This document shows positions 1 to 64,000 of a DNA stretch of 64,000 nucleotides, one piece after another (position 1 is the stretch's first letter; every line of letters starts with the position of its first letter). The notes under the pieces were generated by a model. It was not told the DNA's origin. It searched no databases and saw only the letters and a program-made list of their open reading frames with translations. The DNA is from a virus. Both the position numbers and the translations under genes were made by a program. The stretch lies in the IMG/VR virus record IMGVR_UViG_3300021440_000022, positions 1 through 64,000 of that record. The stretch is one strand, 5' to 3'.

Positions 1-3000
1 GGTTTCCGATCATCCAGCCGAAGAAGTCGTTCAGGTCCTCGCCCAGCGGCGCCAGGATGTCCAGCAGACCCCGGGTGCCTGGGATCTTCACCAGGTGCTG
101 GCCGTTGTCCGCCCACGCCGCCTGTCCGTGCAGCAGCAGCCCCCGCATCACCGACGACGCGCCGCCGTTGGCCAGCCGCGCCGCCACGTACGGGTCTTGG
201 TCCACGGGCAGGCCTCCAAGCTCGCGCTCGACGGCCTGGGAGATGCCGGTGAACTGGTCAAGGTAGCCCTGCTGGAACTGCCGCCCCCAGTTGTCCTTCC
301 AGGCCTCCACGGCCCGGCCGTAGAACTCGCGGACCTTGTCGCCGGCCCGGCGCAGGCGGCTGCGGGTGTCGATGCCGGCCCGCGCCAGGGCCTCGCGTTG
401 CTCCGGCGTGTGGCGGTCCACGCTCAGGCTCGCGTCGTTGCCGGCTGGCGCGGTGGCGGCGCTTTGGCTGGTGGCCTGGCTGCTTGCCTGGCTGCTGGAG
501 TACTCCTTCATCGCCTGCACGACGGCATCGCGCGCGGCCATTACGTCGCTCAGGTACTTGTCGGTGCCGTACGGGCGCTCGTTGCGCAGGCGCTCCAGCA
601 CGCCGTTGAGGAAGTCGCGCACGGCGCCGAGCACGCGCTGGAACAGGCCCGGTCGGCCCTCCTGCAGGCCGCGCCAGAACGCGGGATCGGTGAAGTTGTC
701 GCCGACGATGTCAGCCACCAGTTCCTCGCGGACCGTCTGCGCGCTTGGGACGGTCAGCGCGGCGTTGTTGTAGGTCTTGGCGATCTCCCTGAAGTGCTCA
801 CCAGGGTCCTTGATGAGCGCATCCAGCCGCTCAGCGAGTCGGTCGTACAACTCCGGCTTGTCTCTGCGCATCTGGTGCAGCAGCTCGTGCCCGAGCACGG
901 ACATGACCGGCCGCTTCGTGCCGGCGTTCATGAACAACAAGTCGGGCCGGCTAGACAGGGCCACACCGTTGATTCTGGCGGTTCCACCTCCCTCCGACGT
1001 GAACAGCACCACGCGCTTTTTGAAGAGGGCACGCATCATCGCCACGGCCGCGAAACGTTCCTGCTCGGCTGCAGACGCACCCTTCTCGATCCGCGTGATA
1101 GCCGGCGCCGCCGTCAGCGTGAACCGCCGCTCCTTGCCACCGGAAAGTTTTCGCTCCAGGTAGGCCACGGCCTCAACGTCGGCAGCGCTGGCCTGGCCGC
1201 CGGCCACTGCTGCGGCTGCATCACGGCCCAGGTCAAGCTGGGCGTCCGGGTACTTCTCCGCGAGCTTTGCCAGGTGCTCGGCGCGGATGAAGAAGCCGCC
1301 GTCCTTCTTGAAGGTGTACTCGTCCACCTCCTTGGCCTGAGCCAGCGTCAGGTCCTTGCGGACCACGCCCTTCAGCAGCTTTCCCTTCTGGGTGGTGTGC
1401 TCCACCAGCACGGCACCGGTGGCGGCGGCCAGCGCTTCGCCCTGCTGTGTGGCCGCAGCCTTCTCGGCTTTGGCCGCTGACCTCGGCGCAGGCGCGGGAG
1501 CGGCCGGCGCTTGCGCCTCTTTGCCGGTCTGGACGCCTGCGCGCGGCTTCAGCTCCAGGCCCTCCATGCGGTCAAACAGTTCGTTGATGTCCTTGGCGTC
1601 GGTGTAGTCGCGGTTTATCTGCTGCGGCGGCTGCTCGTCCTTCTTCGTCTTCTCGATCACGACGACGCGCGTCATCACCTGCGTGCCGGCGCGCTCGAAC
1701 GTCACGGCCGGCAGCTTGATGTCCGCCACCAGGTGCAGGCCCTCGGCCGGCCGCACGGACTTTGTGCGAGGTCCCGTGGGGTTGACCTCTGTGATCGACT
1801 GCACCGTGACCGTGGTGTCGTAGTTGTAGCCCGGGGCCCGAACCATTACGACGTCGCCCCGTTCAGCGCCGACTGGCTTCCCGACCACGCGCGCCTCCGG
1901 CTCCCAGGCCGCACTGGTCTTCAGCGTGTCGCCGCGGTAGACCGGCCCCAGGGTCGGGTGCTCGAACAGCGGCTTCAGCGGCCTCTGCTCCTCCTCGTAG
2001 AACCACTTGTCGAACTTCTTGTCGGCGGCCGGGCCCGTCGGGATCAATGCCACGATACGGCCGCCCTCGCGCAGGTGCTGCTCGGCTGCCTTCGCCAGGT
2101 GGTCGATCGCGGTCCGGCCGGCGGTGCCGAAAGGCGGGTTCATGGCGATGCCGTCGTACTTGTTGACGACGTTCAGGTCCTCGAAGTCACCGCGGATGAT
2201 CTTGCCGTCGAAGACCATGGCCAGGCGCGAGCCCAGGGTGTTGCTGGGCTCTACGGCCGTGCGGTTGGCTGTCTCCGGGAACCAGCGGGCAATGGCGCCG
2301 TGGCCGGCGCTTGGCTCCAGCGCGTCCTCGCCACCGCGCAGGTCCAGCATCTGCACCATCTTCAGGCCGACGGGCTCGGGCGTGGCGAAGTAGTCGGTGC
2401 CCTCCTTCGCCTTGGTCTTGGCCGTCTTCTTGGCCGTGCCGAAGTAGAACGCCTTCGCGCGGTCGTACTCGGTCACGGCCTCGTTGGCGAGCCGGTCACG
2501 CTCCTTGCCGCCGGTGCCCTCGCCTTCGTGGCCGGCGGGGAAGTCGCCGCTCTCCTCGAAGCCGGCGATGAACGCGTCCTTGAGCGCGCGCGCGAGCTCG
2601 CCGGTGGCCAGGTTCTCGGCGGCGCTGGCGCGCTCGGCGATCGTCTGCGCGAACGCCCACCGCTCCCAGTTCGTGCCGGTGTTGAGGTAGCGGAAGATGG
2701 CGTTGCTGACCTGGCCCGTGCGGTAGATGCGCCCTTCCTGCTGGATGCTCATCGTCGGCTGCGTCGGCAGCCCCAGGTTGAACAGCACCCGCTGGTGCTT
2801 GCCGGTGGTGTCGTGGCCGCTCCAGCCCTTGTTCTTGGCCGACTGCACGAGCGCAACCTGCGGGCCGACGTCGTCGTCGTTGAAGCGCTTGTACCTGGCC
2901 AGCAGGTCCGGCTTCTTCTCGTCGCCGTTGATGAGCAAGACGCCAGGGAACTCGCGCTTGAACCTGGTGATTGGCGACACCAGTTCGGCCAGCAGGCGGT

Positions 3001-6000
3001 CGCCGGCGAGGTTTGGAAATGCGTTCCTGAACTCCGCGGCGGCGGCGTTGCGGGCCTCCAGCACGGCCTTGTACTTGTCGAACCCCTCCTCGTCCATGTG
3101 ATCTGGGCGCCTCAGTGGCGCATCGATCTGGGCGAAGGCGAAAGGGTTGCGCGAGCCGCCCTTCTTGAAGTCGTGGAAGACCACCACCTTGCGGCCGATG
3201 GCCATGTGGTCGCGCACGTGCTGGATCACCTCCTTGGCCTTGATCGCCTCCAGCAGGTACCGGCGCACCAGGTGCCCGGTCTTGCCGAACAACTGGTCGT
3301 TCAGTTCGGCCTCGATGAAGGCCCAGCCGTCCACCGCATCCTCCTTGTCCTTCTTCTCGATCCTGGATGTCTTGGCCTGGTCGCGGATCCACTCGATCGC
3401 GCGGTCAATCTCGTTGCCCACCGCCGACTCGGCAAGGATGAAGCGGCGGTCGTAGTCGGCATCGACGTCGAGCATGCGCCCAGACAGCACGCCCTGCTTC
3501 TTCAGCCAGCCGTTGAACTGGCGCTGCAGCAGGCCTCGGTCAACCTTCGAGTCCGGCTCCGTGAGCTTGCCATAGCGCATGCGGTAACCGAAGTGCTGCA
3601 TGAAGAACTTCTCGCGGGCGCCGCCCTCGTTGTAGCCTGGGCTCGCCTGCTCTTTCGCGCCAGCCCCGTCCGGGTCGTAGTCGAAGAGGTAGCCGTCGGC
3701 CCAGTCCACCGTCTTCTCGTAGGCGAACGGCGTTGCCGACAGGCCTGCCACGCGCGTGCGCTTCTCGCCCTGCCTGGCCGCCACATCTTCCTCGACGCGT
3801 TTGCGGGCCTCTTTCAGTTTCTTGTTCAGCGGCTCGTAGCGCTGGCGCAGCGCCTCGATCTGGGCGTCCAGATTCTTCCTCTGCTCGGCCCCGGTTCCGA
3901 GCCGATCCTTCTCAAGCTTGGCGATCTGGTCCGACAGGTCGCGGCGCGTGTTCACGTCGTCGCGGTTGAGCATGGCGAAGCGGTCGCTGACGCCGCGCGG
4001 GTGCAGCGTGATCGCCCGCAGCGCGTCCAGCGCCTTGGTCTGCTTGCCGTCGGCCGACTGCATCAGCATGTGCACTTCGTCCGGCACCACCAGGTCCCAG
4101 GAGCGGCCGGCCAGGGCATCGTTCTCGCCCAGGTTCGCGTAGGTCGTGATCGTCACGCCGCGGCCGGCATCCTTCGTGTCCGCCAGCGCCTTGATGTCGA
4201 GCCCCAACGACGTCCCCGACTCGATCCAGTCGGCCATGATCTTGGCATCCGGCACGACGATCAGGACGTCACGCTTGCCGGCTCGGACGAAGCGCTTGAC
4301 GATGCCGAGTCCGCTGAAGGTCTTGCCGGTCCCCGTCCCGTTTGTAAACAGCATGCCGTAGCCGCCTGGCTTCGAGAACCGCTGCTCGGCCTTGAACACG
4401 TCGTCCTGCTGGCCTGGTTGCAGGTATGGCAACGTCGCCCGGATGTTGTCGATCCCGGGCTCCTGCTTCACCGATTCGGCGGCGCGCTGGGCTGCTCGCT
4501 TTTCCGTAGCACTGGCCCACGCAGCAGTAGGCCGCGCAGCCGGTCCTGCTGGCCTGGGGTCAGGCTGAACTCCCGGGATGCCAGGATCGTCGCTTCGCTC
4601 ACCGTCGTCAGTTCCGGCATCGAAGAGCGAAGGCTCTGCCGCCCGGCCGCTTCCACGTAGCGGCTGATCGCCAAGTTCTCGAAGAGGAGAGGCGCCACCA
4701 GTAGGTACGCCCGCGTTGTCCGGGCGTCCGCGCCGAGCGCTTCCAGTTCGTTTTCCATCGGTCTGAGGGCCTTCACCAAGTCCTCGGCCTGAAAGAGCTT
4801 CTCCCACCTCTCGCTCGACATTTCCTGCGTCGCCGCGATCTCGTTCCACACCGGTGTCGGCGTCTCGTACATTGCCCTGCTCCTCTGCGGCCGCAGCCGT
4901 CTCGTCCAGCTTGCCAAGTGGCGTCATGTCGGTCTGGAGCGCCGCAGCGCGGGGGTCGTAGTAGACCGCCGCATACCAGCTCTTCAGGTATGGGCGCACC
5001 ACCTCGCCCAAGTCATCGATCATTGCCTTCGCGTAGGCAGCGAACGTGCGCGCACCCTTCTCAATGTGGTAGCCGGTCAGCGTGATGCCGGCCTGGAACA
5101 CCTCCGGGTCCAGCGCCCCGCCTTGGCCCTTCTTCGTGCCTGGCCGGCCTGGCTGCTCCAGCTTCTTGCGCAGCAGCGCCCGGGCCCGCTCGGCGGCGTC
5201 CTCGGTGAAGATCGTGTTCTTGCTGACTTCCTGTTTTCCCGACTCTTTTGTGGGCGGTGGTGCCGGCGGAACAGCTTCGGCCGCCGCTGGTGCCAGTGCT
5301 GCCGGCGCAGCTTCGATGCCAAGGTCCCGTTGCGTCAGCCCAAGCTTCTCCATCATTGGCGCCAGCAGGCTCACCGGCTTGTCGCCCAACAGCACCGCAC
5401 CTATGGCGTCGGCAATGATCTCGTCTGGCTTCCTGGCGTGCCGCCGAAACCGATCATTGGCGTGGTTGTGCACGCCCGGCCTGAACTCGCGCGAGGCAGC
5501 TACCAGGTCGTCCCAGTTGGAGATGTAGCGCTGCACCTCGCTCTTCGGGAACCCGCGGAACCCCAACTGGCGCTTTTTCATCACCACGTGGCCAAGCTCG
5601 TGAGCGAAGACATGTGCCTTTGACACGTCGCGCTGGCTATCAACGTCGCCGTCAGGGATCGTCACCATGTCGCCGGTGGCGTGCCAACCGCCTGCACTCT
5701 CTGTGACGCTCACTCCGAGGGATTTCGCGACGGCCATCAGCCGCTCGATCCTTGCCCGGCCGGCAGACTGCGCCACCGGCTCAGCGGTCGGCGCTACCCC
5801 AGCGGCTTGTACACCGGCGCCGGTGGCAGTGGGTACTCCCGGCCTGGCGGCTGGGATGCTTGGTGCTGGCGCTGGCGCTTCAACTGGCGCGGCTTCTGCT
5901 GCTGGTGGGGCTGCATCGGTGGGCTGACCTTTCGCTTCGGTGGTGGTTGGCTTGGCCGTCTCGGCCGGGAAGAACTTCTGGCGCGGGCCCAGGGCGCGAG

Positions 6001-9000
6001 CGGCCTTGACCGCAGTCAGCGCTTCTTCGGTGCTGGCCCCGGCCGGCACCCGCACGGGTTCCCCACTGTCATAGTCCAGCAGCTCGTGGCCTTCCAGCCA
6101 CGGCGTGTGCGTCCCGTCTGGGTTCGTGCGCAGCTCCAGCGGCACCGCCTGCTTCGGCGTAATGCCTACCCGGGCGATCACGCGAGTGGCGTCAGCGCCT
6201 CTTCCACCGACCAGCCGAGTTCCAGCCGCTGTCGAATCGTTGACGGAACCATCCCGAGTTCGCGTGCCCACCTTTTCAGTGGTTGCGACCGCCCCTGGTG
6301 TTCCAGCATTCTGTGCTTGCTGCCGGGCAGCATCTTGCCGACCAGCAGGATCTTCTCTGCCGGCAAACCTCGGTTCATCCGTGCGTACAGCGTCGTTGCC
6401 CGCACCCCCAGTTCGCGAGACCACTCGGCCAGAGTCTGCGTCTTGCCGTTGTACTCCAGGAGCCTGACGAACCCCGGCCGGTTCTGCGACTGCTGCTCCT
6501 TTGTCGCCCACCGGACGTTGCCCGGCTGATACCCCAGACAGCCCTTTATCCGGTCCACTGAGTGCTGCGGCGTCGGCTTGGGGCCCAGTTCCTCCAGGAA
6601 CAGCAGAAAGTCGGCCTCCCACTCCGGGCACATCTTGATCCCCTTCGCGCCGTACTCCGGGTAGTCGCGGCAATTCGGGTCGTTGCACCGACGTCGCGCG
6701 TGCTGCCACGCTGTCCACTCCGGGCTTCTGGTCATTCTGTGTTTCGTCATGCCCCTTATTGTAGGAGTCGCTGGTAGCGCTCGGGAACTCGCGAACCAAT
6801 GGGAGTAGCTTCGTGATCGGAGCATCAAGGCGAATTACCGATACCGGTTCACCATCGTCAAGTTTCGCGAGCCACTGGTGATGGCCGTCAAGCACATAGC
6901 CATCGGACGAAACAAGGATAGATCGATTGGTGTCTGTGAACCCCTTGGCCTGAGCCACCTTGGCAGGTGAGAACTCGGCCTGTGTCGGTTTTAGGTCTTC
7001 GGCCGGCACGGCAGCCTCCGCAGCGTAGTCAACGCCACGAGCGCGCAGGAACTGCACCAGGGCGCTTCTATCGCCAGCCTTGATCTGTGGCATCTCGGCG
7101 CGCGGCACACCCTTCGTGCCGGTGTCTGGCTTGAACTCAGCCCAGTCGTTCTGGGGCGACGTGGCCGCGGCGTGGGCTGCCTCGTCGATGCCAGCAGCGG
7201 CAGGGGCCGGCGCAGGAACCTGGTCAGCCGGCTCGCTCAGGCCGCTGTAGTCGGGCTCGGCGGCAGCCGGTGTTCCAGTTTTTGCTGCCTCCGTCCCAGT
7301 TTCGGCCGCTTTCGTCTCGCCGGCCTGGGCCGCACGCTCCTCCGGCAGCACCACCGGCCCAGCTTCCAGCGAATCCAGCACGTGCACGTCAACCGGCGCA
7401 CCCACCAGGTCACGCTTCTGCAGGGCCTGCACGAACCGAGAGTAGAAGGGCCCGAGCTGGGCGGCCGGGATCCCCTCTGCCGCGGCCTTGGCCCGCGCCA
7501 CCGCGCTCGGCGGGATGCCGTACTGGGCCGCCGTGTTCTCGAAAATCGCCGTCGTCTTCGAGCGCTGCGTCTTGGCGTCGTCCGACACCAGCGGCGGCTC
7601 CACGCGGAAACCGCGGGCGTTGGCAATGGCGTATGGATTGGCGCCCCACTTGTCCACTGCCATGCGCTCGGCCTGGGTCAGTCCGCTGCGCGCCACCGCA
7701 GCGTCTGCTTGGCGCATCGCGTCACGGCCCTGGACGATCGCCGCTGGACCGCCGCCCATCACCGCGGTCTGGCCGATGGTGACCTTCAGCGTCTCGCCGG
7801 CCTGCTCAAGGTAGTCCTGCAGCGTCGCGTTGGGCGACTGAGCCGCCGGTCCGGCCTTGTCGGCCAGGAACTGAATCGCCGTGGTTAGTTGCTCGCCCGG
7901 GATCTCCTTGCGGATCAGTTCGCCGAATGTCTTGGCCATCTCGCCCGGCGGCAAGTCGCGCACAACGCCCTTCAGCAACTTGATCTGCTGCGTGAATCCG
8001 AAGCGCTCTCCAAGCACTTCCGCGGCACCCATGATCCCGGCTCGGGAAAGCGAGTCCTGCATGCTGAACCCGGAGTTCCTACCGGTGTTGTACTCCGACA
8101 GGGCCGTCTGCGTGAACAGGGCGCGCATGGCGGGACCGCCGCCAAGCCCAACGACCAGCGTCGGCACGGATTGCCCGATGCTGTTCGTGACGTCGGCCAC
8201 CAGCTTTTTGGTGCCCTGCATGTCCTGCATCGCACCGCTTTGAAACACGTCCCCTTCTTTTGAAGCGGCGCCAGCAATCCCGGCCACCGTGTCAAGGCCA
8301 GCGAGGTCTGCCGCCAGGCGAACCGCACCGAACAACGAATTGCTGACGCCCACGCTGGCGGTTACTGCGCCTCTGGCTACCGGGTTGTCCGTGAAGTCAC
8401 GGAAGTTTGCGGCGGCCTCTTGCGTCGGACTGAGGGCGGTCAGGTACTGGGGCCCGCGCGCGTTTTGCTCACGGATCTTGCGCAGTTGCTTGAGCCGCTC
8501 CGGCTCGATGGAGCCTTCCTCAATCTGCGCGTCAGAGTACCCAGGTCGCGGCGGCACCTTGTCCATGAAGGCGCCAAATGTTTCAGGTCCTTTGACTGGC
8601 GCCCCGCCACGGCCGCCGATGTTCCAGCGCGGAGCCGCTTGTGATGACGGGGGCGCCGCATTCTGCTCCTGGTCCAATTTGGCGGCTTCAGAGTCATGCA
8701 GCCGCTGTGCGTACTCTGTGGCCGCCTCTGGGGTCTTGAAAACACCAAGGTGCCTGCCAGTCTTACGGTACTGGTCGATGGCCTCTTCGTCGCTCATTAC
8801 GCGCCCGGCATCGCTCACGGTAGGCATCAGGACTTCGCGGCCGTCGATGTTCGCGCTGATCGACCGAACCGTGCTGGTAGAGCCGTCACCATTCTTGACG
8901 CGCGGCCGGTTCGACATGTCGATGTTGCCGGCCTCAAGCTGGTCAGACGCCAGCGACGGGTTGGTGACGCCGCGTCCCCCCGCGACACCCGACGGCCTGA

Positions 9001-9139
9001 CGCCATCCGGAAGAGGCTTCCGTGCCTCGGCGGTGCGAAGTGCGTCCGTCTGCTGGCGCGCCACCCGAGCGATCACGTCGTCCGGGGTACCCTCCTCGAA
9101 GTCGAGGACCGTGCCGTCATACAGTTCTGCTTGTGGCAT
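1..9139 (-). CDS. giant polyvalent virion protein, N-terminal 3,046 codons (partial)
   Basis: This frame is open from an ATG at 9139 to base 1 with no stop and continues from base 64000. It is probably packaged and injected with the DNA (inferred from family and position). Visible along it: a short N-terminal region typical of phage internal proteins; a ParB-like segment at about residues 680-790 (VLDGHHQW near 748); a zinc-peptidase motif HELGH at 1180; an SF2 helicase with Walker A GTGTGKT near 1601, DEVH near 1687 and QQEGRIYRTGQ near 2133; an N6-adenine methylase with LEPSAGHG near 2272 and NPPFG at 2334; a second peptidase motif HELLHQ near 2751; then the start of an LPD38-type domain. 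The ATG overlaps the stop region of the 9140-10747 gene. Two other genes are nested inside in a different frame. Linkers rich in Ala, Pro and Glu separate the domains. Confidence 0.93.
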   Translation of the reverse strand, partial: MPQAELYDGTVLDFEEGTPDDVIARVARQQTDALRTAEARKPLPDGVRPSGVAGGRGVTNPSLASDQLEAGNIDMSNRPRVKNGDGSTSTVRSISANIDGREVLMPTVSDAGRVMSDEEAIDQYRKTGRHLGVFKTPEAATEYAQRLHDSEAAKLDQEQNAAPPSSQAAPRWNIGGRGGAPVKGPETFGAFMDKVPPRPGYSDAQIEEGSIEPERLKQLRKIREQNARGPQYLTALSPTQEAAANFRDFTDNPVARGAVTASVGVSNSLFGAVRLAADLAGLDTVAGIAGAASKEGDVFQSGAMQDMQGTKKLVADVTNSIGQSVPTLVVGLGGGPAMRALFTQTALSEYNTGRNSGFSMQDSLSRAGIMGAAEVLGERFGFTQQIKLLKGVVRDLPPGEMAKTFGELIRKEIPGEQLTTAIQFLADKAGPAAQSPNATLQDYLEQAGETLKVTIGQTAVMGGGPAAIVQGRDAMRQADAAVARSGLTQAERMAVDKWGANPYAIANARGFRVEPPLVSDDAKTQRSKTTAIFENTAAQYGIPPSAVARAKAAAEGIPAAQLGPFYSRFVQALQKRDLVGAPVDVHVLDSLEAGPVVLPEERAAQAGETKAAETGTEAAKTGTPAAAEPDYSGLSEPADQVPAPAPAAAGIDEAAHAAATSPQNDWAEFKPDTGTKGVPRAEMPQIKAGDRSALVQFLRARGVDYAAEAAVPAEDLKPTQAEFSPAKVAQAKGFTDTNRSILVSSDGYVLDGHHQWLAKLDDGEPVSVIRLDAPITKLLPLVREFPSATSDSYNKGHDETQNDQKPGVDSVAARATSVQRPELPRLPGVRREGDQDVPGVGGRLSAVPGGTGPQADAAALSGPDKGLSGVSAGQRPVGDKGAAVAEPAGVRQAPGVQRQDADSGRVVSRTGGAGNDAVRTDEPRFAGREDPAGRQDAARQQAQNAGTPGAVATTEKVGTRTRDGSVNDSTAAGTRLVGGRGADATRVIARVGITPKQAVPLELRTNPDGTHTPWLEGHELLDYDSGEPVRVPAGASTEEALTAVKAARALGPRQKFFPAETAKPTTTEAKGQPTDAAPPAAEAAPVEAPAPAPSIPAARPGVPTATGAGVQAAGVAPTAEPVAQSAGRARIERLMAVAKSLGVSVTESAGGWHATGDMVTIPDGDVDSQRDVSKAHVFAHELGHVVMKKRQLGFRGFPKSEVQRYISNWDDLVAASREFRPGVHNHANDRFRRHARKPDEIIADAIGAVLLGDKPVSLLAPMMEKLGLTQRDLGIEAAPAALAPAAAEAVPPAPPPTKESGKQEVSKNTIFTEDAAERARALLRKKLEQPGRPGTKKGQGGALDPEVFQAGITLTGYHIEKGARTFAAYAKAMIDDLGEVVRPYLKSWYAAVYYDPRAAALQTDMTPLGKLDETAAAAEEQGNVRDADTGVERDRGDAGNVEREVGEALSGRGLGEGPQTDGKRTGSARRGRPDNAGVPTGGASPLRELGDQPLRGSGRAAEPSLFDAGTDDGERSDDPGIPGVQPDPRPAGPAARPTAAWASATEKRAAQRAAESVKQEPGIDNIRATLPYLQPGQQDDVFKAEQRFSKPGGYGMLFTNGTGTGKTFSGLGIVKRFVRAGKRDVLIVVPDAKIMADWIESGTSLGLDIKALADTKDAGRGVTITTYANLGENDALAGRSWDLVVPDEVHMLMQSADGKQTKALDALRAITLHPRGVSDRFAMLNRDDVNTRRDLSDQIAKLEKDRLGTGAEQRKNLDAQIEALRQRYEPLNKKLKEARKRVEEDVAARQGEKRTRVAGLSATPFAYEKTVDWADGYLFDYDPDGAGAKEQASPGYNEGGAREKFFMQHFGYRMRYGKLTEPDSKVDRGLLQRQFNGWLKKQGVLSGRMLDVDADYDRRFILAESAVGNEIDRAIEWIRDQAKTSRIEKKDKEDAVDGWAFIEAELNDQLFGKTGHLVRRYLLEAIKAKEVIQHVRDHMAIGRKVVVFHDFKKGGSRNPFAFAQIDAPLRRPDHMDEEGFDKYKAVLEARNAAAAEFRNAFPNLAGDRLLAELVSPITRFKREFPGVLLINGDEKKPDLLARYKRFNDDDVGPQVALVQSAKNKGWSGHDTTGKHQRVLFNLGLPTQPTMSIQQEGRIYRTGQVSNAIFRYLNTGTNWERWAFAQTIAERASAAENLATGELARALKDAFIAGFEESGDFPAGHEGEGTGGKERDRLANEAVTEYDRAKAFYFGTAKKTAKTKAKEGTDYFATPEPVGLKMVQMLDLRGGEDALEPSAGHGAIARWFPETANRTAVEPSNTLGSRLAMVFDGKIIRGDFEDLNVVNKYDGIAMNPPFGTAGRTAIDHLAKAAEQHLREGGRIVALIPTGPAADKKFDKWFYEEEQRPLKPLFEHPTLGPVYRGDTLKTSAAWEPEARVVGKPVGAERGDVVMVRAPGYNYDTTVTVQSITEVNPTGPRTKSVRPAEGLHLVADIKLPAVTFERAGTQVMTRVVVIEKTKKDEQPPQQINRDYTDAKDINELFDRMEGLELKPRAGVQTGKEAQAPAAPAPAPRSAAKAEKAAATQQGEALAAATGAVLVEHTTQKGKLLKGVVRKDLTLAQAKEVDEYTFKKDGGFFIRAEHLAKLAEKYPDAQLDLGRDAAAAVAGGQASAADVEAVAYLERKLSGGKERRFTLTAAPAITRIEKGASAAEQERFAAVAMMRALFKKRVVLFTSEGGGTARINGVALSSRPDLLFMNAGTKRPVMSVLGHELLHQMRRDKPELYDRLAERLDALIKDPGEHFREIAKTYNNAALTVPSAQTVREELVADIVGDNFTDPAFWRGLQEGRPGLFQRVLGAVRDFLNGVLERLRNERPYGTDKYLSDVMAARDAVVQAMKEYSSSQASSQATSQSAATAPAGNDASLSVDRHTPEQREALARAGIDTRSRLRRAGDKVREFYGRAVEAWKDNWGRQFQQGYLDQFTGISQAVERELGGLPVDQDPYVAARLANGGASSVMRGLLLHGQAAWADNGQHLVKIPGTRGLLDILAPLGEDLNDFFGWMIGN
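4468..4872 (-). CDS. nested 134-aa gene inside the giant gene
   Basis: This ORF lies in a different frame from the giant gene, between its second peptidase-like segment and the helicase. Its sequence looks like natural protein (WEKLFQAEDLVKAL, then AYLLVAPLLFENLAISRYVE), whereas the giant frame over the same bases reads as Gly/Arg/Pro-rich filler. An AGAGGAG Shine-Dalgarno sequence sits 7 bases before the ATG. It resembles a small helical module that I recall from other phage polyvalent proteins; the function is unknown. It may be translated on its own, or it may be a displaced module reached by frameshifting. Confidence 0.7.
   Translation of the reverse strand: MYETPTPVWNEIAATQEMSSERWEKLFQAEDLVKALRPMENELEALGADARTTRAYLLVAPLLFENLAISRYVEAAGRQSLRSSMPELTTVSEATILASREFSLTPGQQDRLRGLLLRGPVLRKSEQPSAPPNR
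6178..6750 (-). CDS. HNH homing-type endonuclease nested in the giant gene
   Basis: The 190-residue product starts with an HNH nuclease domain of the homing type. SPEWTAW and a C-x-D-P-N-C stretch are followed by the DRI...GYQPGNVRWAT core and a trailing ENR-like QNRP. Two HTH-like repeats follow at its C-terminus (GKTQTLAEWSRELGV and GRSQPLKRWARELGM), which probably bind DNA. It lies in another frame of the giant gene, whose own frame stays open across it, just after the ParB-like segment. AAGGGG precedes the ATG closely. Such nucleases usually spread by cutting copies of their insertion site. I see no intron or intein signature. Confidence 0.85.
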   Translation of the reverse strand: MTKHRMTRSPEWTAWQHARRRCNDPNCRDYPEYGAKGIKMCPEWEADFLLFLEELGPKPTPQHSVDRIKGCLGYQPGNVRWATKEQQSQNRPGFVRLLEYNGKTQTLAEWSRELGVRATTLYARMNRGLPAEKILLVGKMLPGSKHRMLEHQGRSQPLKRWARELGMVPSTIRQRLELGWSVEEALTPLA

Positions 9140-10747
9140 TCACTTCACCAGGTTGCCCTGCTTGTCGAACTTCATCACCTTTGGCGCCGCCTTTTGGCCG
9201 CCTACGGCCGCGGCCGGCGCCGGCTCTGCCTGGGTGGCCAAGGTCGCCTCGGCTTCGGCGCGCAGATCCTTCGCGCTCTTGCCGATCCCATCCACGCTCT
9301 TTCCGATGTCGCCGGCCAGCTTGTCCACGCGCTTGGCGTAGTCCTGGGCCTTGACCGGCTTGCCGTCCAGCACCAGTTGCTTCACCGAGCCGTCCCGGAA
9401 CACGCCGACCATGTAGCCGTCGGCGCCTACCTTCGTGCTCTGGATTGTGGTCGATGGGTCGTTGCCGCTGCCGCGGCCGCCAGCCGGCCGGGCCGTGCTG
9501 ATGGTCTTGACCAGCCCCGAGATGGCGGCGTCAGCCTCTTCGTCGGAAAGCGAGCCGCCGTTGCTCTCGCGCTGGCCGTTGATGGCGTCGATCTTCTCCT
9601 GCGTGGTGCCCGCGCGCTTCTGTGGCGTCGGCTTGGCGTTGCCCTCGATGCGGCGCTCGCTGACGACGCGGCCGCTCTGGTCCGTGGTCTGCTCCAGCAC
9701 CGATCCGCCAGCCGGGATTGGCGTCCGCGTGGTGCTGAGCGTCTTCGTCGGCTTCACGCCCACGCTGGAGCGCGCCTGCAGGTACTCGGCCGGGTTCCAC
9801 GCGGCTTCGTCCTCTTGCAGCTTGGCCAGCACCGGCGGCGCGTTCAAAACCTCCACCGCCTGCAGCTGCTTCGTCATGCGCTGCATGAAGTCCTGGACGC
9901 CGATCGACTTCACTGGATCGTTGGGGTCAGAACTGCGCCCCTGCGTGAGCGGCGCGTCGTAGTAGCCGGTTGAGCCGTCTGGCATGCCTGGTGGAACGGG
10001 CCCGCGGAAGTCCTTGCCGCTGTTGACAAAGACGCGCATGACCGGGATCACCTTCGGGTTCTCTGGGTCGCTGCTGTTCGGGTCCGGCACCACGTTGATG
10101 ATCTGCTTCGCCACGATCTTTCCGTGTGGGCTGTCGGAGCCGACGCCGACGGACAGTTCAGGCGCGTGCAGCACGTTGAGGCCGCTGATGACGCGCCCCA
10201 TGTCGTTGCTCTGCAGGCCCTCCAGCACGTTCATGCTAGCCTTTTCGATCGGCGCCATGCCGCCGGGCACGCGGATGTAGTCCTTGGGATCCCGTCCCGT
10301 GGCCACCGTGGCCGCGCGCGCGAGCTGGCCGGGCCCGAGCGTGGCGGGATCGACCTTGCCAGAGGCGATGGCCTCCAGGTCGGCTTTCCCGGCCTGCTCG
10401 GCAGCCGTAAAGTCCATGCCACCGGACGCCTTGGAAAGCAGTTTGCCGCGCGCCTGCCGCAGGCCCTTCACGCGCGTCGCGAAGTCCTGCTGGCTGGCAG
10501 AGTCCCTGGGCACGCCGGAATCGACGACGCCCTGCTCCTCCTCCTGAAGGAGCTTTTCCTGCTGGCCCAGCGAAGCCAGTGCGTCTGCGTCTGCCTGGCG
10601 CTGCCGGGCGATGCCCAGCGACTGCGTGTGCTCGGCGTCCAGCTTTTCCTGGCGCGCCTTCGCGTCCTGGGCGGCCTGGTACTGCTGCACGCGCGAGAAC
10701 CCGGTGTCGATACCGTTGGCGATGGCCTCGCCGATGCTTCGTGCCAT
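9140..10747 (-). CDS. internal virion protein-like, 535 aa
   Basis: A mostly soluble protein with a helical, Gln/Ala/Lys-rich N-terminus (roughly residues 10-110, with coiled-coil character), a more folded middle (about 180-330) and a low-complexity Ala/Pro tail. AGGAG lies 6 bases before the ATG. It sits directly upstream of the giant gene and downstream of other internal-protein candidates, the place held by the gp15-type ejection protein in T7-like phages. That role is inferred from gene order; I recognise no catalytic motif. Confidence 0.8.
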   Translation of the reverse strand: MARSIGEAIANGIDTGFSRVQQYQAAQDAKARQEKLDAEHTQSLGIARQRQADADALASLGQQEKLLQEEEQGVVDSGVPRDSASQQDFATRVKGLRQARGKLLSKASGGMDFTAAEQAGKADLEAIASGKVDPATLGPGQLARAATVATGRDPKDYIRVPGGMAPIEKASMNVLEGLQSNDMGRVISGLNVLHAPELSVGVGSDSPHGKIVAKQIINVVPDPNSSDPENPKVIPVMRVFVNSGKDFRGPVPPGMPDGSTGYYDAPLTQGRSSDPNDPVKSIGVQDFMQRMTKQLQAVEVLNAPPVLAKLQEDEAAWNPAEYLQARSSVGVKPTKTLSTTRTPIPAGGSVLEQTTDQSGRVVSERRIEGNAKPTPQKRAGTTQEKIDAINGQRESNGGSLSDEEADAAISGLVKTISTARPAGGRGSGNDPSTTIQSTKVGADGYMVGVFRDGSVKQLVLDGKPVKAQDYAKRVDKLAGDIGKSVDGIGKSAKDLRAEAEATLATQAEPAPAAAVGGQKAAPKVMKFDKQGNLVK

Positions 10748-10756
10748 GAAGTGCTC

Positions 10757-11050
10757 CTAGAAAAGTCCACCGATGAGGCCGCCAAGCGTGCCGCCAATGG
10801 CCGTGCCAGCTGGGCCCCAGGCAGAGCCGATCACAGCACCAGCCGTGGAGCCCAGCTGCGCGTTCCCAGCCTTGGCCTCCTGCTCCATGTTGGCGTTGGC
10901 CGCATCGGTGGCTGCCGCGCCCCGTGCCGCGGCGCCGATGGTGCTGGTGGAGCTTTGCAGGTCCTGCTGGCCCAGCGATGCCACCGATGGCCCCGAGATG
11001 CGCGGCCGGGCCGGGATCGCCTGCGCGAGCCCGAATGTTCCTGTCCTCAT
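10757..11050 (-). CDS. small Gly/Ala-rich virion protein
   Basis: A 97-residue protein with a hydrophobic, glycine-rich C-terminal third (VIGSAWGPAGTAIGGTLGGL), like the membrane-active tails of some injected virion proteins. GGAGGT precedes the ATG, and the ATG overlaps the upstream stop as ATGA. The position between helical internal proteins suggests a virion or ejection role. No family is recognised. Confidence 0.72.
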   Translation of the reverse strand: MRTGTFGLAQAIPARPRISGPSVASLGQQDLQSSTSTIGAAARGAAATDAANANMEQEAKAGNAQLGSTAGAVIGSAWGPAGTAIGGTLGGLIGGLF

Positions 11051-11475
11051 AGTCCACCTCCAAGGATTGCCTGCTGGCGCTGCAGCGTGAGGTCGCGCGC
11101 CCGGTTCGCAGCGCCTGAAGTCGCAGTCGCCCGCGCCAGGGCCAGCGACCGGTTGGCAACGACCTGCTGTTCCGGATCCAGCCCGCCCAGCGGCCGGAGC
11201 CGGCGCTCTGTGGCCGCCGCCTGGCGGTCGAAGGCGCTGGACACGTCCTGCTGGGCCGACTGCATGGCTGTGGCCGCCTGGGTCGGATCCATGGCGTACT
11301 CGATGTACTTGTTCTCGTAGGGAATGAACACGCCAGCGTAGTCGGCGAACTGCTGCCGTGTCATTGCCGCCTGGATCTGCTCCGGGGTCCCGCCGGCCAG
11401 CGTCTGGCCGTAGAAGTTCGTGTTGCTGGTGGTCGGCTGCTGGTACTGCCTGAACGCGGAAGAAAGTACGGGCAT
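11047..11475 (-). CDS. helical internal virion protein, 142 aa
   Basis: The ATG at 11475 is chosen because GGGGAGGT lies 7 bases upstream; the frame is open further but without a ribosome site. The product is soluble, Ala/Gln/Arg-rich and probably helical, with an aromatic patch (FADYAGVFIPYENKYIEY). It is followed by an ATGA overlap with the next gene. A structural or ejection role is inferred from neighbours only. Confidence 0.75.
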   Translation of the reverse strand: MPVLSSAFRQYQQPTTSNTNFYGQTLAGGTPEQIQAAMTRQQFADYAGVFIPYENKYIEYAMDPTQAATAMQSAQQDVSSAFDRQAAATERRLRPLGGLDPEQQVVANRSLALARATATSGAANRARDLTLQRQQAILGGGL

Positions 11476-11476
11476 G

Positions 11477-12106
11477 TCAGCGACCTCCCCTGAGTGAATT
11501 GGGCAACGTCGTGCCGCGGTAGTCCTCGGTGTTCGGCTGCACGCCGTTTGAGCCCGACCACAGGGCGGCGGCGGTGCCAAGGCCCTGGCCCACCAGGCCG
11601 GCGGCGCCGATGCTGCTCTGCAGTGACCTCTGGGCCGCATCCCGGGCCTGCTGGCCGCTGATGTCGGCGGCCGTGCTGGCGCTATCGATGGCCGTCGCCT
11701 GCTGGCCGCGGCCGGCGGCTATGGCGCGGCCGAGGCCGGACACGTACTGGTCCTCTGCGCCCTGGTCTGCCGCCACGGCACCGAACCCCGCTGACGTGGC
11801 GGCATCGGCCCCCATGTCCACGGCGCTGAGCTTGTGCGCGGCCGAGCCGAGTTCTCCGCGGCCGGCGGCCACGGCGTCGGCCTGCTGGCCAGCCTGACCG
11901 AAAGCGGCCGCGTTCTCGGCGCTGGTCTGGCCCAGCGACCGCGTGCGCTCGAAGGACCCGGGCTCGTGCGCGCTCGTGATCTGGGCGGCAAAGGTCTTGA
12001 GCGCTGGCAACTCACGCTGCCGGAACCGCTGGGCCTGGAACTGGGCGATCTTCAGCAGCTCCTGCTGCTGAGGTGTCTGCTCGACCGTTCCGTCGTGGGT
12101 GCTCAT
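11477..12106 (-). CDS. Ala/Gln-rich internal virion protein (gp14-like position)
   Basis: A 209-residue, Ala/Gly/Gln-rich, mostly helical product. AGGAG lies 6 bases before the ATG at 12106. It sits after the acetyltransferase-like gene, where T7-type phages place gp14, an ejection protein. I can show composition and order but no homology, so the role is inferred. Confidence 0.77.
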   Translation of the reverse strand: MSTHDGTVEQTPQQQELLKIAQFQAQRFRQRELPALKTFAAQITSAHEPGSFERTRSLGQTSAENAAAFGQAGQQADAVAAGRGELGSAAHKLSAVDMGADAATSAGFGAVAADQGAEDQYVSGLGRAIAAGRGQQATAIDSASTAADISGQQARDAAQRSLQSSIGAAGLVGQGLGTAAALWSGSNGVQPNTEDYRGTTLPNSLRGGR

Positions 12107-12489
12107 TGAACGCTCCTGACGTAGAGGCCGTCTCGCACGGCCCACTCTTTTCCCAGCAACCTCGCCCAGCCGCGGCGCATCGTCTCGAACGCGAGCTCGT
12201 GGGCACCAAACTCGCGGGCCACCTGCAGCATTTCCTGTTCGTGCGCTGCAAACGCGCCAGGCGAACCGTCCGACACCGCCAGCATGACCACGAGCCGGAT
12301 TATCGGCCCGGCCACCACCGGGGTCACCACCACCACGCCGCGAGGGCTAGCCAGACACACGGCAGCGCCGGCCTGGCACCGCTGCAGCAACTTGTCCAGC
12401 AGCGCCTCCTTCATGCCGCTGCGGCCGGCCCGGGCCAGCACGAACGGCCAGCAGGCGGTGGCGTCGGCGATGCCCAGGCCGGCCGCCAT
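12103..12489 (-). CDS. GNAT-like phage structural protein (gp13-like position)
   Basis: A 128-residue protein with the alternating strand and helix pattern of degenerate acetyltransferase folds (RGVVVVTPVVAG, then RLVVMLAVSD, then a helix and a WARLLGKEW strand region). Podoviruses commonly carry such a protein between tail-tube and internal-protein genes, like T7 gp13. An ATGA overlap couples it to the next gene. No acetyl-CoA loop is obvious, so enzyme activity is doubtful. Confidence 0.72.
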   Translation of the reverse strand: MAAGLGIADATACWPFVLARAGRSGMKEALLDKLLQRCQAGAAVCLASPRGVVVVTPVVAGPIIRLVVMLAVSDGSPGAFAAHEQEMLQVAREFGAHELAFETMRRGWARLLGKEWAVRDGLYVRSVQ

Positions 12490-12854
12490 CAGGCGACGCC
12501 GATCTCACCTTCGCCCGTCACCACCAGTGCGTTGGCGGTTCCTGATAGGCCAGTGAGGAAGTCGGTGGTGTCCAGCCGGAGCGCCCCGTACCAGTGGTCC
12601 GTGGACTTCCCGGCCACTTCCTTCGCTGTGCCAACAACCTCGGTGCCTGACGCCGACGCGCCAGTCGCGCCGAGGTAGAGACTGTAGGTTGCCGTCGTCG
12701 GCGTGCGGTTCACCACCTGAAGGTGCCGGATGAGGATGTAGAGGTCAGGTGTGCCGGCCCCGACGCCACCGGTTGTTCCGGGCGGGTTCAACAGGTCAGC
12801 GATCACCGTGCCAAGCGCGACCGGCCCGAACCTGAATGCCTTGTTTGATGCCAT
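12489..12854 (-). CDS. small beta-rich structural protein
   Basis: A 121-residue product rich in Thr, Gly and Val with alternating hydrophobic strands (DLYILIRHLQVVNRT, TATYSLYLGATG), suggesting a beta-sandwich such as a minor tail or decoration protein. AAAGG precedes the ATG. The stop touches the next start. The function is inferred only from its place in the tail region. Confidence 0.72.
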   Translation of the reverse strand: MASNKAFRFGPVALGTVIADLLNPPGTTGGVGAGTPDLYILIRHLQVVNRTPTTATYSLYLGATGASASGTEVVGTAKEVAGKSTDHWYGALRLDTTDFLTGLSGTANALVVTGEGEIGVA

Positions 12855-12881
12855 GACTTTGCCTTTTCTAAGCGTCCACGC

Positions 12882-13607
12882 TCATACCGGGTTGATGATG
12901 AACCAAGCCACATCACTGGTATCTGTCGGGTCCGCAGAGAGAATTGTGAATGAAGTTCCTCCCGAGCGAGCCGATACCGCCAATGCGGCTGGAATTGCAA
13001 TGGTTCCTAGATTCTGCGCTGTCAGTTGAATACGGCTACTACCGGTCACTGCTGTCGTGTTCACAACAACAGTCCCGCCGACAAGGGTAGCTACGCCAGA
13101 GCGGGCGTTTGATCCTTCGGCCACATCCAGGCCTTTACCAGCCGTGAGAATCTGCAAACTCGCGCCGATGGCAAGGATGTCACCAGCCGCACTAGATGAT
13201 TTCTGAAGCGTCAGGTTCCTGCCGAATACCAGTTCAGCATCCGCATCGGTGGCACCGGCTCCATTCATCGTCAGGTGGCAACCATTCTTTGTCGAGTTCC
13301 CACCGGTTCGCAGCGTGACACTACCGGTGGTGCCTGTGCCAGGATCTGCCTCCGTCTCAAGCTGGAAGTCGCCGAAGCCGAGTGGAAGGAGCAACTGCGA
13401 CGCAAGTGCCGGGGCCGCGTCAGAGCGCATTGCCGTGGTAGCCACCCCATTAACCTCGGTGAAGTTGATCTGTTCTATCGGATCGTCGAACGGAGTCACA
13501 AGCTCGCTCAGCGTGGCCTTGCTTGTGATGCCGCTTTGGACCAACGGGATAACTTCAGTGCCGTCCAGTGGGTTAGCGTGAGTTGGTAAAGCTGAAATGG
13601 TAGGCAT
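12882..13607 (-). CDS. tail fibre or spike-like protein, 241 aa
   Basis: The N-terminus (SALPTHANPLDGTEVIPLVQ) resembles the short attachment motif of many phage tail-fibre proteins. The rest is a repetitive, Thr/Ser/Gly-rich beta structure (GSVTLRTGG, LQILTAGKGLDV, VVVNTTAVTG). Base composition is visibly more AT-rich than the flanking genes, as expected for an exchanged receptor-binding module. No enzymatic motif is seen. Confidence 0.75.
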   Translation of the reverse strand: MPTISALPTHANPLDGTEVIPLVQSGITSKATLSELVTPFDDPIEQINFTEVNGVATTAMRSDAAPALASQLLLPLGFGDFQLETEADPGTGTTGSVTLRTGGNSTKNGCHLTMNGAGATDADAELVFGRNLTLQKSSSAAGDILAIGASLQILTAGKGLDVAEGSNARSGVATLVGGTVVVNTTAVTGSSRIQLTAQNLGTIAIPAALAVSARSGGTSFTILSADPTDTSDVAWFIINPV

Positions 13608-13610
13608 TGA

Positions 13611-14129
13611 TTACCCCAGTAGGATGGCATCGCCACCTTCAGTTAGTAGCGCCCGACCTTCTTCGTCCCAAAGAAAACTGTCACCCCCCGGGCTAGAAGT
13701 CCCAGTGACCTGCTGGAGCACGATGGTGTACTCGTCGCCTCCGCAGTCGTCACAGCCTTGCGCCGCCATGGGCCCAGGCGGTCCAGTAGGTCCGGGCGGT
13801 CCCGGTGGGCCGGCCAGGCCGTCTTCGCCGTCGTCGCCCATCTGCATGGCCAGGTAGGTCGTCGGCTGCCGTGCCGTGGTTGCCGCTGTGACCTGCTGCG
13901 CCAGTTTCTCCAGGGCTTTCTGTAGGCCAACAATCTGCGCCTGCAGGGCCTCCAGCGTGTCCTGTGGGGAACTGGCGTCGAGCGTGTTGAACGCCCGATT
14001 CACTGCCGCATCGATTTTGTCCAGCCGCGTGCGGATCTGGTCCACTGCAGCCCGGGTTGCTACCAGGTCCAGCGCCATCGGAATCGATGGCCGCCCGTCC
14101 AGCACCAGGCGTCTACCGGTCGTGGCCAT
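13611..14129 (-). CDS. collagen-like tail protein, 172 aa
   Basis: Residues about 35-85 form a coiled coil (heptads around LDKIDAAVNRAFNTLD and LEALQAQIVGLQKALEKL). A short collagen-like run of G-P-P/G-P-T triplets follows near residue 107, then a Cys pair (CDDCGG) and a compact C-terminus. Coiled coil plus collagen repeats suggests a trimeric fibre or adhesin. It starts one base into the upstream stop (TGATG-type overlap). Confidence 0.78.
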   Translation of the reverse strand: MATTGRRLVLDGRPSIPMALDLVATRAAVDQIRTRLDKIDAAVNRAFNTLDASSPQDTLEALQAQIVGLQKALEKLAQQVTAATTARQPTTYLAMQMGDDGEDGLAGPPGPPGPTGPPGPMAAQGCDDCGGDEYTIVLQQVTGTSSPGGDSFLWDEEGRALLTEGGDAILLG

Positions 14130-14620
14130 CAGCCGAACTCCCTCATGTCGTCAACCAGCAGCGTCTCGCGCACACGGCTCGTGCCCACCAGTTCAATCTC
14201 GTAGGTGTCGTAGTTCTCGCGCGCCGGCACCGTGAACGTGTTGCCGCTGCTGACCACCCGCTGCTTGAGCAGCACGCCGTCGCCGTAGTGCGCGACCAGC
14301 AGGTTGTCGTAGGACACAGCCCTGACCCTGCCAATGCGCAGCGACTGGGCATAGGCCAGCAGGTTCAGTTTTCCCTTCCACCGGTAGACCATGTCGCCGT
14401 CTCCATCCTCCGAGTCGAACTCGAAGATCTTCAGGCCGTTCGGAACCACCGCCGTGCTGGCAGTCGGCAGCAGCACGTCGGTCGGCTCCGTGTTGACGTC
14501 CAAGACCTCGTAGAGTGCATCGGTTTCCGGGTCAACGAACACCGCCGTGGCGTGGTGTGAAAGCCGCGTCAGGCCGGAGCCGTTCGCCTTCACGTCGAGT
14601 GCGTAGCTTCCGCTTGCCAT
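14129..14620 (-). CDS. tail-associated structural protein, 163 aa
   Basis: A beta-rich protein without recognised family. It has repeated strand-like segments (TAVFVDPETDALYEVLDV, VRAVSYDNLLVAHYGDGVLL, TYEIELVG). GGAGG lies 5 bases before the ATG. It sits between a glycosyltransferase-like gene and the collagen-like gene, so a baseplate or fibre-connector role is possible. Confidence 0.73.
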   Translation of the reverse strand: MASGSYALDVKANGSGLTRLSHHATAVFVDPETDALYEVLDVNTEPTDVLLPTASTAVVPNGLKIFEFDSEDGDGDMVYRWKGKLNLLAYAQSLRIGRVRAVSYDNLLVAHYGDGVLLKQRVVSSGNTFTVPARENYDTYEIELVGTSRVRETLLVDDMREFG

Positions 14621-15235
14621 TCAAGCCTCCAAGTCGCCGGATAGCGTAGGTGAGACCAATCCCTGCAACCAGCGCTTGGCGTTGACGACGGAACGCATGT
14701 AGCTGGGCCACAGCCTGGCGCCACTTGGCCCTGGCCGCCAGTCGTACCGCGGCACCGGATCGTAGATGAATCCCTGCTGTGCCAGCGTGCCATAGGCGAT
14801 CACCTCCCAGGCATAGCAGCCGGCCGGCCAATCGATCGCGCGCAGGGCTGCGACATTGCACACCACGCCGTGGTGGACCAGTGCATGCTCGCGCAGGTAG
14901 GCCTGCAGCGTGAACGGCGCCGTGGCGCCGGGCCGTCCATGCACGGTCTCTGCCATGTAGCCGATGGGTACGCCGGCCGCCGCGGCGCGCTCGACGAGTG
15001 CTTCGCACGCTGGCACGAAGTCGTCGGCCAGCACGTCCTCGCCGCCATCCACGAAACACAGCCACTCCGCGGTGCTGCTGGCCACGGCCTCCAGCCGGCG
15101 GCGATAGAGCGCGGCGCCGTGCCGATCGGCCAGCGGCATACAGCGCAGGCATGGCATCTGCCGGATTGATTGGTTGCCCAAAGCGATGAAATCAATTGGG
15201 CTCGTATGCATATGAAGCGCCGGAATAAAACTCAC
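14621..15235 (-). CDS. glycosyltransferase-like protein
   Basis: The 204-residue product looks like a short GT-A family 2 glycosyltransferase: an Asp-containing metal-site-like segment (WLCFVDGGEDVLADDF, near residue 60), an acceptor region (CNVAALRAIDWPAGCYAWEVIAYG) and a helical end. The start is uncertain; a GTG at 15235 is used here and an ATG lies at 15211, neither with a clear ribosome site. It overlaps the end of the upstream tail gene. It might sugar-modify host surface or virion proteins (inferred). Confidence 0.62.
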   Translation of the reverse strand: MSFIPALHMHTSPIDFIALGNQSIRQMPCLRCMPLADRHGAALYRRRLEAVASSTAEWLCFVDGGEDVLADDFVPACEALVERAAAAGVPIGYMAETVHGRPGATAPFTLQAYLREHALVHHGVVCNVAALRAIDWPAGCYAWEVIAYGTLAQQGFIYDPVPRYDWRPGPSGARLWPSYMRSVVNAKRWLQGLVSPTLSGDLEA

Positions 15236-16982
15236 CAGGCAAGAAAGTTATTGTTGTGAACCCAGATTCACCTTCTAAAAATAGAAGGCCTCCACCGTCC
15301 CCGAAGTCCATATTGCATGTAATAACCCATGTATACCCAGACCATATGCCGTCACTTGGATCTAGCGCAGAAAAGGTAGGCGCCGGTTCGCCGCCAATAC
15401 TCGGGTACCAGTTAACCCCCTCAATTATCACTGGAGCCTCAGCCGGGCCATTCACTGGCACGTATACTAAATTACTTGCAACATTGGCGGATGTTGCATA
15501 ACTTGCACTTAACCCCTCCTCCCATGGAATGGTTGTACCTAGAACTTCATAAGTCCCGAATGCGCGCGCACATGGGGTGGTGCTGCTTCCAACGCTATAC
15601 ACAAGCCAATCGGCTGCTGAGGGTGCCTCTTCTGTCTCCCACCACCAGTGCAACACACCATCATGCACGGCTGCAATGATGGACGAAGGGTTCGTCTCTC
15701 TCCACTGGCGCTTGGTGAAGACGTTCTCGGTCAGGTTGCGCAGGTTCCCCGCTGAGCCGGCGCACAGTTGGTATCCATCCGGTGACGCGAAGGCCACGCC
15801 CTGGCCGTCCAGGTACACCATGCTGCGCTTCGACACGCAGGCCTGGCTCTCGCCGGGCTCGCTCATGACGTAGCTGCCCGGATCCGTGCCGGTGCAGGTG
15901 TATGCACGGCCCTCGGTGCCGACGACGATGGTGTTCCCGACTTTTCCGATGGCCACGATGTTGAACTCGCACGAGTGGCGCTGCTGCAGCGGCCACGCGT
16001 GCGGCCAGCCGGCGGCACTGATGCACAGCTGCTTGCCGACGAAGCCACAGTAGGCGCCGCTGGGCAGAGCCATGATCCCGCGCAGGCCGTCCGGCGGCAG
16101 GTCAAAGTTCTGCGACAGGAGTTCATCGGGCCCGACCTCGTTGTCGGCGAGGTTGTCAACGAAGTCGGCCTGGGCCAGTGGGATCTCAGCCACCAGCAGG
16201 AACAGGTCGCCAGTCAGCGCCTGCACCACGCGGTAGATGCGTTTTAGCGTGACTGCGGGGTAGCCGACTGGAGCCGTGGTGCTGGTCGTCACCGTGACCT
16301 GCACACCGTCAGGCCGCAGGACGTTGGCTGTGGGCAGGCTCGGCACCGACTCCCAGCCGCGGTTGTTGACGAAGGTGTAGACGTAGGCCGTGGACGTCAG
16401 CTTCGGCACGAACCCGGTGGCGCCAGATGCCTGCACGCGGATGTTCTTGACGTCGAAGGTGCTGGCGCTCCCCAGCTGGTCGAAGCAGCTGTGGAAGCCG
16501 CAGTAGGGCCCGCGGGGCACGTTGACTGTCGCCGTCAGCGTGCCCAGGTCGTTGTCGGACAGATCGCGCACCGTGGCCGTGACGGTGGTGCTGTCGTCTT
16601 CTTTGACCTCGGCCTTGATGTGCATCCGCCAGAACGTGTTGACCGCCAGGCCCGCCACCGTCGTGCCGTCGATGAACGATCCCTGCTGCGCCCACGAACC
16701 GGTCGTGCCGATTCCAAGTGACCACACGGCGCCGGCGTGCTCGATCGCGACGACGATGCCGTCCCCAGTCTCTGACCTGTAGATTCCCCACTCCGCGCGC
16801 GAACGCCCGGCGACGTCGTTCACCTCCCAGTCGCTGGTGAACTCGCACAGGGTCGCATCTTCAATGCCGAAGTTCCTGGCGGCGAAGGTGGGGATGCCAC
16901 CGCCCTGGGTGTCGCGCCACTGCAGGCGGATGACGGTGTCTCCGCCGACAACCACCTGGGATACCGATGACTCGAATGCCAT
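15192..16982 (-). CDS. tail tubular protein B-like, C-terminal part with lectin-like insertion
   Basis: Residues about 1-205 look like a jelly-roll, concanavalin/LamG-type domain (TFWRMHIKAEVKEDD, then GFHSC and STFDVKNIRV). From about 215 the protein resumes features of T7 gp12-type tail tubes: TAYVYTFVNNRGWES, KRIYRVV, VGKQLCISAAGWPHAWPL, VVGTEGRAYTCTGTDP, and ACVSKRSMV...FASPDG. The matching N-terminal part is the separate gene 16987-17517 just upstream. The last 120 codons are AT-rich compared with the rest, suggesting a swapped tip. It probably forms the tail tube or its tip. Confidence 0.82.
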   Translation of the reverse strand: MAFESSVSQVVVGGDTVIRLQWRDTQGGGIPTFAARNFGIEDATLCEFTSDWEVNDVAGRSRAEWGIYRSETGDGIVVAIEHAGAVWSLGIGTTGSWAQQGSFIDGTTVAGLAVNTFWRMHIKAEVKEDDSTTVTATVRDLSDNDLGTLTATVNVPRGPYCGFHSCFDQLGSASTFDVKNIRVQASGATGFVPKLTSTAYVYTFVNNRGWESVPSLPTANVLRPDGVQVTVTTSTTAPVGYPAVTLKRIYRVVQALTGDLFLLVAEIPLAQADFVDNLADNEVGPDELLSQNFDLPPDGLRGIMALPSGAYCGFVGKQLCISAAGWPHAWPLQQRHSCEFNIVAIGKVGNTIVVGTEGRAYTCTGTDPGSYVMSEPGESQACVSKRSMVYLDGQGVAFASPDGYQLCAGSAGNLRNLTENVFTKRQWRETNPSSIIAAVHDGVLHWWWETEEAPSAADWLVYSVGSSTTPCARAFGTYEVLGTTIPWEEGLSASYATSANVASNLVYVPVNGPAEAPVIIEGVNWYPSIGGEPAPTFSALDPSDGIWSGYTWVITCNMDFGDGGGLLFLEGESGFTTITFLPGEFYSGASYAYEPN

Positions 16983-16986
16983 GCGC

Positions 16987-17517
16987 TCAGTCCGAGAAGG
17001 GGATGGTTGGCGACGAGATCCAGGACTGCGCGAGCTGGTCGCCGGGGTCGGTCACGTCGATTGAAAACGTCGTCGGGCTGTTGTCCACCCCGAGCGCCAG
17101 CACTGGGATGTCGCTCGGCCCGGGGACGCCCAGCGGAAGCAGGCTGCCGGTGACGGGGAAAGGCTCGGATCCAGTCGTGGCGGCCGCGTAGGTCGTGTAT
17201 ACGGGCGTGTCGAACAGTTCCGGGCACGTCAGTAGCAACAGCCCATCTGGATCGTCCTCGACAACGTTGCGGGCGATGTCCACGTCTTCGTTGAACGAAA
17301 GCCAGGCGTTGGCGCTGGTGGTCGGGTGCTGGGCGAGGAAGATCGTTTGCACCGTGCCCGTGTTGGCCAAAGCCTTGGTCTGGGCGAACTGCTTGAACGG
17401 CTGCAGGTTCCCAGTCTCCATGCGGCAGTTGATCGCCACCTGGGCGGCCTGGTCTGGCAGCGCCTCCGGCGCGATGTGCGGAAGTTCGCCACGGAACTCG
17501 TTGGTGCCGATTCGCAT
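16987..17517 (-). CDS. tail tubular protein B-like, N-terminal part
   Basis: The 176-residue product begins like gp12-type tail-tube proteins: FRGELPHIAPEALPDQAAQVA, then NCRMETGNLQPFKQ. It ends at the point where relatives, as I recall, normally continue into the section found in the next gene. Only four bases separate its stop from the next ATG. I read this as one ancestral gene now carried as two, with a lectin-like domain at the break. Both parts would be needed for a working tube. Confidence 0.8.
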   Translation of the reverse strand: MRIGTNEFRGELPHIAPEALPDQAAQVAINCRMETGNLQPFKQFAQTKALANTGTVQTIFLAQHPTTSANAWLSFNEDVDIARNVVEDDPDGLLLLTCPELFDTPVYTTYAAATTGSEPFPVTGSLLPLGVPGPSDIPVLALGVDNSPTTFSIDVTDPGDQLAQSWISSPTIPFSD

Positions 17518-17524
17518 GGCCGCC

Positions 17525-18193
17525 TCAAATCTTCAGCACGCGCGAGCGCGTGCGTGTGTTTGGAGCCCCGCCGACGGTGCTGACCCGGCTGCCGGCGTTG
17601 TGCTTGCGATCCGCCAGCGCGCTGTAGGTCCCGACGTTCGACTCGTACATGCGGCCGTTCATGTCGGCGCCGCGTGGATCGCTCCACGGCATGCCGACGA
17701 TGGCCTTGACGCGGGCCAGCACGCCATACTCGATGGCCTGGTCGCACTCGTCAGCTAGCCGGCTGTCGATCGACGTCGAGTCTTTCTTGGGCCGCATGAA
17801 GGCCTCCACGACAAGGTCGTAGGCAGCGGCTGGCGGCGGATTTAGCTTGAACTGACCGGTCATGACGTACTCCCAGCGTTCGGGGATGTCGCTGGCAGCG
17901 TCAGGGTCCCAGAACTCTGACGCCTGCTCAACCAGCTGCCTGGTTTTGGTCGCCGACTCCAGCAGGTCGATCGAGAACACGCCAAAGAGGTCGTTGTACG
18001 TGTCGGCCGTGATCGTGTAGCTCACCTGATCCACCGCCGTGGCGATGCCGGTCACGGTCTTGGTCAGCCAGCGCGTACGCTCGCAGAAGTCGCGGCAGAC
18101 GTCGATGTAGTTGCGGACCAGCGTCGGCCGTGGGCACTCCCGGCACTGCTCCGCGATCGACTCCAGCAAGGTCACCACATCGGTTTGAGCCAT
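17525..18193 (-). CDS. head-tail adaptor / tail tubular A-like protein
   Basis: The ATG at 18193 forms an ATGA overlap with the upstream stop. The 222-residue protein has the helical N-terminus and mixed middle of podoviral adaptor proteins (CRDFCERTRWLTK, then VSYTITADTYNDLFGVFSI and LNPPPAAAYDLVVEAFMRPKK). Such proteins ring the portal and hold the tail. Position between another adaptor and the tail-tube genes supports this. The C-terminus is basic. Confidence 0.82.
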   Translation of the reverse strand: MAQTDVVTLLESIAEQCRECPRPTLVRNYIDVCRDFCERTRWLTKTVTGIATAVDQVSYTITADTYNDLFGVFSIDLLESATKTRQLVEQASEFWDPDAASDIPERWEYVMTGQFKLNPPPAAAYDLVVEAFMRPKKDSTSIDSRLADECDQAIEYGVLARVKAIVGMPWSDPRGADMNGRMYESNVGTYSALADRKHNAGSRVSTVGGAPNTRTRSRVLKI

Positions 18194-18837
18194 CACGAAC
18201 CCCCTGGTGCGCCAGTGCGCGGCGCCAGCGCCATGCCGGCCTGGGCATTGAGCCCGAGCATGGCCATGGCCTTGTTCTCGTAGTAGGTCGCCTTCTCCAC
18301 GTCGCGCTTGACCGAGTTTGCGCTGTAGCACTCGGCCAGCGTCAGCGCGTCGATGACGGGCTTGTAGATGTCGTTCACTGTCAGGTCGTTGCCGGCTGCA
18401 GTCAGCCGTGTCGGCACCTTCGACACCAGCGCCTTCACGGAGCCGTCGCCCGTGTTCGGCGGGTAGACGCGGAAGACCGTCTTTGCCCGGGCATCGTGGA
18501 TCCAGTGGACGACGTCATCCTCCGGCGTTGCCGCCGCCCAGTTCCTGGCGCCGTTGTCGAGCATGCTCCTCGGCGCCAGCGTCACCACTGCGCCGCTGTC
18601 GATGTTGTGATAGATGTCCAGGATCGCAACGTGCGTGCCGTCCAGTTCCTGAACGGTGCCGGCAGTGAGGGTGAGGTCTGCCATGGACTGGCCGAGGTCA
18701 GGCCGGGCCAGCACCGCCTTGAACTGGGCGGTGTTGATGAAGTCCAGCAGGTCGGTGTCGCTGAACCAGTCGCCCGGGCTGGGATCCAGCAGCACCAGGC
18801 GGACCGATGCGATGACCTGGGTGCCGGTAATGCTCAC
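18193..18837 (-). CDS. phage adaptor protein (DUF6682-like)
   Basis: A 214-residue protein of the adaptor family that I associate with DUF6682: IASVRLVLLDPSPGDWFSDTDLLDFINTAQ near the N-terminus, KTVFRVYPPNTGDGSVKALVSKVP in the middle and LTLAECYSANSVKRDVEKATYYENKA at the end. It probably sits below the portal ring. It is ATGA-linked to the genes on both sides. Confidence 0.85.
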   Translation of the reverse strand: MSITGTQVIASVRLVLLDPSPGDWFSDTDLLDFINTAQFKAVLARPDLGQSMADLTLTAGTVQELDGTHVAILDIYHNIDSGAVVTLAPRSMLDNGARNWAAATPEDDVVHWIHDARAKTVFRVYPPNTGDGSVKALVSKVPTRLTAAGNDLTVNDIYKPVIDALTLAECYSANSVKRDVEKATYYENKAMAMLGLNAQAGMALAPRTGAPGGS

Positions 18838-19541
18838 GCCTTCGTCTCCGCGCGCAGGGCCTGCATCTCCAGGAACTGCTCATACAGCTTCTCGGGCTTC
18901 AGCCTGGGGTTGAGCATGTACGAGCGGGCGGTTGCCAGCTGGCGCACCTCCTCCACGGACATGGCCTTGAGGTCGTCGAGGCTGAGCATCAGCGCCGGCG
19001 CCTTCAGCGCCTCGTGCGCGATCACGGCCACAGGCTGCGCCGGCGCCAAGTCGCCCACGTCGGCTCCACTGTCGTCGGGATTGCCGTCTTCGAGCACCAC
19101 CTGCACGAGGTCGGTGTTGCGGCTGGCCGCAAGATCCTGGCGCTCTTCGAGGTCCTGCGAAACAACAGGCGGCGTCTTCGGCCGCAACCCCGCGACCATC
19201 GCCTCAAGCTGGCGGATGCGCTCCATGGCCTGCTGGAGCACGTCCGCATGGTCACGTTCAAGCTGGGTCGGCTGGTCGGTCTGGGCGCGCTGCGCATCGG
19301 GCTGGGCGGTGGCCGCGCCGGCGGTTCCGGCCGGCGACATGGTTGCCGGGTCAAACAGCCGCCAGACGTCTGGGTGCTCGGCCAGCAGCGGCCATCTGTC
19401 GGCCGGGTAGGCCTTGACGTCTCCATGCCCGTCCCAGATAACGCCGCTGTTGGAACGGCAGTCCGGTTTCGGGCCACGGGCCGCGGGCCACACGCATTGC
19501 ACCAGCACCTCGCCGGGCCTGGTCTGAGGAATCGTTCGCAT
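18834..19541 (-). CDS. head-region protein of unknown function, 235 aa
   Basis: The first 65 residues contain a compact domain (WDGHGDVKAYPADRWPLLAEHPDVWRLFD). A coiled-coil stretch follows (LERDHADVLQQAMERIRQLEAMV), then an acidic linker and a helical C-terminus (EEVRQLATARSYMLNPRLK). GGAGAACTG lies just before the ATG. It sits between the capsid-side genes and the adaptors, so a head-completion role is possible, but I recognise no family. Confidence 0.75.
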   Translation of the reverse strand: MRTIPQTRPGEVLVQCVWPAARGPKPDCRSNSGVIWDGHGDVKAYPADRWPLLAEHPDVWRLFDPATMSPAGTAGAATAQPDAQRAQTDQPTQLERDHADVLQQAMERIRQLEAMVAGLRPKTPPVVSQDLEERQDLAASRNTDLVQVVLEDGNPDDSGADVGDLAPAQPVAVIAHEALKAPALMLSLDDLKAMSVEEVRQLATARSYMLNPRLKPEKLYEQFLEMQALRAETKA

Positions 19542-19565
19542 CGTCAGTTCTCCTTGGGTTCTGGT

Positions 19566-19583
19566 GGGGGGCTTTCGCCCCCC
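19566..19583 (-). terminator. GC hairpin with GAAA tetraloop between capsid-side and adaptor genes
   Basis: On the minus strand GGGGGGC-GAAA-GCCCCCC forms a perfect 7-bp stem in the 60-base gap after the 19602-20042 gene. No U-run follows, so it may be a partial terminator or an mRNA-stabilising hairpin that raises output of the upstream capsid genes. Confidence 0.6.
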
Positions 19584-19601
19584 GGTCTGCTCTGGTCCCG
19601 A

Positions 19602-20042
19602 TTACTTGGGCCCGTTCATGTTGCCGCCCATGATGATGTGCAGCTCGTTGTTGGCGGTCTGGCCGGCCGCCGCCGTGCCGATCAGGAACGAGATGTAGAC
19701 GTCCTTCTCGAAGGTGATCGGCTTGAACACGTAGTCAACGAGCCCCGCCGCACGGAAGGCCGTTTGGCCCGCCGCCGCGAAGTAGTCCGTCACGGCCGTG
19801 GGGCCGGCGGTGCTGTCAACCGGCCGGTACCCGACGCTATACAGCAGCGCCGTGCCCGTGTCCAAGTCGTCGTTGATCGACCGCAGCATGCACAGCTGGA
19901 AGCCGGCCGGGCACAGGAAGTCGATGGTGTCGGCGGCCGACGGCGCGGCCGCGAGGATGCGCTTGTCGGTGATGAAGACGCCGGTACCGTCCACGCGCAT
20001 GATCAGCGGCATGTTGGCCCGCAGGCCTTTGAGAGATGCCAT
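19602..20042 (-). CDS. capsid-associated (decoration-like) protein, 146 aa
   Basis: A beta-rich 146-residue protein encoded right after the major capsid gene, where small decoration or head-stabilising proteins usually lie. Segments such as MPLIMRVDGTGVFITDK, DTIDFLCPAGFQLCMLRS and KDVYISFLIGTAAAGQT suggest a small sandwich fold. GAGGAAAA precedes the ATG. It is flanked by strong GC hairpins on both sides, consistent with a separately tuned, abundant product. The role is inferred from position. Confidence 0.75.
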   Translation of the reverse strand: MASLKGLRANMPLIMRVDGTGVFITDKRILAAAPSAADTIDFLCPAGFQLCMLRSINDDLDTGTALLYSVGYRPVDSTAGPTAVTDYFAAAGQTAFRAAGLVDYVFKPITFEKDVYISFLIGTAAAGQTANNELHIIMGGNMNGPK

Positions 20043-20070
20043 GGTGTTTTCCTCTGGCTGGTTTGGGTGA

Positions 20071-20090
20071 GGCGGGCCAGGTAGCCCGCC
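20071..20090 (-). terminator. GC hairpin downstream of major capsid gene
   Basis: GGCGGGC and GCCCGCC flank a 6-base loop in the 81-base gap after the major capsid stop. There is no U-run after it on the minus strand. It is likely to act as a weak terminator or a 3'-end protector for capsid mRNA. Confidence 0.55.
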
Positions 20091-20123
20091 AATGCTTGGT
20101 TCCTACTCGGTTCCTGCCAGGCC

Positions 20124-21425
20124 TTACAGCGCCCGCTTCTTGACCACGGTGTCGATCACGGCCACGCCGAAGTCGGTCGGCTCCAGGTCGCCGTCCTGGT
20201 TCGGCAGGCTCCAGCGCAGCTTCTGCTCGGCGCCGATGATCTCGCCGGCAAATTCGAGGTTGCGCTTGAAGTTGGTGCGGTTCTCCAGCAGCGAGTAGGA
20301 CTCCTCGCTGTACTGGTTCGATCCCGAGGCACAGGCCAGGGCCTGGGCGCCCAGGAACAGCATGCGCGAGACCTGGTGCGTGGTGGAGAGCGACGCCGAC
20401 ACCGTGCCCGCCGTTTCGGTCGCCGTCAGCTTGTTCGCCACCGCCACGTACTGGTAGCTGTCGCTGGCGTTGAAGCGGATGGACGTGCCGATCTTGCGGA
20501 AGAGGATCCCGCGCCACAGCAGCACCTCACCCGAGAACAGCGGGTGCGCGCGCAGATTGCCGTAGCTGGCGCGCTGGATCGCGTTCTGCTGGAAGGTGCG
20601 GATGTTGTTGCTGGTCGTGGTGTCGGTGATGAAGTCGTTCCAGGCCAGCTCATCCAGCATCAGGATGCCCTTGATCGGCTCGTCGCCGGCTGCGGGGTCG
20701 CCCGGAATCATGATCGGGGCCATGCGCGTGTGCATTTCCGCCCAGATCGCCGCGAACTCGTCGATGTGGCTCATCTTCAACGTGTCCGTGGTGGCCATGG
20801 ACGCCACCTGCAGCCCGCCCTGGGTCAGCGTGGTGCCGTTCACCACCCAGTGCCGGTTGTAGGTCGGCGCCTTCACGGTGTTGATCATCATCGACGCGAA
20901 CTCGGGGTCGGTGGCCAGTGGCAGGATCCAGTCGGTGCCGTCCTGCGCGCCGCGGGCCCCAGCCATGGCCGTGTGCGCACGCTGCCACCGGAACCGCGGG
21001 ATGCCTCCTTTCAACTGCGCCAGGGCGTTCTGGCGCATGCTGTGCGGGGTGCGCTGCTGCGTCATCTGGCCGCCGGCCGAGATGGGCAGCGTGGCCATGT
21101 CGATCAGGATGTCCTGGCTGCTGTACTTCAGCGACGCGCCGCGACCCTCGGCGTTGGTGTCGCCCATCACCGGGCGCAGCTTGACGACGTGCGCGCAGTC
21201 AACCTGCACGGTGTCGCCTGGCCCCTGGCTGAGGTCGTCAACCATCACCACAGGCATGTCGGTGGTGGTCTGCTGGCGCAGCTTGCGCAGCGCCTTGTCT
21301 TCGCTGGGCATGGCGCCGCTCAACATCTTGAGCGGGGTCGGAGCCCGAACGGCCATCGCAGCCAGCGCTTTGCTGTACTGCTTGTTTGCCAGCGGCGAGC
21401 CGCTGGGGATGCTTGTGGTAGACAT
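20124..21425 (-). CDS. major capsid protein (DUF4043 / N4-gp56 type)
   Basis: A 433-residue protein of the HK97-fold capsid group used by N4-like and Bcep22-like podoviruses. Family-like features include LRKLRQQTTTDMPVVMVDDL, the E-loop-like GDTVQVDCAHVVKLRPVMGD, the SAGGQMTQQRTPHSMRQNA segment and the C-terminal QALACASGSNQYSEESY...FKRNLEFAGEIIGAEQKLRW. The size is usual for the family. It follows the scaffold gene and precedes a decoration-like gene, each separated by short gaps with hairpins. Confidence 0.93.
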   Translation of the reverse strand: MSTTSIPSGSPLANKQYSKALAAMAVRAPTPLKMLSGAMPSEDKALRKLRQQTTTDMPVVMVDDLSQGPGDTVQVDCAHVVKLRPVMGDTNAEGRGASLKYSSQDILIDMATLPISAGGQMTQQRTPHSMRQNALAQLKGGIPRFRWQRAHTAMAGARGAQDGTDWILPLATDPEFASMMINTVKAPTYNRHWVVNGTTLTQGGLQVASMATTDTLKMSHIDEFAAIWAEMHTRMAPIMIPGDPAAGDEPIKGILMLDELAWNDFITDTTTSNNIRTFQQNAIQRASYGNLRAHPLFSGEVLLWRGILFRKIGTSIRFNASDSYQYVAVANKLTATETAGTVSASLSTTHQVSRMLFLGAQALACASGSNQYSEESYSLLENRTNFKRNLEFAGEIIGAEQKLRWSLPNQDGDLEPTDFGVAVIDTVVKKRAL

Positions 21426-21430
21426 TTCTC

Positions 21431-21447
21431 GGTCCTGTAAAAGGACC
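21431..21447 (-). other. small hairpin between scaffold and capsid genes
   Basis: GGTCC and GGACC flank a 7-base A/T-rich loop in the 31-base gap just before the major capsid start, overlapping its leader. It could modulate capsid translation. A short 5-bp stem is weak evidence. Confidence 0.35.
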
Positions 21448-21456
21448 CCGCTTCAC

Positions 21457-22476
21457 CTATGGTCCGAGGGACGCCATGATCTCTTCGTCGGTCATGCCGT
21501 CACGCACCATTTGGCGGAAGTCGGGGATGGTTGAATGGCTGGGTGCACTCCCCCCGCGCATGTCGCCGATCGTCACCGGCGCGGCCGATGCCGGGATGGC
21601 ATCGATCACGCGCTTGGCATCGCCAGCGGTTGCGGGGGCTTTCGGAGCCGGCGCCTGGGCACCGGTGAAGTCCGCTTTCACACGCCTGACCACCTCTTCG
21701 AGGCGCTCCTTGTCGGGCTTGCCCGCCCAAGACGGCATGACCGCCAGCAGGTCGTCCATCTTCTTCGCGGCGTCCCACAGCTTCGCGTGCTGGGCGCTGT
21801 TCTGCCAGTCGCTGAGCTCGTCGATGGAATCGACTACCTCCTGCAGGGCCGCGTCGGGGATCTCTTCGGGCGTGAAAACAGTATCGCCAGGCTTCGTGCC
21901 CGACGTGGTCTGGACCTTTGCCGCCAGTTCTGCGGTCGTCCGCTCAAGCTCGGCGATGTACTCGGCCGCGGGTGCCGCGTAGGCCTCCACGTCCCTCATC
22001 ACGTCGTCGCTCGGGCGCTTGGCTTTCGCGTCCTGCGGCTGAGCCTGCCTGCGGAATCCTTCGAGTTCGGTGCGGGCCTTTTCAAGCTCGGCGCGGAGTT
22101 TTCGCTCCTCCCGCCGAGAAGCCCGCAAAGCTGCCCTGGCATCACCACCTTCCGGCTGGCTTGTGGCCTGAGCGGTTGCTGGTGCTTGCGCTGCTGGTGC
22201 TGCTGCAGCGGTAGCCTGGGCGGCGGCCTGTGGCGCCGGCGCGGCACTTGTCGAACCTTCCGCCGCCGCGGGTGCCGCTGCTGGCGCCGCAACTGCTTGC
22301 GCAGTTGCCGGTGCCGGCGTGGCCGCCGTTGCAGTGGTTTGGCCCAACGCTTCGTTGGTGCGCGCTTCTTCCTCGGCCTCCTTGAGCATGGTCGCGTCGA
22401 GATCGGCCTGCTCGCGCATTGCCGTCTCCAAAAGCTGCTGCTCTTCCTTGCTGAACTCTGCTGAACTGTCAAGCAT
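21457..22476 (-). CDS. scaffolding protein
   Basis: A 339-residue, mostly helical, charged protein directly upstream of the major capsid gene. It has an acidic N-terminus (KEEQQLLETAMREQADLDAT), a long Ala/Pro/Thr linker (about residues 50-110), a coiled coil (REERKLRAELEKARTELEGF) and a compact C-terminal end (FRQMVRDGMTDEEIMASL). This build and place are typical of podoviral scaffolds, which guide capsid assembly and leave before packaging. No protease motif is seen. Confidence 0.87.
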   Translation of the reverse strand: MLDSSAEFSKEEQQLLETAMREQADLDATMLKEAEEEARTNEALGQTTATAATPAPATAQAVAAPAAAPAAAEGSTSAAPAPQAAAQATAAAAPAAQAPATAQATSQPEGGDARAALRASRREERKLRAELEKARTELEGFRRQAQPQDAKAKRPSDDVMRDVEAYAAPAAEYIAELERTTAELAAKVQTTSGTKPGDTVFTPEEIPDAALQEVVDSIDELSDWQNSAQHAKLWDAAKKMDDLLAVMPSWAGKPDKERLEEVVRRVKADFTGAQAPAPKAPATAGDAKRVIDAIPASAAPVTIGDMRGGSAPSHSTIPDFRQMVRDGMTDEEIMASLGP

Positions 22477-22659
22477 TTTCGGTCTTCCTTTGCCTCACTT
22501 ACGGGGGATGCAACCCGAGGCGGTTTCCCGCCGCCGTCCCTGATACGCGCTTTGCCGGCGGACGAGTCCGGCATCGCGGCTACCACTTGCTACGCGTTGC
22601 AGGCCAGTGGCCACGCCTGCAACGGCTTCGGTGCCCGGATTGTGGGGCACCTTGAACTC
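22477..22659 (-). other. 183-base gap between portal and scaffold genes
   Basis: I see no credible ORF here. On the minus strand the gap holds GC-rich pairing segments, for example GCCGG...CCGGC around 22553-22574 and GCAGGC...GCCTGC around 22599-22620. They may process or attenuate the transcript between portal (few copies) and scaffold/capsid (many copies). I looked for a hammerhead core and did not find one. Confidence 0.4.
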
Positions 22660-24786
22660 TCAGGCCGCGAGGGCCTCCTGAATCGAATCGTCGATGGCCC
22701 GGTCCGGGTCCTGCTCTCCAGGCTGGTCCGTCTCGCGCTGCTGCAGATCCTGCTGGACCTCGTTCATGCCCATCTCGTGACCGATCTGCACGGACTTGGC
22801 GTTGTTGAGCTCGGTCTCGGACTTGGTCTTCTCGACCTTAGCCGCCTTGTCCTGCATGTCCAGCTGCGCCGCGGCTTCTGCCAGCTGCTGCTGTTTCTCG
22901 GCCTGAGCGCGCCCGGCCTCTTCCATCTGCTGGGCCCGCTGCTTGTCGCCGGCCGTGGGCTGGCCTGACAGGCGGCGGATGTCGTCGGCGACCTCCTGCC
23001 GGTTCTGGATGTCGGTGGACTCGACGAAGATCGGCGTCAGCACGGCCACGGCCTGCGGGTTATTGGCCAGGGCGTTGATGATGGTGGCGATCTGCTGCTG
23101 CTGCTGCATGCGGTAGGCCGGCGTGTTCGGCACCTCGCCCAGGCCCACGCGCAGCGGCGCGTCGGCGACGTTGTTGGCGATCGTCAGGTTCTGCGGGTCC
23201 CACTGGTTGAGCACCACCACCCGGCGGTTGCTGCCGGTGCCGACCTTGACCGGGATCTCCCCGTTCTCGTGGTCCTCGACGATGAGGTCCATCAGGTTCT
23301 CGAACACCAGGCGGCGCGAGTGCCGGTAGTTGTCGTTCAGGTCGCCCATGCTCACGGCGCCCTGCTCGATCAGCAGGCTGTTGGCGATCCCGCTCGTCAC
23401 ACCCGCCGCCGGCTGGCCCAGCTGCGAGCCGTAGACGCCTGGAACGTCCTGGATCAGCTGCTTCGCGTCCTGCATGACGTCCACCTGCTCGCGCTGCAGC
23501 TGCAGGTTGTTCAGCACCTGGAAGCCGTTGGCGTTGCGGCGGTCCCCCCGCAGCACCACCGTCATGTCCGGGCGCATGATCTGCTCGGCGACCTCCTTCA
23601 GGCTGTTGACCTTGGTGTCGAGGGCGTCGTTGTCCACCAGGATCTGGCGGGCCCGCAGCAGCCAGTTGATGCGCAGGCGCCTGGAGTTGTACTCGTCCTG
23701 GGGCCCGATCATCCCCTCAACCAGGCCGTACGGGCTGAAGTCTTCGTCGTCGCGGTAGGCGATGAACGGAACGTAGGGGAAGTTGCGCTTCTTCGTTCCC
23801 AGGTCCTGCAGCCGATGTGGGCCCGCGAACAGAGACATGCGGATCTGGTGGGTCAGTTCCTTCGTGACGCGCACCTGCTGGCTGGCCACGGCCTGGACGT
23901 GCGCCCGGTTCTCGGGGTTGTACAGGAGCCGTCGTGTCGGGCTCAGGTGTAGGAACACGCCCCAGGCCGGGATCTTGTACCAGACCTCGTACATTTTCAC
24001 CCGGCCCCGGCCCCTGTCGTACCACTCGCTGCGCCGGCGCACGCTGCACCACACGCGATCTTCCTGCCACCGGTCCGCCAGCACGGCGCCGTCGGCGGTG
24101 TCGTCGAAGGCCAGGCTGTCCCAGCCGTTCGCCATCCTCTGCAGCAGCGCCGCGTGCTGGGGCATGCGCGCCTCCAGCTCGTCCAGGTCTTCCCAGCGCT
24201 TGCGCACCATCCACCTGGCGCCCTGCAGCAGCACGTCTCGCTTCGCGCCGGCCCAGTCCCACCACATTTCAGATCGGTGAACCTCCTGGACGCGGTAGTT
24301 GTAGAGCCGGGGGTCGCTGTTCTTGGCCACCTCGACCCAGCCTATCCCTGGCCCGACCTGGCCGAAGTAGGCCTGGCTGACGGCCATGTCGGCGTAGCAC
24401 TCGCGCTGCGCCTCCTTTACCTTGGCGCCGAAGAAGTCGATCAGGTCCGAGGTGTCGTCGTCGTCGGCATCGACCTTGATGTCAGTCCTGGCCTTGGCCT
24501 CCTGGCCGCAGACGCTGCGGACGACGCGGCCCACCAGGTTAGTCGCCCGCACGTCGGGCATGTGCTCCAGGTGCAGCGCCTGCAGCTGGTCGGACGTCAG
24601 CTGCTTGCCGTCCACGTACGCGGCCGCCAAGTCGGCCCGGTCCCTCCACCCGCCCGGCTGCTCGTCGCAGTCCATCACCATTTTCATCAGGTGGGTCAGG
24701 TTGAAACCGCCGTGGGCGAGGTCGAAAACCCCCCACCCGCTGTTCGGCGTGCTCACCTTCACAGGTTCCAGTTGGCGCTGAATCAT
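22660..24786 (-). CDS. portal protein (P22 type)
   Basis: The ATG at 24786 makes a TGATG overlap with the terminase stop. The 708-residue protein has features of the P22-type portal family: an N-terminal wing (TNLVGRVVRSVCGQEAKART), RLRINWLLRARQILVDNDAL, a crown region with PGVYGSQLGQPAAGVTSGIAN, and a C-terminal helical, Gln/Glu/Lys-rich barrel-like tail (about residues 600-690). It forms the 12-fold DNA channel. Placement between large terminase and scaffold fits. Confidence 0.93.
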   Translation of the reverse strand: MIQRQLEPVKVSTPNSGWGVFDLAHGGFNLTHLMKMVMDCDEQPGGWRDRADLAAAYVDGKQLTSDQLQALHLEHMPDVRATNLVGRVVRSVCGQEAKARTDIKVDADDDDTSDLIDFFGAKVKEAQRECYADMAVSQAYFGQVGPGIGWVEVAKNSDPRLYNYRVQEVHRSEMWWDWAGAKRDVLLQGARWMVRKRWEDLDELEARMPQHAALLQRMANGWDSLAFDDTADGAVLADRWQEDRVWCSVRRRSEWYDRGRGRVKMYEVWYKIPAWGVFLHLSPTRRLLYNPENRAHVQAVASQQVRVTKELTHQIRMSLFAGPHRLQDLGTKKRNFPYVPFIAYRDDEDFSPYGLVEGMIGPQDEYNSRRLRINWLLRARQILVDNDALDTKVNSLKEVAEQIMRPDMTVVLRGDRRNANGFQVLNNLQLQREQVDVMQDAKQLIQDVPGVYGSQLGQPAAGVTSGIANSLLIEQGAVSMGDLNDNYRHSRRLVFENLMDLIVEDHENGEIPVKVGTGSNRRVVVLNQWDPQNLTIANNVADAPLRVGLGEVPNTPAYRMQQQQQIATIINALANNPQAVAVLTPIFVESTDIQNRQEVADDIRRLSGQPTAGDKQRAQQMEEAGRAQAEKQQQLAEAAAQLDMQDKAAKVEKTKSETELNNAKSVQIGHEMGMNEVQQDLQQRETDQPGEQDPDRAIDDSIQEALAA

Positions 24787-26276
24787 CAGGAATATCCCAT
24801 CAGTTTCCGGTAGCCGTCGATGTCCAAACCCACCTGCGACGACGTAGATTCTAGGATGGACGCCCCCTCGCCGGCTCCCAGCACCATGTACTGCCCGGCC
24901 TCGCATGGGTGCGAGTATTTGTTCTTGTCCGGCAAATCACGCCATCTTTCATCGCCAGCGACCTTCACGCGTTTGTACGCGTAGCCACCCTGCAGGCCCT
25001 TGCGCGTGACCTCGCACTGGGGGTGGATGAGAAACCCGGGCTGGCCATCCCGGAACCTTCGCATGGGCGCCGCGAACGCCTCGCTGCGCAGCAGGAAGTC
25101 GTTGTTCCCTGGCGCGGGCTCGGCGGCGATGTTGTTGGCGTGCAGGATCTGGAAGGCGGTGCGCTCATCGACGTCGCCGGCCTGGCGCTGACCGCCGGCG
25201 GGGTCGCCGTAGATGCCGCGCACCGGCCATCCGTTGTAGCGCTGGTTCATGAACAGGTTCACCTCGCCCGCGAACCGGTGGATCCCCGTGTCCTCCGTGC
25301 AGAGCTCGCTGTGCACGCGCCACTGGCCGCCGGGCGTGATCTGGCCGGCCAGCAGCGCCGGCGTGAGGCCGAAGTCGAGACCGACGTAGATCCCCAGTTC
25401 CCGCACCAGTTCAAACTCGCGGCACATCGCCACGTCGTTGTAGTCTGGGTATACGGGCTTACCCTCGCGCACGAACCCGTACTGGTTGGCCAGGTTGACC
25501 AGGATCCAGTCCTCGGCCTTCCCCTCCATACCCTCGATGTAGTAGTCCTTCGGCAGGTTCCGCAGGTTCTCCGCGTCCGGGTTCGGCCGCCACGGCGCGT
25601 TTCTGTCGGTCCGAATCAGGCCGCCAGGCTGGCGCAGGAACCTCCAGCCCTTCGGCCCGCGCATCCGCTGGCCAGTGAGCGGGTGCGGGTGGAACGTCTT
25701 CTCCGCCATGTTGTAGTACCAGTGGTCGGTGTCGGGCGCGTTCGTGTCGCCGAACATCCCGTGCCACGTCGCCGGCACCTCCTTCGGGTAGCGGCCGGTC
25801 CGCAGGTCGGCCATGCTCACAACGCCGAACGGCAGTTCCTTCGCCTCGGACAACATGATTGCCGTGGTCTGCATGCCCCGCAGCTTCTTCACGTGCTCGA
25901 TGCGGTCCAGTGCCAGGAACACCATCTCGGCCAGCACGTGCGTGCGGTCCGGCAGCGCGAAGTCCAGGTAGTGGCAGGGTGGCTCGCGCCCGCCTTCCTT
26001 GAACTGGCCCAGGTCGTCGAACAGGTCGCGCCAGTCCTTTGCCGTCGTGCTCAGCAGGTCGCTGTAGGTGTTGCGCACGGCCACGATGCGGGTGCGACGC
26101 ACCTTCTGGCGGTCCGGCTGCTGGTTGGTCATGATGCGGAAGCCCTTCCAGCAGCTCGCCGCCGTCTTGCCAGACCCCAGCGGCCCGCATATCAGGCACC
26201 GGCGCGTGCGGTCCCGCAGGTAGGCGTCGATCACCGGCCCCTGGGGCTTGAAGTGGAACTCGATGCGGCGCGCCAT
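24786..26276 (-). CDS. terL: terminase large subunit
   Basis: The ATG at 26276 overlaps the upstream stop as ATGA; the frame is open further upstream but the sequence there is not protein-like. The 496-residue protein has Walker A CGPLGSGKT near residue 32, a Walker-B-like region ending in TTAIMLSEAKEL, and an RNase-H-type nuclease domain with the first Asp in YVGLDFGLTPALL and a second in RGIYGDPAGGQR. It pumps DNA through the portal and cuts it. The small subunit gene lies about 4 kb upstream, unusually far away. Confidence 0.94.
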   Translation of the reverse strand: MARRIEFHFKPQGPVIDAYLRDRTRRCLICGPLGSGKTAASCWKGFRIMTNQQPDRQKVRRTRIVAVRNTYSDLLSTTAKDWRDLFDDLGQFKEGGREPPCHYLDFALPDRTHVLAEMVFLALDRIEHVKKLRGMQTTAIMLSEAKELPFGVVSMADLRTGRYPKEVPATWHGMFGDTNAPDTDHWYYNMAEKTFHPHPLTGQRMRGPKGWRFLRQPGGLIRTDRNAPWRPNPDAENLRNLPKDYYIEGMEGKAEDWILVNLANQYGFVREGKPVYPDYNDVAMCREFELVRELGIYVGLDFGLTPALLAGQITPGGQWRVHSELCTEDTGIHRFAGEVNLFMNQRYNGWPVRGIYGDPAGGQRQAGDVDERTAFQILHANNIAAEPAPGNNDFLLRSEAFAAPMRRFRDGQPGFLIHPQCEVTRKGLQGGYAYKRVKVAGDERWRDLPDKNKYSHPCEAGQYMVLGAGEGASILESTSSQVGLDIDGYRKLMGYS

Positions 26277-26773
26277 CACCAGACCCCGGCCGCGTAGAGC
26301 ACGCGGTTCAGTTGCGCCACCAGCCGGCCCAGGGCGTAGCACATCACCTCTTCGCCGGGCATGCGCCCCAAGTCCGCGCGCCGCCACCGCGCCCAGGCCA
26401 TGGCCGCGTGACCGCACTCGTGGCTGACGATCTCTCCGGGCCTGATGCGCAGGTCCTTGCAGCTCAGCCACATGTGCGCCACCACCGCGCCATTGTGCAG
26501 CCTCGGCGTGTCGGTGGACGCGCGCGCGAACGAGCGGACCATGCCCGCGCAGTGGAAGTCATCAGGGTCTGGTGGCCAGCCCTGCTGCCTGTTGGACTCG
26601 GCCAGCCGGCGCGCGTTTCTGCAGATCCTCACCTCCACCACGGCCCGCGGGAACTCTTGCCGGTCAGGGTAGATGCGGAAGACCCGGGCTGGCATCAGCC
26701 GATTGCGGTGCAGGACCACGTCGCGGCGCTCCAGCCGGCGCCGCTGCGGTTTCATGCGGCGCCGGTGCTTCAC
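26276..26773 (-). CDS. zinc-peptidase-like protein (HECGH), 165 aa
   Basis: GTG at 26773 is preferred because it gives a GTGA overlap with the small membrane gene; an ATG lies at 26755. The basic N-terminus precedes a domain with HECGH (EIVSHECGHAAMAWARW) and a downstream GEEVMCYALG that could provide the third zinc ligand. That layout is like compact zincins. It sits directly before terL. A role in packaging or head maturation is only a guess. Confidence 0.7.
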   Translation of the reverse strand: MKHRRRMKPQRRRLERRDVVLHRNRLMPARVFRIYPDRQEFPRAVVEVRICRNARRLAESNRQQGWPPDPDDFHCAGMVRSFARASTDTPRLHNGAVVAHMWLSCKDLRIRPGEIVSHECGHAAMAWARWRRADLGRMPGEEVMCYALGRLVAQLNRVLYAAGVW

Positions 26774-26910
26774 AGCGCCCCCAACCAGCACGCCAGCGCG
26801 GCGACGAACACCACGAAAGCGCCAATGACCTGGGCCATAGCCGAATCTTCGGCGTCCGCTCTCAGAGCCGTTTCCATTGCAGTCGGAAAAGAGGAGCCAG
26901 GTCCTTGCAT
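26770..26910 (-). CDS. 46-aa single-span membrane protein
   Basis: This short ORF begins with ATG at 26910, overlapping the previous stop as ATGA, and ends in a GTGA overlap with the next gene. The last 22 residues (VIGAFVVFVAALACWLGAL) form one membrane span. The overlaps on both sides support it as real. Function is unknown; a lysis-timing or membrane-tether role is possible but unsupported. Confidence 0.65.
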   Translation of the reverse strand: MQGPGSSFPTAMETALRADAEDSAMAQVIGAFVVFVAALACWLGAL

Positions 26911-27143
26911 CAGCGGCCCCCGAGCATGCGAAACCGGAGCCACGCTCCATGAACCTGATTCGCCGGGATCGGCACCACCGTCACCACGGCCGTGACCGGC
27001 GCGCGCCCGCGCTTCTCCTCGGTGTCACGATCGCGCGCGTGGCGCACCAGCGCCCGCCACAGTTCGCGCCCGAACAGGAAGGCCGACGGCTGCCACTTGG
27101 CCACCTGGTGCTGGTGGCGGTAGAAGGGGCTGCGGCGGCTCAT
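26910..27143 (-). CDS. small basic protein, 77 aa
   Basis: An ATGA overlap with the preceding gene and with the next one places it in the operon. The product is basic (RRSPFYRHQHQVAKW, RALVRHARDRDTEEKRGR) with a short hydrophobic strand (VTAVVTVVPI). No family is recognised. Confidence 0.68.
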   Translation of the reverse strand: MSRRSPFYRHQHQVAKWQPSAFLFGRELWRALVRHARDRDTEEKRGRAPVTAVVTVVPIPANQVHGAWLRFRMLGGR

Positions 27144-27928
27144 ACCTTGCCACCTTCCGGCCCGGCCACGGCTGGCTTGAAGCGCTGGATGCGCTCGGCC
27201 AGTACGCCCGTGTACTCGGCCATCGCCTTCCGCTGGCGTAGCAGCAGCATCCTGTCAGCCTCGTCCAGCCCGTCGAACATCGGCCCGCAGATGAAAGCGC
27301 CCAGCTTCCGCCCGCGCTCGGACATTTCGTGGTGCTCCTGCACCACGCGCTGCTCATGCGGGGCCAGCCCGGGCAGCAGGACGCCAGTGTGCGGGCCCAG
27401 TTTCGTCAGCCGTTCGACGGAATCGTCCAGAGTCTGCAGTTCGGCCAGCACCCGCATTGTGGTGGACAAGCCGACCGTGGCCAGGGCCTGCTCCACATCC
27501 ATGTCGCCGCGCCCGGCACGCATGTGAAGCATCTGCGCCAGCGGCCCCCACCGTTCGGGGTGTGCCCTTGTTGATGCGGCCGCGATCAGGCACTCGTGGA
27601 AGGTGTACGGCTTCAGGCGCAACCACTTCAGCGGCGCCAACCAGGCGTTCCTCTGGTCCCCATCCCAGACCACCGGCTGGCCAGCCGGTTCGGCCGGTAC
27701 AGATCCGCAGATCACGCTCTTCATCACCTTCACCACCTCATCGACCACTGGCGAGAGGCCTTCGGCAGTGGGAACCCCAGCAACCGCAAGGTCAAATAAC
27801 ACCAGCCTCATGGACCTGGCGTTGGCCTGCGTCTCGTCCGACACCATGATGTCCCAGCGCTTTGCAGACTGGTTCCATACCAGCAGCACCTCAACCTTTG
27901 GCGCAAATGCGTTTCTCACCGCTTCCAT
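27140..27928 (-). CDS. two-part protein with crAss001_48-like C-terminus, 262 aa
   Basis: ATG at 27928 overlaps the previous stop; a GTG lies one codon earlier. Residues 1-190 are unrecognised, with hydrophobic strands and several Trp. The final 65 residues (HEQRVVQEHHEMSERGRKLGAFI, then LLLRQRKAMAEYTGVLAERI) resemble a small helical phage family that I recall as crAss001_48-related, usually a separate protein. It looks like a fusion. Function is unknown. Confidence 0.7.
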   Translation of the reverse strand: MEAVRNAFAPKVEVLLVWNQSAKRWDIMVSDETQANARSMRLVLFDLAVAGVPTAEGLSPVVDEVVKVMKSVICGSVPAEPAGQPVVWDGDQRNAWLAPLKWLRLKPYTFHECLIAAASTRAHPERWGPLAQMLHMRAGRGDMDVEQALATVGLSTTMRVLAELQTLDDSVERLTKLGPHTGVLLPGLAPHEQRVVQEHHEMSERGRKLGAFICGPMFDGLDEADRMLLLRQRKAMAEYTGVLAERIQRFKPAVAGPEGGKV

Positions 27929-28704
27929 CACTTCCCCTTGCCGGCCCGCCTGGCCGCCTTCTTCGCCGCTGCTGCGGCCTTCTTGGCGCGGCAGGCCCGC
28001 TGCCTCCGCGCCGCCTCCGCTCGCTTCGCCTCTATACCAGCAGCCGCTGTATCAGGCTTTCCAGCCGGTCCGCCAGTTCGACCATGCTCATGCGCACGTT
28101 CGCCATGTCCTGCGGCAGCTTGTCGCTTCCCACCAGGTCCTGCGCCTGGCCTGGCGATGTGCTTTGCGGTGCCGACAGCACCCGCTCCAGCCGCCCCTCC
28201 AGGACGCCCACCAACGTGTGCAGGCTCGCCATGCCTGCGCACTGCAGGTTCAGCATGTGCTCCACCGGTGACGGCTGCGGTGGAATCTCCGGGCTGGGCT
28301 CGGGCTTGTAGAACCGATGCTGCGCGTTCTAGCCCACCAGCCGGTAGGTCTGGTCGCTGGTTTCGCACTGGGCCCTCTGGCACGCCATGCACTGGCAGCG
28401 GCCCAGCGCTGCCGCTACATCGCCTTGCTCCACCTGCCGCTTGGGGCTCATGAGTTTGTCGTTCATCTCGTCCTTTCGTTGGTTTCGCGGGTGCCGCCGC
28501 GCCGGGTTTCTTCACTCGTTTGACGGCCAACGGCCGCACCGGCTGGCCAGCGTCGTCGAAGTAGATGGAGCGCTCTGCGCCCGAGGCGGCAGCCATCGCG
28601 GCAGCCACAGCCGCGTCAAGTACGCCCAGCGCGCCACCGCACCCCGCGGCAGGGTCGTGCACACGCCGGCACATCGGGCAGCGGCGCCAGGCTGTCACGG
28701 GCAT
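27928..28704 (-). CDS. 258-codon frame with zinc-finger-like start and basic tail
   Basis: The N-terminal 75 residues look natural: CPMCRRVHDPAAGCGGALGVL, with Cys and His spaced like a small zinc site, then YFDDAGQPVRPLAVKRVKK. The last 35 residues are Lys/Arg/Ala-rich. The middle reads as Pro/Gly/Arg filler and is overlapped in another frame by two better-looking small ORFs (28329-28466 and 28032-28265). No stop occurs in this frame. It may be one protein with a disordered middle, or a short gene whose stop was lost. Confidence 0.5.
   Translation of the reverse strand: MPVTAWRRCPMCRRVHDPAAGCGGALGVLDAAVAAAMAAASGAERSIYFDDAGQPVRPLAVKRVKKPGAAAPAKPTKGRDERQTHEPQAAGGARRCSGSAGPLPVHGVPEGPVRNQRPDLPAGGLERAASVLQARAQPGDSTAAVTGGAHAEPAVRRHGEPAHVGGRPGGAAGAGAVGTAKHIARPGAGPGGKRQAAAGHGERAHEHGRTGGPAGKPDTAAAGIEAKRAEAARRQRACRAKKAAAAAKKAARRAGKGK
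28032..28265 (-). CDS. 77-aa helical protein nested in another frame
   Basis: It starts at GTG 28265 (an ATG lies three codons later). The product has natural-looking helices (MASLHTLVGVLEGRLERVL, then MSMVELADRLESLIQRLL). It overlaps the 27928-28704 frame completely. GGTGG lies at the start itself, so the ribosome site is weak. Function is unknown. Confidence 0.55.
   Translation of the reverse strand: MEHMLNLQCAGMASLHTLVGVLEGRLERVLSAPQSTSPGQAQDLVGSDKLPQDMANVRMSMVELADRLESLIQRLLV
28329..28466 (-). CDS. 45-aa Cys-rich protein nested in another frame
   Basis: ATG at 28466 follows AAGGA by 4-5 bases. The product contains CQCMACQRAQC, a compact Cys cluster that could bind zinc. It lies inside the 27928-28704 frame and ends with TAG. 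Short but with a plausible ribosome site. Confidence 0.5.
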   Translation of the reverse strand: MNDKLMSPKRQVEQGDVAAALGRCQCMACQRAQCETSDQTYRLVG

Positions 28705-28910
28705 GGCACCGGGTCCTCGTGGTCGGCGATCTGGTCGTCCAGGTCTTGCAGGCGCCAGACCATGCCAGCGTGCCGACGCAGGGCCTGCACTTGCCGCTCC
28801 CTGGGCATCGCGTCGTAGACGGGCCCGGTGATGAGCGCGTCCAGCGCCGCCGCGTCGTCGGCCAGGTCCTCGCGCAGGTAGCGCAGCATCCGCACGTTGG
28901 CGCCGCTCAC
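28695..28910 (-). CDS. 71-aa protein, operon-linked
   Basis: The GTG at 28910 forms a GTGA overlap with the upstream stop. The product is soluble and helical (LREDLADDAAALDALI, RQVQALRRHAGMVWRLQDLDDQI). Its stop overlaps the next start by 10 bases. Unknown function. Confidence 0.65.
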   Translation of the reverse strand: MSGANVRMLRYLREDLADDAAALDALITGPVYDAMPRERQVQALRRHAGMVWRLQDLDDQIADHEDPVPCP

Positions 28911-29137
28911 CACTCGCCCCCGACGGTCGCGGTTGGGAAGCGTGGATCGAACAGCGGCTCGGCCGGCAGCGTGCCAGACCACCACACCTCCACACCCTGG
29001 GCTCGCGCTGCCTCCGCCCGCTGGTGCTGGCGCGTCAGCCGCTCAAGCGCTCGCTGATCCCGCTCAAGCTGGCGCGCGCGCCTGGCTCGCAGCTTCGTGG
29101 CCCTGCGCTTGGCCGCGTTCGACTGCGCCCGGCTCAC
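28907..29137 (-). CDS. 76-aa basic coiled-coil protein
   Basis: GTG at 29137 overlaps the upstream stop (GTGA). The first 45 residues are strongly basic and helical (KRRATKLRARRARQLERDQ), then a short folded end (VWWSGTLPAEPLFDPRFP). Nucleic-acid binding is possible from charge alone. Confidence 0.65.
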   Translation of the reverse strand: MSRAQSNAAKRRATKLRARRARQLERDQRALERLTRQHQRAEAARAQGVEVWWSGTLPAEPLFDPRFPTATVGGEW

Positions 29138-29349
29138 AGGCGCACCTCGAACGGTTGTCCTGCTCTGGCGCTGGCGCGCGCCCGCTGCACAGCAGCCCAG
29201 GCCAGTACCGCCTCGTCCATGTCGCGGCCATAGGTGGCCACGCCTGCGCCGCGGCAGCGCCATCGCTGTACGCCGATCTGCTTTGGCAGCAGCATCACCC
29301 GCGGCTTCGGCCCCGCCGGAATGGCACGTGGCCTGATCTGCTCGTCCAT
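29134..29349 (-). CDS. 71-aa protein of unknown function
   Basis: GAAGGA lies about 8 bases before the ATG. The product begins with a basic, Pro-rich stretch and has GVATYGRDMDEAVLAWAAVQ as a likely helix. It is coupled to the next gene by GTGA. No family is recognised. Confidence 0.65.
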   Translation of the reverse strand: MDEQIRPRAIPAGPKPRVMLLPKQIGVQRWRCRGAGVATYGRDMDEAVLAWAAVQRARASARAGQPFEVRL

Positions 29350-29360
29350 GGGCGTGTCCT

Positions 29361-29723
29361 TCAGCCGGCTGTGACGTAGATCGACTGTGGGGCGTAGTAC
29401 GTGCGCGCCGGGTCGTCGGGGACCTCGGCCAGTTGCGCCTCGTGCGTCACCAGCAGGCCAAGCGGCGCCCCGGTGTCGTCCAGCGCCTGCACCTCCACGT
29501 GCAGGCCGCCGCCTGACTGCACGTCATCGAACGCCACGGTGTAGGCCAGGTTGCCGCCGCCATCGACCTCCGGGGCTCCGCCAGACGTGATGAATGCCTC
29601 CTGCAGGTCACCTGACGCCTCTTCGGTGATGGTGACACGGGTTGACCCGTAGTCCCGCCGGTCTGGCTGGATCGTCAGCGGCGTGACGCCGATGTGCACT
29701 TGAACGGGAATTCTTGCTGCCAT
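29361..29723 (-). CDS. 120-aa beta-sandwich-like protein
   Basis: ATG at 29723 is chosen because AGGAG lies 7 bases upstream. The product has the alternating strands of an Ig-like or decoration domain (STRVTITEEASGDLQEAFI, LAYTVAFDDV, LHVEVQALDDTGAPLGLLV). It could be a minor capsid or surface protein; this is inferred from predicted fold only. Confidence 0.66.
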   Translation of the reverse strand: MAARIPVQVHIGVTPLTIQPDRRDYGSTRVTITEEASGDLQEAFITSGGAPEVDGGGNLAYTVAFDDVQSGGGLHVEVQALDDTGAPLGLLVTHEAQLAEVPDDPARTYYAPQSIYVTAG

Positions 29724-29794
29724 GCATGGCTCCTGCTGTGTGACCGGATGCCCTCCGGCTGGGGTGGCCTGGCGCGCGCCCGGCCGATGAACTG

Positions 29795-30097
29795 TCACGG
29801 TTGCCCGCTTTGCATGAACACGTCGCGCCACTTTGCACCCGCTGGCAGTAGCCTGCGCCACCACCCCGCCGGCCTGGCCGCGATGGCCGCCTCAAGGTCA
29901 GCCAGCAGCCGCTCGGCTGTCGGGTGAACTATGGGCCGCACAGGCAGGCACCACAGAGCGGCGTGCTCGCGCACGTCTTTGCGCCACGCGTCGTAGGCGT
30001 GGCGCGGCTTCTCAACGTGACCAAGATCGGCCCCCAGCCACGGCGGGGCCGGCACAGGCGCGCCCACGGGCACAGGCGCCTCGCCCAGCCGGCTCAC
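29795..30097 (-). CDS. 100-aa protein between the terminase subunits
   Basis: An ATGA overlap links it to the upstream gene. A Pro-rich start is followed by a helical body with conserved-looking Trp and basic residues (HAYDAWRKDVREHAALWCL, PAGWWRRLLPAGAKWRDVF). Unknown function; the 71-base gap after it holds the next gene's leader. Confidence 0.68.
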   Translation of the reverse strand: MSRLGEAPVPVGAPVPAPPWLGADLGHVEKPRHAYDAWRKDVREHAALWCLPVRPIVHPTAERLLADLEAAIAARPAGWWRRLLPAGAKWRDVFMQSGQP

Positions 30098-30312
30098 GCG
30101 ATGGCCTCCATGGCCAGGCGCACCTGGTCGGCCGGCGCTTCCGCGCCCAGGGCCAGCACCAGCGCCGGCGCCCGGCCCGTGCGCTGGGCGTGCTCGCGCA
30201 CGCTGCGCTCGATCACTTCCACCAGCTCGCGGTCAGCTGGGTGGGCGTCGCGGATGTGCACGTCCATGCGCACGCCCAGGCGGCGCAGGTCAGTACGGTG
30301 TTGCGTCTGCAT
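30094..30312 (-). CDS. 72-aa protein overlapping the small terminase end
   Basis: GAGGAGGT lies 5 bases before the ATG at 30312, inside the last codons of the small terminase gene (23-base overlap). The product has strand MDVHIRD and helices ADRELVEVIERSVREHAQ and ADQVRLAMEAIA. Unknown function. Confidence 0.68.
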   Translation of the reverse strand: MQTQHRTDLRRLGVRMDVHIRDAHPADRELVEVIERSVREHAQRTGRAPALVLALGAEAPADQVRLAMEAIA

Positions 30313-31000
30313 CGGGTACCTCCTCAATCTCCGGCGGTTCCAGCTGTGGCGGCGCATCCGGGTCGCCGCGCCCGGTGTAGTCCTTGATGACGGCCAGCGG
30401 TGGCCCGTCGCCCACGATCGTGTTCAGGCCCCATGCCTCGCGCTCCAGCGTGACAGCCGTCTTCAACGCGCCCAGCAGTACGTCAGCCGTCTTCGCGCGG
30501 CCCGGCAGGTCCATCACCACCTGCGCCACCTGGCGCAGCAGCACGTCGGGCACCTCATCGCCCAGTGCCAGCAGCATGTGCACCTTCGCCAGCATTTCCG
30601 GCTCGTGTGTCACAGCGGCCATCTCCTGCATCAGCGCCTGCACGATCCCGCGCGCGTGGGCGATGTCACGCCGATGCGCCAGCCGCACCTGCATCAGCGC
30701 TTCAGCGCCCGCTTCAACCACGGCCTGCTCAGTCGCCGCTCGCGCCGTTTTTTGGCTCGCGTCAACTTGCGCGTTCAGCACCGCCTTGTTCACTTTCTCC
30801 TCGGCCCTGGCGTTGATGCGCGCGCGCAGGTCACGGGTCCACTTGTGCTTGCGCGCGTGTGACAGAAGGGCGGCGGGCGAGCACCCGATCTGCTGGGCCA
30901 TGTCACGCAGGGTGCGGATGCCGGCGCTGTATGCGGCGTGCACGCTCTCGTAGTCGGGCGGATCAAGATCGGCGCGGGTTGTGAGGGGCTTGCGTGACAT
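30290..31000 (-). CDS. terS: terminase small subunit
   Basis: The 236-residue protein begins with an HTH-like segment (SVHAAYSAGIRTLRDMAQQIGCSPAALLSHARKH), a long helical middle and a C-terminal end (AVTLEREAWGL...DDY-like acidic tail). This is the usual build of small terminases that bind the pac/cos region. It is the first gene of the late block. The ATG has no Shine-Dalgarno sequence and lies 7 bases after a CATAAT box, so the message is probably leaderless. Confidence 0.82.
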   Translation of the reverse strand: MSRKPLTTRADLDPPDYESVHAAYSAGIRTLRDMAQQIGCSPAALLSHARKHKWTRDLRARINARAEEKVNKAVLNAQVDASQKTARAATEQAVVEAGAEALMQVRLAHRRDIAHARGIVQALMQEMAAVTHEPEMLAKVHMLLALGDEVPDVLLRQVAQVVMDLPGRAKTADVLLGALKTAVTLEREAWGLNTIVGDGPPLAVIKDYTGRGDPDAPPQLEPPEIEEVPDADATPY

Positions 31001-31007
31001 GGGCGCG

Positions 31008-31037
31008 ATTATGGGGCCGTGTCACAAACCGTGCCAC
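31008..31037 (-). promoter_or_regulatory. terS promoter, predicted leaderless
   Basis: On the minus strand GTGGCA (31037-31032) and CATAAT (31013-31008) are 18 bases apart. The terS ATG starts 7 bases after the -10 box, so transcription would begin at or beside it. The -35 box lies inside the palindrome at 31031-31044. Confidence 0.55.
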
Positions 31038-31044
31038 CTGGCAC
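31031..31044. promoter_or_regulatory. operator-like palindrome GTGCCACCTGGCAC
   Basis: A perfect 6-2-6 palindrome overlapping the -35 box of terS. It shares GCCAC(C/G)TGG with sites at 31089, 47597 and 47655, so one regulator may bind all four. Confidence 0.6.
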
Positions 31045-31088
31045 CGGCAGGCTGGTGGTGCCGTAACACGTCGTTGCTGTGACCAAAA

Positions 31089-31102
31089 CCGCCACGTGGC
31101 GG
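31089..31102. promoter_or_regulatory. operator-like palindrome CCGCCACGTGGCGG
   Basis: A perfect 14-base palindrome. Its 12-base core CCGCCACGTGGC recurs exactly at 47655 in the other divergent gap. Confidence 0.65.
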
Positions 31103-31184
31103 GAACCGCGAGTGACGGTTTGCGTCGTGATTGCGCTTGCAACCTTGCGAAACAGGGTGGCACGGGCTGTGCACCTGTTGAGGC

Positions 31185-31355
31185 ATGAACACACCCACCG
31201 TTTACCTGCCGGTGACGCGCGAAGAACTCGCGCGGGCCAGCCGCGCCGAACTGGTTGCGTACCTGGGGGCCTGGTGCTTCCAGTGCTACGACAGCGAGAC
31301 CACCGACGAACTGCGTGACGCAGCCCTTGCGAACTACGACACCGAAGGAGCGTGA
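31185..31355 (+). CDS. 56-aa early protein
   Basis: First gene of the plus-strand block, starting at ATG 31185 after TTGAGGC. The product is acidic and helical (VTREELARASRAELVAYLGAWCFQCYDSETTDELR) with a CxxC. The next ATG is two bases after its stop. Unknown; expression early in infection is inferred from position. Confidence 0.65.
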   Translation: MNTPTVYLPVTREELARASRAELVAYLGAWCFQCYDSETTDELRDAALANYDTEGA

Positions 31356-31357
31356 CC

Positions 31358-31531
31358 ATGGACATGCCCGTGCGGCTTGCGATCGAGTTCCTGCTGGCCA
31401 GCGGCGCCCGGACCGCTGAGCGGCTGGACGCGCTGGTGGAGCACTACGCCAAGGCCTACGGCCTGACGCCCATGCTGGCCGACCTGCAGGCCGATGCGCG
31501 CAAGCGCGTGGCCGACCGACTGACCGACTGA
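31358..31531 (+). CDS. 57-aa early protein
   Basis: GAAGGAGCG before the ATG is a good ribosome site. The product is a short helical protein (LAIEFLLASGARTAERLDALVEHYAKAYG). No family is recognised. Confidence 0.65.
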   Translation: MDMPVRLAIEFLLASGARTAERLDALVEHYAKAYGLTPMLADLQADARKRVADRLTD

Positions 31532-31553
31532 CCCCACGACGAAGGAGCACGCC

Positions 31554-31901
31554 ATGGCAATGTCCAATCAGCTTCGCGGCGCCGCAGCGCTGGTCTACGC
31601 CGACGTCACTGCTGCGATGCAGAACGCTGAGGAACTGGGCGGCCCAGACCATGGCGACTATGTCGCGCTCATGCTGGCCATTGCCGCAGAAGCCAACGAA
31701 CGCGTGCGCTCCTACCGTGCTGCGCACCCAGAAGTCACGACGCCAGCCCCCGCGCTACCCGAGGGCTTCGAGGCGCTGGCCTTGGCCTTGCGGGACATCG
31801 GCAAGTACACCGGTGATGGGCCCAATACGACGCCATGGCGCGAGATCGTGCGCGGCCTTTCTGAGAAGGCGCGCGGCGCCCTTGCCGCTGCAGGACTTTG
31901 A
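31554..31901 (+). CDS. 115-aa early protein
   Basis: GAAGGAGCACGCC precedes the ATG. The product has a helical N-terminal half (LVYADVTAAMQNAEEL, VALMLAIAAEANERV) and a C-terminal helix after a Pro-rich linker. Unknown function. Confidence 0.68.
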   Translation: MAMSNQLRGAAALVYADVTAAMQNAEELGGPDHGDYVALMLAIAAEANERVRSYRAAHPEVTTPAPALPEGFEALALALRDIGKYTGDGPNTTPWREIVRGLSEKARGALAAAGL

Positions 31902-31955
31902 GCGCAGCGGCCTGCCCAGCGGCAGGCCAGTGCGATCACCCAACCGGAGCCCACC

Positions 31956-32549
31956 ATGGCCAAGAGTTTCATTGTTGACGGACGCGCGTACACCGAGCAG
32001 GAAATGCTTGCAGCCAACGACGAGGCGCCAGACATCTGCGAGTGGATCAAGAACGCGCGCCCCGGCGACACGTGCCCGAACGCGATGCTGGACTGCCGCT
32101 GCGTGGATGGCGGCCTGTTCAGCGCCGCCGTGGACGGGGCCATCAAGCAGTACGGCGAACAACTGCTGGGGCGGATGGTCGCCGACGGCGCCCGCGACAC
32201 CAGCGACGCCGAGATCGAGCGCACGCTGGCCGGCTGCGTGTGTGGGCCCATGCTGGTGGTGCTGGCGAAGGAAATGCGCCGCCGCGGGCTGCTGGTGCTG
32301 GACGGCAAGGCGACCCTGCGCAACGTCCTGGCGCCTCACTGGGTGGCGCTGATCGCCAAGCACGACGCGTGCGTGGTGACCACACCCGGCGGCCCGGACC
32401 TGCTGAACTGGGCTGCCGACGAGCCCTGCAGCATCGACATCATCAACGCGACAGCCTACGCCGACTCGTTCTGCGCGCAGTGGCCGGAGCAAGCGGACGC
32501 GCTGCGCGAACTGGCGTGCCAGCGTATCGGCGTGCTGGCGTGGGGTTGA
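31956..32549 (+). CDS. 197-aa early protein
   Basis: A folded, mixed protein with several Cys (CPNAMLDCRCVDGG, AGCVCGPML) and a helix-rich middle (MLVVLAKEMRRRGLLVLDG). The Cys spacing does not match a zinc finger I know. No homology is recognised. Confidence 0.7.
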   Translation: MAKSFIVDGRAYTEQEMLAANDEAPDICEWIKNARPGDTCPNAMLDCRCVDGGLFSAAVDGAIKQYGEQLLGRMVADGARDTSDAEIERTLAGCVCGPMLVVLAKEMRRRGLLVLDGKATLRNVLAPHWVALIAKHDACVVTTPGGPDLLNWAADEPCSIDIINATAYADSFCAQWPEQADALRELACQRIGVLAWG

Positions 32550-32554
32550 GAGCC

Positions 32555-33022
32555 ATGGCCACCACCTACACCACCCCCAAGGCCGGCGAGCACGTCATCA
32601 GCTTCGCCTACCCGGGCAGCGACACCGCCAGCAAGCTCGGGCAGGCTGAGCGCGGGTGCTTCGCCGTCCATCTGGTCGGCGAGGTGTTTGCCCACGCCAC
32701 CTACATCGCCTGCGTCGCCCACGTGGCCACGACGGGAACGCGCCCGGGCCGGTGGTCGATGGATCACCCGTGGAACCAGCACCTCTATCCCCACCACGAC
32801 GACGCGCCCGAGGCGCGGGCGTGGCACCAGCGGCTGGCCGACGAGGAGGCGGAGCGCGTCGCCGCAGCGGAGCGCACGCGCAAGCTGCTGGCCGCCGGGG
32901 GTCGCGTGACGATCGCCATGGATCCGACGCCCATGCGCACCGTCGTCACGGAGACGCACCACGACGCCGAAGGCAATGGCGTGGCCATCCGCAACGCCGG
33001 CGAACTCTGGGGGGCCCGGTGA
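32555..33022 (+). CDS. 155-aa early protein
   Basis: Starts at ATG 32555, five bases after the previous stop. The product has an aromatic N-terminal domain (FAVHLVGEVFAHATYIACVAH, HPWNQHLYPHHDD) and a charged helical C-terminal half (EARAWHQRLADEEAERVAAAERTRKLL). It ends in a TGATG overlap. Unknown. Confidence 0.68.
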   Translation: MATTYTTPKAGEHVISFAYPGSDTASKLGQAERGCFAVHLVGEVFAHATYIACVAHVATTGTRPGRWSMDHPWNQHLYPHHDDAPEARAWHQRLADEEAERVAAAERTRKLLAAGGRVTIAMDPTPMRTVVTETHHDAEGNGVAIRNAGELWGAR

Positions 33023-33225
33023 TGGCCGGCACCAACAACCACCGGCAGGCGCTGGACGCGCGCACCCAGCAGGAGATCGATGCCCACGTGCTGCGCGCGA
33101 TCTGGTGCAGCATCGAGGCGCACATGCACGACATCGATGGGGAGCCCGCTGCAGCGGCCGACGCCAGCCGCGACGCAGCCGCGCACGTGCGCTGCGCCAT
33201 GTTCCTGGCCGGACTGCGCGCGTAG
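33022..33225 (+). CDS. 67-aa early protein
   Basis: ATG overlaps the previous stop by one base. The product is a single-domain helical protein (ARTQQEIDAHVLRAIWCSIEAHMHDI, ADASRDAAAHVRCAMFLAGL). Unknown. Confidence 0.63.
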   Translation: MAGTNNHRQALDARTQQEIDAHVLRAIWCSIEAHMHDIDGEPAAAADASRDAAAHVRCAMFLAGLRA

Positions 33226-33241
33226 CGCCAAGGAGACCGCC

Positions 33242-33418
33242 GTGTTCGTGACGTTGATGGGCTTGCGTTGCTGGGTGGGGTGTGGCCGAGATCTGGTGTG
33301 GATCTGCTGGTACGTGGGCTTGCGCTGCCCCAGCAACCTCGTGACGATGTACCTGAGCGGCGAGCACGAGGACTACCTTGCCGCCGCCATCATGGCCTGC
33401 AACCAGTCAGGAGAATGA
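33242..33418 (+). CDS. 58-aa Cys/Trp-rich early protein
   Basis: AAGGAG lies 6 bases before the GTG start. The N-terminal half is hydrophobic and rich in Cys and Trp (LRCWVGCGRDLVWICWYVGLRC), which could touch the membrane or form disulfide/metal sites. Unknown function. Confidence 0.6.
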   Translation: MFVTLMGLRCWVGCGRDLVWICWYVGLRCPSNLVTMYLSGEHEDYLAAAIMACNQSGE

Positions 33419-33420
33419 GC

Positions 33421-33588
33421 ATGAGCACCGGCTACGACAACACCATGGCCTGCCGCGCCACCGTGCGGCTGCTGTTCCGCATGCGCCGGCACAGCGGCGC
33501 CGCCCGCGCCGAGTGCCAGCGCGCAGCCACGGCCCTGCACCTGCCCTGCCTGATGGCCCTGCGCGGCGTGCTGCGCAGCGTGATCTGA
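33421..33588 (+). CDS. 55-aa basic early protein
   Basis: AGGAGAATGAGC precedes the ATG at 33421. The product is basic and helical (RATVRLLFRMRRHSGAARAECQRAATALHL). Its size and charge are like small phage regulators, but nothing specific is recognised. Confidence 0.6.
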   Translation: MSTGYDNTMACRATVRLLFRMRRHSGAARAECQRAATALHLPCLMALRGVLRSVI

Positions 33589-33607
33589 CCACCACCGAAG
33601 GACATCC

Positions 33608-34162
33608 ATGAGCACCACCCACACGCCGGCCACGAAGCTGGTGTCAATGAACATGAGCGGCAACCTCCACATGGTCGCTAGCTACGTCACGCAGTTCGGC
33701 CTGTCGGACTTCTTTGTGCAGGCCGAATCCAGCGGCTTCAACAGCACCGTGCTGTTCAAACTTCCCATCGACTGGCCCACCGACAACCACGGGCCGCTTG
33801 CGGCCACACCAAGGAACAGCATGTCCCTCAAGCTCATCAACGGGCCCAGCATCACCAGGCACGTCTACCACAGCAGTTGCGGACGCGTCCGGCTGGCCCT
33901 GACCATTGGCCAGGCCCGCAGCGTCTCGCATGAAGGTGACTGCACGCAAGAGGTGGTCCTGCTGGCCGCCAAGCCCGAGGTGGCCAGCCAGCTTGCTGAG
34001 CTTGACAAGGAGCATGTGCGTGCGGAACTGCTCTATACCGGCCACTGGACCGACGACGATCTGGATTCCGACGCCGACAACCTCCTGCGCTTCCTCTGGC
34101 TCGCAGCCAACTACATCGCGGAGAGCCCGGACGAAACCATCGATACCGACGGAGACTTCTGA
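33608..34162 (+). CDS. 184-aa early protein
   Basis: GAAGGACATCC precedes the ATG. The product looks folded, with a beta-rich middle (FFVQAESSGFNSTVLFKLPIDWP, RVRLALTIGQARSV) and an acidic C-terminus ending in DTDGDF, like phage proteins that mimic DNA charge, though this resemblance is weak. Unknown. Confidence 0.7.
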   Translation: MSTTHTPATKLVSMNMSGNLHMVASYVTQFGLSDFFVQAESSGFNSTVLFKLPIDWPTDNHGPLAATPRNSMSLKLINGPSITRHVYHSSCGRVRLALTIGQARSVSHEGDCTQEVVLLAAKPEVASQLAELDKEHVRAELLYTGHWTDDDLDSDADNLLRFLWLAANYIAESPDETIDTDGDF

Positions 34163-34250
34163 CCGAACGCTGTCACGCGGTGCGCGGCAGCCGGGCCCAG
34201 TGGGCGGGGCGTAAGACCGCATGCGGACACGACACCAGACGGAGACCAAC

Positions 34251-34733
34251 ATGGCATTCACGCACTACCAGCGCATCACCAGACACGCCTCGGGTCGCAT
34301 CACCCGCGACTGGTGGGAGCCGCTCCAGCGCCAGCAGTCGATCGACGGCGCGATCTGGGGCGAGACCCGCGTCACACACGTCAGCGATGAAGTCGTGTGG
34401 AACGAGGGATTCGCCGAGGCGCTGGGCCGCGTCGAGTACCGCGGAAGCGACGGCCTGGTCACGGACCTGGGCGAGGTGTTCCTGCGCACGATCGCGCCGG
34501 CGGCGCCCACCTACCCGAGGCCAGACGGCACTGGCGGCGCCCGCGTCACGCTGCGGGCCCTGGGCTGCGTGGACTGGCGCCACATCACCGGGCCCGTCTG
34601 CGGGCTGTCGGTGGACACCATGATCGGCTCCTGCTGCCTTGATGCCCCCGACGACATACCCGCCGGCTCCACCGTGCCCGGCCTGGCAGGCCGCGCCATC
34701 ACCAGCTACTCCACCACCACCCAGAGGGAATGA
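34251..34733 (+). CDS. 160-aa early protein
   Basis: ATG at 34251 follows CGGAGACCAAC; an in-frame ATG at 34221 lacks a ribosome site. The product has a beta-rich N-terminal half (FTHYQRITRHASGRITRDWWEPL) and a Gly/Pro-rich end with a CC pair. It ends in an ATGA overlap. Unknown. Confidence 0.67.
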   Translation: MAFTHYQRITRHASGRITRDWWEPLQRQQSIDGAIWGETRVTHVSDEVVWNEGFAEALGRVEYRGSDGLVTDLGEVFLRTIAPAAPTYPRPDGTGGARVTLRALGCVDWRHITGPVCGLSVDTMIGSCCLDAPDDIPAGSTVPGLAGRAITSYSTTTQRE

Positions 34734-34963
34734 TGAACACGCCCGCGTACAAGAAGACAGTCACGCTCAGGAAGAGCACCACCACGCGCACCGCAATCGA
34801 GCTGACTGAGGAAGAGGCGGCGGAAGTCCTGCGTCGGCACTTCGAGCTGAGCCCGTCGGCCACGGTGGAGTTCGTGTGCAGCCGCAGCGAGTTCCTATCG
34901 CGCGTCGTGCTCACCGACGTCGCTGTCGTTGAAGACACCGAGGAGACCACAGGTGACGTCTGA
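34730..34963 (+). CDS. 77-aa early protein
   Basis: ATGATG start with the first ATG overlapping the upstream stop; AGAGGGA precedes it. Basic N-terminal strand (KKTVTLRKSTTTRTAIELT), helix (EEEAAEVLRRHFE) and an acidic tail. Small alpha-beta domain, unknown. Confidence 0.66.
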   Translation: MMNTPAYKKTVTLRKSTTTRTAIELTEEEAAEVLRRHFELSPSATVEFVCSRSEFLSRVVLTDVAVVEDTEETTGDV

Positions 34964-35288
34964 CCAACTGAGGAAGGCACTCTCGCACTTCAGCACCAGG
35001 CGCCTGCACCTTGACCCATTCGACCACGTCCTTGTGATGGGCGAGCCGATGCGGCAGTTTCCAGTGGACGTGCAGCAGGCCTGCGCCACGGCACTTGTGT
35101 ACATCACCGATCTCGAAGTCATCAAGGCCGCTTTCGAGGACCAGCCGCAGGGGCGCGTGTTCATGCAGGCGCTGTCGGAGCGCAGGGGCCTGTACCAGCA
35201 GGTGGACAGTCTGCGCACGCAGGTGAAGCGCCAGGCCCAGCAGATCGACGAGATGAACAATCGCTTGGCGGCTGCACGGGGCGGATGA
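34953..35288 (+). CDS. 111-aa early protein with coiled coil
   Basis: GTG at 34953 is preferred: GGAG lies 7 bases upstream, and it overlaps the end of the previous gene by 11 bases. C-terminal residues about 75-108 form a coiled coil (LYQQVDSLRTQVKRQAQQIDEMNNRL). Unknown. Confidence 0.66.
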   Translation: MTSDQLRKALSHFSTRRLHLDPFDHVLVMGEPMRQFPVDVQQACATALVYITDLEVIKAAFEDQPQGRVFMQALSERRGLYQQVDSLRTQVKRQAQQIDEMNNRLAAARGG

Positions 35289-35542
35289 TGCCAGCGCCAA
35301 TACCAGGTCCGCTCTGGCACAGCACCGGCGGCACGCGCGCCGTGAACCTAGCCAGGCAGGAATGCCAGTACCCGGCCTATGGCCTCGGGCGCGATTTCCT
35401 GGCCGGCGGCCCCATCGACGCCCCCGACATCATGCCCGCCGGCAGCCGCTGGGCGGTCCCAGACCCTTTCCAGCCCGGCCACTACGAGCCGGTGATGACC
35501 TACACCTACCGCCCCGGCAGCGAGCCGTGGCCATACGACTGA
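35285..35542 (+). CDS. 85-aa Pro-rich early protein
   Basis: ATGATG start; the first ATG overlaps the upstream stop. The product is Pro/Tyr/Gly-rich with little helix (PVMTYTYRPGSEPWPYD at its end). Unknown. Confidence 0.63.
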   Translation: MMPAPIPGPLWHSTGGTRAVNLARQECQYPAYGLGRDFLAGGPIDAPDIMPAGSRWAVPDPFQPGHYEPVMTYTYRPGSEPWPYD

Positions 35543-35552
35543 AAGGACCGAC

Positions 35553-35867
35553 GTGATCCACCGCCTGCTTGATGAAGACGACACCCCCTTGGGCGCGCCG
35601 CGCCTGCGCGCCGGCAACGACTGCATCGCCAGCGAGGCATGGCCGGCGTTCAGGTTCAAGCCCGCGCCCTACCGCGCCGCTTACTGGCGCGCCAGCAACC
35701 GCAGCTTCGGCGGGATCCTGCTCACCGGGCGCGAACTGCTGGCGGTACCGCCCGGCATCCTCGTGAAGGCGGCCAAGGAGAACGCGGCGCGCCTGGGCGT
35801 GCTGCTGGGCGGCGGCTCGATCGTCATCATCGGCGCCGACGGCGTGGACGAGCCCGGGACCCGGTGA
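35553..35867 (+). CDS. 104-aa early protein
   Basis: GTG start after GAAAGGACCGAC. The product ends in a folded helix and strand pair (GILVKAAKENAARLGVLLGGGSIVIIGADG). The start is a GTG and the stop forms a TGATG overlap. Unknown. Confidence 0.65.
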   Translation: MIHRLLDEDDTPLGAPRLRAGNDCIASEAWPAFRFKPAPYRAAYWRASNRSFGGILLTGRELLAVPPGILVKAAKENAARLGVLLGGGSIVIIGADGVDEPGTR

Positions 35868-36085
35868 TGGCCAGGTCGAAGCTGCTGCCGCACTACCGCG
35901 TCGAGGTAGCCCGCGCCACCGGAGACTGGCTCACCACGCCCGAGTACGTTGGCGACGTGGACATGGACGAGCACTTGGCCACGCCAGACACCGACATCAG
36001 CCACTGCGACACCTGCGAACTCGGCGACGGCTGCCTGCCGCAGACCCTGACCACCATAGCCGTCACCATCACCTGGAGAGAATGA
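35867..36085 (+). CDS. 72-aa early protein
   Basis: TGATG overlap with the gene before, ATGA with the gene after. The product has a beta-rich start and CDTCELGDGC, a possible small metal site. Unknown. Confidence 0.63.
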   Translation: MARSKLLPHYRVEVARATGDWLTTPEYVGDVDMDEHLATPDTDISHCDTCELGDGCLPQTLTTIAVTITWRE

Positions 36086-36348
36086 CCGTGGCAACCTACC
36101 AGATCCCCAAACGCTACGAGGCGCCGCTGCAGGCGTACGTGACCAGCCACGCGCCGACCTGCCACTTCCTGGCGGCCGTGCTCACCAACGACCTGGCGCG
36201 GGCCTGCCGCGAGGGTCAGCACGACGCCATCGCCAACCTGCCGGCCATCATCGAATGGCTGCACGAGAACGCCCCTGAAAAGGCCTGGGGCACCGCCGAG
36301 CGGGTGGCGGCGTGGATCGCCAGCTACGACGACGGCATCCCGTTCTGA
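36082..36348 (+). CDS. 88-aa early protein
   Basis: GGAGAGA precedes the ATG, which overlaps the upstream stop. Helical protein with conserved-looking motifs (HFLAAVLTNDLARACREGQHDAIANLPAIIEWLHENAP). Unknown. Confidence 0.68.
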   Translation: MTVATYQIPKRYEAPLQAYVTSHAPTCHFLAAVLTNDLARACREGQHDAIANLPAIIEWLHENAPEKAWGTAERVAAWIASYDDGIPF

Positions 36349-36356
36349 GGCTGACC

Positions 36357-36587
36357 ATGGCCAGCCACCGCCCCGTTCAACGCCTGGCGCGCCTGCTGCA
36401 GTCCGGGCCGCCACCAGACCGCAGTCCGAACCCGACGCTGGACCTGACCATCGAACTGGCGCGGGTGCGGGCGGCAGCGTGCGCGATGGCAAATGCTCTG
36501 GGCGTGGTTGCCATCTACAGCGCCGACGGGTCCCTGAGACGCATGGCCGAAGACGCACTGGACCTCGCAGTGCAGATGCTGGACTGA
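36357..36587 (+). CDS. 76-aa early protein
   Basis: ATG at 36357 lies eight bases after the previous stop. Basic N-terminus, then helices (DLTIELARVRAAACAMANALG and MAEDALDLAVQML). Unknown. Confidence 0.63.
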   Translation: MASHRPVQRLARLLQSGPPPDRSPNPTLDLTIELARVRAAACAMANALGVVAIYSADGSLRRMAEDALDLAVQMLD

Positions 36588-36642
36588 CCGATTTCCATGC
36601 GCGGCAGCCGCTTTGCTGCCATTTCAACCGACGGAGAGAACC

Positions 36643-37209
36643 ATGACGATCCAAACCGTGATGACACTGAACGTGGGCCAGCGCAGCTACTTGCGCGCCG
36701 CCATAGCCTGCCTGCTGGCCGTCCAGGGAGAAGCGTGCCGCCGCAAGCCGCTCGGCCCGTTGGGCAGCCAAACGGGGACGCAGTTTTGTGCTGACCTGCG
36801 AGACGAGGTGCTGGCCATAGCCACCAAAGACGGCGCCGTGCCGCCGCTGGACCACCAGGACGGGGCCGAGCTGGCGGACCTGCTCGCATCGTGCGTCGTT
36901 GAACTGCGCGTGACCGACACAGAGCACAGCGGCATCACCCCCTTCTACGCCGACGCGCCGGGCAGCTTCACCGACCTCGTCGGCCCCGACGAAGAGGCTT
37001 GGCGCGTGCCGGTGGTGCTGACGGTGGTTGGGAAAGACTCGGACTTGGCCGCCGCTCAGGCTGCGCAGGAGTTCCTGAACCGGGCCACGGCACACGAGAG
37101 CGTGAATGTTGACGAACAGGTGCAGGCGTACGACGTCGGCGGCTACGAGGCGGCTTTCGTGCCGTCGCCCGTGCCATCCATTGCTGACGGGGTATCCCTG
37201 CAGGCCTGA
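36643..37209 (+). CDS. 188-aa early protein, last of block
   Basis: ATG at 36643 follows CGGAGAGAACC. The N-terminal half is helical (RSYLRAAIACLLAVQGEACRRKP), the middle acidic with strands (LADLLASCVVELRVTD, PVVLTVVGKD). It ends just before a strong GC hairpin. Unknown. Confidence 0.7.
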   Translation: MTIQTVMTLNVGQRSYLRAAIACLLAVQGEACRRKPLGPLGSQTGTQFCADLRDEVLAIATKDGAVPPLDHQDGAELADLLASCVVELRVTDTEHSGITPFYADAPGSFTDLVGPDEEAWRVPVVLTVVGKDSDLAAAQAAQEFLNRATAHESVNVDEQVQAYDVGGYEAAFVPSPVPSIADGVSLQA

Positions 37210-37221
37210 AGAGGAGAAGTA

Positions 37222-37248
37222 GCCCCCCGGCCCTGCGGCTCGGGGGGC
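37222..37248 (+). terminator. GC-rich terminator-like hairpin at convergent junction
   Basis: GCCCCCCG and CGGGGGGC pair around an inner GCC/GGC, in the 169-base gap between the plus-strand block and the convergent minus-strand block. No U-run follows. The stem would serve both directions. The rest of the gap to 37378 has no ORF that I trust. Confidence 0.65.
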
Positions 37249-37378
37249 AAAGCTGGGCGGCTCGCTCGCGCACCCAGCCGGAGACAAACGCAAACCGGTG
37301 GATCCTCCAACCAACCGACTCGCCGGCGCATGATAGCCGCGTCGGTCCGCGTCGGCCACGCCACCCATCCCGCTGGCG

Positions 37379-37582
37379 TCAGCGCTTCTTCAGCACGGCA
37401 TTGGCCTTGGCGTCGATCTTCTGCTTCTGCGCCGGCGAGAGGTTGCCGGCGGCCACCTGCTGGGTTGCGCGGGCCTTGGCGTTGGCGGCGTGGCTGGCGT
37501 CGTTCACGGGGTAGCTGCGGCCAGGTCCGGCGAAGGCCTTGTCCGGCAGGGCGTTGCGCGCCTTGGTGGTGAGCTTGGTCAC
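37379..37582 (-). CDS. DUF6582-like small basic protein
   Basis: A 67-residue Lys/Ala-rich protein close to a small family I recall as DUF6582: LTTKARNALPDKAFAGPGRSYPV at the start and AGNLSPAQKQKIDAKANAVL at the end. Such proteins occur in phages and bacteria; function is not known. AAGGAG lies before the ATG. It is the last gene of the minus-strand block, separated from it by 300 bases. Confidence 0.8.
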   Translation of the reverse strand: MTKLTTKARNALPDKAFAGPGRSYPVNDASHAANAKARATQQVAAGNLSPAQKQKIDAKANAVLKKR

Positions 37583-37885
37583 GGTGGGCTCCTTGAGGTG
37601 GTTGCGCCGCCGATTATCGAGCCCCCCGTTCGGGGGAGCGCGTGGTTTCCCAGAAGGTCAGGCGTGTTGGCCACCAGGGCCGGCGATGTGGGCGGCTTGA
37701 CTGCACCGCCCCTTAGAGTGGCCCCCGCTTACGGTGTGCGGGACGTGCGGCGGATCCGGCCCACGTCGCTTCCCCCTACAGGTGTTCGAGGCGGCCTTTC
37801 AGTCCGCATGGCCCTCTAAGCTCGGGCTGGCTCCCTCTCCGCTCCGCTCCAATGGGCGCGAGTCTACCTGCTTCCCGGGCAATTC
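37583..37885. other. 303-base non-coding stretch
   Basis: No ORF with a ribosome site or natural composition. It holds a CCCCC-GTTC-GGGGG hairpin at 37623-37636, just upstream of the DUF6582-like gene, which probably ends transcripts from the replication block. I checked for tRNA arms around GTTCGAG near 37783 and found no cloverleaf. A separate promoter for the 37379 gene may lie here but I cannot point to it. Confidence 0.5.
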
Positions 37886-37984
37886 TCAGCAGGGCTTCTT
37901 GCCGCGCCCCATCGGTTGCTTCGGTTGCTGCGCCGGCTTCTGCTGGGCTGGGGTCTGGGTCGGCTTGGGCTGCTTCTTGCTCAC
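37886..37984 (-). CDS. 32-aa Lys/Gln/Pro-rich peptide
   Basis: AAGGAG lies 6 bases before GTG 37984, which favours it over an ATG five codons earlier that the same motif overlaps. The peptide is a run of K/Q/P (KKQPKPTQTPAQQKPAQQPK) ending MGRGKKPC. Disordered and basic; function unknown. Confidence 0.5.
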   Translation of the reverse strand: MSKKQPKPTQTPAQQKPAQQPKQPMGRGKKPC

Positions 37985-37995
37985 GAGTCTCTCCT

Positions 37996-38445
37996 TCATG
38001 GTTGATGGCCGGCCTTGGCGGCGGCCGGCGGGCCGATAACGGGGTCCAGCTGGAGCTGGAGTATCTCCGCGTAGGCGCGGATGCACGCGTGCATATGGTC
38101 AACGAAGGCCCTGGTTTCCGGGGTCAAGCCATCATCGACTTGCTCGATTGAGGTTGCGCCGGTATGGGTGTGCGTCGTGACGCTGTACCTCGGCATGCTC
38201 ACGAACCTCACCCTCGTGATGGCACGCAGAAATGGCTCCGTCTCGCGCCGGAAGAGGCGCACACAGGCTGCCGCAAGGGCTTGCCGAAACACAGTGTCGT
38301 CTTGGGCCGGGCTGTTGTGGCAGTCCAGGCCACGGCGCCGACGCAAGTAGCAAATCTCCCGCGCCATCGCCTCCGCCTCCGCGCGCAGGTGCGGCGCCGA
38401 CTCCCTGACCAGGCCAAGCAACTGTTCGTTGGTGAGCGTTTCCAT
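37996..38445 (-). CDS. 149-aa protein of unknown function
   Basis: The second ATG (38445) is preferred because GAGGAG lies 6 bases before it. Helical protein (NEQLLGLVRESAPHLRAEAEAMAREICYLRRR, then a His/Thr-rich stretch and FVDHMHACIRAYAEILQLQL). The CYLRRRRGLDCH segment could bind metal. Unknown. Confidence 0.68.
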   Translation of the reverse strand: METLTNEQLLGLVRESAPHLRAEAEAMAREICYLRRRRGLDCHNSPAQDDTVFRQALAAACVRLFRRETEPFLRAITRVRFVSMPRYSVTTHTHTGATSIEQVDDGLTPETRAFVDHMHACIRAYAEILQLQLDPVIGPPAAAKAGHQP

Positions 38446-38447
38446 GT

Positions 38448-38822
38448 TCATCTCCTCGCGGCCTTGACCGCCTGAATTCGTAGCCTCAGTTCCACCCGCG
38501 CCGCCTCTGTTCCGTACCCAAGGATCCACGCCTCGCGCTCGGCGGCCCCGAGCTGTAGGAGCGTGCGAGCCAGGCACTCCAGCTGCCATTCCGCGGATCC
38601 GCTGTCCACTTGGCGGCCGTCGTGCAGCGTCACCTGGCCGTACAGGCGCGGCGGCTGGGTGATGGTCGGCCCGGCCTGCGCCACCTGCATGGCCTGCAGT
38701 TCCGCGGCCGGCCTGCTAGACGGCGGCTGGGCCTCCACAGGTGCTGATGGTGCCTTCGGCCTGGGCGCGCGGGACCGGCGCGGAAGTGGCGCTTCTGGCG
38801 GATCACCGAACAGGCCGCTCAC
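38448..38822 (-). CDS. 124-aa Pro-rich protein
   Basis: GTG start in a GTGA overlap with the PAPS-reductase-like gene. A basic, Pro-rich N-terminal 60 residues precede a short folded part (RLYGQVTLHDGRQVDSGSAEWQLECLARTLLQL). Unknown. Confidence 0.67.
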   Translation of the reverse strand: MSGLFGDPPEAPLPRRSRAPRPKAPSAPVEAQPPSSRPAAELQAMQVAQAGPTITQPPRLYGQVTLHDGRQVDSGSAEWQLECLARTLLQLGAAEREAWILGYGTEAARVELRLRIQAVKAARR

Positions 38823-39580
38823 GCTCCGTACTCCTGCTCAGCCATCTCGCAGAACAAGCCGCATTGCGGCACATCGCCATTGCGCCTCGCCGGGCCGGGA
38901 GGTAGGTCTCTCAGGGGGAAGCGCTCGCCCTTGCGCGGGCCGCTTCGGTAGCGCAGGAACCAAGAACCTGGGCCAAGATCATCCTGCACCAGGCAGTTCA
39001 CCTCGAACACCTCGGGAAAGTCCTCGCGGATCGCGCGCCAGTAGCCCTCGCCACCCTTCACGCAGCCGATGCAGTTCGCGTTGTCGTAGCCCAGCAGGTA
39101 CATCACCGGCAGCACGATGCCAGCGCGCTCGACCATCGCCTTGCAGTCCGACTTCGTGAGGCCGGCCTCGACCAGCGGCGCCAGCACCTGCAGTGCGGGG
39201 TTGCGCTCGCGGAAGTCGTCCAGCCGGTCAGCCTCCTCGGACGTGAACCCCAGCACCATCACATCGCCCGGCTGGCGCCACGCGTCCATCACGCGCCGCT
39301 TCAGCGCGCGCGAGCACGGCGCGCCACGTGGCCCCATCATGAAGCGCTCGCGCCTGAAGACCGTGATCACGTCGGCGCCGTACTTCACGTCGCGCAGCAT
39401 GGTGATGGGCCTGCCGAACCACTCCTCGCAGTCGGTCGCGAAGCGCCGGTTGTCTGGGTGTTCGTTCACCAGGAACGCATTGATCACCTGCACGTCGGCG
39501 TCAACATGCTTGGCCAGCACGAGCTTGGTGGCCACCGCCGAGGCGGCGCCGCAGGAGAACTGGCAGACGATGCGGCTCAT
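38819..39580 (-). CDS. PAPS-reductase-like PP-loop protein
   Basis: The 253-residue protein belongs to the phosphoadenosine-phosphosulfate-reductase-like group: FSCGAASAVATKL is the PP-loop (a variant of SGGxxS), followed by CEEWFGRPI, the APCSRALKRR segment, VLGFTSEEADRLDDF and a Cys set near the C-terminus (NCIGCVKGG, CGLFCEMAE). The same fold occurs in DndC and other base-modifying enzymes. It overlaps the C5-methylase gene by ATGA, so a shared role in DNA modification is plausible but unproven. Confidence 0.85.
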   Translation of the reverse strand: MSRIVCQFSCGAASAVATKLVLAKHVDADVQVINAFLVNEHPDNRRFATDCEEWFGRPITMLRDVKYGADVITVFRRERFMMGPRGAPCSRALKRRVMDAWRQPGDVMVLGFTSEEADRLDDFRERNPALQVLAPLVEAGLTKSDCKAMVERAGIVLPVMYLLGYDNANCIGCVKGGEGYWRAIREDFPEVFEVNCLVQDDLGPGSWFLRYRSGPRKGERFPLRDLPPGPARRNGDVPQCGLFCEMAEQEYGA

Positions 39581-41385
39581 GCTACTTTTAGCTGCTCGGT
39601 GTCGCAGTAGTTCGCCGCCACCAGCGCGCGCGCCAGCGGCGGGCACACGCTGTTGCCGCACAGCCGAACCTGGGTCTCTTTGCTCATCTGGATGCGCCGT
39701 CCGTCCTCGGTCAGCCCCCACTCGATGATGTAGCTGTCGGCGAAACCCTGGGCTCGGAAAAGCTCGCGCGGCTGCAGCATGCGCATGCCGATGTCGTCGA
39801 TCGCATACCGCACGCCCGCCACCATCACCACCGTGAAGCGGTCCCGCGTTGGCACGGTGTGCATGGGCTCGTCCATGTCACCGTCCTGCAGCGTGCCGTA
39901 GTAGGCGGTCAGGAAGGCGGTCACAGCGCCGTGGTGCTGGCCCTGGGCGCTGACCGTGCCCAGCGGCTCGTCGGCCGGCCTGGCAGAGCTGGTGCCGCGC
40001 AGCTTCACAAGCGCGCTGGCCACCAGCGCCGGGTTGCCGCTGGTGGTGACGGTCGGCAGCGGCGTTTCGGCCGAGCGGTTGCCATGGCTCCAGCGCCTGG
40101 CGCCGCTGGGCGAGGTGTCGCCGTGGGCGCTGTCGATCAGGTTGGCCGCCACCACGCTGGTGTGATCGCGCGCAGTCACGGTCGGCGCCGGCGCGTCGAT
40201 CTCGCACGCGGTCTTGCCGGGCCCAGGCTCTCCACCGAAGTGCTTGGCCAGGAATGCGGCCGCGACGCCGTGCTTGCCAGAGCCCACCACCGTGCCCAGC
40301 GGCTGCGTCACCTGCGCCGCCCGTGGCGCCTGGCCGTCTCGCTCGCCGTAGCCGACCGTGGCCAGCGTCGGCGCCACCAGCAGGTGCTCGGCTTTCGTCG
40401 TCACGGTCGTGAGCGGCTGCGTCACCGGCGCGCTGTAGATGCCGTTGCCACCAGTCTGGCCGATGCGCGTGATCGTGGGCGCTACCAGCGCCGACTCGCC
40501 GCGGTGGGCACCGGTCACGGTGCGGGCGGGTTCGTCGATCGAGTGCACGCGCGTCGGGCCGCCGGCGTGCGTCACAGGCACCAGGAACGGCCGCTTCGCC
40601 TCGATGACGTAGCGCACCACGCCGTGTGCTATGCGGCGCAGCGTGGCATCGGCCAGCGGGCGCTTCACGCCGATGGCCTTTCCCTCTTCAGCGGTGAGGA
40701 AGATGGACGGGCAGGCCAGGCTCCAGTCGATGCACTCGGCGGCCGTACGGTAGGGCTTCAGCCCCGGGCCGTGGGTGGCGGCGGGCCACACGATGGGGCC
40801 GGTACCGCGGCGCTTGGCGATCATGAACAGGCGCTTGCGGATGGTGGGCACGCCGAGGTCGCAGGCCTTGATCTCGCGGAACTCGATGTCGTAGCCGGGG
40901 CCGGCGCGCTGCAGATCCAGCGTCCACCGGCGGAACGTCTTGCCCTTGCGGTCAGGGCATGGCCGGCCGGCCACCACGGGGCCCCAGTTGCGGAACTCGG
41001 GGATGTTCTCCAGCAGGATCAGGTCCGGGCCCACGGCCTTGGCCCATTTCACCACCACCCACGCCAGGCTGCGCACGCGATCGCTCACGGGCGCGCTGCC
41101 CTTGGCTGGGGAGAAGTGCCTGCAGTCCGGGCTCGCCCACAGCAGCCCAACAGGCTGGCCACCGCAGGCCTCCAACGGGTTGACGTCCCACACGTTCGTG
41201 CGGATGTGGCGCGTCTGCGGGTGGTTTGCGCGGTGGCACGCCAGCGCGGCATCATCGTGGTTGATGGCGGTGTCTACCGGCCGGCCTATGGCCTGCTCAA
41301 TGCCGGTGGACGCCCCACCCCCGCCAGCGAACAGGTCCACTACCAGCTTGCTGGCCAGGGCCAGCGTGAATTGGGGTGTCAGCAT
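39577..41385 (-). CDS. C5-cytosine DNA methyltransferase with internal repeats
   Basis: A 602-residue enzyme starting in a TAATG overlap. Motif I is VVDLFAGGGGASTGIEQ (near residue 15), motif IV is SPDCRHFSPAKG with the catalytic Cys in DC, motif VI is LLENIPEF, motif VIII-like IRKRLFMIAKRRG, and motif X is CGNSVCPPLARAL near the end. Between VIII and X lie about seven degenerate repeats of roughly 33-45 residues with the pattern P-x-x-TV-x(5-9)-VA(P/A). The repeat zone replaces a standard recognition domain. It likely protects phage DNA or modifies it in the host. Confidence 0.92.
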   Translation of the reverse strand: MLTPQFTLALASKLVVDLFAGGGGASTGIEQAIGRPVDTAINHDDAALACHRANHPQTRHIRTNVWDVNPLEACGGQPVGLLWASPDCRHFSPAKGSAPVSDRVRSLAWVVVKWAKAVGPDLILLENIPEFRNWGPVVAGRPCPDRKGKTFRRWTLDLQRAGPGYDIEFREIKACDLGVPTIRKRLFMIAKRRGTGPIVWPAATHGPGLKPYRTAAECIDWSLACPSIFLTAEEGKAIGVKRPLADATLRRIAHGVVRYVIEAKRPFLVPVTHAGGPTRVHSIDEPARTVTGAHRGESALVAPTITRIGQTGGNGIYSAPVTQPLTTVTTKAEHLLVAPTLATVGYGERDGQAPRAAQVTQPLGTVVGSGKHGVAAAFLAKHFGGEPGPGKTACEIDAPAPTVTARDHTSVVAANLIDSAHGDTSPSGARRWSHGNRSAETPLPTVTTSGNPALVASALVKLRGTSSARPADEPLGTVSAQGQHHGAVTAFLTAYYGTLQDGDMDEPMHTVPTRDRFTVVMVAGVRYAIDDIGMRMLQPRELFRAQGFADSYIIEWGLTEDGRRIQMSKETQVRLCGNSVCPPLARALVAANYCDTEQLKVA

Positions 41386-41618
41386 TACGGCTTTGCTCGG
41401 GCCAGCGCCCGTCCCATGGTGGTGATGGTGATGACGTGGCCGTGCCCGGTGATGTAGATGAGGCCGCGCTCGAACAGATCGGCCACCGGCACCCCGAACA
41501 GGTAGAGACGCGCCAGTGCCACATCGATGAGCGGGTAGACGCGTGACAGGTCGATCTCGCCACCTGCGGCGACGAGGTGCGCGAGTGCATCGCGCTGTTC
41601 TTCGGTTGCGCCGCTCAT
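41385..41618 (-). CDS. 77-aa protein upstream of the methylase
   Basis: ATGA overlap with the gene before and TAATG with the methylase after. The product resembles a small winged-helix (ATEEQRDALAHLVAAGGEIDL, then RLYLFGVPVADLFERGLIYIT and a beta hairpin GHGHVITITTMG). It may regulate the methylase; inferred from position and fold. Confidence 0.68.
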   Translation of the reverse strand: MSGATEEQRDALAHLVAAGGEIDLSRVYPLIDVALARLYLFGVPVADLFERGLIYITGHGHVITITTMGRALARAKP

Positions 41619-41779
41619 AGCTCGATGGCGCACACGCGCCAGGTGATGCTAGCCAGGGTGAACGTCTGCCCAACCCTGAACCCCCACATATGCGAGAACA
41701 CAGCGGAGTGCTTGCCCTCTATCGTGATCTTCAGCGGCGCCCAGTTCCCGCGGCCGACTGGCTTGCATGTGAGGGTCAT
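41615..41779 (-). CDS. 54-aa beta-rich protein
   Basis: ATGA overlaps at both ends support this short gene. The product is a small beta barrel-like protein (WAPLKITIEGKHSAVFSHMWGFRVGQTFTLASITWRVCAI). Unknown. Confidence 0.64.
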   Translation of the reverse strand: MTLTCKPVGRGNWAPLKITIEGKHSAVFSHMWGFRVGQTFTLASITWRVCAIEL

Positions 41780-42354
41780 GGTGCTACGCCGGCTTCGGCC
41801 AGGCGATCGTAGGAGTCCCACATTCTCAGGCTGGCCAGCCGGGCGATGTCGATGGCGCTGTCGGCGCTGATCTTCTTCGCGTCGCGGTTCGGCGTGGCCC
41901 GGCGCTGGCACTGGACGACAAGCCAGCGGCGGCGGTCGCCGCGACGTTCCAGCAGCAGCACTCCCGATGCCGGCGACGGCAGCGCCTCGAACAGGCTGTC
42001 GTCCCAGATGTCCTTCGGTACGGCCAAGTAGTGCTTCCAAACCTTCGGCGGCCACAGTCTGGAGCGCCGAGTCTCACGTGTGTGGCCCCACTCAGCACCC
42101 AGGCCAAGATCCTGTGCCTCCTGGTAGCTCAGGTAGTGCCACCATTTGTCCTTTGCGGCGTCGCGCCGCAGGTCTGCGCGGCTGGTCTTGATCTCGACGT
42201 CGATCACGCGCAGGTCCGTGGTCACCACCAGCAGGTCGCACTCGTGCCCCGTCCAGTTGCACTCCGGCACCACCACCAAATGCTTGCGGTTGAAAAACTG
42301 CCGGGCCAGCGCGCCGGCGATGAGGTTGGCGTTCCACGCGGCAGCTTGGTTCAT
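41776..42354 (-). CDS. PD-(D/E)XK nuclease-like protein (MmcB/VSR-type)
   Basis: The 192-residue product has a nuclease-like core near residues 30-60: HECDLLVV supplies the Asp and IDVEIKTSRAD the E-x-K pair. A helix and RWLVVQCQRRATP strand follow. It resembles small DNA-repair or restriction-type nucleases. It shares an operon with a C5 methylase, a PP-loop protein and RusA, so it may act in repair, DNA processing or a restriction-like pair. Linked by ATGA to RusA. Confidence 0.75.
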   Translation of the reverse strand: MNQAAAWNANLIAGALARQFFNRKHLVVVPECNWTGHECDLLVVTTDLRVIDVEIKTSRADLRRDAAKDKWWHYLSYQEAQDLGLGAEWGHTRETRRSRLWPPKVWKHYLAVPKDIWDDSLFEALPSPASGVLLLERRGDRRRWLVVQCQRRATPNRDAKKISADSAIDIARLASLRMWDSYDRLAEAGVAP

Positions 42355-42770
42355 GGGGTCGCCAAGGTGATGAACACGCGCACGCCTGGGGTCTGTGAGT
42401 AGCGCTTGCGCTGTGCGCCATCAACCACCTGAACGTCGTCCTTCCACACCACGCCATTGCAGGCGTCGTAGACGGCCTTGACGACGTTGTCCGTGTCCGG
42501 CCGGACCACTGGCATCACGCTACCGGCTATGGCCGCACGCTGCTTCTTCTGCGACCAGCTTGCCGGGACTTGGCAGTCGATATAGATGGCCACCCGCACG
42601 GCGGCGGTGAGCAACGGCTTGCCGGCCATGGCGATGCTGGCCGCGTGCGCGATCAAGCCCTCGTATGAGGCCGTCTTTTTCGGCGGCGCGAGCCGGCTGA
42701 ACCCTGCGATCTTGACGATTCTCGGCCGGCCCTTGCCCTGCGGCACACCCGGGACATGGAACGAAATCAT
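42351..42770 (-). CDS. rusA: RusA-type Holliday junction resolvase
   Basis: The 139-residue protein has the RusA signature: GVPQGKGRPR at the start, RPDTDNVVKAVYDACNGVVWKDDVQVVD in the C-terminal half with the catalytic Asp residues. GGAGGC lies before the ATG, beside a run of ten C (42775-42784 on plus). It cuts branched DNA before packaging. An ATGA overlap links it to the nuclease gene. Confidence 0.9.
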   Translation of the reverse strand: MISFHVPGVPQGKGRPRIVKIAGFSRLAPPKKTASYEGLIAHAASIAMAGKPLLTAAVRVAIYIDCQVPASWSQKKQRAAIAGSVMPVVRPDTDNVVKAVYDACNGVVWKDDVQVVDGAQRKRYSQTPGVRVFITLATP

Positions 42771-43462
42771 GCCTCCCCCCCCCCTGCGCGCAGCGCCACC
42801 CACTCGGAATGGAACCCGCCCTCCCCCCCCGTCGCCGGGTCAACCCCGAACCGGTCGATCAGCACCCGCGGCGTCGGGCGCTCCACCTTCTTCACGGTCG
42901 GCGGATAGATGACTTGGACCTGGTGGGCCTGGACCTTCGGCGTCGGCGCTGCAGCCGCAGGCCTTGCAGCGGCTGGCGCCGGCGCTTTCGCCGAGCTGGT
43001 GGCGCGCGGCTTCTTGGCCTGGTATGTCGCCTTCGACGCGGTTGCGCGACGCGTGCGCGCGGCATCGTATGTGGCTTGGCGCTCGCGGTCCAGCCGAGGC
43101 CGCTGCTCTGCCGCCGCTTCCTCGCTCGGAAAATAAACGGCCCGGCCCATCCACTTGACCACCGCGCACTGGCCCTGGTGCCGCAGGTTGTAGAGCACGT
43201 TCTGCATGGTCTTCACAGTGGTTCCAAGAGCCGTGGCCACCTGCTCCGGCGTCTGCCCGTCCACCACGTGCTCCGCCAGCAGCTTGAGGATCTGCTGGCG
43301 CTCAGCCGCCGGCGGCCGGCCGCCCACGTCGTCGATGCCGGCGATCGTCATCTCTGCCCACTGCAGGGCCTCGGCGTGCACCTCCTGGCCATCCGACTGC
43401 AGCCGCAGCAGCTCGGCCGCGGCAATGCGGCGGATGCGGAAGTAGGTTCTACGCTTTGCCAT
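42767..43462 (-). CDS. winged-HTH DNA-binding protein, 231 aa
   Basis: GTGGAG lies 7-8 bases before the ATG. Residues about 50-110 form a winged HTH (LLAEHVVDGQTPEQVATALGTTVKTMQNVLYNLRHQG, then VKWMGRAVYF). A basic Ala/Pro/Lys linker (130-180) and a C-terminal segment follow. It sits right after the dnaB-like helicase gene. It may act in replication initiation or in regulation. Its 3' end crosses two poly-G/C runs, so its last residues depend on accurate base calls. Confidence 0.75.
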   Translation of the reverse strand: MAKRRTYFRIRRIAAAELLRLQSDGQEVHAEALQWAEMTIAGIDDVGGRPPAAERQQILKLLAEHVVDGQTPEQVATALGTTVKTMQNVLYNLRHQGQCAVVKWMGRAVYFPSEEAAAEQRPRLDRERQATYDAARTRRATASKATYQAKKPRATSSAKAPAPAAARPAAAAPTPKVQAHQVQVIYPPTVKKVERPTPRVLIDRFGVDPATGGEGGFHSEWVALRAGGGEA

Positions 43463-44893
43463 TCACATCTCCACTTCAGGCGGACCTGACTTTGACGCCG
43501 CCGGGCTACGGTAGTCCTTGGCGAGGTTGTCGAACTTGGTCATTGGCTTGAGGAACACCAGCCGCACGGTTTCGGTCGGCCCGTTGCGGTTCTTGGCGAC
43601 GATGATCTCGGCCTCGCCGGGCGTGAGGCTCTGCTTGTTGTAGTAGTCGTCGCGGTAGATGAACATGATGATGTCCGCGTCCTGCTCGATGGCGCCGCTT
43701 TCGCGCAGGTCGCTCATCATCGGCCGCTTGTCCGTGCGCTGCTCGACGCTGCGGTTCAGCTGCGACAGGGCCAACACCGGGCAGTCAAGCTCCTTGGCCA
43801 GGCCCTTGAGCCCGCGCGTGATGGCGCCGATCTCCGTCGCCCGGTTTTCCTCTCCGGCCACGCCCGCCATCAGCTGCAGGTAGTCGATCACGACGAGGCC
43901 GAGCTTGCCGCACTGCCTGGCCAGCCTGCGTGCCCTGGCGCGGATCTCACCCGCCCCCAGCGCCGGCGACTCGTCGATGAAAACCGATGTGTCCCGCAGT
44001 TTGTCTGTCGCATCAGTCAGAGCGCCCCACTCGAAGTCATTGAGCGTGCCCTTGCGTAGGTGCTGCTGCTGGATCTTGCCGATGCTGCCCACCATCTTCA
44101 CTGCCAGCTGGGTGGCGCCCATCTCCATTGAGAACACCACCACCGGCAGATGCTCCTTCACGGCCACGTGCTCGGCGATGTTCAGGGCGAAGCTGGTCTT
44201 GCCCATGCTCGGCCGGGCCGCCAGCACCACCAGGTCGCCGCCGTTGAGCCCGCACAGCACCCGATCAAGGTCGGTGAATCCGGTGGACACGCCCGTCACC
44301 TCGACGCCGCCCTTGTCGTGCATGTCCTGGATGCGGTCCAGCACCTGCACCACCAGGTCCTGGATGGCCACCGGGCCACTCTGCCCGGCAGCACCCTCCT
44401 CGCAGACGCGGTAAATCTCCGACCCGGCCTCGTCCAGCAACTGCAGCGCCGTGCTCTGGCCGGGGTTGAACCCGCGCGTGGCGATGTTGTCGCCGACGGT
44501 GATGAGTTTCCGCAGCAGCGACCGCTCGCGCACGATCTCGGCGTAGCGGCGGACGTTGGCGGCGTTGGGCACGCTCTGCGCCAGCGAGTTCAAGTAGACC
44601 AGGCCGCCGACTTCCTCGGCCTTGCCCTGGGCCTGCAGTGCCCCGAACGTGGTGATGACGTCGGCGGGCTTGCTGCAGGCAATCAGGCCGCAGATCGCGG
44701 CGTAGATGACTCGGTGCTCGTAACGGTAGAAATCGCTGTCCAGCAGCAGGTCGCCCACGCGGTCCCATGCGGCGTTGTCCAGCAGCAGGCCTCCAAGCAC
44801 GCTCTGCTCGCCCTCCACGCTGTGCGGTGGCACGCGCAGCCTTGAAACGTCGTCATCGGGTGGCACTGGTCGGCCGTCCAGTGTCTTGCTCAT
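43463..44893 (-). CDS. dnaB: replicative DNA helicase DnaB
   Basis: ATG at 44893 overlaps the upstream stop (ATGA); the 476-residue length is normal. The N-terminal domain starts VPPHSVEGEQSVLGGLLLD. The RecA-like domain has Walker A ARPSMGKTSF, Walker B LGLVVIDYLQLMAG, VLALSQLNRSVEQRTDKRP and the arginine-finger region IMFIYRDDYY. It unwinds the fork and loads primase. No separate primase gene was recognised in the window. Confidence 0.94.
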   Translation of the reverse strand: MSKTLDGRPVPPDDDVSRLRVPPHSVEGEQSVLGGLLLDNAAWDRVGDLLLDSDFYRYEHRVIYAAICGLIACSKPADVITTFGALQAQGKAEEVGGLVYLNSLAQSVPNAANVRRYAEIVRERSLLRKLITVGDNIATRGFNPGQSTALQLLDEAGSEIYRVCEEGAAGQSGPVAIQDLVVQVLDRIQDMHDKGGVEVTGVSTGFTDLDRVLCGLNGGDLVVLAARPSMGKTSFALNIAEHVAVKEHLPVVVFSMEMGATQLAVKMVGSIGKIQQQHLRKGTLNDFEWGALTDATDKLRDTSVFIDESPALGAGEIRARARRLARQCGKLGLVVIDYLQLMAGVAGEENRATEIGAITRGLKGLAKELDCPVLALSQLNRSVEQRTDKRPMMSDLRESGAIEQDADIIMFIYRDDYYNKQSLTPGEAEIIVAKNRNGPTETVRLVFLKPMTKFDNLAKDYRSPAASKSGPPEVEM

Positions 44894-45474
44894 GCTGCCG
44901 TCCTCGGGTCGTTGACCACCTTGTCCCAGGCCCGCTCGGCCACGAGGTAGTCGAATGTCACGGGACCGCGTTCGGGGTTGCTGCGCCCCATCATCCAGTC
45001 GCTGCGGCGCGCGCGCTTGAAGTAGGCCCTGAGCCAAGCCAGCGCCTCGTCTTCGGTCGTGGCACGCACGCTGCCATCGCTCCGGCGCTCGGTGAAGATG
45101 CGAAGCCACATGGCGTCCATGAGGCGCTTGCGCTTGATCCACACGGCGCCGTAGCGGTTCGGGATCGGCGCCAGGTTCACCGGCAATTCCTTGCTGCCGG
45201 CCGGCGGCATCCACTTCACCAGCTCCTGGTGGAACACGGCCAGGAATTTCTCGTACGGGCACGGTATTTCGGCCATCGCATGGGCCTGCTTTTTCCTGGT
45301 CTTGCGGGCCCGTCCCGGCACCAACTCCAGCGACTCCACGCGGGCACAAGGCTTGCCCAGTGGCTGTGTGATCCGCTCCAGCAACTCCTCCAACTCCGGC
45401 GCATTGGCGTCGAAGGTGCGCATTTCCCGCTCGCCTGGCTGGTCAGCTGGTAGGGAGACGATCAGTCTGAGCAT
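44890..45474 (-). CDS. replisome organiser / helicase-loader-like protein
   Basis: ATG at 45474 follows CAGGAATTACC. The 194-residue protein ends with RSDWMMGRSNPERGPVTFDYLVAERAWDKVV, close to the C-terminal signature of phage O/DnaT-like loaders (a GR-rich loop then FDWLV...KV). The middle is basic and helical. It is ATGA-coupled to dnaB, as such loaders usually are. Confidence 0.72.
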   Translation of the reverse strand: MLRLIVSLPADQPGEREMRTFDANAPELEELLERITQPLGKPCARVESLELVPGRARKTRKKQAHAMAEIPCPYEKFLAVFHQELVKWMPPAGSKELPVNLAPIPNRYGAVWIKRKRLMDAMWLRIFTERRSDGSVRATTEDEALAWLRAYFKRARRSDWMMGRSNPERGPVTFDYLVAERAWDKVVNDPRTAA

Positions 45475-45759
45475 CGGTAATTCCTGCTGCAAGAAAAGGG
45501 GGGGCTTTGGGGATGGTTGCACATCCGCCGCTCCAGGCTGGGGGTGCTTCTGCCCGCTCCAGCCCCAAGTGCCCTGGGGGGTGACCTGAGTCGCTGCCAT
45601 GCAATGCCTGCCCCGTTGTCATGGCTACCGCTTGCCCGGCTCGTGTCACCAACGGCCGGATCGGCTCGCACGCATGGGTGGCGTGGCCGGTCTTTCTTCC
45701 GGTGCCCCGATGCAGGGGCATGGCTCGTGTTCTCGGCTCGACCGGTAGCCCAGTCGGGG

Positions 45760-45887
45760 ACGGCTTTGTGGTGGTGGCGATCATGGCCGCGTCATCCGGC
45801 GTCCATCCGCGGCGTAGATGCATACCATGGGCTGCTCATTCCCAAGGCCCGGCCGGTCGGCACAATGACCACCACCACAAAGCCGTC
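45760..45887. repeat. 19-base perfect inverted repeat
   Basis: GACGGCTTTGTGGTGGTGG at 45760-45778 is matched exactly by its reverse complement at 45869-45887, with a 90-base spacer. A related ACCACCACCACAAAG also occurs at the start of the Erf gene (49269). Confidence 0.85.
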
Positions 45888-45900
45888 GCGCCAAAAGCAA

Positions 45901-46018
45901 AACCCCGCAAACGCTTTGCTGGGGCATGGCCCTTGGCATGGACAGGATCGACACGGAGGCTCCGGAAGGTACGGACGTGCTTCACCTACGCATGCCCCAG
46001 CAAAACACTCGCGGGGTT
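45901..46018 (-). repeat. 28-base inverted repeat forming a long hairpin
   Basis: Arms 45901-45928 and 45991-46018 match at 24 of 28 positions around a 62-base loop. As minus-strand RNA all 28 positions can pair (24 Watson-Crick plus 4 G-U). Confidence 0.85.
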
Positions 46019-46140
46019 GCGACCTTCCTTCACCTCTGTGCCGGCTGCCACACCGACGAGGCGGACTTTGCAGCAACTGCTGATGCGCGTCAACCCCCGG
46101 TTGCGGCAAGAATTTCCGGACGGCAAGCGGCGCGCCACGG

Positions 46141-47352
46141 TCAGCCACGCGTCACCTCGGCCAGCAGCGGCGCGTCGGCAGCAATGCGATCGGCCGCCAT
46201 CGGCCCGTTGCGCTCGTCCAGGTCGATGAGGATGGCGTCGCGGCCTTCCTGGTCGGCCACAAGGCCCGTGGTACCACTTCCACCAAAGCAATCCAAAACG
46301 GTGCCACCTGGTGGGCACCCGGCCCGCACGAACGGCCGGATCAGCTCGGGCGGGTACGTGGCGAAGTGCGCGCCGCGGAATGGCTCGCTGGAAAGCCAGC
46401 GAACGCTGCGGGGGTTGCGCGTGGCCGGCTTCTCCGTCAGCGCAGCGTCGAAGCTGGCGTTGTTCTTGGCGCGCCAGCCGGCGCCACTGCCCATGCGCGC
46501 GCTCTTGCCGTCGGCATAGGCGCCGTCGTTGCCGCTGGTGGCCAGCGCAGCCTTGGGGGTCTTCGGGTGCTGGCCGGCCTGGGCGTGTGCCGCGGCGTCG
46601 TGCGGGACTTGGCCCTGGGCCCAGCCGTGCGGGTGCCTGGCGCGCGGCTTCTGCACGTCGTCGTAGCCGCGCCCGAACCCGACGCCGGTCGATGCCATGC
46701 GCTCATGCGCGCCCATGCTCGCCGGCTCTTGGATGGCCTTGGCGTCGAAGTAGTAGTGCGCGCTTTTGGCCAGCAGGAACACGTGCTCGTGAGCCTTCGT
46801 GAAGCGGTCGTGCACGCTCTCCGGCATGGGGCTGCGCTTCGCCCAGATGATCTCCTGCCGGAGCCACCAGCCCGCATCCTGCAGCGCGAAGGCCAGGCGC
46901 CACGGCTGGCCCACCATGTCCTTCGGCTTCAGGCCGGGCTGGGCGAGATCAGACCGCGGCACTGGGTGTTTGTCTCGGCGCGGGCCGGCGGTCATGCGTT
47001 GCGCCTTTGGGCCGCCGCCGACATGGCCATTGCCTCGCAATGTGCTGCTGGTGCTGGGCGGCGTTACGCCCTGATGGCCGCGGGCGCCAGCGTATGAGTC
47101 CCCCAGGTTCAGCCACAGCGTGCCATTCGGCTTGAGCACCCGCCTCACCTCGTCGAAGACGCCGACCAGGGTCCGCACCCAATCCTGCACCGTGGGCTCG
47201 CTGCCGATCTCCAGGTGCTTCAGCGGGTGGTTGGCTGGCAGGTATGACCTTAAACCCCAGTAGGGGGATGAGGTGATGCAGCAGTCCACGGAGTCGTCGG
47301 CCAGGGTCTTCAGCACCGCCCGCACGTCGCCGGTGAGGATGCGGACCGTCAC
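46141..47352 (-). CDS. site-specific DNA methyltransferase (N4-cytosine/N6-adenine type)
   Basis: A 403-residue beta-class methylase. The catalytic motif SSPYWGLR lies near residue 28 (a variant of (D/N/S)PPY with SPYW), FDEVRRVLKPNGTLWLNLGD follows, and the SAM-binding motif is LDCFGGSGTTGLVA near residue 360, with DLDERN after it. The linker between (about 210-320) is long and Ala/His/Gly-rich. SPYW suggests N4-cytosine as well as N6-adenine targets. It overlaps the repressor gene by ATGA and may guard phage DNA from restriction. Confidence 0.92.
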   Translation of the reverse strand: MTVRILTGDVRAVLKTLADDSVDCCITSSPYWGLRSYLPANHPLKHLEIGSEPTVQDWVRTLVGVFDEVRRVLKPNGTLWLNLGDSYAGARGHQGVTPPSTSSTLRGNGHVGGGPKAQRMTAGPRRDKHPVPRSDLAQPGLKPKDMVGQPWRLAFALQDAGWWLRQEIIWAKRSPMPESVHDRFTKAHEHVFLLAKSAHYYFDAKAIQEPASMGAHERMASTGVGFGRGYDDVQKPRARHPHGWAQGQVPHDAAAHAQAGQHPKTPKAALATSGNDGAYADGKSARMGSGAGWRAKNNASFDAALTEKPATRNPRSVRWLSSEPFRGAHFATYPPELIRPFVRAGCPPGGTVLDCFGGSGTTGLVADQEGRDAILIDLDERNGPMAADRIAADAPLLAEVTRG

Positions 47353-47576
47353 GGCTTGGCCCGGCGCTTCTTCGGCTCTGGCGGGTTGAGCACGGCGTCG
47401 ATCGCCCGCAGCGTCACCGTGCTGGGGCGGTAGGCCTTGGCGTCCGGGCGCGCGCTGGCCACCAGCCGCTGCAGCGTGCGCAACGGCAGGCCCGACTGGC
47501 GTGAGAATTCCTCGATGTTGGGGATGGCCACGATTTGAGCGCGGATGGCGACGGGGTCGATCGGTTTTGTATCCAT
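47349..47576 (-). CDS. HTH repressor-like protein, 75 aa
   Basis: The product has one HTH segment (NIEEFSRQSGLPLRTLQRLVASA) and a basic tail (PEPKKRRAKP). It faces away from the recombination block across a 135-base gap with operator-like sites. ATG 47576 is chosen because a TAGCAT box ends 7 bases before it, which predicts a leaderless message like those of lambda-type repressors; an ATG three codons earlier overlaps that box. It probably controls both divergent operons. Confidence 0.75.
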   Translation of the reverse strand: MDTKPIDPVAIRAQIVAIPNIEEFSRQSGLPLRTLQRLVASARPDAKAYRPSTVTLRAIDAVLNPPEPKKRRAKP

Positions 47577-47583
47577 GCCGAAC

Positions 47584-47612
47584 ATGCTACAGAAACCCGC
47601 CACCTGTCGCAA
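47584..47612 (-). promoter_or_regulatory. repressor promoter, predicted leaderless
   Basis: TTGCGA (47612-47607) and TAGCAT (47589-47584) are 17 bases apart on the minus strand; the ATG follows after 7 bases. The spacer holds CAGGTGGCGG, half of the shared palindrome. Confidence 0.6.
47597..47610. promoter_or_regulatory. operator-like site CCGCCACCTGTCGC
   Basis: A degenerate copy of the shared motif inside the spacer of the repressor promoter. Six of the seven first bases match the perfect site at 31089. Confidence 0.5.
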
Positions 47613-47646
47613 CACCCCATAGACGCGTCAGGTGCCAAAGCGGGGG

Positions 47647-47675
47647 TTGACACCCCGCCACGTGGCAGGCAAAGT
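47647..47675 (+). promoter_or_regulatory. rightward promoter of the recombination block
   Basis: A consensus TTGACA (47647-47652) is followed after 17 bases by CAAAGT, a weak -10 box. The operator-like site 47655-47668 fills the spacer, so a bound repressor would block it. Confidence 0.6.
47655..47668. promoter_or_regulatory. operator-like site CCGCCACGTGGCAG
   Basis: Its first 12 bases are identical to the perfect palindrome at 31089-31102, 16.5 kb away, and it lies between the -35 and -10 boxes of the rightward promoter. Confidence 0.65.
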
Positions 47676-47711
47676 CGGGCCTCCTCCTACCAACCGATGA
47701 AGGGACCGCTC

Positions 47712-47981
47712 GTGTCCAATCAACTGCACCCGGTGTTCGCCGGGATCCTGGCAGCGCATGGGCTGCCGCAAGACCAGCCGCCACCGCCAGTCGTGCGCGC
47801 CGACTACATCGCGGCGATGATCCGCTGCGGCTGGACCATCGACAGCGTGCCGGACTACCTGACCACCGAGCGCGGCCAGGCCGAGGTCCAGCGCCTGCGC
47901 GAGATGCGCAAGGCCATCGACCAACTGGGCTTCCTGTGGTTCGAGTTTGCCCACCCAGCATTCAGGGACGACGCGCTATGA
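47712..47981 (+). CDS. 89-aa protein, first of recombination block
   Basis: GTG 47712 follows AAGGGACCGCTC; an ATG at 47697 lacks a ribosome site. Helical product (VVRADYIAAMIRCGWTIDSV, VQRLREMRKAIDQLGFLWFEF). Being first behind the regulated promoter, it could be regulatory. Unknown. Confidence 0.68.
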   Translation: MSNQLHPVFAGILAAHGLPQDQPPPPVVRADYIAAMIRCGWTIDSVPDYLTTERGQAEVQRLREMRKAIDQLGFLWFEFAHPAFRDDAL

Positions 47982-48355
47982 GCGACCAGCCACCGTGCAA
48001 GCTCTTTGACCTTCCTCTTGGCTCGCGGTTTCGATACCTTGACAGCGGGGCAGAACGCCGGACCTACGTGCTCCTTGGTTTGGGCGAATGCGGGCTGGTG
48101 GGCGATGCGCCGGCGAACAAAGTCAGGCGCGTGTTCCAGGGCTTGTATAGCGCCGCCGAGTCGCGCAAGGAGTTCGAGGATCTGCTGGTTGAGTTCGTCC
48201 CCGTCTGCGAAGCCGGGCCGGCCCTGCTGGCGGCTCTGGTCATGGTCCGTGACGCCGACGACGACTGCATCCGTGACGGCTTGCCGCGCATCCCGAACCT
48301 GCCCCGGGCCAGCATCGACGCTGCCATTGCCCAGGCCACCAGGGGACCGGTATGA
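47978..48355 (+). CDS. 125-aa protein of unknown function
   Basis: ATGA overlaps at both ends. The first half is beta-rich (LFDLPLGSRFRYLDSGAERRTYVLLGLG) and resembles small phage barrel domains; the second half is helical. Unknown. Confidence 0.68.
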   Translation: MSDQPPCKLFDLPLGSRFRYLDSGAERRTYVLLGLGECGLVGDAPANKVRRVFQGLYSAAESRKEFEDLLVEFVPVCEAGPALLAALVMVRDADDDCIRDGLPRIPNLPRASIDAAIAQATRGPV

Positions 48356-48783
48356 GCAACGTCTACGACGGCGGTCCAGCCTTCCCGGTCCTGAACCGCT
48401 CCAAGGAGTGCAGCAACTGGGATGGAGAAACGCACGTGGCGCACGAGACCGTGGGCGGCATGTCGCTCAGGGCCTACTTCATGGCCCACGCGCCAGCGGA
48501 GCCGCAGGCTTGGTTCAGCCCGGCCGGCGTCGCCGAGTTACCGCCGATGCCGGCCATGGTGCAGAACATGACCGAAGCCGAAGCAACCGAGATGGAAGGC
48601 TGGGGCGAGTACCTTGGCACCTCCGATCTGACGGAGCTTCGTGTCATCGAGTTCGCGCTGGCCCACGATGCCAGAAGCAAAGAAGTTTCACTGCTGGCCT
48701 TGGAGTTCGAGAAGCAGCGCTACTTGCAGTGGCCGGCGGCCTGGGCGGATGAGCAGTTGGCAATCCTGAAAGGCAAGCCGTGA
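48352..48783 (+). CDS. 143-aa protein with YDGGPAFP motif
   Basis: It starts YDGGPAFPVLNR, a motif common in a small phage family of unknown role, often followed by GMSLRDYFA; here GMSLRAYFMAHAP is present near residue 37. The C-terminal half is an acidic helical extension. ATGA/GTGA-linked to neighbours. Confidence 0.72.
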   Translation: MSNVYDGGPAFPVLNRSKECSNWDGETHVAHETVGGMSLRAYFMAHAPAEPQAWFSPAGVAELPPMPAMVQNMTEAEATEMEGWGEYLGTSDLTELRVIEFALAHDARSKEVSLLALEFEKQRYLQWPAAWADEQLAILKGKP

Positions 48784-49271
48784 GCGTGACCTGCAACCAC
48801 TGCGCCGCCGAGGCGACCCTGGTCAACGGCCAGGACCTCTACGGGTCCGCCGCGCTCCAGCACAAGCTATTCTGGCAGTGCCAGATCTGCAGCGCCTACG
48901 TCGGCTGCCACCCGCCGGCCAGGGCGAACGGCAAGGGCGGGCAGGGCGATGGCACGGTGCCGCTGGGCACGCTGGCCAACCCCACCGAGCGCCGGGCCCG
49001 CAGCCGCGCCCATGCTGCCTTCGACAGCCTGTGGCAGCCCGGCGGCCCGATGACGCGCAAGGAGGCCTACGCGTGGCTGGCCGGCCGGCTCGGGCTCCGC
49101 GCCGACGACTGCCACATCGGCATGTTCGACCCGCAGTCCTGCGAGCGCGTGTGCACCGAGGTCGCTGAGTACTTCAGGCGGCTGCGCGGCGGCCGCGTTC
49201 ACACAGTGCCGCCCGGCACGCTATCCGCCGCCACCCGGGCGGGACAACCTCACGCAAGGAGAAACCGGTGA
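48780..49271 (+). CDS. zinc-finger protein (DUF3268-like)
   Basis: GTG start. CNHCAAEA and CQICSAYVGCH form a four-Cys zinc ribbon in the first 45 residues, followed by PLGTLANPTERRARSRAHAAFDSLW, the signature I know for DUF3268-type proteins. The C-terminus has AYAWLAGRLGLRADDCHIGMFD. It may bind DNA or RNA; its function is not established. Confidence 0.82.
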   Translation: MSVTCNHCAAEATLVNGQDLYGSAALQHKLFWQCQICSAYVGCHPPARANGKGGQGDGTVPLGTLANPTERRARSRAHAAFDSLWQPGGPMTRKEAYAWLAGRLGLRADDCHIGMFDPQSCERVCTEVAEYFRRLRGGRVHTVPPGTLSAATRAGQPHARRNR

Positions 49272-50209
49272 CCACCACCACAAAGACCGAACAGCATGAG
49301 ACCGCCGCCATGCGCCGCGGCACCGAGCAGGAAGCCCTGGCGCGCCAGCACTACGAAGGCGCCACCTCTGGCCCAGCCACCCCGACGTACAACCCGGTGC
49401 TGCAGGAGACCGAGCGGCACGCCATTGCCACGGCCCCTCACCCCCCTGTGCAGGTCATGCCGGCCCAGCAGCAGACGCCGGCCACGTGGGTGGACAACGC
49501 CATCCGCCAGGGCGTCCCGCCCGACCAGCTGCGCATGCTGATGGACCTGTGGAAGGAGTGGAAGGCCGAACTGCGGCGCGAGGCCTTCGCCGCGGCCGTG
49601 GCTGCCTTCCACGCCACCAACCCCGTGGTGGTGAAGGACAAGCGCAACGACCAGTACGGCAGCTACTACACCACGCTCGGGAACCTGGTGCAGAGCGTGA
49701 GCCAGGAGCTGGGCCGGCAGGGCCTGTCCGTGTCCTGGGACCCCGACAACACCGCCGAAGAGGGCTGGGTCACGATCACGTGCACGCTCCAGCACGCAGC
49801 CGGCTACTCGAAGACGACGTCGGTGCGGCTCCCGAACGACGAGTCCGGGAAGAAAAACCCGCTGCAGGAGATCAAGTCCGCGATCACCTACGGCCGGGCC
49901 CTGACGTTCGAGAACGTGCTCGGCCTGGCCGCCATCGCCGAGGCCAACCTTGACGATGACGGCAACGCCGCGGGCGTGCCGCGTGGCGAGGCCGGCGGTC
50001 GCCAGCGCCAGGGTGGTGGTGACAACGCCGGCAAGGAGAAGCTGCTGGATGCCGGCCGCAACAAGGCGCTGGAGGGCATGACGGCGCTGACGAAGTGGTG
50101 GTCGCTGCTGAGCAGCCCCGAGCGCTCCCTCATCACCCCCGACTTCGCGCACATGAAGAAGGCGGCCCGCATTGCCGACGAAGAGAAAGAGCGCGGAGGT
50201 GCGGCATGA
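49268..50209 (+). CDS. erf: Erf-family ssDNA annealing protein
   Basis: GTG start with AAGGAG 7 bases upstream. The 313-residue protein has a disordered N-terminus (1-90), then the ERF core: YGSYYTTLGNLVQSVSQELGRQGLSVSW, TITCTLQHAAGYSKTTSVRLP and QEIKSAITYGRALTFENVLGLA. ERF proteins pair complementary single strands. The exonuclease gene follows with ATGA overlap, the usual two-part recombinase. Confidence 0.9.
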   Translation: MTTTTKTEQHETAAMRRGTEQEALARQHYEGATSGPATPTYNPVLQETERHAIATAPHPPVQVMPAQQQTPATWVDNAIRQGVPPDQLRMLMDLWKEWKAELRREAFAAAVAAFHATNPVVVKDKRNDQYGSYYTTLGNLVQSVSQELGRQGLSVSWDPDNTAEEGWVTITCTLQHAAGYSKTTSVRLPNDESGKKNPLQEIKSAITYGRALTFENVLGLAAIAEANLDDDGNAAGVPRGEAGGRQRQGGGDNAGKEKLLDAGRNKALEGMTALTKWWSLLSSPERSLITPDFAHMKKAARIADEEKERGGAA

Positions 50210-50991
50210 GCCACCCAACCAAGGCGACTTACGTCTACAAGCCCTGCGAGCAGGGCAGCGAGGTCTGGCACAGCCTGCGCGCCGGCGCCTGCACGGCCAG
50301 CCGGTTCACTATCGCCCGCCAGCGCATGAAGCGGTCCGCTGGCGGCCGCGACGTCGGCGCCCCCACGGCTGCGTGCGAGCAGTACGCGTGGCTGCTGGCG
50401 CTGGAGCGCATCGCCGGCAAAGCCCTCTCGGACCCGTTCGAGACCTACGCCATGCGCCGCGGCCGCGAAGAAGAGCAGCCCGGGCGCGAGCTGTACGAGT
50501 GCCGCACGGGCATGGTCATACAGGCCCAGGGGCTGGCCCTCACCATCGACGGCCGGTTCGGCTACAGCACCGACGGCCGGGTCTACGACCAGCCGGGCCT
50601 TGTGGAGATCAAAACGCCGATGGCCCCCGAGAAGGTTGGTGGCGTGTGGGTTGACCCGAAGCCGTTCCTGGACGAGCACATCGACCAGTGCGACGGCGGC
50701 CTCATGATCACCGGCCACGACTGGATCGACCTGGTGGTCTACACGCCTTGGCTTGCAGCCATCGGCAAGGACCTGTTCGTGCACCGGTTCATGCGCAACG
50801 ACGCCCGTATCAAGGCGTTGAAGTCCGACCTGGAGGAGTTCTGGGAACTGACATCCAGCTACGAGCGGGCCCTGCGCGCAGGGTCAGCCGAACCGGCGCC
50901 GAAGCCACCGCCTGCAGCGGCGCCAGCCCCGGCGCCGATCATCAACATCCCCAGCACCGCCCCCGGTGCGCTGCCCGAAACCCTCTTCTGA
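50206..50991 (+). CDS. YqaJ/lambda-exonuclease-like 5'-3' exonuclease
   Basis: ATG at 50206 overlaps the erf stop. The 261-residue protein carries the viral recombinase fold: EVWHSLRAGACTASRF at the start, a REEEQPGRELYE helix, and the PD-(D/E)XK core STDGRVYDQPGLVEIKTP near residue 130. It resects DNA ends for the partner Erf. The Ala/Pro-rich end resembles linkers elsewhere in this phage. Confidence 0.88.
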   Translation: MSHPTKATYVYKPCEQGSEVWHSLRAGACTASRFTIARQRMKRSAGGRDVGAPTAACEQYAWLLALERIAGKALSDPFETYAMRRGREEEQPGRELYECRTGMVIQAQGLALTIDGRFGYSTDGRVYDQPGLVEIKTPMAPEKVGGVWVDPKPFLDEHIDQCDGGLMITGHDWIDLVVYTPWLAAIGKDLFVHRFMRNDARIKALKSDLEEFWELTSSYERALRAGSAEPAPKPPPAAAPAPAPIINIPSTAPGALPETLF

Positions 50992-51001
50992 GAGCAACCA
51001 C

Positions 51002-52258
51002 ATGAGCGAGAAAGACACCATCAAGACCGACGCCGACGCCATGGCGTCCAGCCTGGCCACCGTGCAGACCGCGGTCGCCGGCTTTGACATCATCGCGGCC
51101 GGCATGGTCGCGCTGGCCAAGGCCCATCCCGTTGACGTGGTCGCCGACGCATCGACCAAGGAGGGCATGCAGATCCTGAAGGACGGCTACAGCGCCTACC
51201 GGAACCCCCGCCTGGAGTTGGAGCGCAGGCGCAAGGAGGCCAAGGCGCCCGTCGTGGCCTTGGGCAAGAACATCGACGCCTTCGCCGGGCAGCTGGAGAA
51301 CCAGCTCCGGGTCGGCGAGAACCACTACGGCGGCCAGATTGAGGCCTACAAGGCCGAGCAGGCGCGCAAAGCCGAGGAAGCGCGCCTGGCCGAGGAGCAA
51401 CGCCGGGAGAAGCACGAGAAGGCGCTGGCCGTGATCCGGTCCTACTCGGCCATGGCCACGGGGCTGCCGTCGGCGCGAATCGCCAACGGCATCGCCAAGC
51501 TGGAGGCGATGCGGTTCGGCGCCGAGTGGGAGGAGTATGCGTCCCGGGCCGTGATCGCCCAGACGGAGACGCTGGTGCAGTTGCGGACCATGCTGGACCA
51601 GGCCAAGGCCGCTGAAGCGGCTGCAGAGGCCGAACGCATCCGCCAGGAGGAAGAGGACCGCAAGCGCGAGCAAGAGCGGCAGGACAACGAGCGCAAAGCC
51701 GCCGAACTGAAGGCCGCGGCCGACGCCCTAGCCGCCCAGATGGCTGACCTGAAACGCCGAGAGCAGGAGTTCGATGCCCTGCGCGAGGCCGTGCAGCAGA
51801 CCGATCCGGCGGCCGAGGACAAGGACGCGAACAAGGCCTTCGATGTGTCAGAGGCGCAGGCAGATGCCGCGAGGAACACCCTGGACGCCAAACTCTCTGA
51901 GACGCCTGCGAGCATGCTCACGCCATCCCAGCTCGCGAGCGTGCGCCCGATGGGCCGGCCGCTCCTTGAGCCGCCGGCCGTGCACATGCTGGCCACCGAC
52001 GGCGACAAGGCCAGCCAGCACCAGCAGGTGCGCCTTTCCGTGGTGCCGAAGGCGCCAGAGGAGCCGACGGTGAAGCTTGGCGAGATCAACGCGCTGATGG
52101 GCGAAGGCTTCGCGATGACTGAGGCCTTCGTCACGAAGACGCTGGGCATCGCCAAGCCGACGCCGCCGGCCGGCTCGCGTGGCGTGCTGTTCCTGCCGTC
52201 GCAGGTGCACGAGATCCTGACGGCCCTGGCCGAGCGCGCGCTTTCTTCGAGGCCGTGA
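51002..52258 (+). CDS. coiled-coil protein of the recombination module, 418 aa
   Basis: Residues about 110-290 form a long charged coiled coil (AEEARLAEEQRREKHEKAL and EEDRKREQERQDNERKAAELKAAADALAAQ). The N-terminus is helical and the C-terminal 60 residues look folded (AFVTKTLGIAKPTPPAGSRGVLFLP). Similar coiled-coil genes sit beside phage recombinases (DUF1351-like), but their role is not clear. It may be an assembly partner or nuclease regulator. Confidence 0.75.
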   Translation: MSEKDTIKTDADAMASSLATVQTAVAGFDIIAAGMVALAKAHPVDVVADASTKEGMQILKDGYSAYRNPRLELERRRKEAKAPVVALGKNIDAFAGQLENQLRVGENHYGGQIEAYKAEQARKAEEARLAEEQRREKHEKALAVIRSYSAMATGLPSARIANGIAKLEAMRFGAEWEEYASRAVIAQTETLVQLRTMLDQAKAAEAAAEAERIRQEEEDRKREQERQDNERKAAELKAAADALAAQMADLKRREQEFDALREAVQQTDPAAEDKDANKAFDVSEAQADAARNTLDAKLSETPASMLTPSQLASVRPMGRPLLEPPAVHMLATDGDKASQHQQVRLSVVPKAPEEPTVKLGEINALMGEGFAMTEAFVTKTLGIAKPTPPAGSRGVLFLPSQVHEILTALAERALSSRP

Positions 52259-52261
52259 GCC

Positions 52262-52477
52262 ATGGCCGGTTTGAAGCCATTCATGAGCGGGCACTGCACG
52301 ACGTGCCCTGAGTGCGGGGCCACGGGCGACTACGAACTGCTGGCCCAGCGCGTGCGCGAGATCCAGGAGGCCTGGGCCGCGGCTGGGCGCTATCCTGACA
52401 CCATGGCCGACCGCGCAGCCATTGAGCACGCGATCGACCTGGCTGTGGCAGCCATCGGCAAGGAACCTGGTCCGTGA
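52262..52477 (+). CDS. 71-aa protein with CxxC
   Basis: The N-terminal CTTCPECGATGDYEL contains three Cys in a zinc-ribbon half, then a helix (AQRVREIQEAWAAAGRYP). It overlaps the next gene as GTGA. Unknown. Confidence 0.65.
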   Translation: MAGLKPFMSGHCTTCPECGATGDYELLAQRVREIQEAWAAAGRYPDTMADRAAIEHAIDLAVAAIGKEPGP

Positions 52478-52941
52478 GGCGCAGCATGTTCAAACGCCTG
52501 ATACCGGAGCGGAAGCGGTCTGTGCCGACACCTGGCACCGGCCGCGGCGTGCACGCGCGCAGCCCCGACACCGTCGTGGCTGTGCCCAAGGAGGACGTGC
52601 CGCGCTGCGAGGACTACCTGCGCTACGTGGCGAGCCTGCCCTGCTGGCTCTGCGGGGCCGAGGGGCGGTCCCAAGCCGCCCATTCGGATGAGGGAAAGGG
52701 CGAGCGCATCAAGGCCGGCGACGATCGCGCGTTTGCCCTGTGCGCAGACCAGCTTGGCAAGCCCGGGTGCCACCACGCCATGGGCACGGCCGGCACGTTC
52801 ACGCGCGATGCCCGCCGGCGCCTTGAGCGCCAGGCCGTGGCCTACACGCAGCACGTGCTGATCGAGCGCTCGGCCGGCGACCCGAAGCTGCGGGCGGTGC
52901 TGGTCAAGGTGCGGCTGCTGCCGCCGTTGGAGCCGGCATGA
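52474..52941 (+). CDS. HNH nuclease-like protein (Ref/DUF968-type)
   Basis: The 155-residue protein has a basic N-terminus and a zinc/HNH region: YLRYVASLPCWLCGAEGRSQAAHSDEGKG, then FALCADQLGKPGCHHAMGTAG. This matches the Ref-type recombination-enhancing nucleases as I recall them (His-rich H...CHH). GTG start. It sits in the recombination block and may cut recombination intermediates. Confidence 0.78.
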   Translation: MRRSMFKRLIPERKRSVPTPGTGRGVHARSPDTVVAVPKEDVPRCEDYLRYVASLPCWLCGAEGRSQAAHSDEGKGERIKAGDDRAFALCADQLGKPGCHHAMGTAGTFTRDARRRLERQAVAYTQHVLIERSAGDPKLRAVLVKVRLLPPLEPA

Positions 52942-53333
52942 AGAAGCAGCTTCGGTGGCGGTACTACTGCGACCACTGTCGCAAGGCCGGTGGACAGGCC
53001 AAGGCGATGGAGAAGCACGAGGCCGTGTGCACCATGAACCCTGCCCGGGTTTGCGGCATGTGCAAGTTCGCCGACCTGGAGCAGGTGCCGCTGGCCGACC
53101 TGCAGGCGGCATGGCTTCGGCTGACGTTCGCGGAGGTCAGAGAGATGGCCGGCGGGTGTCCGGCCTGCATGCTGGCAGTGATGCGACAGGACAACGAGCC
53201 ACATCCTGACTACGACGACCGGGCCGCCTACGAAGACTACGAACGCCGCCACGCGAGCGAATTCGACTTCAAGCAGGCGGCGAAGGAATGGCTCAGCGAG
53301 TTCGGGCGACGCCGCTGTGAAGAAGGTTACTGA
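52938..53333 (+). CDS. zinc-binding phage protein, 131 aa
   Basis: C-x2-C-HCRKAGG at residues 11-16, HEAVC, CGMCK and CPAC form up to four CxxC-type sites. The rest is helical (LADLQAAWLRLTFAEVREMAGG). ATGA-linked to the HNH gene. It may bind nucleic acid; function unknown. Confidence 0.72.
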   Translation: MKKQLRWRYYCDHCRKAGGQAKAMEKHEAVCTMNPARVCGMCKFADLEQVPLADLQAAWLRLTFAEVREMAGGCPACMLAVMRQDNEPHPDYDDRAAYEDYERRHASEFDFKQAAKEWLSEFGRRRCEEGY

Positions 53334-53336
53334 GCC

Positions 53337-53819
53337 ATGACAGAACACGACGCCTTCGTCCGCGTATTCGTGCTGGACTCCGAGCAGGCTTGCGCCCAGC
53401 TCTGGGCCGTGCTCAAGCAGCGCCACGAGATTGCCCAGTGGGGCCAGGTGCTGCAGGTTGTGGTGTCGAAGCGTTCGCCGACGCGCCGGGCCGACCAGAA
53501 CAGGAAAATGTGGAAGGCCTACTTGGAACCCATATCCCAGCAGGCGCGCGCGAACGGACATGCCATCCGCGCCGAGGACTGGCACCTGGTGCTCAAGGCC
53601 ATGTTCCTGCCGGAGGTGTGCGCCAAGGGCATCCACAAGTGGACGTACAAGGACAACGGCGACCGCGAACTGACCATGTCCACAGGCGACCTGAACGAAA
53701 ACGAGTTCGAGGTGTACCTGCACGAGATCGGCAGCTACGCCACACACGACCTGGGGGTTCGCCTCCCAGCCAACCCCAGAGACCTGCAAGGGTCGCAATA
53801 CGAGGAACCTGAAGCATGA
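53337..53819 (+). CDS. ninB: NinB-like recombination protein
   Basis: The 160-residue protein has the NinB marks: VVVSKRSPTRRADQNRKMWKAYLEPISQQ in the first half and WHLVLKAMFLPE and FEVYLHEIGSYATHDLGVRLP in the second. NinB (lambda Orf family) helps Beta-type annealing and replaces RecFOR functions. It lies beside the Erf/exonuclease pair. Confidence 0.85.
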   Translation: MTEHDAFVRVFVLDSEQACAQLWAVLKQRHEIAQWGQVLQVVVSKRSPTRRADQNRKMWKAYLEPISQQARANGHAIRAEDWHLVLKAMFLPEVCAKGIHKWTYKDNGDRELTMSTGDLNENEFEVYLHEIGSYATHDLGVRLPANPRDLQGSQYEEPEA

Positions 53820-54766
53820 AACTGAAGCAGTTTGGACTGACCGTCTGGACCCCGGCGCGCTGCAAGCACGTGGCCAAGCGCGAGGAGAACCATGGCGACG
53901 ACTTGGTGGACGCCATGACCATTCACTACGAGATCGAGTTCACGAACGACCGCCTCGACGACTGGTTCCCTGGCCTGCGCCATGCCCTCTACATGGCCAA
54001 GAACACCACCAGCACAATCGACGGCGTGCCGGAGGTGACACCCGACAAGCGCACGGACCTGATTGAGTCGCCGCACCACCTCAAGACCGAGTGCGCCGGC
54101 TACATGCTCTACATGCGCCGCGGCGCCGGCCACTCGAAGCCGATGCAGGTTGAGTGGGCCGGCGTTGACGCCAAGGACTTCAAGCTGGACGCGAAGGCTG
54201 GCGGCCTGTGCAAGCTCGGTTTCAAGACCAACCTCTCCGGACTGGACCCGGAGACCATGGGCCGGCTCGCAAGCATGGGCGGCCGCGACGTGGAGATCAT
54301 GTTCGTGCCGCCGAAGCTGCAGGAGGGGACGATGCCCGATGGGCACCAGCCGCCGAAGGGGAAGGTCAAGCCGACCTCTTCCAAGCAGATGCGGATCCCT
54401 GGCGCGGGCGACGGTGCCGAGCCGGTCGGCGGCGAACAGCCGGCCGGAGGAGCTCCAGAGACGCCGGCGGCCGAGATCAACCCGTTCAAGTTCAGCGTGC
54501 GAGACGGCGAGATCATTGACAACAACCCAGGCGCCGGCAACCCGTTCGTCGTCGGTGACCCGCCCAGCGCCACGGAACTGTTCCTGGATGCGCATGCGCC
54601 CGAGATCGGCGAGTTTCCTGACGATGGCAGCGGCGACGCCGAGCCCGATGACGAAGGCGATGGCGAGGACGACGCGGCTGCAAGCACCGGCCTGGCCGAC
54701 GACGTCGTGCCAGAGCGCTCGGTGAAGCGGGGGTCCGCCATTTCCGGCAAGAAGTCGAAGAAGTAG
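53816..54766 (+). CDS. 316-aa protein with acidic tail (recombination block)
   Basis: Residues 1-170 look folded (LTVWTPARCKHVAKREE, IHYEIEFTNDRLDDWFPGLRHALYM, KPMQVEWAGVDAKDFKLDAKAGG). The rest is a Pro/Gly linker, then a strongly acidic run (DDEGDGEDDAAAS) and a basic end (SAISGKKSKK). The acidic tail resembles ssDNA-binding proteins, but I see no OB-fold signature. ATGA-linked to ninB. Confidence 0.75.
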   Translation: MKLKQFGLTVWTPARCKHVAKREENHGDDLVDAMTIHYEIEFTNDRLDDWFPGLRHALYMAKNTTSTIDGVPEVTPDKRTDLIESPHHLKTECAGYMLYMRRGAGHSKPMQVEWAGVDAKDFKLDAKAGGLCKLGFKTNLSGLDPETMGRLASMGGRDVEIMFVPPKLQEGTMPDGHQPPKGKVKPTSSKQMRIPGAGDGAEPVGGEQPAGGAPETPAAEINPFKFSVRDGEIIDNNPGAGNPFVVGDPPSATELFLDAHAPEIGEFPDDGSGDAEPDDEGDGEDDAAASTGLADDVVPERSVKRGSAISGKKSKK

Positions 54767-54827
54767 CACCTACGACGGGCAAGCCACCGGCCCACCACGG
54801 TGGCGAACACAGCAAGGAGAGAACAGC

Positions 54828-55109
54828 ATGATTCCACCAACAGTTGGCCGCCGCGTGTGGTACTGGCCCAAGAAGGACGAGAAGGTCAAGTCCGACCACG
54901 AGCAACCGTTCGATGCCGGCATCGTCCACGTCAACGGCGACGGCACCGTGAACCTGGACGTGAAGAACGAATACGGGTACCCGCTGACTGGCAAGCACCA
55001 CATCACGCTGGTCGAGAGCCCGGACAAGGCCGTGCCTGGGCAAGCCAGCTGGATGCCATACCAGGTCGGCCAGGCCAAGCAGCCCCAGACCACCCAGATC
55101 ATCCCCTGA
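54828..55109 (+). CDS. 93-aa barrel-like protein
   Basis: AAGGAGAGAACAGC precedes the ATG. The product starts like small SH3-type barrels seen in phages: GRRVWYWPKKDEKV, PFDAGIVHVNGDGTVNLDVKN, and HHITLVE. Unknown function. Confidence 0.7.
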   Translation: MIPPTVGRRVWYWPKKDEKVKSDHEQPFDAGIVHVNGDGTVNLDVKNEYGYPLTGKHHITLVESPDKAVPGQASWMPYQVGQAKQPQTTQIIP

Positions 55110-55146
55110 CCACACCAATTCCAAACCACCACCACTGGACACCACC

Positions 55147-55434
55147 ATGCCCGCATCCACCATCCCACTGACCCTCACGCCCGAATCCTCGCAACTGCAC
55201 GGCTACGGCTACGACCCCAAAACCCAGACGCTGGCGCTGGAGTTCAACAGCAACCACGCCACGAAGACCTATCACTACCCGGGCTTCACGCCCGAGCAGT
55301 TCGAGGCGCTGAAGAACGCCGCGGCCGAGTCAATCGGCAGCCACTTCTACAAGCACATCAAGAAGCAATGGGAGGGCAAGTTCCAGATCCTCTACAAGGA
55401 CGTGGCCACCGACCACGACCCGCTGGAAAGCTGA
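55147..55434 (+). CDS. KTSC-domain protein
   Basis: The 95-residue product fits the KTSC family: SSQLHGYGYDPKTQTLALEF, TYHYPGFTPEQFEALKNAAAESIGSHFYKHI. KTSC domains are common beside nucleases and tRNA-ligases, role poorly known; some are thought to bind RNA. ACCACCACCACTGG lies upstream of the ATG rather than a clear ribosome site. Confidence 0.82.
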   Translation: MPASTIPLTLTPESSQLHGYGYDPKTQTLALEFNSNHATKTYHYPGFTPEQFEALKNAAAESIGSHFYKHIKKQWEGKFQILYKDVATDHDPLES

Positions 55435-55446
55435 AGCTGCGCCGGC

Positions 55447-55665
55447 GTGATTCAGCTCGAACCCACCAGCGCCGCACCGTGGGCGCGCGAGATGATCGCC
55501 GAGGAGGCCGTGCGCATGCGCGGCCTCGAAGGCAACGCCCGCAAGTACGCGGCCAAGCACGCCGTGGCTCGCCAGGCGTCCACCTACGTCGCCGAGGCCT
55601 ATGCAGAAGCAGCGATCCTGCTGGAGAAGCGTCTGGCCGGCATCAACCCAGTGAGCACCGTGTGA
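55447..55665 (+). CDS. 72-aa helical protein
   Basis: GTG start 12 bases after the KTSC stop. Entirely helical product (APWAREMIAEEAVRMRGLEG, RQASTYVAEAYAEAAILLEKRL). Unknown. Confidence 0.65.
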   Translation: MIQLEPTSAAPWAREMIAEEAVRMRGLEGNARKYAAKHAVARQASTYVAEAYAEAAILLEKRLAGINPVSTV

Positions 55666-56201
55666 CAACACCGACCCACACCCATACCCTCGCTGTCATG
55701 GCGGTCAGCCAGGCCGCCTTCATGGAGATCCACGCCAACCTGCTTGGCGCTGGCTATGAGCACGCGATTGCCAAGGAAGCCGACGGCACGGACATGCTGG
55801 ACATGACCGGCATCGGCCTTGTTCCCAACGACAACAGTGGGCCCGCGCACGCCGAGCACATGGACGCCGGCGACTGCCCGATACCGCCCGGGCTCATCGG
55901 CACCGTGACCGGACGCGACTGGCTGCTGCGCGAGGCCGTGCGCGTCATGCAGGCAGCGCAGGACCTGGGCTTCGTACTCACCATCGACCTGGTGCCGCGA
56001 CGGCCGCTGGCGATGGGCAACTACGAGGCGCTGGCGACCGTACGGCCAGCGCGCGGACCGCGTGGCGACTACGAGCCGCCGGTGCCAGATGGTTTCGACC
56101 CAGATTCCTACGACTGGAGGAAGGCCAGCGCCGATGCGCAGCCGCTCCACGAGGTCCAGTCGGTGCTCACCTGCCACGCTGCGAAGGACGACCTGGTATG
56201 A
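55662..56201 (+). CDS. 179-aa protein
   Basis: GTGA overlap start; a His/Thr-rich leader precedes MAVSQAAFMEIHANLLGAGYEH. The middle has CPIPPGLIGTVTGRDWLLREAVRVMQAAQDLGF. The C-terminus is Pro-rich. Unknown. Confidence 0.7.
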   Translation: MTTPTHTHTLAVMAVSQAAFMEIHANLLGAGYEHAIAKEADGTDMLDMTGIGLVPNDNSGPAHAEHMDAGDCPIPPGLIGTVTGRDWLLREAVRVMQAAQDLGFVLTIDLVPRRPLAMGNYEALATVRPARGPRGDYEPPVPDGFDPDSYDWRKASADAQPLHEVQSVLTCHAAKDDLV

Positions 56202-56737
56202 GCTACGTGCCTGAACCAAGCTCCGTGGCCGCTCGTGTTATCGCACTCCTGAGAGCGAAACCTCCTGGCGCGCTGATTACCAATGCCGAGCTTTCCCACC
56301 AGCTCGGCGTCCCAGCTTCTTCATTCGCCGGCTGTCTCACGTCGGCCGTGAACGCTGGCCTCGTGCACAAGCGCTGGCACGACATCGCCGGCGGCCGCAG
56401 CACTATCTGCTGGGTCCTGGGCCCGCGGGTGGTGGAGCCTGTGGGGCTGCCTCAAGATGTGCCGCAGGACCACTCCCCTGCGCCAGCAGCTGAACCAGCC
56501 GTGACCGCCATTGCCACCAATGGCGGCGAGCCTGACCCAGTGACCGTTGAGATCAAGTCAATTCTTGACCAGCAGGAGGCGACAGCACCGGCGCCGGCAG
56601 GTGCGCCAGAGTCTTTCGCCTGCGCGCTCTTCAACGACGGCCGCCTCTACCTCGAACTCGGCGACGAAACGATGACGCTGCAGGTAGAGCACACGCGCGC
56701 CCTTCTCGCCTACCTCGAACGCGTGGCGATGCCGTGA
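56198..56737 (+). CDS. winged-HTH-like protein, 179 aa
   Basis: Residues 8-65 look like a winged HTH (VAARVIALLRAKPPGALITNAELSHQLGVPASSFAGCLTSAVNAGLV, then HDIAGGRSTICWVLG). A Pro/Ala linker and a C-terminal beta domain (ALFNDGRLYLELGDETMTLQVEHTRALLAYLERV) follow. Probable DNA-binding regulator; inferred. Confidence 0.74.
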   Translation: MSYVPEPSSVAARVIALLRAKPPGALITNAELSHQLGVPASSFAGCLTSAVNAGLVHKRWHDIAGGRSTICWVLGPRVVEPVGLPQDVPQDHSPAPAAEPAVTAIATNGGEPDPVTVEIKSILDQQEATAPAPAGAPESFACALFNDGRLYLELGDETMTLQVEHTRALLAYLERVAMP

Positions 56738-56988
56738 AGAAGCCGCCGCCGGCCGCATGGTCCATGCAGAAGCTGCGCGTCAGCTTTGGCACCGTGCCGG
56801 AGGCGCTCTCGTTCATCGTGCTGCCGCAGTGCAGGCGCGCGAACAGTGGCCAGGTTTGGCAGGTGATGAGGGTCCGCGGCCGCACGCTGCACTGCATGGT
56901 GATGCCGCCGGACCACGACTACAGCAAGGAGCCCGCAGACACCGTCTACCTGTGGTGGGAGTGGGCGACACGGAAAAGGAGGCCATGA
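56734..56988 (+). CDS. 84-aa small beta protein
   Basis: ATGA overlap start. The product has strands (LRVSFGTVPEALSFIVLP, VWQVMRVRGRTLHCMVMPP) and ends in YLWWEWATRKRRP. It overlaps the next gene by four bases. Unknown. Confidence 0.67.
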   Translation: MKKPPPAAWSMQKLRVSFGTVPEALSFIVLPQCRRANSGQVWQVMRVRGRTLHCMVMPPDHDYSKEPADTVYLWWEWATRKRRP

Positions 56989-57962
56989 TGGCCGTCAAAA
57001 CCAGAATCGAATGGTGCGACAGCACTGCCAACTACTGGCGCGGCTGCACCGAGGTGTCCAAGGAGGAAAGTGGCGGCGGCGGCTGCGACAACTGCTACGC
57101 CGAGTCCATGAACAACTGGCTCCACGGCGGCGAGAACTGGGGGCCCGGCGCGCCGCGGCACAAGTACGACACGACCTCGCGAATCGTGCGGTCCTGGCAG
57201 CGCCAGGCCAGCAGGTTCGCGCAAGAGCACGGCCGGCGGCGGCGCATCTTCGTCAACAGCACCGCCGACACCTTCGACAACGAGGTGGAGCAGGCTTGGC
57301 GTGAGGAAATCTGGGACGACATCCGCGCGTGCCCGGACCTGCTGTTCATGGTCCTCACGAAGCGCATTGGCAACGCCCGTGGCATGCTCCCGGCCGACTG
57401 GGGGTGCGGCTACCCCAACGTCATGCTGCTGGCCACCGTGGTGAACCAGCGCGAGGTGGACCGCGACGTGCCGAAGCTGCTGGCCCTGCCAGCCAGGTGG
57501 CGCGGAATCAGCGTGGAGCCGCAGTTGGGGCCGATCGACCTGACCAGGGTGAACCCAGAGACGGCCGGCTGGAAAGAGCGCGAGAGGTATGGTGACGTGC
57601 TGCGTGGCGTCATGCTCGAACAAGAGCTGGTCGACAATCGCCGGTCAGCAGAGTGCCCGTTGGACGGCAAGTTGGACCTTGTCATCAACGGCGGCGAGAG
57701 CGGTCGCCGAGCCAGGCCATCGCACCCGGCGTGGTTCAGGTCACTGCGCGACCAGTGCGAGGAAGCCGGCACGGCCTACCTGCTGAAGCAGATTGGCGAG
57801 TGGGTTGCGCGCGAGGCGGTGGAAGACACCCGCGCCGACCCGCCGAAGTCGCTGGTCTACGTCGCCAAGCACGACATGACCTACCGCCGCGTCGGAAAGA
57901 ACGCGGCCGGCCGCGCGCTGGACGGCCGCGAGCACATCGCATTCCCGAAGGATTTCAGATGA
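56985..57962 (+). CDS. DUF5131 (phage Gp37/Gp68-like) protein
   Basis: A 325-residue protein of the DUF5131 family: TRIEWCDSTANYWRGCTEVSKE, then CDNCYAESM, FVNSTADTFDN, LFMVLTKRI, ISVEPQLGPIDL, LDLVINGGESGRRARP and WFRSLRDQCEEAGTAYLLKQIGEW. The CxxC cluster with C-terminal TIM-barrel-like strands is reminiscent of radical SAM enzymes, though biochemical activity is not known to me. Two in-frame ATGs (56985, 56988); the first overlaps the upstream stop. Confidence 0.88.
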   Translation: MMAVKTRIEWCDSTANYWRGCTEVSKEESGGGGCDNCYAESMNNWLHGGENWGPGAPRHKYDTTSRIVRSWQRQASRFAQEHGRRRRIFVNSTADTFDNEVEQAWREEIWDDIRACPDLLFMVLTKRIGNARGMLPADWGCGYPNVMLLATVVNQREVDRDVPKLLALPARWRGISVEPQLGPIDLTRVNPETAGWKERERYGDVLRGVMLEQELVDNRRSAECPLDGKLDLVINGGESGRRARPSHPAWFRSLRDQCEEAGTAYLLKQIGEWVAREAVEDTRADPPKSLVYVAKHDMTYRRVGKNAAGRALDGREHIAFPKDFR

Positions 57963-58198
57963 GCGCCGGCGGTGACGAGGACCCACGGATGTGGGACTAC
58001 TGGCGCAACAAGTACGGGCACGATGAGGCCCTGCGCCTGTACTACCCCAACACCATATCGGCCGCGCCTGAACTGCGCGTGTGGCTGCAGCAGCAGCTGG
58101 CTGCGCAGCAGGCGATCGACGCGCACATGGCCAAGCTGGCCGCCGAGGCCGAGCGCGCAAACCCGGATGGCAATGCCTCCGAATGGTGGACCAAATGA
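57959..58198 (+). CDS. 79-aa helical protein
   Basis: ATGA overlap start. Product: DPRMWDYWRNKYGHDEALRLYY at the front and a Gln/Ala-rich helix (WLQQQLAAQQAIDAHMAKLAAEAERA). Unknown. Confidence 0.67.
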   Translation: MSAGGDEDPRMWDYWRNKYGHDEALRLYYPNTISAAPELRVWLQQQLAAQQAIDAHMAKLAAEAERANPDGNASEWWTK

Positions 58199-58458
58199 CC
58201 AGCCTTGCACTTCTCATCGACCTCACGCCGCACCAGCCCATCGAATGCGCCATGTGCGGGGCCGTGGGCCCCTTCGACTGCGCCGTTCCCTACTACTGCG
58301 GGCCCGTGCTCGAAGGGCAGAGCCAGGGCGGCTACCGCTGCGTGTGCAGGACCTGCTATCGGAGGTGGGAGGACTGGAGCGAACGAATCACCCGCGAGCG
58401 GGCCCAGGCTGCCGCGCTCAGCTGGGACCAGTGGAAACCATCGAGGGATATTCAATGA
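58195..58458 (+). CDS. 87-aa zinc-ribbon-like protein
   Basis: ATGA overlap start. CAMCGAVGPFDC and CVCRTCYRRW form a plausible four-Cys zinc site in an 87-residue protein. Unknown; may bind nucleic acid. Confidence 0.67.
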   Translation: MTSLALLIDLTPHQPIECAMCGAVGPFDCAVPYYCGPVLEGQSQGGYRCVCRTCYRRWEDWSERITRERAQAAALSWDQWKPSRDIQ

Positions 58459-58739
58459 GCAACAGCAGCAAGCCTGCGCCGCTACCAACGCGCCTGATGC
58501 GCGCTCGCACGCTCCTTCGTTCATGGAAGGTAGCCTGCCGAGACGGCAGCACTGAGAGGGCCGGGCCGAACAAAGGCACGATCACAGACGCCCGGGTGCT
58601 ACGCGAACTGGCGGACTTCGACGCTGCCATTCAGGCGGTCAATGAGGCCATCAAGCTCGCGCGCACGCCACAACTGGGACCGCCGGGCGTGCATGGCGGC
58701 CTCACCCAATGCGACATGCACGAGGACGAATCGAGATGA
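58455..58739 (+). CDS. 94-aa protein
   Basis: ATGA overlap start. Basic N-terminus (LPTRLMRARTLLRSWKVACRD) and a helix (LRELADFDAAIQAVNEAIKLA). ATGA-coupled to the next gene. Unknown. Confidence 0.66.
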   Translation: MSNSSKPAPLPTRLMRARTLLRSWKVACRDGSTERAGPNKGTITDARVLRELADFDAAIQAVNEAIKLARTPQLGPPGVHGGLTQCDMHEDESR

Positions 58740-58996
58740 TCACCAAGAGCCTTGACGTAGTGCTATCCACCCCTGGGATCTGGATAGCGGTGACCAACTG
58801 CCTCATGCTGATTGAGGTTGAGCCAGACGGTACCTGCCACCAACTCAACATGAGGAACATGGAGCGCGACGGCGAACTGACCCGTGGCGGCTGGTGCATC
58901 AGCCCCTGGCTCCAGTTCGTCGGCCCGATTGGACGTGCTGGGCAGACCGCCGGCACGACTGGCGGCGCGTCGTCGCAAAGCAAAGGACCACTATGA
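58736..58996 (+). CDS. 86-aa protein
   Basis: ATGA overlap start. Strands (VLSTPGIWIAVTNCLMLIEVEPDG) and a Gly/Ser-rich tail. Unknown. Confidence 0.64.
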   Translation: MITKSLDVVLSTPGIWIAVTNCLMLIEVEPDGTCHQLNMRNMERDGELTRGGWCISPWLQFVGPIGRAGQTAGTTGGASSQSKGPL

Positions 58997-59589
58997 GCTA
59001 CGAGAGCAAGCAGTCGATGCTGGAGCGCGGGAAGGATCTGGCCACCAGGTTCTGTCGGGCCAACGGAATCAATGCCCCCCAGGTCGAAGAGGTCCAGCAG
59101 GTTGACTGGCGCTTCGGCGCGTGCGCCTACTACCGAGCCAACGTGACAACGATCTGCGTGGCGAAATGCGCCGGAGCCGGCTACACGGGCATGCAGTGGT
59201 CTTTCCCAGGCTACACCGTGGACCGCACGCCGTATGGCGTCATCCAGCACGAACTCGGGCACCACGTGGATATGACCTTCAGTGACGCCAAGAGGCTTTA
59301 TTACGGCGACTTCAGCCAGGGCATGCGCAAAACGTCTGGCGAAGACCCGATCACCACCTACTGCCCGAACGACGGCGAGTGGTTCGCGGAAATGTTCCGC
59401 GTCTTCGTCACCAACCCAGACCTGCTGCGGCTGTTGAGGCCGCGCACGCACGCGGCGCTGACCTTCTGCTTCAAGCCGGTGTTCGATGACACCTGGCGCG
59501 AGCGTTTGGCCGGAGCACCCGACCGCACCGTACTGGCTGCGCAGCGAAAGGTCGAAGCCGCGGCTCAGCGCCGCTTCAACGCTTCGTAG
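58993..59589 (+). CDS. zinc metallopeptidase-like protein (HELGH), 198 aa
   Basis: The product has YGVIQHELGHHVDMTFS near residue 75 (HExxH zinc site) and a downstream GEWFAEMFRVFVTNP, whose Glu could be the third ligand, typical of gluzincin-type peptidases. CIVAKCAGAGY lies before it. The last gene of the block; its final 25 bases overlap the end of the minus-strand spanin gene. Function in infection is unknown. Confidence 0.82.
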   Translation: MSYESKQSMLERGKDLATRFCRANGINAPQVEEVQQVDWRFGACAYYRANVTTICVAKCAGAGYTGMQWSFPGYTVDRTPYGVIQHELGHHVDMTFSDAKRLYYGDFSQGMRKTSGEDPITTYCPNDGEWFAEMFRVFVTNPDLLRLLRPRTHAALTFCFKPVFDDTWRERLAGAPDRTVLAAQRKVEAAAQRRFNAS

Positions 59590-60011
59590 GAGCGCTCGCA
59601 GGCGAGGCCGGCGGCTCTGGCGCTGTCGGCATAGGCAGCCAGGACCGCCGCGCGATCGTCAGCGCGCTGGAACACGTCGGCGAGCACTCCGATGGGATCG
59701 CCGGCTGCCTCGCCTCCGCCGGCAGGGGCGGCACGGGCAGCGGCAACGGCAGCGGCGAGCCGCACCCGCAGATCACGGCCGGCAGCATCCAGGTCAGCCC
59801 GGTCAATGCGCAGGCGCGCCAGTTCCTCGGTCGTCCGTGCATGGCTCTCCTCCATGCGGCCGCGCATGGCCGCGTCTTCACGCTGGGCTTCCTCGACGGC
59901 GGCGACGCGCTCGCGCTGGGCGCGCGCATCGCGCCAGTCCCACCCGGCCCACCCGCCAGCGGCCAGACCGACGGCTAGCGACAACGCCACGGCCGCAGCG
60001 ATCTCGCTCAT
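59565..60011 (-). CDS. Rz: Rz-like inner-membrane spanin
   Basis: ATG at 60011 overlaps the endolysin stop (ATGA). The 148-residue protein has one N-terminal membrane span (IAAAVALSLAVGLAAGGWAGW) followed by a charged helix (RVAAVEEAQREDAAMRGRMEESHARTTEELARLRIDRADLDAAG). This is the i-spanin build. A smaller Rz1-like ORF lies inside in another frame. Together they join inner and outer membranes in the last step of lysis. Confidence 0.85.
   Translation of the reverse strand: MSEIAAAVALSLAVGLAAGGWAGWDWRDARAQRERVAAVEEAQREDAAMRGRMEESHARTTEELARLRIDRADLDAAGRDLRVRLAAAVAAARAAPAGGGEAAGDPIGVLADVFQRADDRAAVLAAYADSARAAGLACERSYEALKRR
59576..59842 (-). CDS. Rz1: Rz1-like outer-membrane spanin nested in Rz
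   Basis: This 88-residue ORF lies entirely in another frame of the Rz gene, as in many phages. A basic start (MHGRPRNWR) is followed by a hydrophobic stretch ending in ICGCGSPLPL, a lipobox-like site, then a Pro-rich mature region (PLPLPVPPLPAEARQP). The lipobox is not ideal (ICG-C), so the exact start and processing are uncertain. Confidence 0.7.
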   Translation of the reverse strand: MHGRPRNWRACALTGLTWMLPAVICGCGSPLPLPLPVPPLPAEARQPAIPSECSPTCSSALTIARRSWLPMPTAPEPPASPASAPTKR

Positions 60012-60517
60012 GCCTCGCTCTGGCTGGCGCTGGCGTCGATGATCGGCAGCGGCACGTACATCCTGTCGCCGGGCGGCAGCCGAAAGCCCAGCACGCGCCC
60101 TTCGTCGAAGGCTGCCAGGGACACGGCGTTGCCCTGGTTGCCACCGAGGCATACCAGTTCCGCAGACCTGGTGCGGCCCACGGCCAGGGCGACGTGGCCG
60201 CCGCCTTCGCGGCCGAACACCACCACCGTGCCCACCACCGGGTTCGCTGTGGACTTGCCCCAGTCCAGCCAGGACTTGGCGCGCCAGCACGATGGCGGGG
60301 GCGCGATGCCGGCCTCCGTCATCCACGCGCCGACGGCGCCGCCGCACCACGGCGTCTCGTCGTCGGTGAACGGTGCTTTGACGGCGCGCCACATCGCCAG
60401 GATGCGCGGCGCCTGGATGTGGCCCGGGACCTCGCGCAGGCCGATGTCGCGGCGCGCGATCTGCAGCCAGTAGGGGTCGCCGGGCTGTGGCTGGGTCTGG
60501 TCAGAAGTCGTCGGCAT
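60008..60517 (-). CDS. endolysin, NlpC/P60-like peptidase
   Basis: The 169-residue protein resembles the TIGR02594 phage lysin family: PYWLQIARRDIGLREVPGHIQAPRIL, DETPWCGGAVGAWM with the catalytic Cys, SWLDWG, and GGGHVALAVG with the catalytic His, then LGGNQGNAVSLAAF. No signal peptide is seen, so a holin is needed for release. It cuts peptidoglycan peptide bonds. ATGA overlap to Rz. Confidence 0.9.
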   Translation of the reverse strand: MPTTSDQTQPQPGDPYWLQIARRDIGLREVPGHIQAPRILAMWRAVKAPFTDDETPWCGGAVGAWMTEAGIAPPPSCWRAKSWLDWGKSTANPVVGTVVVFGREGGGHVALAVGRTRSAELVCLGGNQGNAVSLAAFDEGRVLGFRLPPGDRMYVPLPIIDASASQSEA

Positions 60518-60749
60518 TGTTCCTCCAGTTGTCGGCCAAGGCCTCCAGCCCGTACGGCAGGCGCTCCTTGAGCCAGGCCAGAGCGTAGCCGAAGGCGTCG
60601 CGCTCGGTCACCAGGTGCTCGACGGTGCAGGTGCCGTGGCCAGCGCGATCGAGTGCGTATTGCTCGGCCCGCGTCCGCTCCTTGAACAGCGCCGTCTCTC
60701 CCTTGGCGCACTCAACAACCTCACCGACCACGCGCATTGGTCTGGGCAT
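60501..60749 (-). CDS. 82-aa protein in the lysis cassette
   Basis: Soluble, charged product (FKERTRAEQYALDRAGHG, FGYALAWLKERLPYGLEAL) with its end overlapping the endolysin start by 17 bases. No membrane span. Unknown; it may regulate lysis or be unrelated. Confidence 0.68.
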   Translation of the reverse strand: MPRPMRVVGEVVECAKGETALFKERTRAEQYALDRAGHGTCTVEHLVTERDAFGYALAWLKERLPYGLEALADNWRNNADDF

Positions 60750-60752
60750 GGG

Positions 60753-61106
60753 TCACTCCGAATCTTGGTAGGTGCCGGCCGGGGCGGAAAAACGCCACCG
60801 GTGCGCGCTCAACAGCAGGTACAGCAGCACGCTGGCCACCAGCGCCATCGTGCCGATGTCGCGGTTCTCCAGCAGGTCCATCACCCAGCCGCGGGCGCCG
60901 AACTCGCGCGCCAACTCCCAGTTGATGCTCCACACCGCTGCGCAGAAGAGGCCTATGGCCAGCACCGCGTGCTGCGCCGCCACCGCCAGCTTCGTGCGCG
61001 CGGGGTGCATGAGCCGCAGCCGACAGAGGATCGCCCAGATCCCGGCCGCGGCCAGCACCAACGTCAGCAGCGCCACCGGCGCGATCAGGCAGTGCAGCAT
61101 GCTCAT
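60753..61106 (-). CDS. three-span membrane protein, holin candidate
   Basis: AAAGGGGA precedes ATG 61106. The 117-residue product has spans at about 5-27 (IAPVALLTLVLAAAGIWAIL), 42-62 (AAQHAVLAIGLFCAAVWSI) and 84-104 (IGTMALVASVLLYLLLSAHRW), a class I holin-like layout. Closest membrane gene to the endolysin. ATGA-linked to the gene before. Confidence 0.72.
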   Translation of the reverse strand: MSMLHCLIAPVALLTLVLAAAGIWAILCRLRLMHPARTKLAVAAQHAVLAIGLFCAAVWSINWELAREFGARGWVMDLLENRDIGTMALVASVLLYLLLSAHRWRFSAPAGTYQDSE

Positions 61107-61492
61107 GGGGCATCCCCTTTCACTTTGGACTCGACGACGCGGGCGGCGCGCCGGAAGGCCCACCTGATGATCCCGAGCCAGCTCGTGCCGATCGCGGGTA
61201 TGGCGATTGCCACGAAGAACAGCAGCTCGAACGGCTTGCTGTGCAGGTGCGGGGCGACGATGTTCGCCAGCGCGCCGGCGCCGCCAACCGTCACGATGAA
61301 GCTGACGACGATGAACCAGATGGTGTTGATCCTCGTGCCGTCCTCGCCCATCCGCCACACGCCAATGATGACGCCTGCGAACCAGCCGAACACGATGAGC
61401 ATCATCATGCCCAGGGCTGGCCCGAGCACGTTGCCGAAGGCCCAGACAGCAAGGGTGACAAGCACCGTGTCAAGACTTGGGATTTTTTCCAC
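61103..61492 (-). CDS. three- to four-span membrane protein
   Basis: GTG start with CAGGAG 8-10 bases upstream. The 129-residue product has hydrophobic spans around VLVTLAVWAFGNVLG, MMMLIVFGWFAGVIIGVW, TIWFIVVSFIVTVGG and ELLFFVAIAIPAIGTSWL. It could be a holin, an anti-holin or a membrane protein of superinfection exclusion. Confidence 0.68.
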   Translation of the reverse strand: MEKIPSLDTVLVTLAVWAFGNVLGPALGMMMLIVFGWFAGVIIGVWRMGEDGTRINTIWFIVVSFIVTVGGAGALANIVAPHLHSKPFELLFFVAIAIPAIGTSWLGIIRWAFRRAARVVESKVKGDAP

Positions 61493-61847
61493 CGCCAGGG
61501 CTCCTGATGAGGAACAACACCACGAGGCCGATGAACAGCCCCACCAAAGCGAGCGGAATCTTGAACCGGGCGTCGCACTGGTCTTGGCCAGGCAGTACCA
61601 CCCACGGGTTCGCGAGCCAGAGCATAGAACACCCGGCCGTGAACATGAACAGCACGATGAGGTAGCAGCAGACCAGCACCAGCCGCGGGTAGGTGCGGTA
61701 GCCCAGCGCCAGCGACCCCAGCAGGAACATGACCAGGATCGCCAGGCTGGCGTTCCAGACGTCGGCCTGGGCCCACTCTGGCGCCGCCTTCCAGCCGAAG
61801 ACCGTGAACATACCCACCGCAAGCAGGCCGATGGCGGTGATCTTCAC
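61470..61847 (-). CDS. four-span membrane protein
   Basis: GTG start in a GTGA overlap. The 125-residue product has spans at AIGLLAVGMFTVFG, LAILVMFLLGSLALG, LVLVCCYLIVLFMFTAG and LALVGLFIGLVVLFLI. It overlaps the next gene by 23 bases. Role unknown; part of the same membrane-gene run. Confidence 0.67.
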   Translation of the reverse strand: MKITAIGLLAVGMFTVFGWKAAPEWAQADVWNASLAILVMFLLGSLALGYRTYPRLVLVCCYLIVLFMFTAGCSMLWLANPWVVLPGQDQCDARFKIPLALVGLFIGLVVLFLIRSPGGGKNPKS

Positions 61848-61987
61848 TTCGGTGTCGTCGGCCGCGGCCCGAAGCTCACCAGCAGCTTGACGGCCTGGCC
61901 CACGGTCTGGGCCGGCGGCCGCAGGCGGAACACCGCCCACGACGCTACCACCACCGCCGTGCCGCCAATCAGCATTGCCTCGTACAT
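61844..61987 (-). CDS. 47-aa single-span membrane protein
   Basis: AAGGAG lies 6 bases before the ATG. One N-terminal span (AMLIGGTAVVVASWAVF) and a short basic C-terminus. First gene after the giant gene, and coupled by GTGA to the next. A pinholin-like or spanin-assisting role is possible but not shown. Confidence 0.66.
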   Translation of the reverse strand: MYEAMLIGGTAVVVASWAVFRLRPPAQTVGQAVKLLVSFGPRPTTPK

Positions 61988-62002
61988 GGTCTTCTCCTTC
62001 GG

Positions 62003-64000
62003 TTACTGGGTGCTCCGCACCACGGGGTTGGTCATCACCTTGTGGCTGATGAGGGCCTTCTGCGCCAGGATCTTGTCGATCTCCTCGCGCTTTTTCTCCG
62101 GCGTCATCTTCTTGTCGGCGTAGATGGCGTCGCGCTTCCTGTTCAGGTCCTGCAGCATGCTGGTGGCCGACTGTACCTGCTGCCGCAGCGCCAGCTTTGT
62201 GGCCTCGCGCTTGGCCAGCGCTATCGCGCCTTCCTTGTCTCCCTTCTTCGCTTTGTCGCGCACGGTCTCGTAGATTTCCTCGACGTCGGTGCGAAGCGCA
62301 TACAGGTCCTGCTCGAAGACGGTCGCCCGCGGCGGATCCATGCGGTAGAAGTCGCGCACCAGCGGCAGGTCGTCCAGCCGCCGGGCCGGCGCCGGCGCCT
62401 TGTTGTCCAGTGCCGCCACGGCCAGGTCGGCCAGCCCAAGGGCGTATGCGCCGATGGTGCCGAAGTAGGCGTTGGCCAGGTACTCCAGCTTCTTCGGCCC
62501 GAGCCCGGTGGCGTTCACCAGCGGCTCCGCGGCCTGGGCCAGCTTCACCGCCGCCGGCGACGTCAGCGCGCTGTAGCGCTGGGCCGGCTGCTTCTTGGCG
62601 TCGGACATGCTCTCGATCGGCCGGTCGCGGAAGGTGTCGCGGTTCATGGCCACGTTCAGGCCCGGCCGGATCGCCTGCGGCACCGGGTCGAAGGCCAGCT
62701 GGTCAATGATGTCGTGGGCGATGCGCGTGGCCGCCTTCTTGCCCGTGTCCTGGCCGCGGATGTACCGCATGATGCGCTCGGGCACAGTGGCGAACGCCAC
62801 GCCCAGCTCAAACGGCTTCGGCAGCCGGAAGTGCTCGCCGCGGATCCAGAAGTGCCAGTAGTTGTCCTTGTCCCAGTCTGGCAGTTCCTCGTACTCGGGG
62901 TTGTCGGCGTTCGCCCACGCCAGCGCCAGGCTCGCGGCCACCATCAACATGCCGTAGGCGGCCAGCCGCTTCGGGTTCGCCCGGCCCAGCCGGTACAGGC
63001 CCTGCACGCGCGCGTTGAAGAACGGAAGCACGTCCGCCATGAACTGGTAGACGGGGCTGCTGCCGCGCAGGGTGAAGTCCATCAGGTCCTTGGCCTCGTA
63101 GGCGGCCGCCGTGCCACCCTTTCCGGCCTTGGCCGCGGCCTCGTAGACGGCCTCGCGGTTGGCGTTCTCCACGGCCTCGCCCACATGGCGGTAGTGCTCC
63201 CACCACCTGGCGGGCGTGTCGATCACCGTGCCCATGAACCCCTCGACGGTGGCGGCATTGAACCCGCGCCGTCGCAGCGCCCGGCGGATGGCAGCGCCAG
63301 TGCCGGCCGGGTCGCCGGCGTTCACCTGACCCGATTGGAAGCTGGCGCCGGCAAACAGCATGGCCTCCCCGGCTCCAGTCTCCGTGTAGGACTTGACGAT
63401 GCCGGACACGGACTTGCCTGGTGAGAAGCCGTCCCGGCCGACCAGCTGCGCCGCAGCGGTGTCGCGCACGAAGTTGCGGATCCAGAACGGCGGCGCGGCC
63501 GTGACACCGGCCGTGAGGAAGCGCTTGAACGCGCGCAGCACGCCCAGGCCAGGGAAGTCGAACGGCACGAAGCTGGTCAGCGCCTTCAGCAGCAGCGGGT
63601 CGTTGACGCGGTAGTAGCGCGGGTGCCCGTCCACCATCACCCGCACGATGTCGGGGTCGGCCGGCGGCTGCATCGCCCACATCTTGGCCATGCCGGCGAA
63701 GGCGGTGTCGGGGATGATGTCCATCACCACGTCCGGCGTGCCGGCGTCGCGGAGCACCTTCTTCACCTGGCCGGCCGGCACCAGTTCCTTGCTGAACGTC
63801 ATGCCCTCGCGCGTGACCACATCCGACCCCGCCTGCTCCAGCAGGTGCACGGTCTTGGCGATGGCGCGGTTCTTCAGCGAGGCGTCGATGAGCCGGCTGA
63901 AGTTCATGATGATGTTCTCCATCGGGTCGTTCAGCGCCGACTCGCCGCCTTTCAGCGTGCGAATCCCAGAACTCTGCCCGGCCAGGCCTTTGCGGCCGGT
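62003..64000 (-). CDS. giant polyvalent protein, C-terminal 665 codons (partial)
   Basis: The frame is open from base 64000 and ends with TAA/TGA-type stop at 62003. It continues the LPD38-type domain begun at base 1 on the other window end: AGQSSGIRTLKGGESALNDPMENIIMNFSRLIDASLK, then FWIRNFVRDTAAAQLVGR, SPVYQFMADVLPFFNARVQG and KPFELGVAFATVPERI. A helical membrane-active-like middle and a basic coiled-coil end (NRKRDAIYADKKMTPEKKREEID) follow. A residue pair of Met near 63922 is internal. Joined with 1-9139 it gives about 3,800 residues. Confidence 0.92.
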   Translation of the reverse strand, partial: TGRKGLAGQSSGIRTLKGGESALNDPMENIIMNFSRLIDASLKNRAIAKTVHLLEQAGSDVVTREGMTFSKELVPAGQVKKVLRDAGTPDVVMDIIPDTAFAGMAKMWAMQPPADPDIVRVMVDGHPRYYRVNDPLLLKALTSFVPFDFPGLGVLRAFKRFLTAGVTAAPPFWIRNFVRDTAAAQLVGRDGFSPGKSVSGIVKSYTETGAGEAMLFAGASFQSGQVNAGDPAGTGAAIRRALRRRGFNAATVEGFMGTVIDTPARWWEHYRHVGEAVENANREAVYEAAAKAGKGGTAAAYEAKDLMDFTLRGSSPVYQFMADVLPFFNARVQGLYRLGRANPKRLAAYGMLMVAASLALAWANADNPEYEELPDWDKDNYWHFWIRGEHFRLPKPFELGVAFATVPERIMRYIRGQDTGKKAATRIAHDIIDQLAFDPVPQAIRPGLNVAMNRDTFRDRPIESMSDAKKQPAQRYSALTSPAAVKLAQAAEPLVNATGLGPKKLEYLANAYFGTIGAYALGLADLAVAALDNKAPAPARRLDDLPLVRDFYRMDPPRATVFEQDLYALRTDVEEIYETVRDKAKKGDKEGAIALAKREATKLALRQQVQSATSMLQDLNRKRDAIYADKKMTPEKKREEIDKILAQKALISHKVMTNPVVRSTQ

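Follow-up and report, generated by a model that had tools for sequence, protein, structure and literature searches.

A long minus-strand hairpin beside phage replication genes and the apparently undescribed RNA family to which it belongs

The P4 CI RNA, the P1 C4 RNA and the lambda oop RNA are small phage RNAs of early or replication regions that work through loop or antisense pairing; oop adjoins gene O and runs opposite to it, and immunity RNAs of the P4 CI type act by pairing with the leader of their own operon, which they terminate. Kissing loops are also a property of plasmid replication-control RNAs of the RNAI/RNAII type. The RNA considered here is predicted around a long hairpin, H1, on the minus strand of a 64,000-nt stretch of viral DNA (hereafter the window; positions 1–64,000 of IMG/VR record IMGVR_UViG_3300021440_000022, the 64,381 bases of which encode portal, major head and internal virion proteins). 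It resembles the three phage RNAs in size class and in its location in an early/replication region, and shares with the RNAI/RNAII type a nearby replication module and a loop specificity that changes fast. Unlike the former, it has an internal kissing pair, predicted to close a 28-bp terminator stem, and is without a match in Rfam; unlike in the latter, the kiss lies within one RNA, and an antisense partner was not found.

A further structured phage RNA, RF02932 (Betaproteobacteria-1 RNA, ∼120 nt), is found upstream of an O-like gene, as is the RNA of the window. In two viral contigs (L091 and L134) RF02932 lies just downstream of an H1-type RNA; its structure is different, and it is a neighbour of the H1-type family rather than the family itself. 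The match in L091, beside a hairpin resembling the second hairpin of the window (H2, see below), scored 76 bits, and RF02932 and tRNA were the only Rfam matches in the loci holding relatives. None of the 4227 Rfam families matched the window at the gathering score; the RF02932 covariance model in particular gave no match there at its gathering threshold, nor at E ≤ 5 within 45400–46300. ARAGORN detected no tRNA or tmRNA in the window, and neither model R1 nor RF02932 was found in 369 genomes of one class. Our literature search retrieved no paper describing the H1-type RNA or a function of RF02932. A cultured phage, Acidovorax phage AP1, has a sequence resembling the RF02932 part of L091 (OM049504, 11882–11980; L138, ∼4001–4099) in a gap that follows its helicase and primase genes.

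The hairpin and the RNA predicted around it

H1 is located in a gap (45475–46140) between a gene for a DNA methyltransferase, on the upstream side of the RNA (46141–47352; PF01555, E 2e-41; phrog_67), and two replication genes, all on the minus strand. The second of the latter encodes a DnaB-type replicative helicase (43463–44893; PF03796, E 9e-105; TIGR00665 above cut-off). The first (44890–45474) had been taken for a helicase loader in the initial annotation, a label that has to be replaced: the gene product matches lambda-O-like replication protein families instead (phrog_345, E 1.4e-8; phrog_5810, E 0.001), aligning with the C-terminal part of the O-like profile; it is on phrog_345 that the O-like assignment depends. 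Searches for relatives of this protein (P0001) in viral contigs (with peptide patterns), in phages and in 369 bacterial genomes returned none, although the empty answer from the genomes proves little. Family searches recognized no protein in the gap, and an Ash/Icd-like gene considered there was dropped, the small open reading frames (e.g. MIATTTKPS...) being without a family match.

The arms of H1 (5′ arm, 45991–46018; 3′ arm, 45901–45928) are 28 nt each, separated by 62 nt, and differ at four positions, each an A/C difference on the plus strand; as described initially, all 28 positions can pair in the minus-strand RNA, with 24 Watson-Crick and four G-U pairs. Among the separated inverted repeats within 250 nt, H1 is the longest that the window contains. 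The minus-strand RNA folds at −66.4 kcal/mol, compared with −45.9 ± 3.7 kcal/mol for shuffled sequences (z −5.5; 0 of 200 as good), and the plus-strand RNA, which opens at the mismatches, at −59.1 (z −3.9). The chance that four transition differences all yield G-U on one strand is ∼1/8, and the four G-U pairs of H1 by themselves are of little weight; it is the relatives that carry the weight.

Like an intrinsic (Rho-independent) terminator, H1 has a stem that is G-C rich at its base and leads into a U-tract: the base, GGGG, directly abuts UUUUGCUUUU (45893–45902), which we predict to be the site of termination. H1 differs from such terminators by its 28-bp stem, by an additional 5′ hairpin and kissing pair, and by a loop of 62 nt where ∼3–10 nt would be usual; a terminator consensus scan did not list it. 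Besides the U-tract, the promoter region aligned with that of a relative, L099, supports transcription on the minus strand toward the O-like and dnaB genes, the direction originally proposed. The predicted sigma70-type promoter (46065–46093) consists of a −35 element TTGACG (46093–46088), a 17-nt spacer and a weak −10 element CAAAGT (46070–46065). With eight of 12 consensus matches it is weak alone, and a stricter scan (9/12) did not report it; the corresponding region of L099 (TTGACA-17-TAGAGT) has equal spacing and lies at a nearly equal distance from the stem.

The whole predicted unit (45891–46057, ∼165 nt) folds at −79.4 kcal/mol (z −4.1), which none of 200 shuffles equalled. It begins with a 5′ hairpin, GUCGGU[GUGGCA]GCCGGC (46040–46057, loop 46051–46046), obtained by RNA folding and aligning with AGGU[GUGGCA]ACCU of L099. 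Within its loop, UGGCA (L1, 46046–46050) is complementary to UGCCA (L1′, 45934–45938), five nucleotides before the 3′ arm of H1. This kiss of only 5 bp is not significant alone, and gains weight because of its position and its counterparts in L099 and L110. A second contact is possible between GGAAGGU (46022–46028) and the loop sequence ACCUUCC (45964–45970), which alone is not significant either (62% of shuffles were as good); comparable contacts occupy the corresponding place in L110 and L135. Taken together, H1, the 5′ hairpin, the weak promoter and the U-tract look like an RNA gene of ∼165 nt with an intrinsic terminator.

Relatives in other viral contigs

Blastn searches with the intergenic region and with each hairpin against 50,697 phages returned nothing meaningful, and relatives were found in viral contigs with patterns built from the arms. 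Twelve relatives share a 5′ hairpin, a long stem of 19–29 pairs, a U-tract (replaced by a Shine-Dalgarno sequence in one) and, in most, a promoter; many of the relatives are fragments from metagenomes. When 12 stems (H1, H2 and ten others) were aligned by their arms, 92.9% of the cells paired, as against 43–54% with the partner slid, and 56 cells carried double changes, as against 17 in shuffles; because some relatives were found by window-derived patterns, pairing in ten pattern columns was imposed by the search, that in the other columns was not. A G five nucleotides outside the UUUUG motif is invariant in the 12 aligned stems, opposite U or C in 11 of them. Over the 11 stems that could be oriented by a U-tract or Shine-Dalgarno sequence, G-U outnumber A-C mismatches 27:1, a ratio inflated by a scoring that rewards G-U. 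In 1.33 Mb of fetched loci, some of them fetched because of such stems, a scan for a long stem followed by a U-tract (score ≥ 17) returned 13 hits; three first-order Markov controls, used in place of a reversed-sequence control that was discarded since reversal keeps hairpins, returned 0, 0 and 0.

The nearest relative of H1, in L110, has several pairs changed on both sides and still forms all 28 (24 Watson-Crick and four G-U, on the same strand). The proposal that an RNA structure is under selection at this site is therefore supported, and extended, by relatives in which the stems change with compensation. The RNAs of the window, L110 and L099 align over their length yet differ in setting; that of L099, added by the stem and U-tract scan, is followed by two H2-like hairpins. 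L091 has another long hairpin, ending GGGGC-UUUUGCUUUUCG, exactly at the place of H1 in the window, and then in order an H2-like hairpin, RF02932 and the O-like gene. Five further contigs, L133 to L137, were found via relatives of the L091 O-like protein, each with a long stem and then a U-tract; a sixth contig with such a protein, L132, had too little upstream sequence to judge. The U-tract reads UUUUUGCUUUUGG in L135 and CUUUUGCUUUUCG in L091 and L134, and is similar in L099, L110, L133, L087, L136 and L137; GGGGUUUUUGCUUUUGG recurs in L135. Promoter-like sequences lie 28–54 nt before the stem in most relatives, with 10–11 of 12 consensus bases in L099, L131, L133, L134, L135 and L136; a promoter scan of L110 found none.

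Most relatives are located near O-like or DnaB genes, and in the window, L091, L134, L135 and L136 the RNA precedes the O-like gene and has the same orientation. The RNA also recurs in phages with little else in common with the window, and in L110 it sits between late genes, on the opposite strand and with no evident co-oriented gene downstream, which argues that it is a movable unit. Since the same RNA shape is present in other viruses with almost entirely different letters, it appears to be the shape that is under selection. By these comparisons, H1 behaves as a conserved RNA helix with its U-tract, in a context that moves, and we consider it a real conserved RNA structure within an apparently undescribed phage RNA family. 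Such a family would escape both sequence searches and Rfam, its letters being hardly conserved and its anatomy alone linking the members.

The loop of the 5′ hairpin, chosen by eye in this analysis, has a complementary site within the long hairpin in 13 of 13 RNAs, and in 11 of them this site is 0–8 nt from the 3′ arm. Cognate loop-target pairs were superior to non-cognate ones (0 of 20,000 permutations), both with all 13 RNAs and with the four strongest removed. The pairs include UGGGUGCAACA/UGUUGCACCCA in L131, UGCCUGCAAC/GUUGCAGGCA in L134, AUGGUGCC/GGCACCAU in L133, GUCGUGU/ACACGAC in L136, GUAGUAC/GUACUAC in L137, GUAGCAA/UUGCUAC in L087 and CUGGCU/AGCCAG in L110, besides UGGCA/UGCCA in the window. 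Judged from these sequences, complementarity is kept while the letters change: compensated changes separate L131 (GGGUGCAAC/GUUGCACCC) from L134 (GCCUGCAAC/GUUGCAGGC), L136 from L137 (pairs as above), and the window from L110 (UGGCU/AGCCA).

Possible roles of the RNA

We tentatively favour, with confidence somewhat short of even, the reading that the minus strand carries a small autonomous phage RNA gene, of which H1 is the long stem that forms the terminator. Transcription would begin near 46057 and yield the 5′ hairpin first, the loop of which, GUGGCA, would kiss the complementary sequence next to the 3′ arm of H1; the 28 pairs of the stem would then form, transcription would stop in UUUUGCUUUU, and a compact RNA of ∼165 nt would be released. 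As the kiss site would leave the polymerase just before the 3′ arm, its contact with the already folded 5′ hairpin may draw the two arms together and aid the closing of a terminator with a 62-nt loop. The outcome could be either a released sRNA or a switch, in which capture of the 5′ loop permits read-through. Promoter, RNA and terminator would move among phages as a block, like a non-coding 'moron'. We infer the transcription of this RNA, its termination and also its target, which would most likely be early transcripts of this or related phages, on which it would act as a regulatory or immunity-type sRNA; the fast divergence of the letters with stem and kiss kept is what one would expect if the loops of the RNA set its specificity.

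A stand-alone sRNA is favoured because the unit of L110 is flanked by late genes and on the opposite strand, and because the RNA recurs in phages sharing little else with the window. Against it count the poor −10 element and the 5-bp kiss of the window, the lack of a promoter hit in L110, a loop that is long for an intrinsic terminator, and the placing of most relatives ahead of replication genes in the same orientation, as would suit a leader as well. A nearly as good reading, and a serious possibility in its own right, is that the replication operon has this RNA as its 5′ leader, or as an internal terminator placed like lambda tR1, in which the kiss nucleates the terminator and capture of the 5′ loop by an RNA, a protein or a ribosome leads to read-through into the O-like gene and dnaB. 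This attenuator would account for the co-orientation with the O-like gene in the window and the four contigs named above, and for L034, where the same anatomy carries a Shine-Dalgarno sequence, AAAAGGAG, in the 3′ arm just before an ATG, replacing the U-tract; L071 has a Shine-Dalgarno-like AAAGGAG in its 3′ arm, and differing expression platforms of this kind are typical of cis-regulators. It is less easily reconciled with L110, where no co-oriented gene is evident downstream, and with the several hundred nucleotides and further RNA elements that separate the terminator from the O-like gene. Among the roles offered initially, a new non-coding RNA is the best supported and a leader is possible; nothing was found that favours a replication primer.

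The remaining explanations appear improbable to different degrees. Stem and U-tract would be equally present if H1 were only an unusually long intrinsic terminator of an upstream transcript, with incidental loop sequences; we doubt this, as the 5′ hairpin and the kissing complementarity are kept in relatives and the stem, compensated along its length, far exceeds what a terminator needs. It is a little harder still to see H1 as a hairpin acting in DNA, whether a mobile palindromic (MITE-like) element or a single-strand replication signal. Recurrence of the elements in different contexts and the clean absence of element B (H2) from L134, where L091 has it, would suit such an element, but the mismatches are G-U on the U-tract strand (subject to the scoring bias noted for the 27:1 ratio), promoter, U-tract and loop-loop pairing are features that fit an RNA, target-site duplications were not seen, and the arm letters are not conserved, unlike those of transposon ends. 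Least probable, in our estimation, is a precursor from which RNase III would cut out a structured core, with the long stem serving in processing as the stems around rRNA do: extended stems of a comparable kind surround two tRNAs of the L107 phage, but a U-tract would be unneeded and the window holds no tRNA.

If the loops of the H1-type RNA determine its specificity, it would represent an RNA-based form of immunity, or of replication control, that is new to the literature. The H1-type RNA adjoins replication genes in several phages, as well as the orphan family RF02932, which provides a testable context for both. More speculatively, and in our view rather unlikely in this full form, the H1-type RNAs might constitute a widespread undescribed class of RNA 'morons' with hypervariable letters, a fixed fold (a long terminator stem, the throat of which is kissed by the 5′ loop) and phage-specific loops, conferring superinfection immunity or incompatibility at the replication region.

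H2 and other structured elements

H2 (45759–45887, minus strand) starts 13 nt past H1 and has perfect 19-nt arms, GACGGCUUUGUGGUGGUGG and CCACCACCACAAAGCCGUC, around a 91-nt loop (z −3.3); the part of the gap beyond it, 45475–45758, showed no excess structure (z −0.15). Its arm and flank are homologous in L091 (27/30, E 3e-6). Ahead of the O-like gene, an H2-like hairpin of ∼126 nt is cleanly present in one phage (L091/L131) and missing from another (L134), the two phages coming from the same metagenome. As it is absent from L134 between the first RNA and RF02932, H2 is, on this sequence evidence, a related and dispensable element. A scan of bacterial species genomes with the H2 arm pattern gave hits at about chance level. 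The H2-like hairpins of L087 (6205–6328), L100 (8943–9093) and L130 (231–345) share the loop motifs GCAGRCUGAUG and GCYGGRGAUCAGYRCCRGC, which are mutually complementary (GCUGAU/AUCAGC in L100 and L130, ACUGAU/AUCAGU in L087) and may form a second covarying kissing pair. In L130, CUGAUGA was also considered as part of a hammerhead and rejected as such, the other core elements being absent.

Several other elements were observed in the course of the searches. In L107, from the same phage as L105, tRNAs Arg-acg (5478–5577) and Gln-ctg (5748–5852) lie inside long extended acceptor stems, the inner part of which (YUUUGCUGGG / CCCAGCAAAG) is identical to that of the H1 stem. L008 contains a hairpin of unrelated letters (1302–1423), with a perfect stem of 18 bp around an 84-nt loop, just before a Shine-Dalgarno sequence and ATG on the minus strand, and a Sedimenticola sp. 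MAG (L127, L128) has two strong hairpins with stems of ∼20–24 bp, the letters of which differ with compensation. Finally, L135 and L136 carry a second block (CCGAACUUGGUUUAGGUAUCGG ... GCACAAGAU ... AUCUUGUG, in varying order) between the long stem and the O-like gene, which is nearly identical in the two contigs despite their differing long stems and is possibly another RNA.
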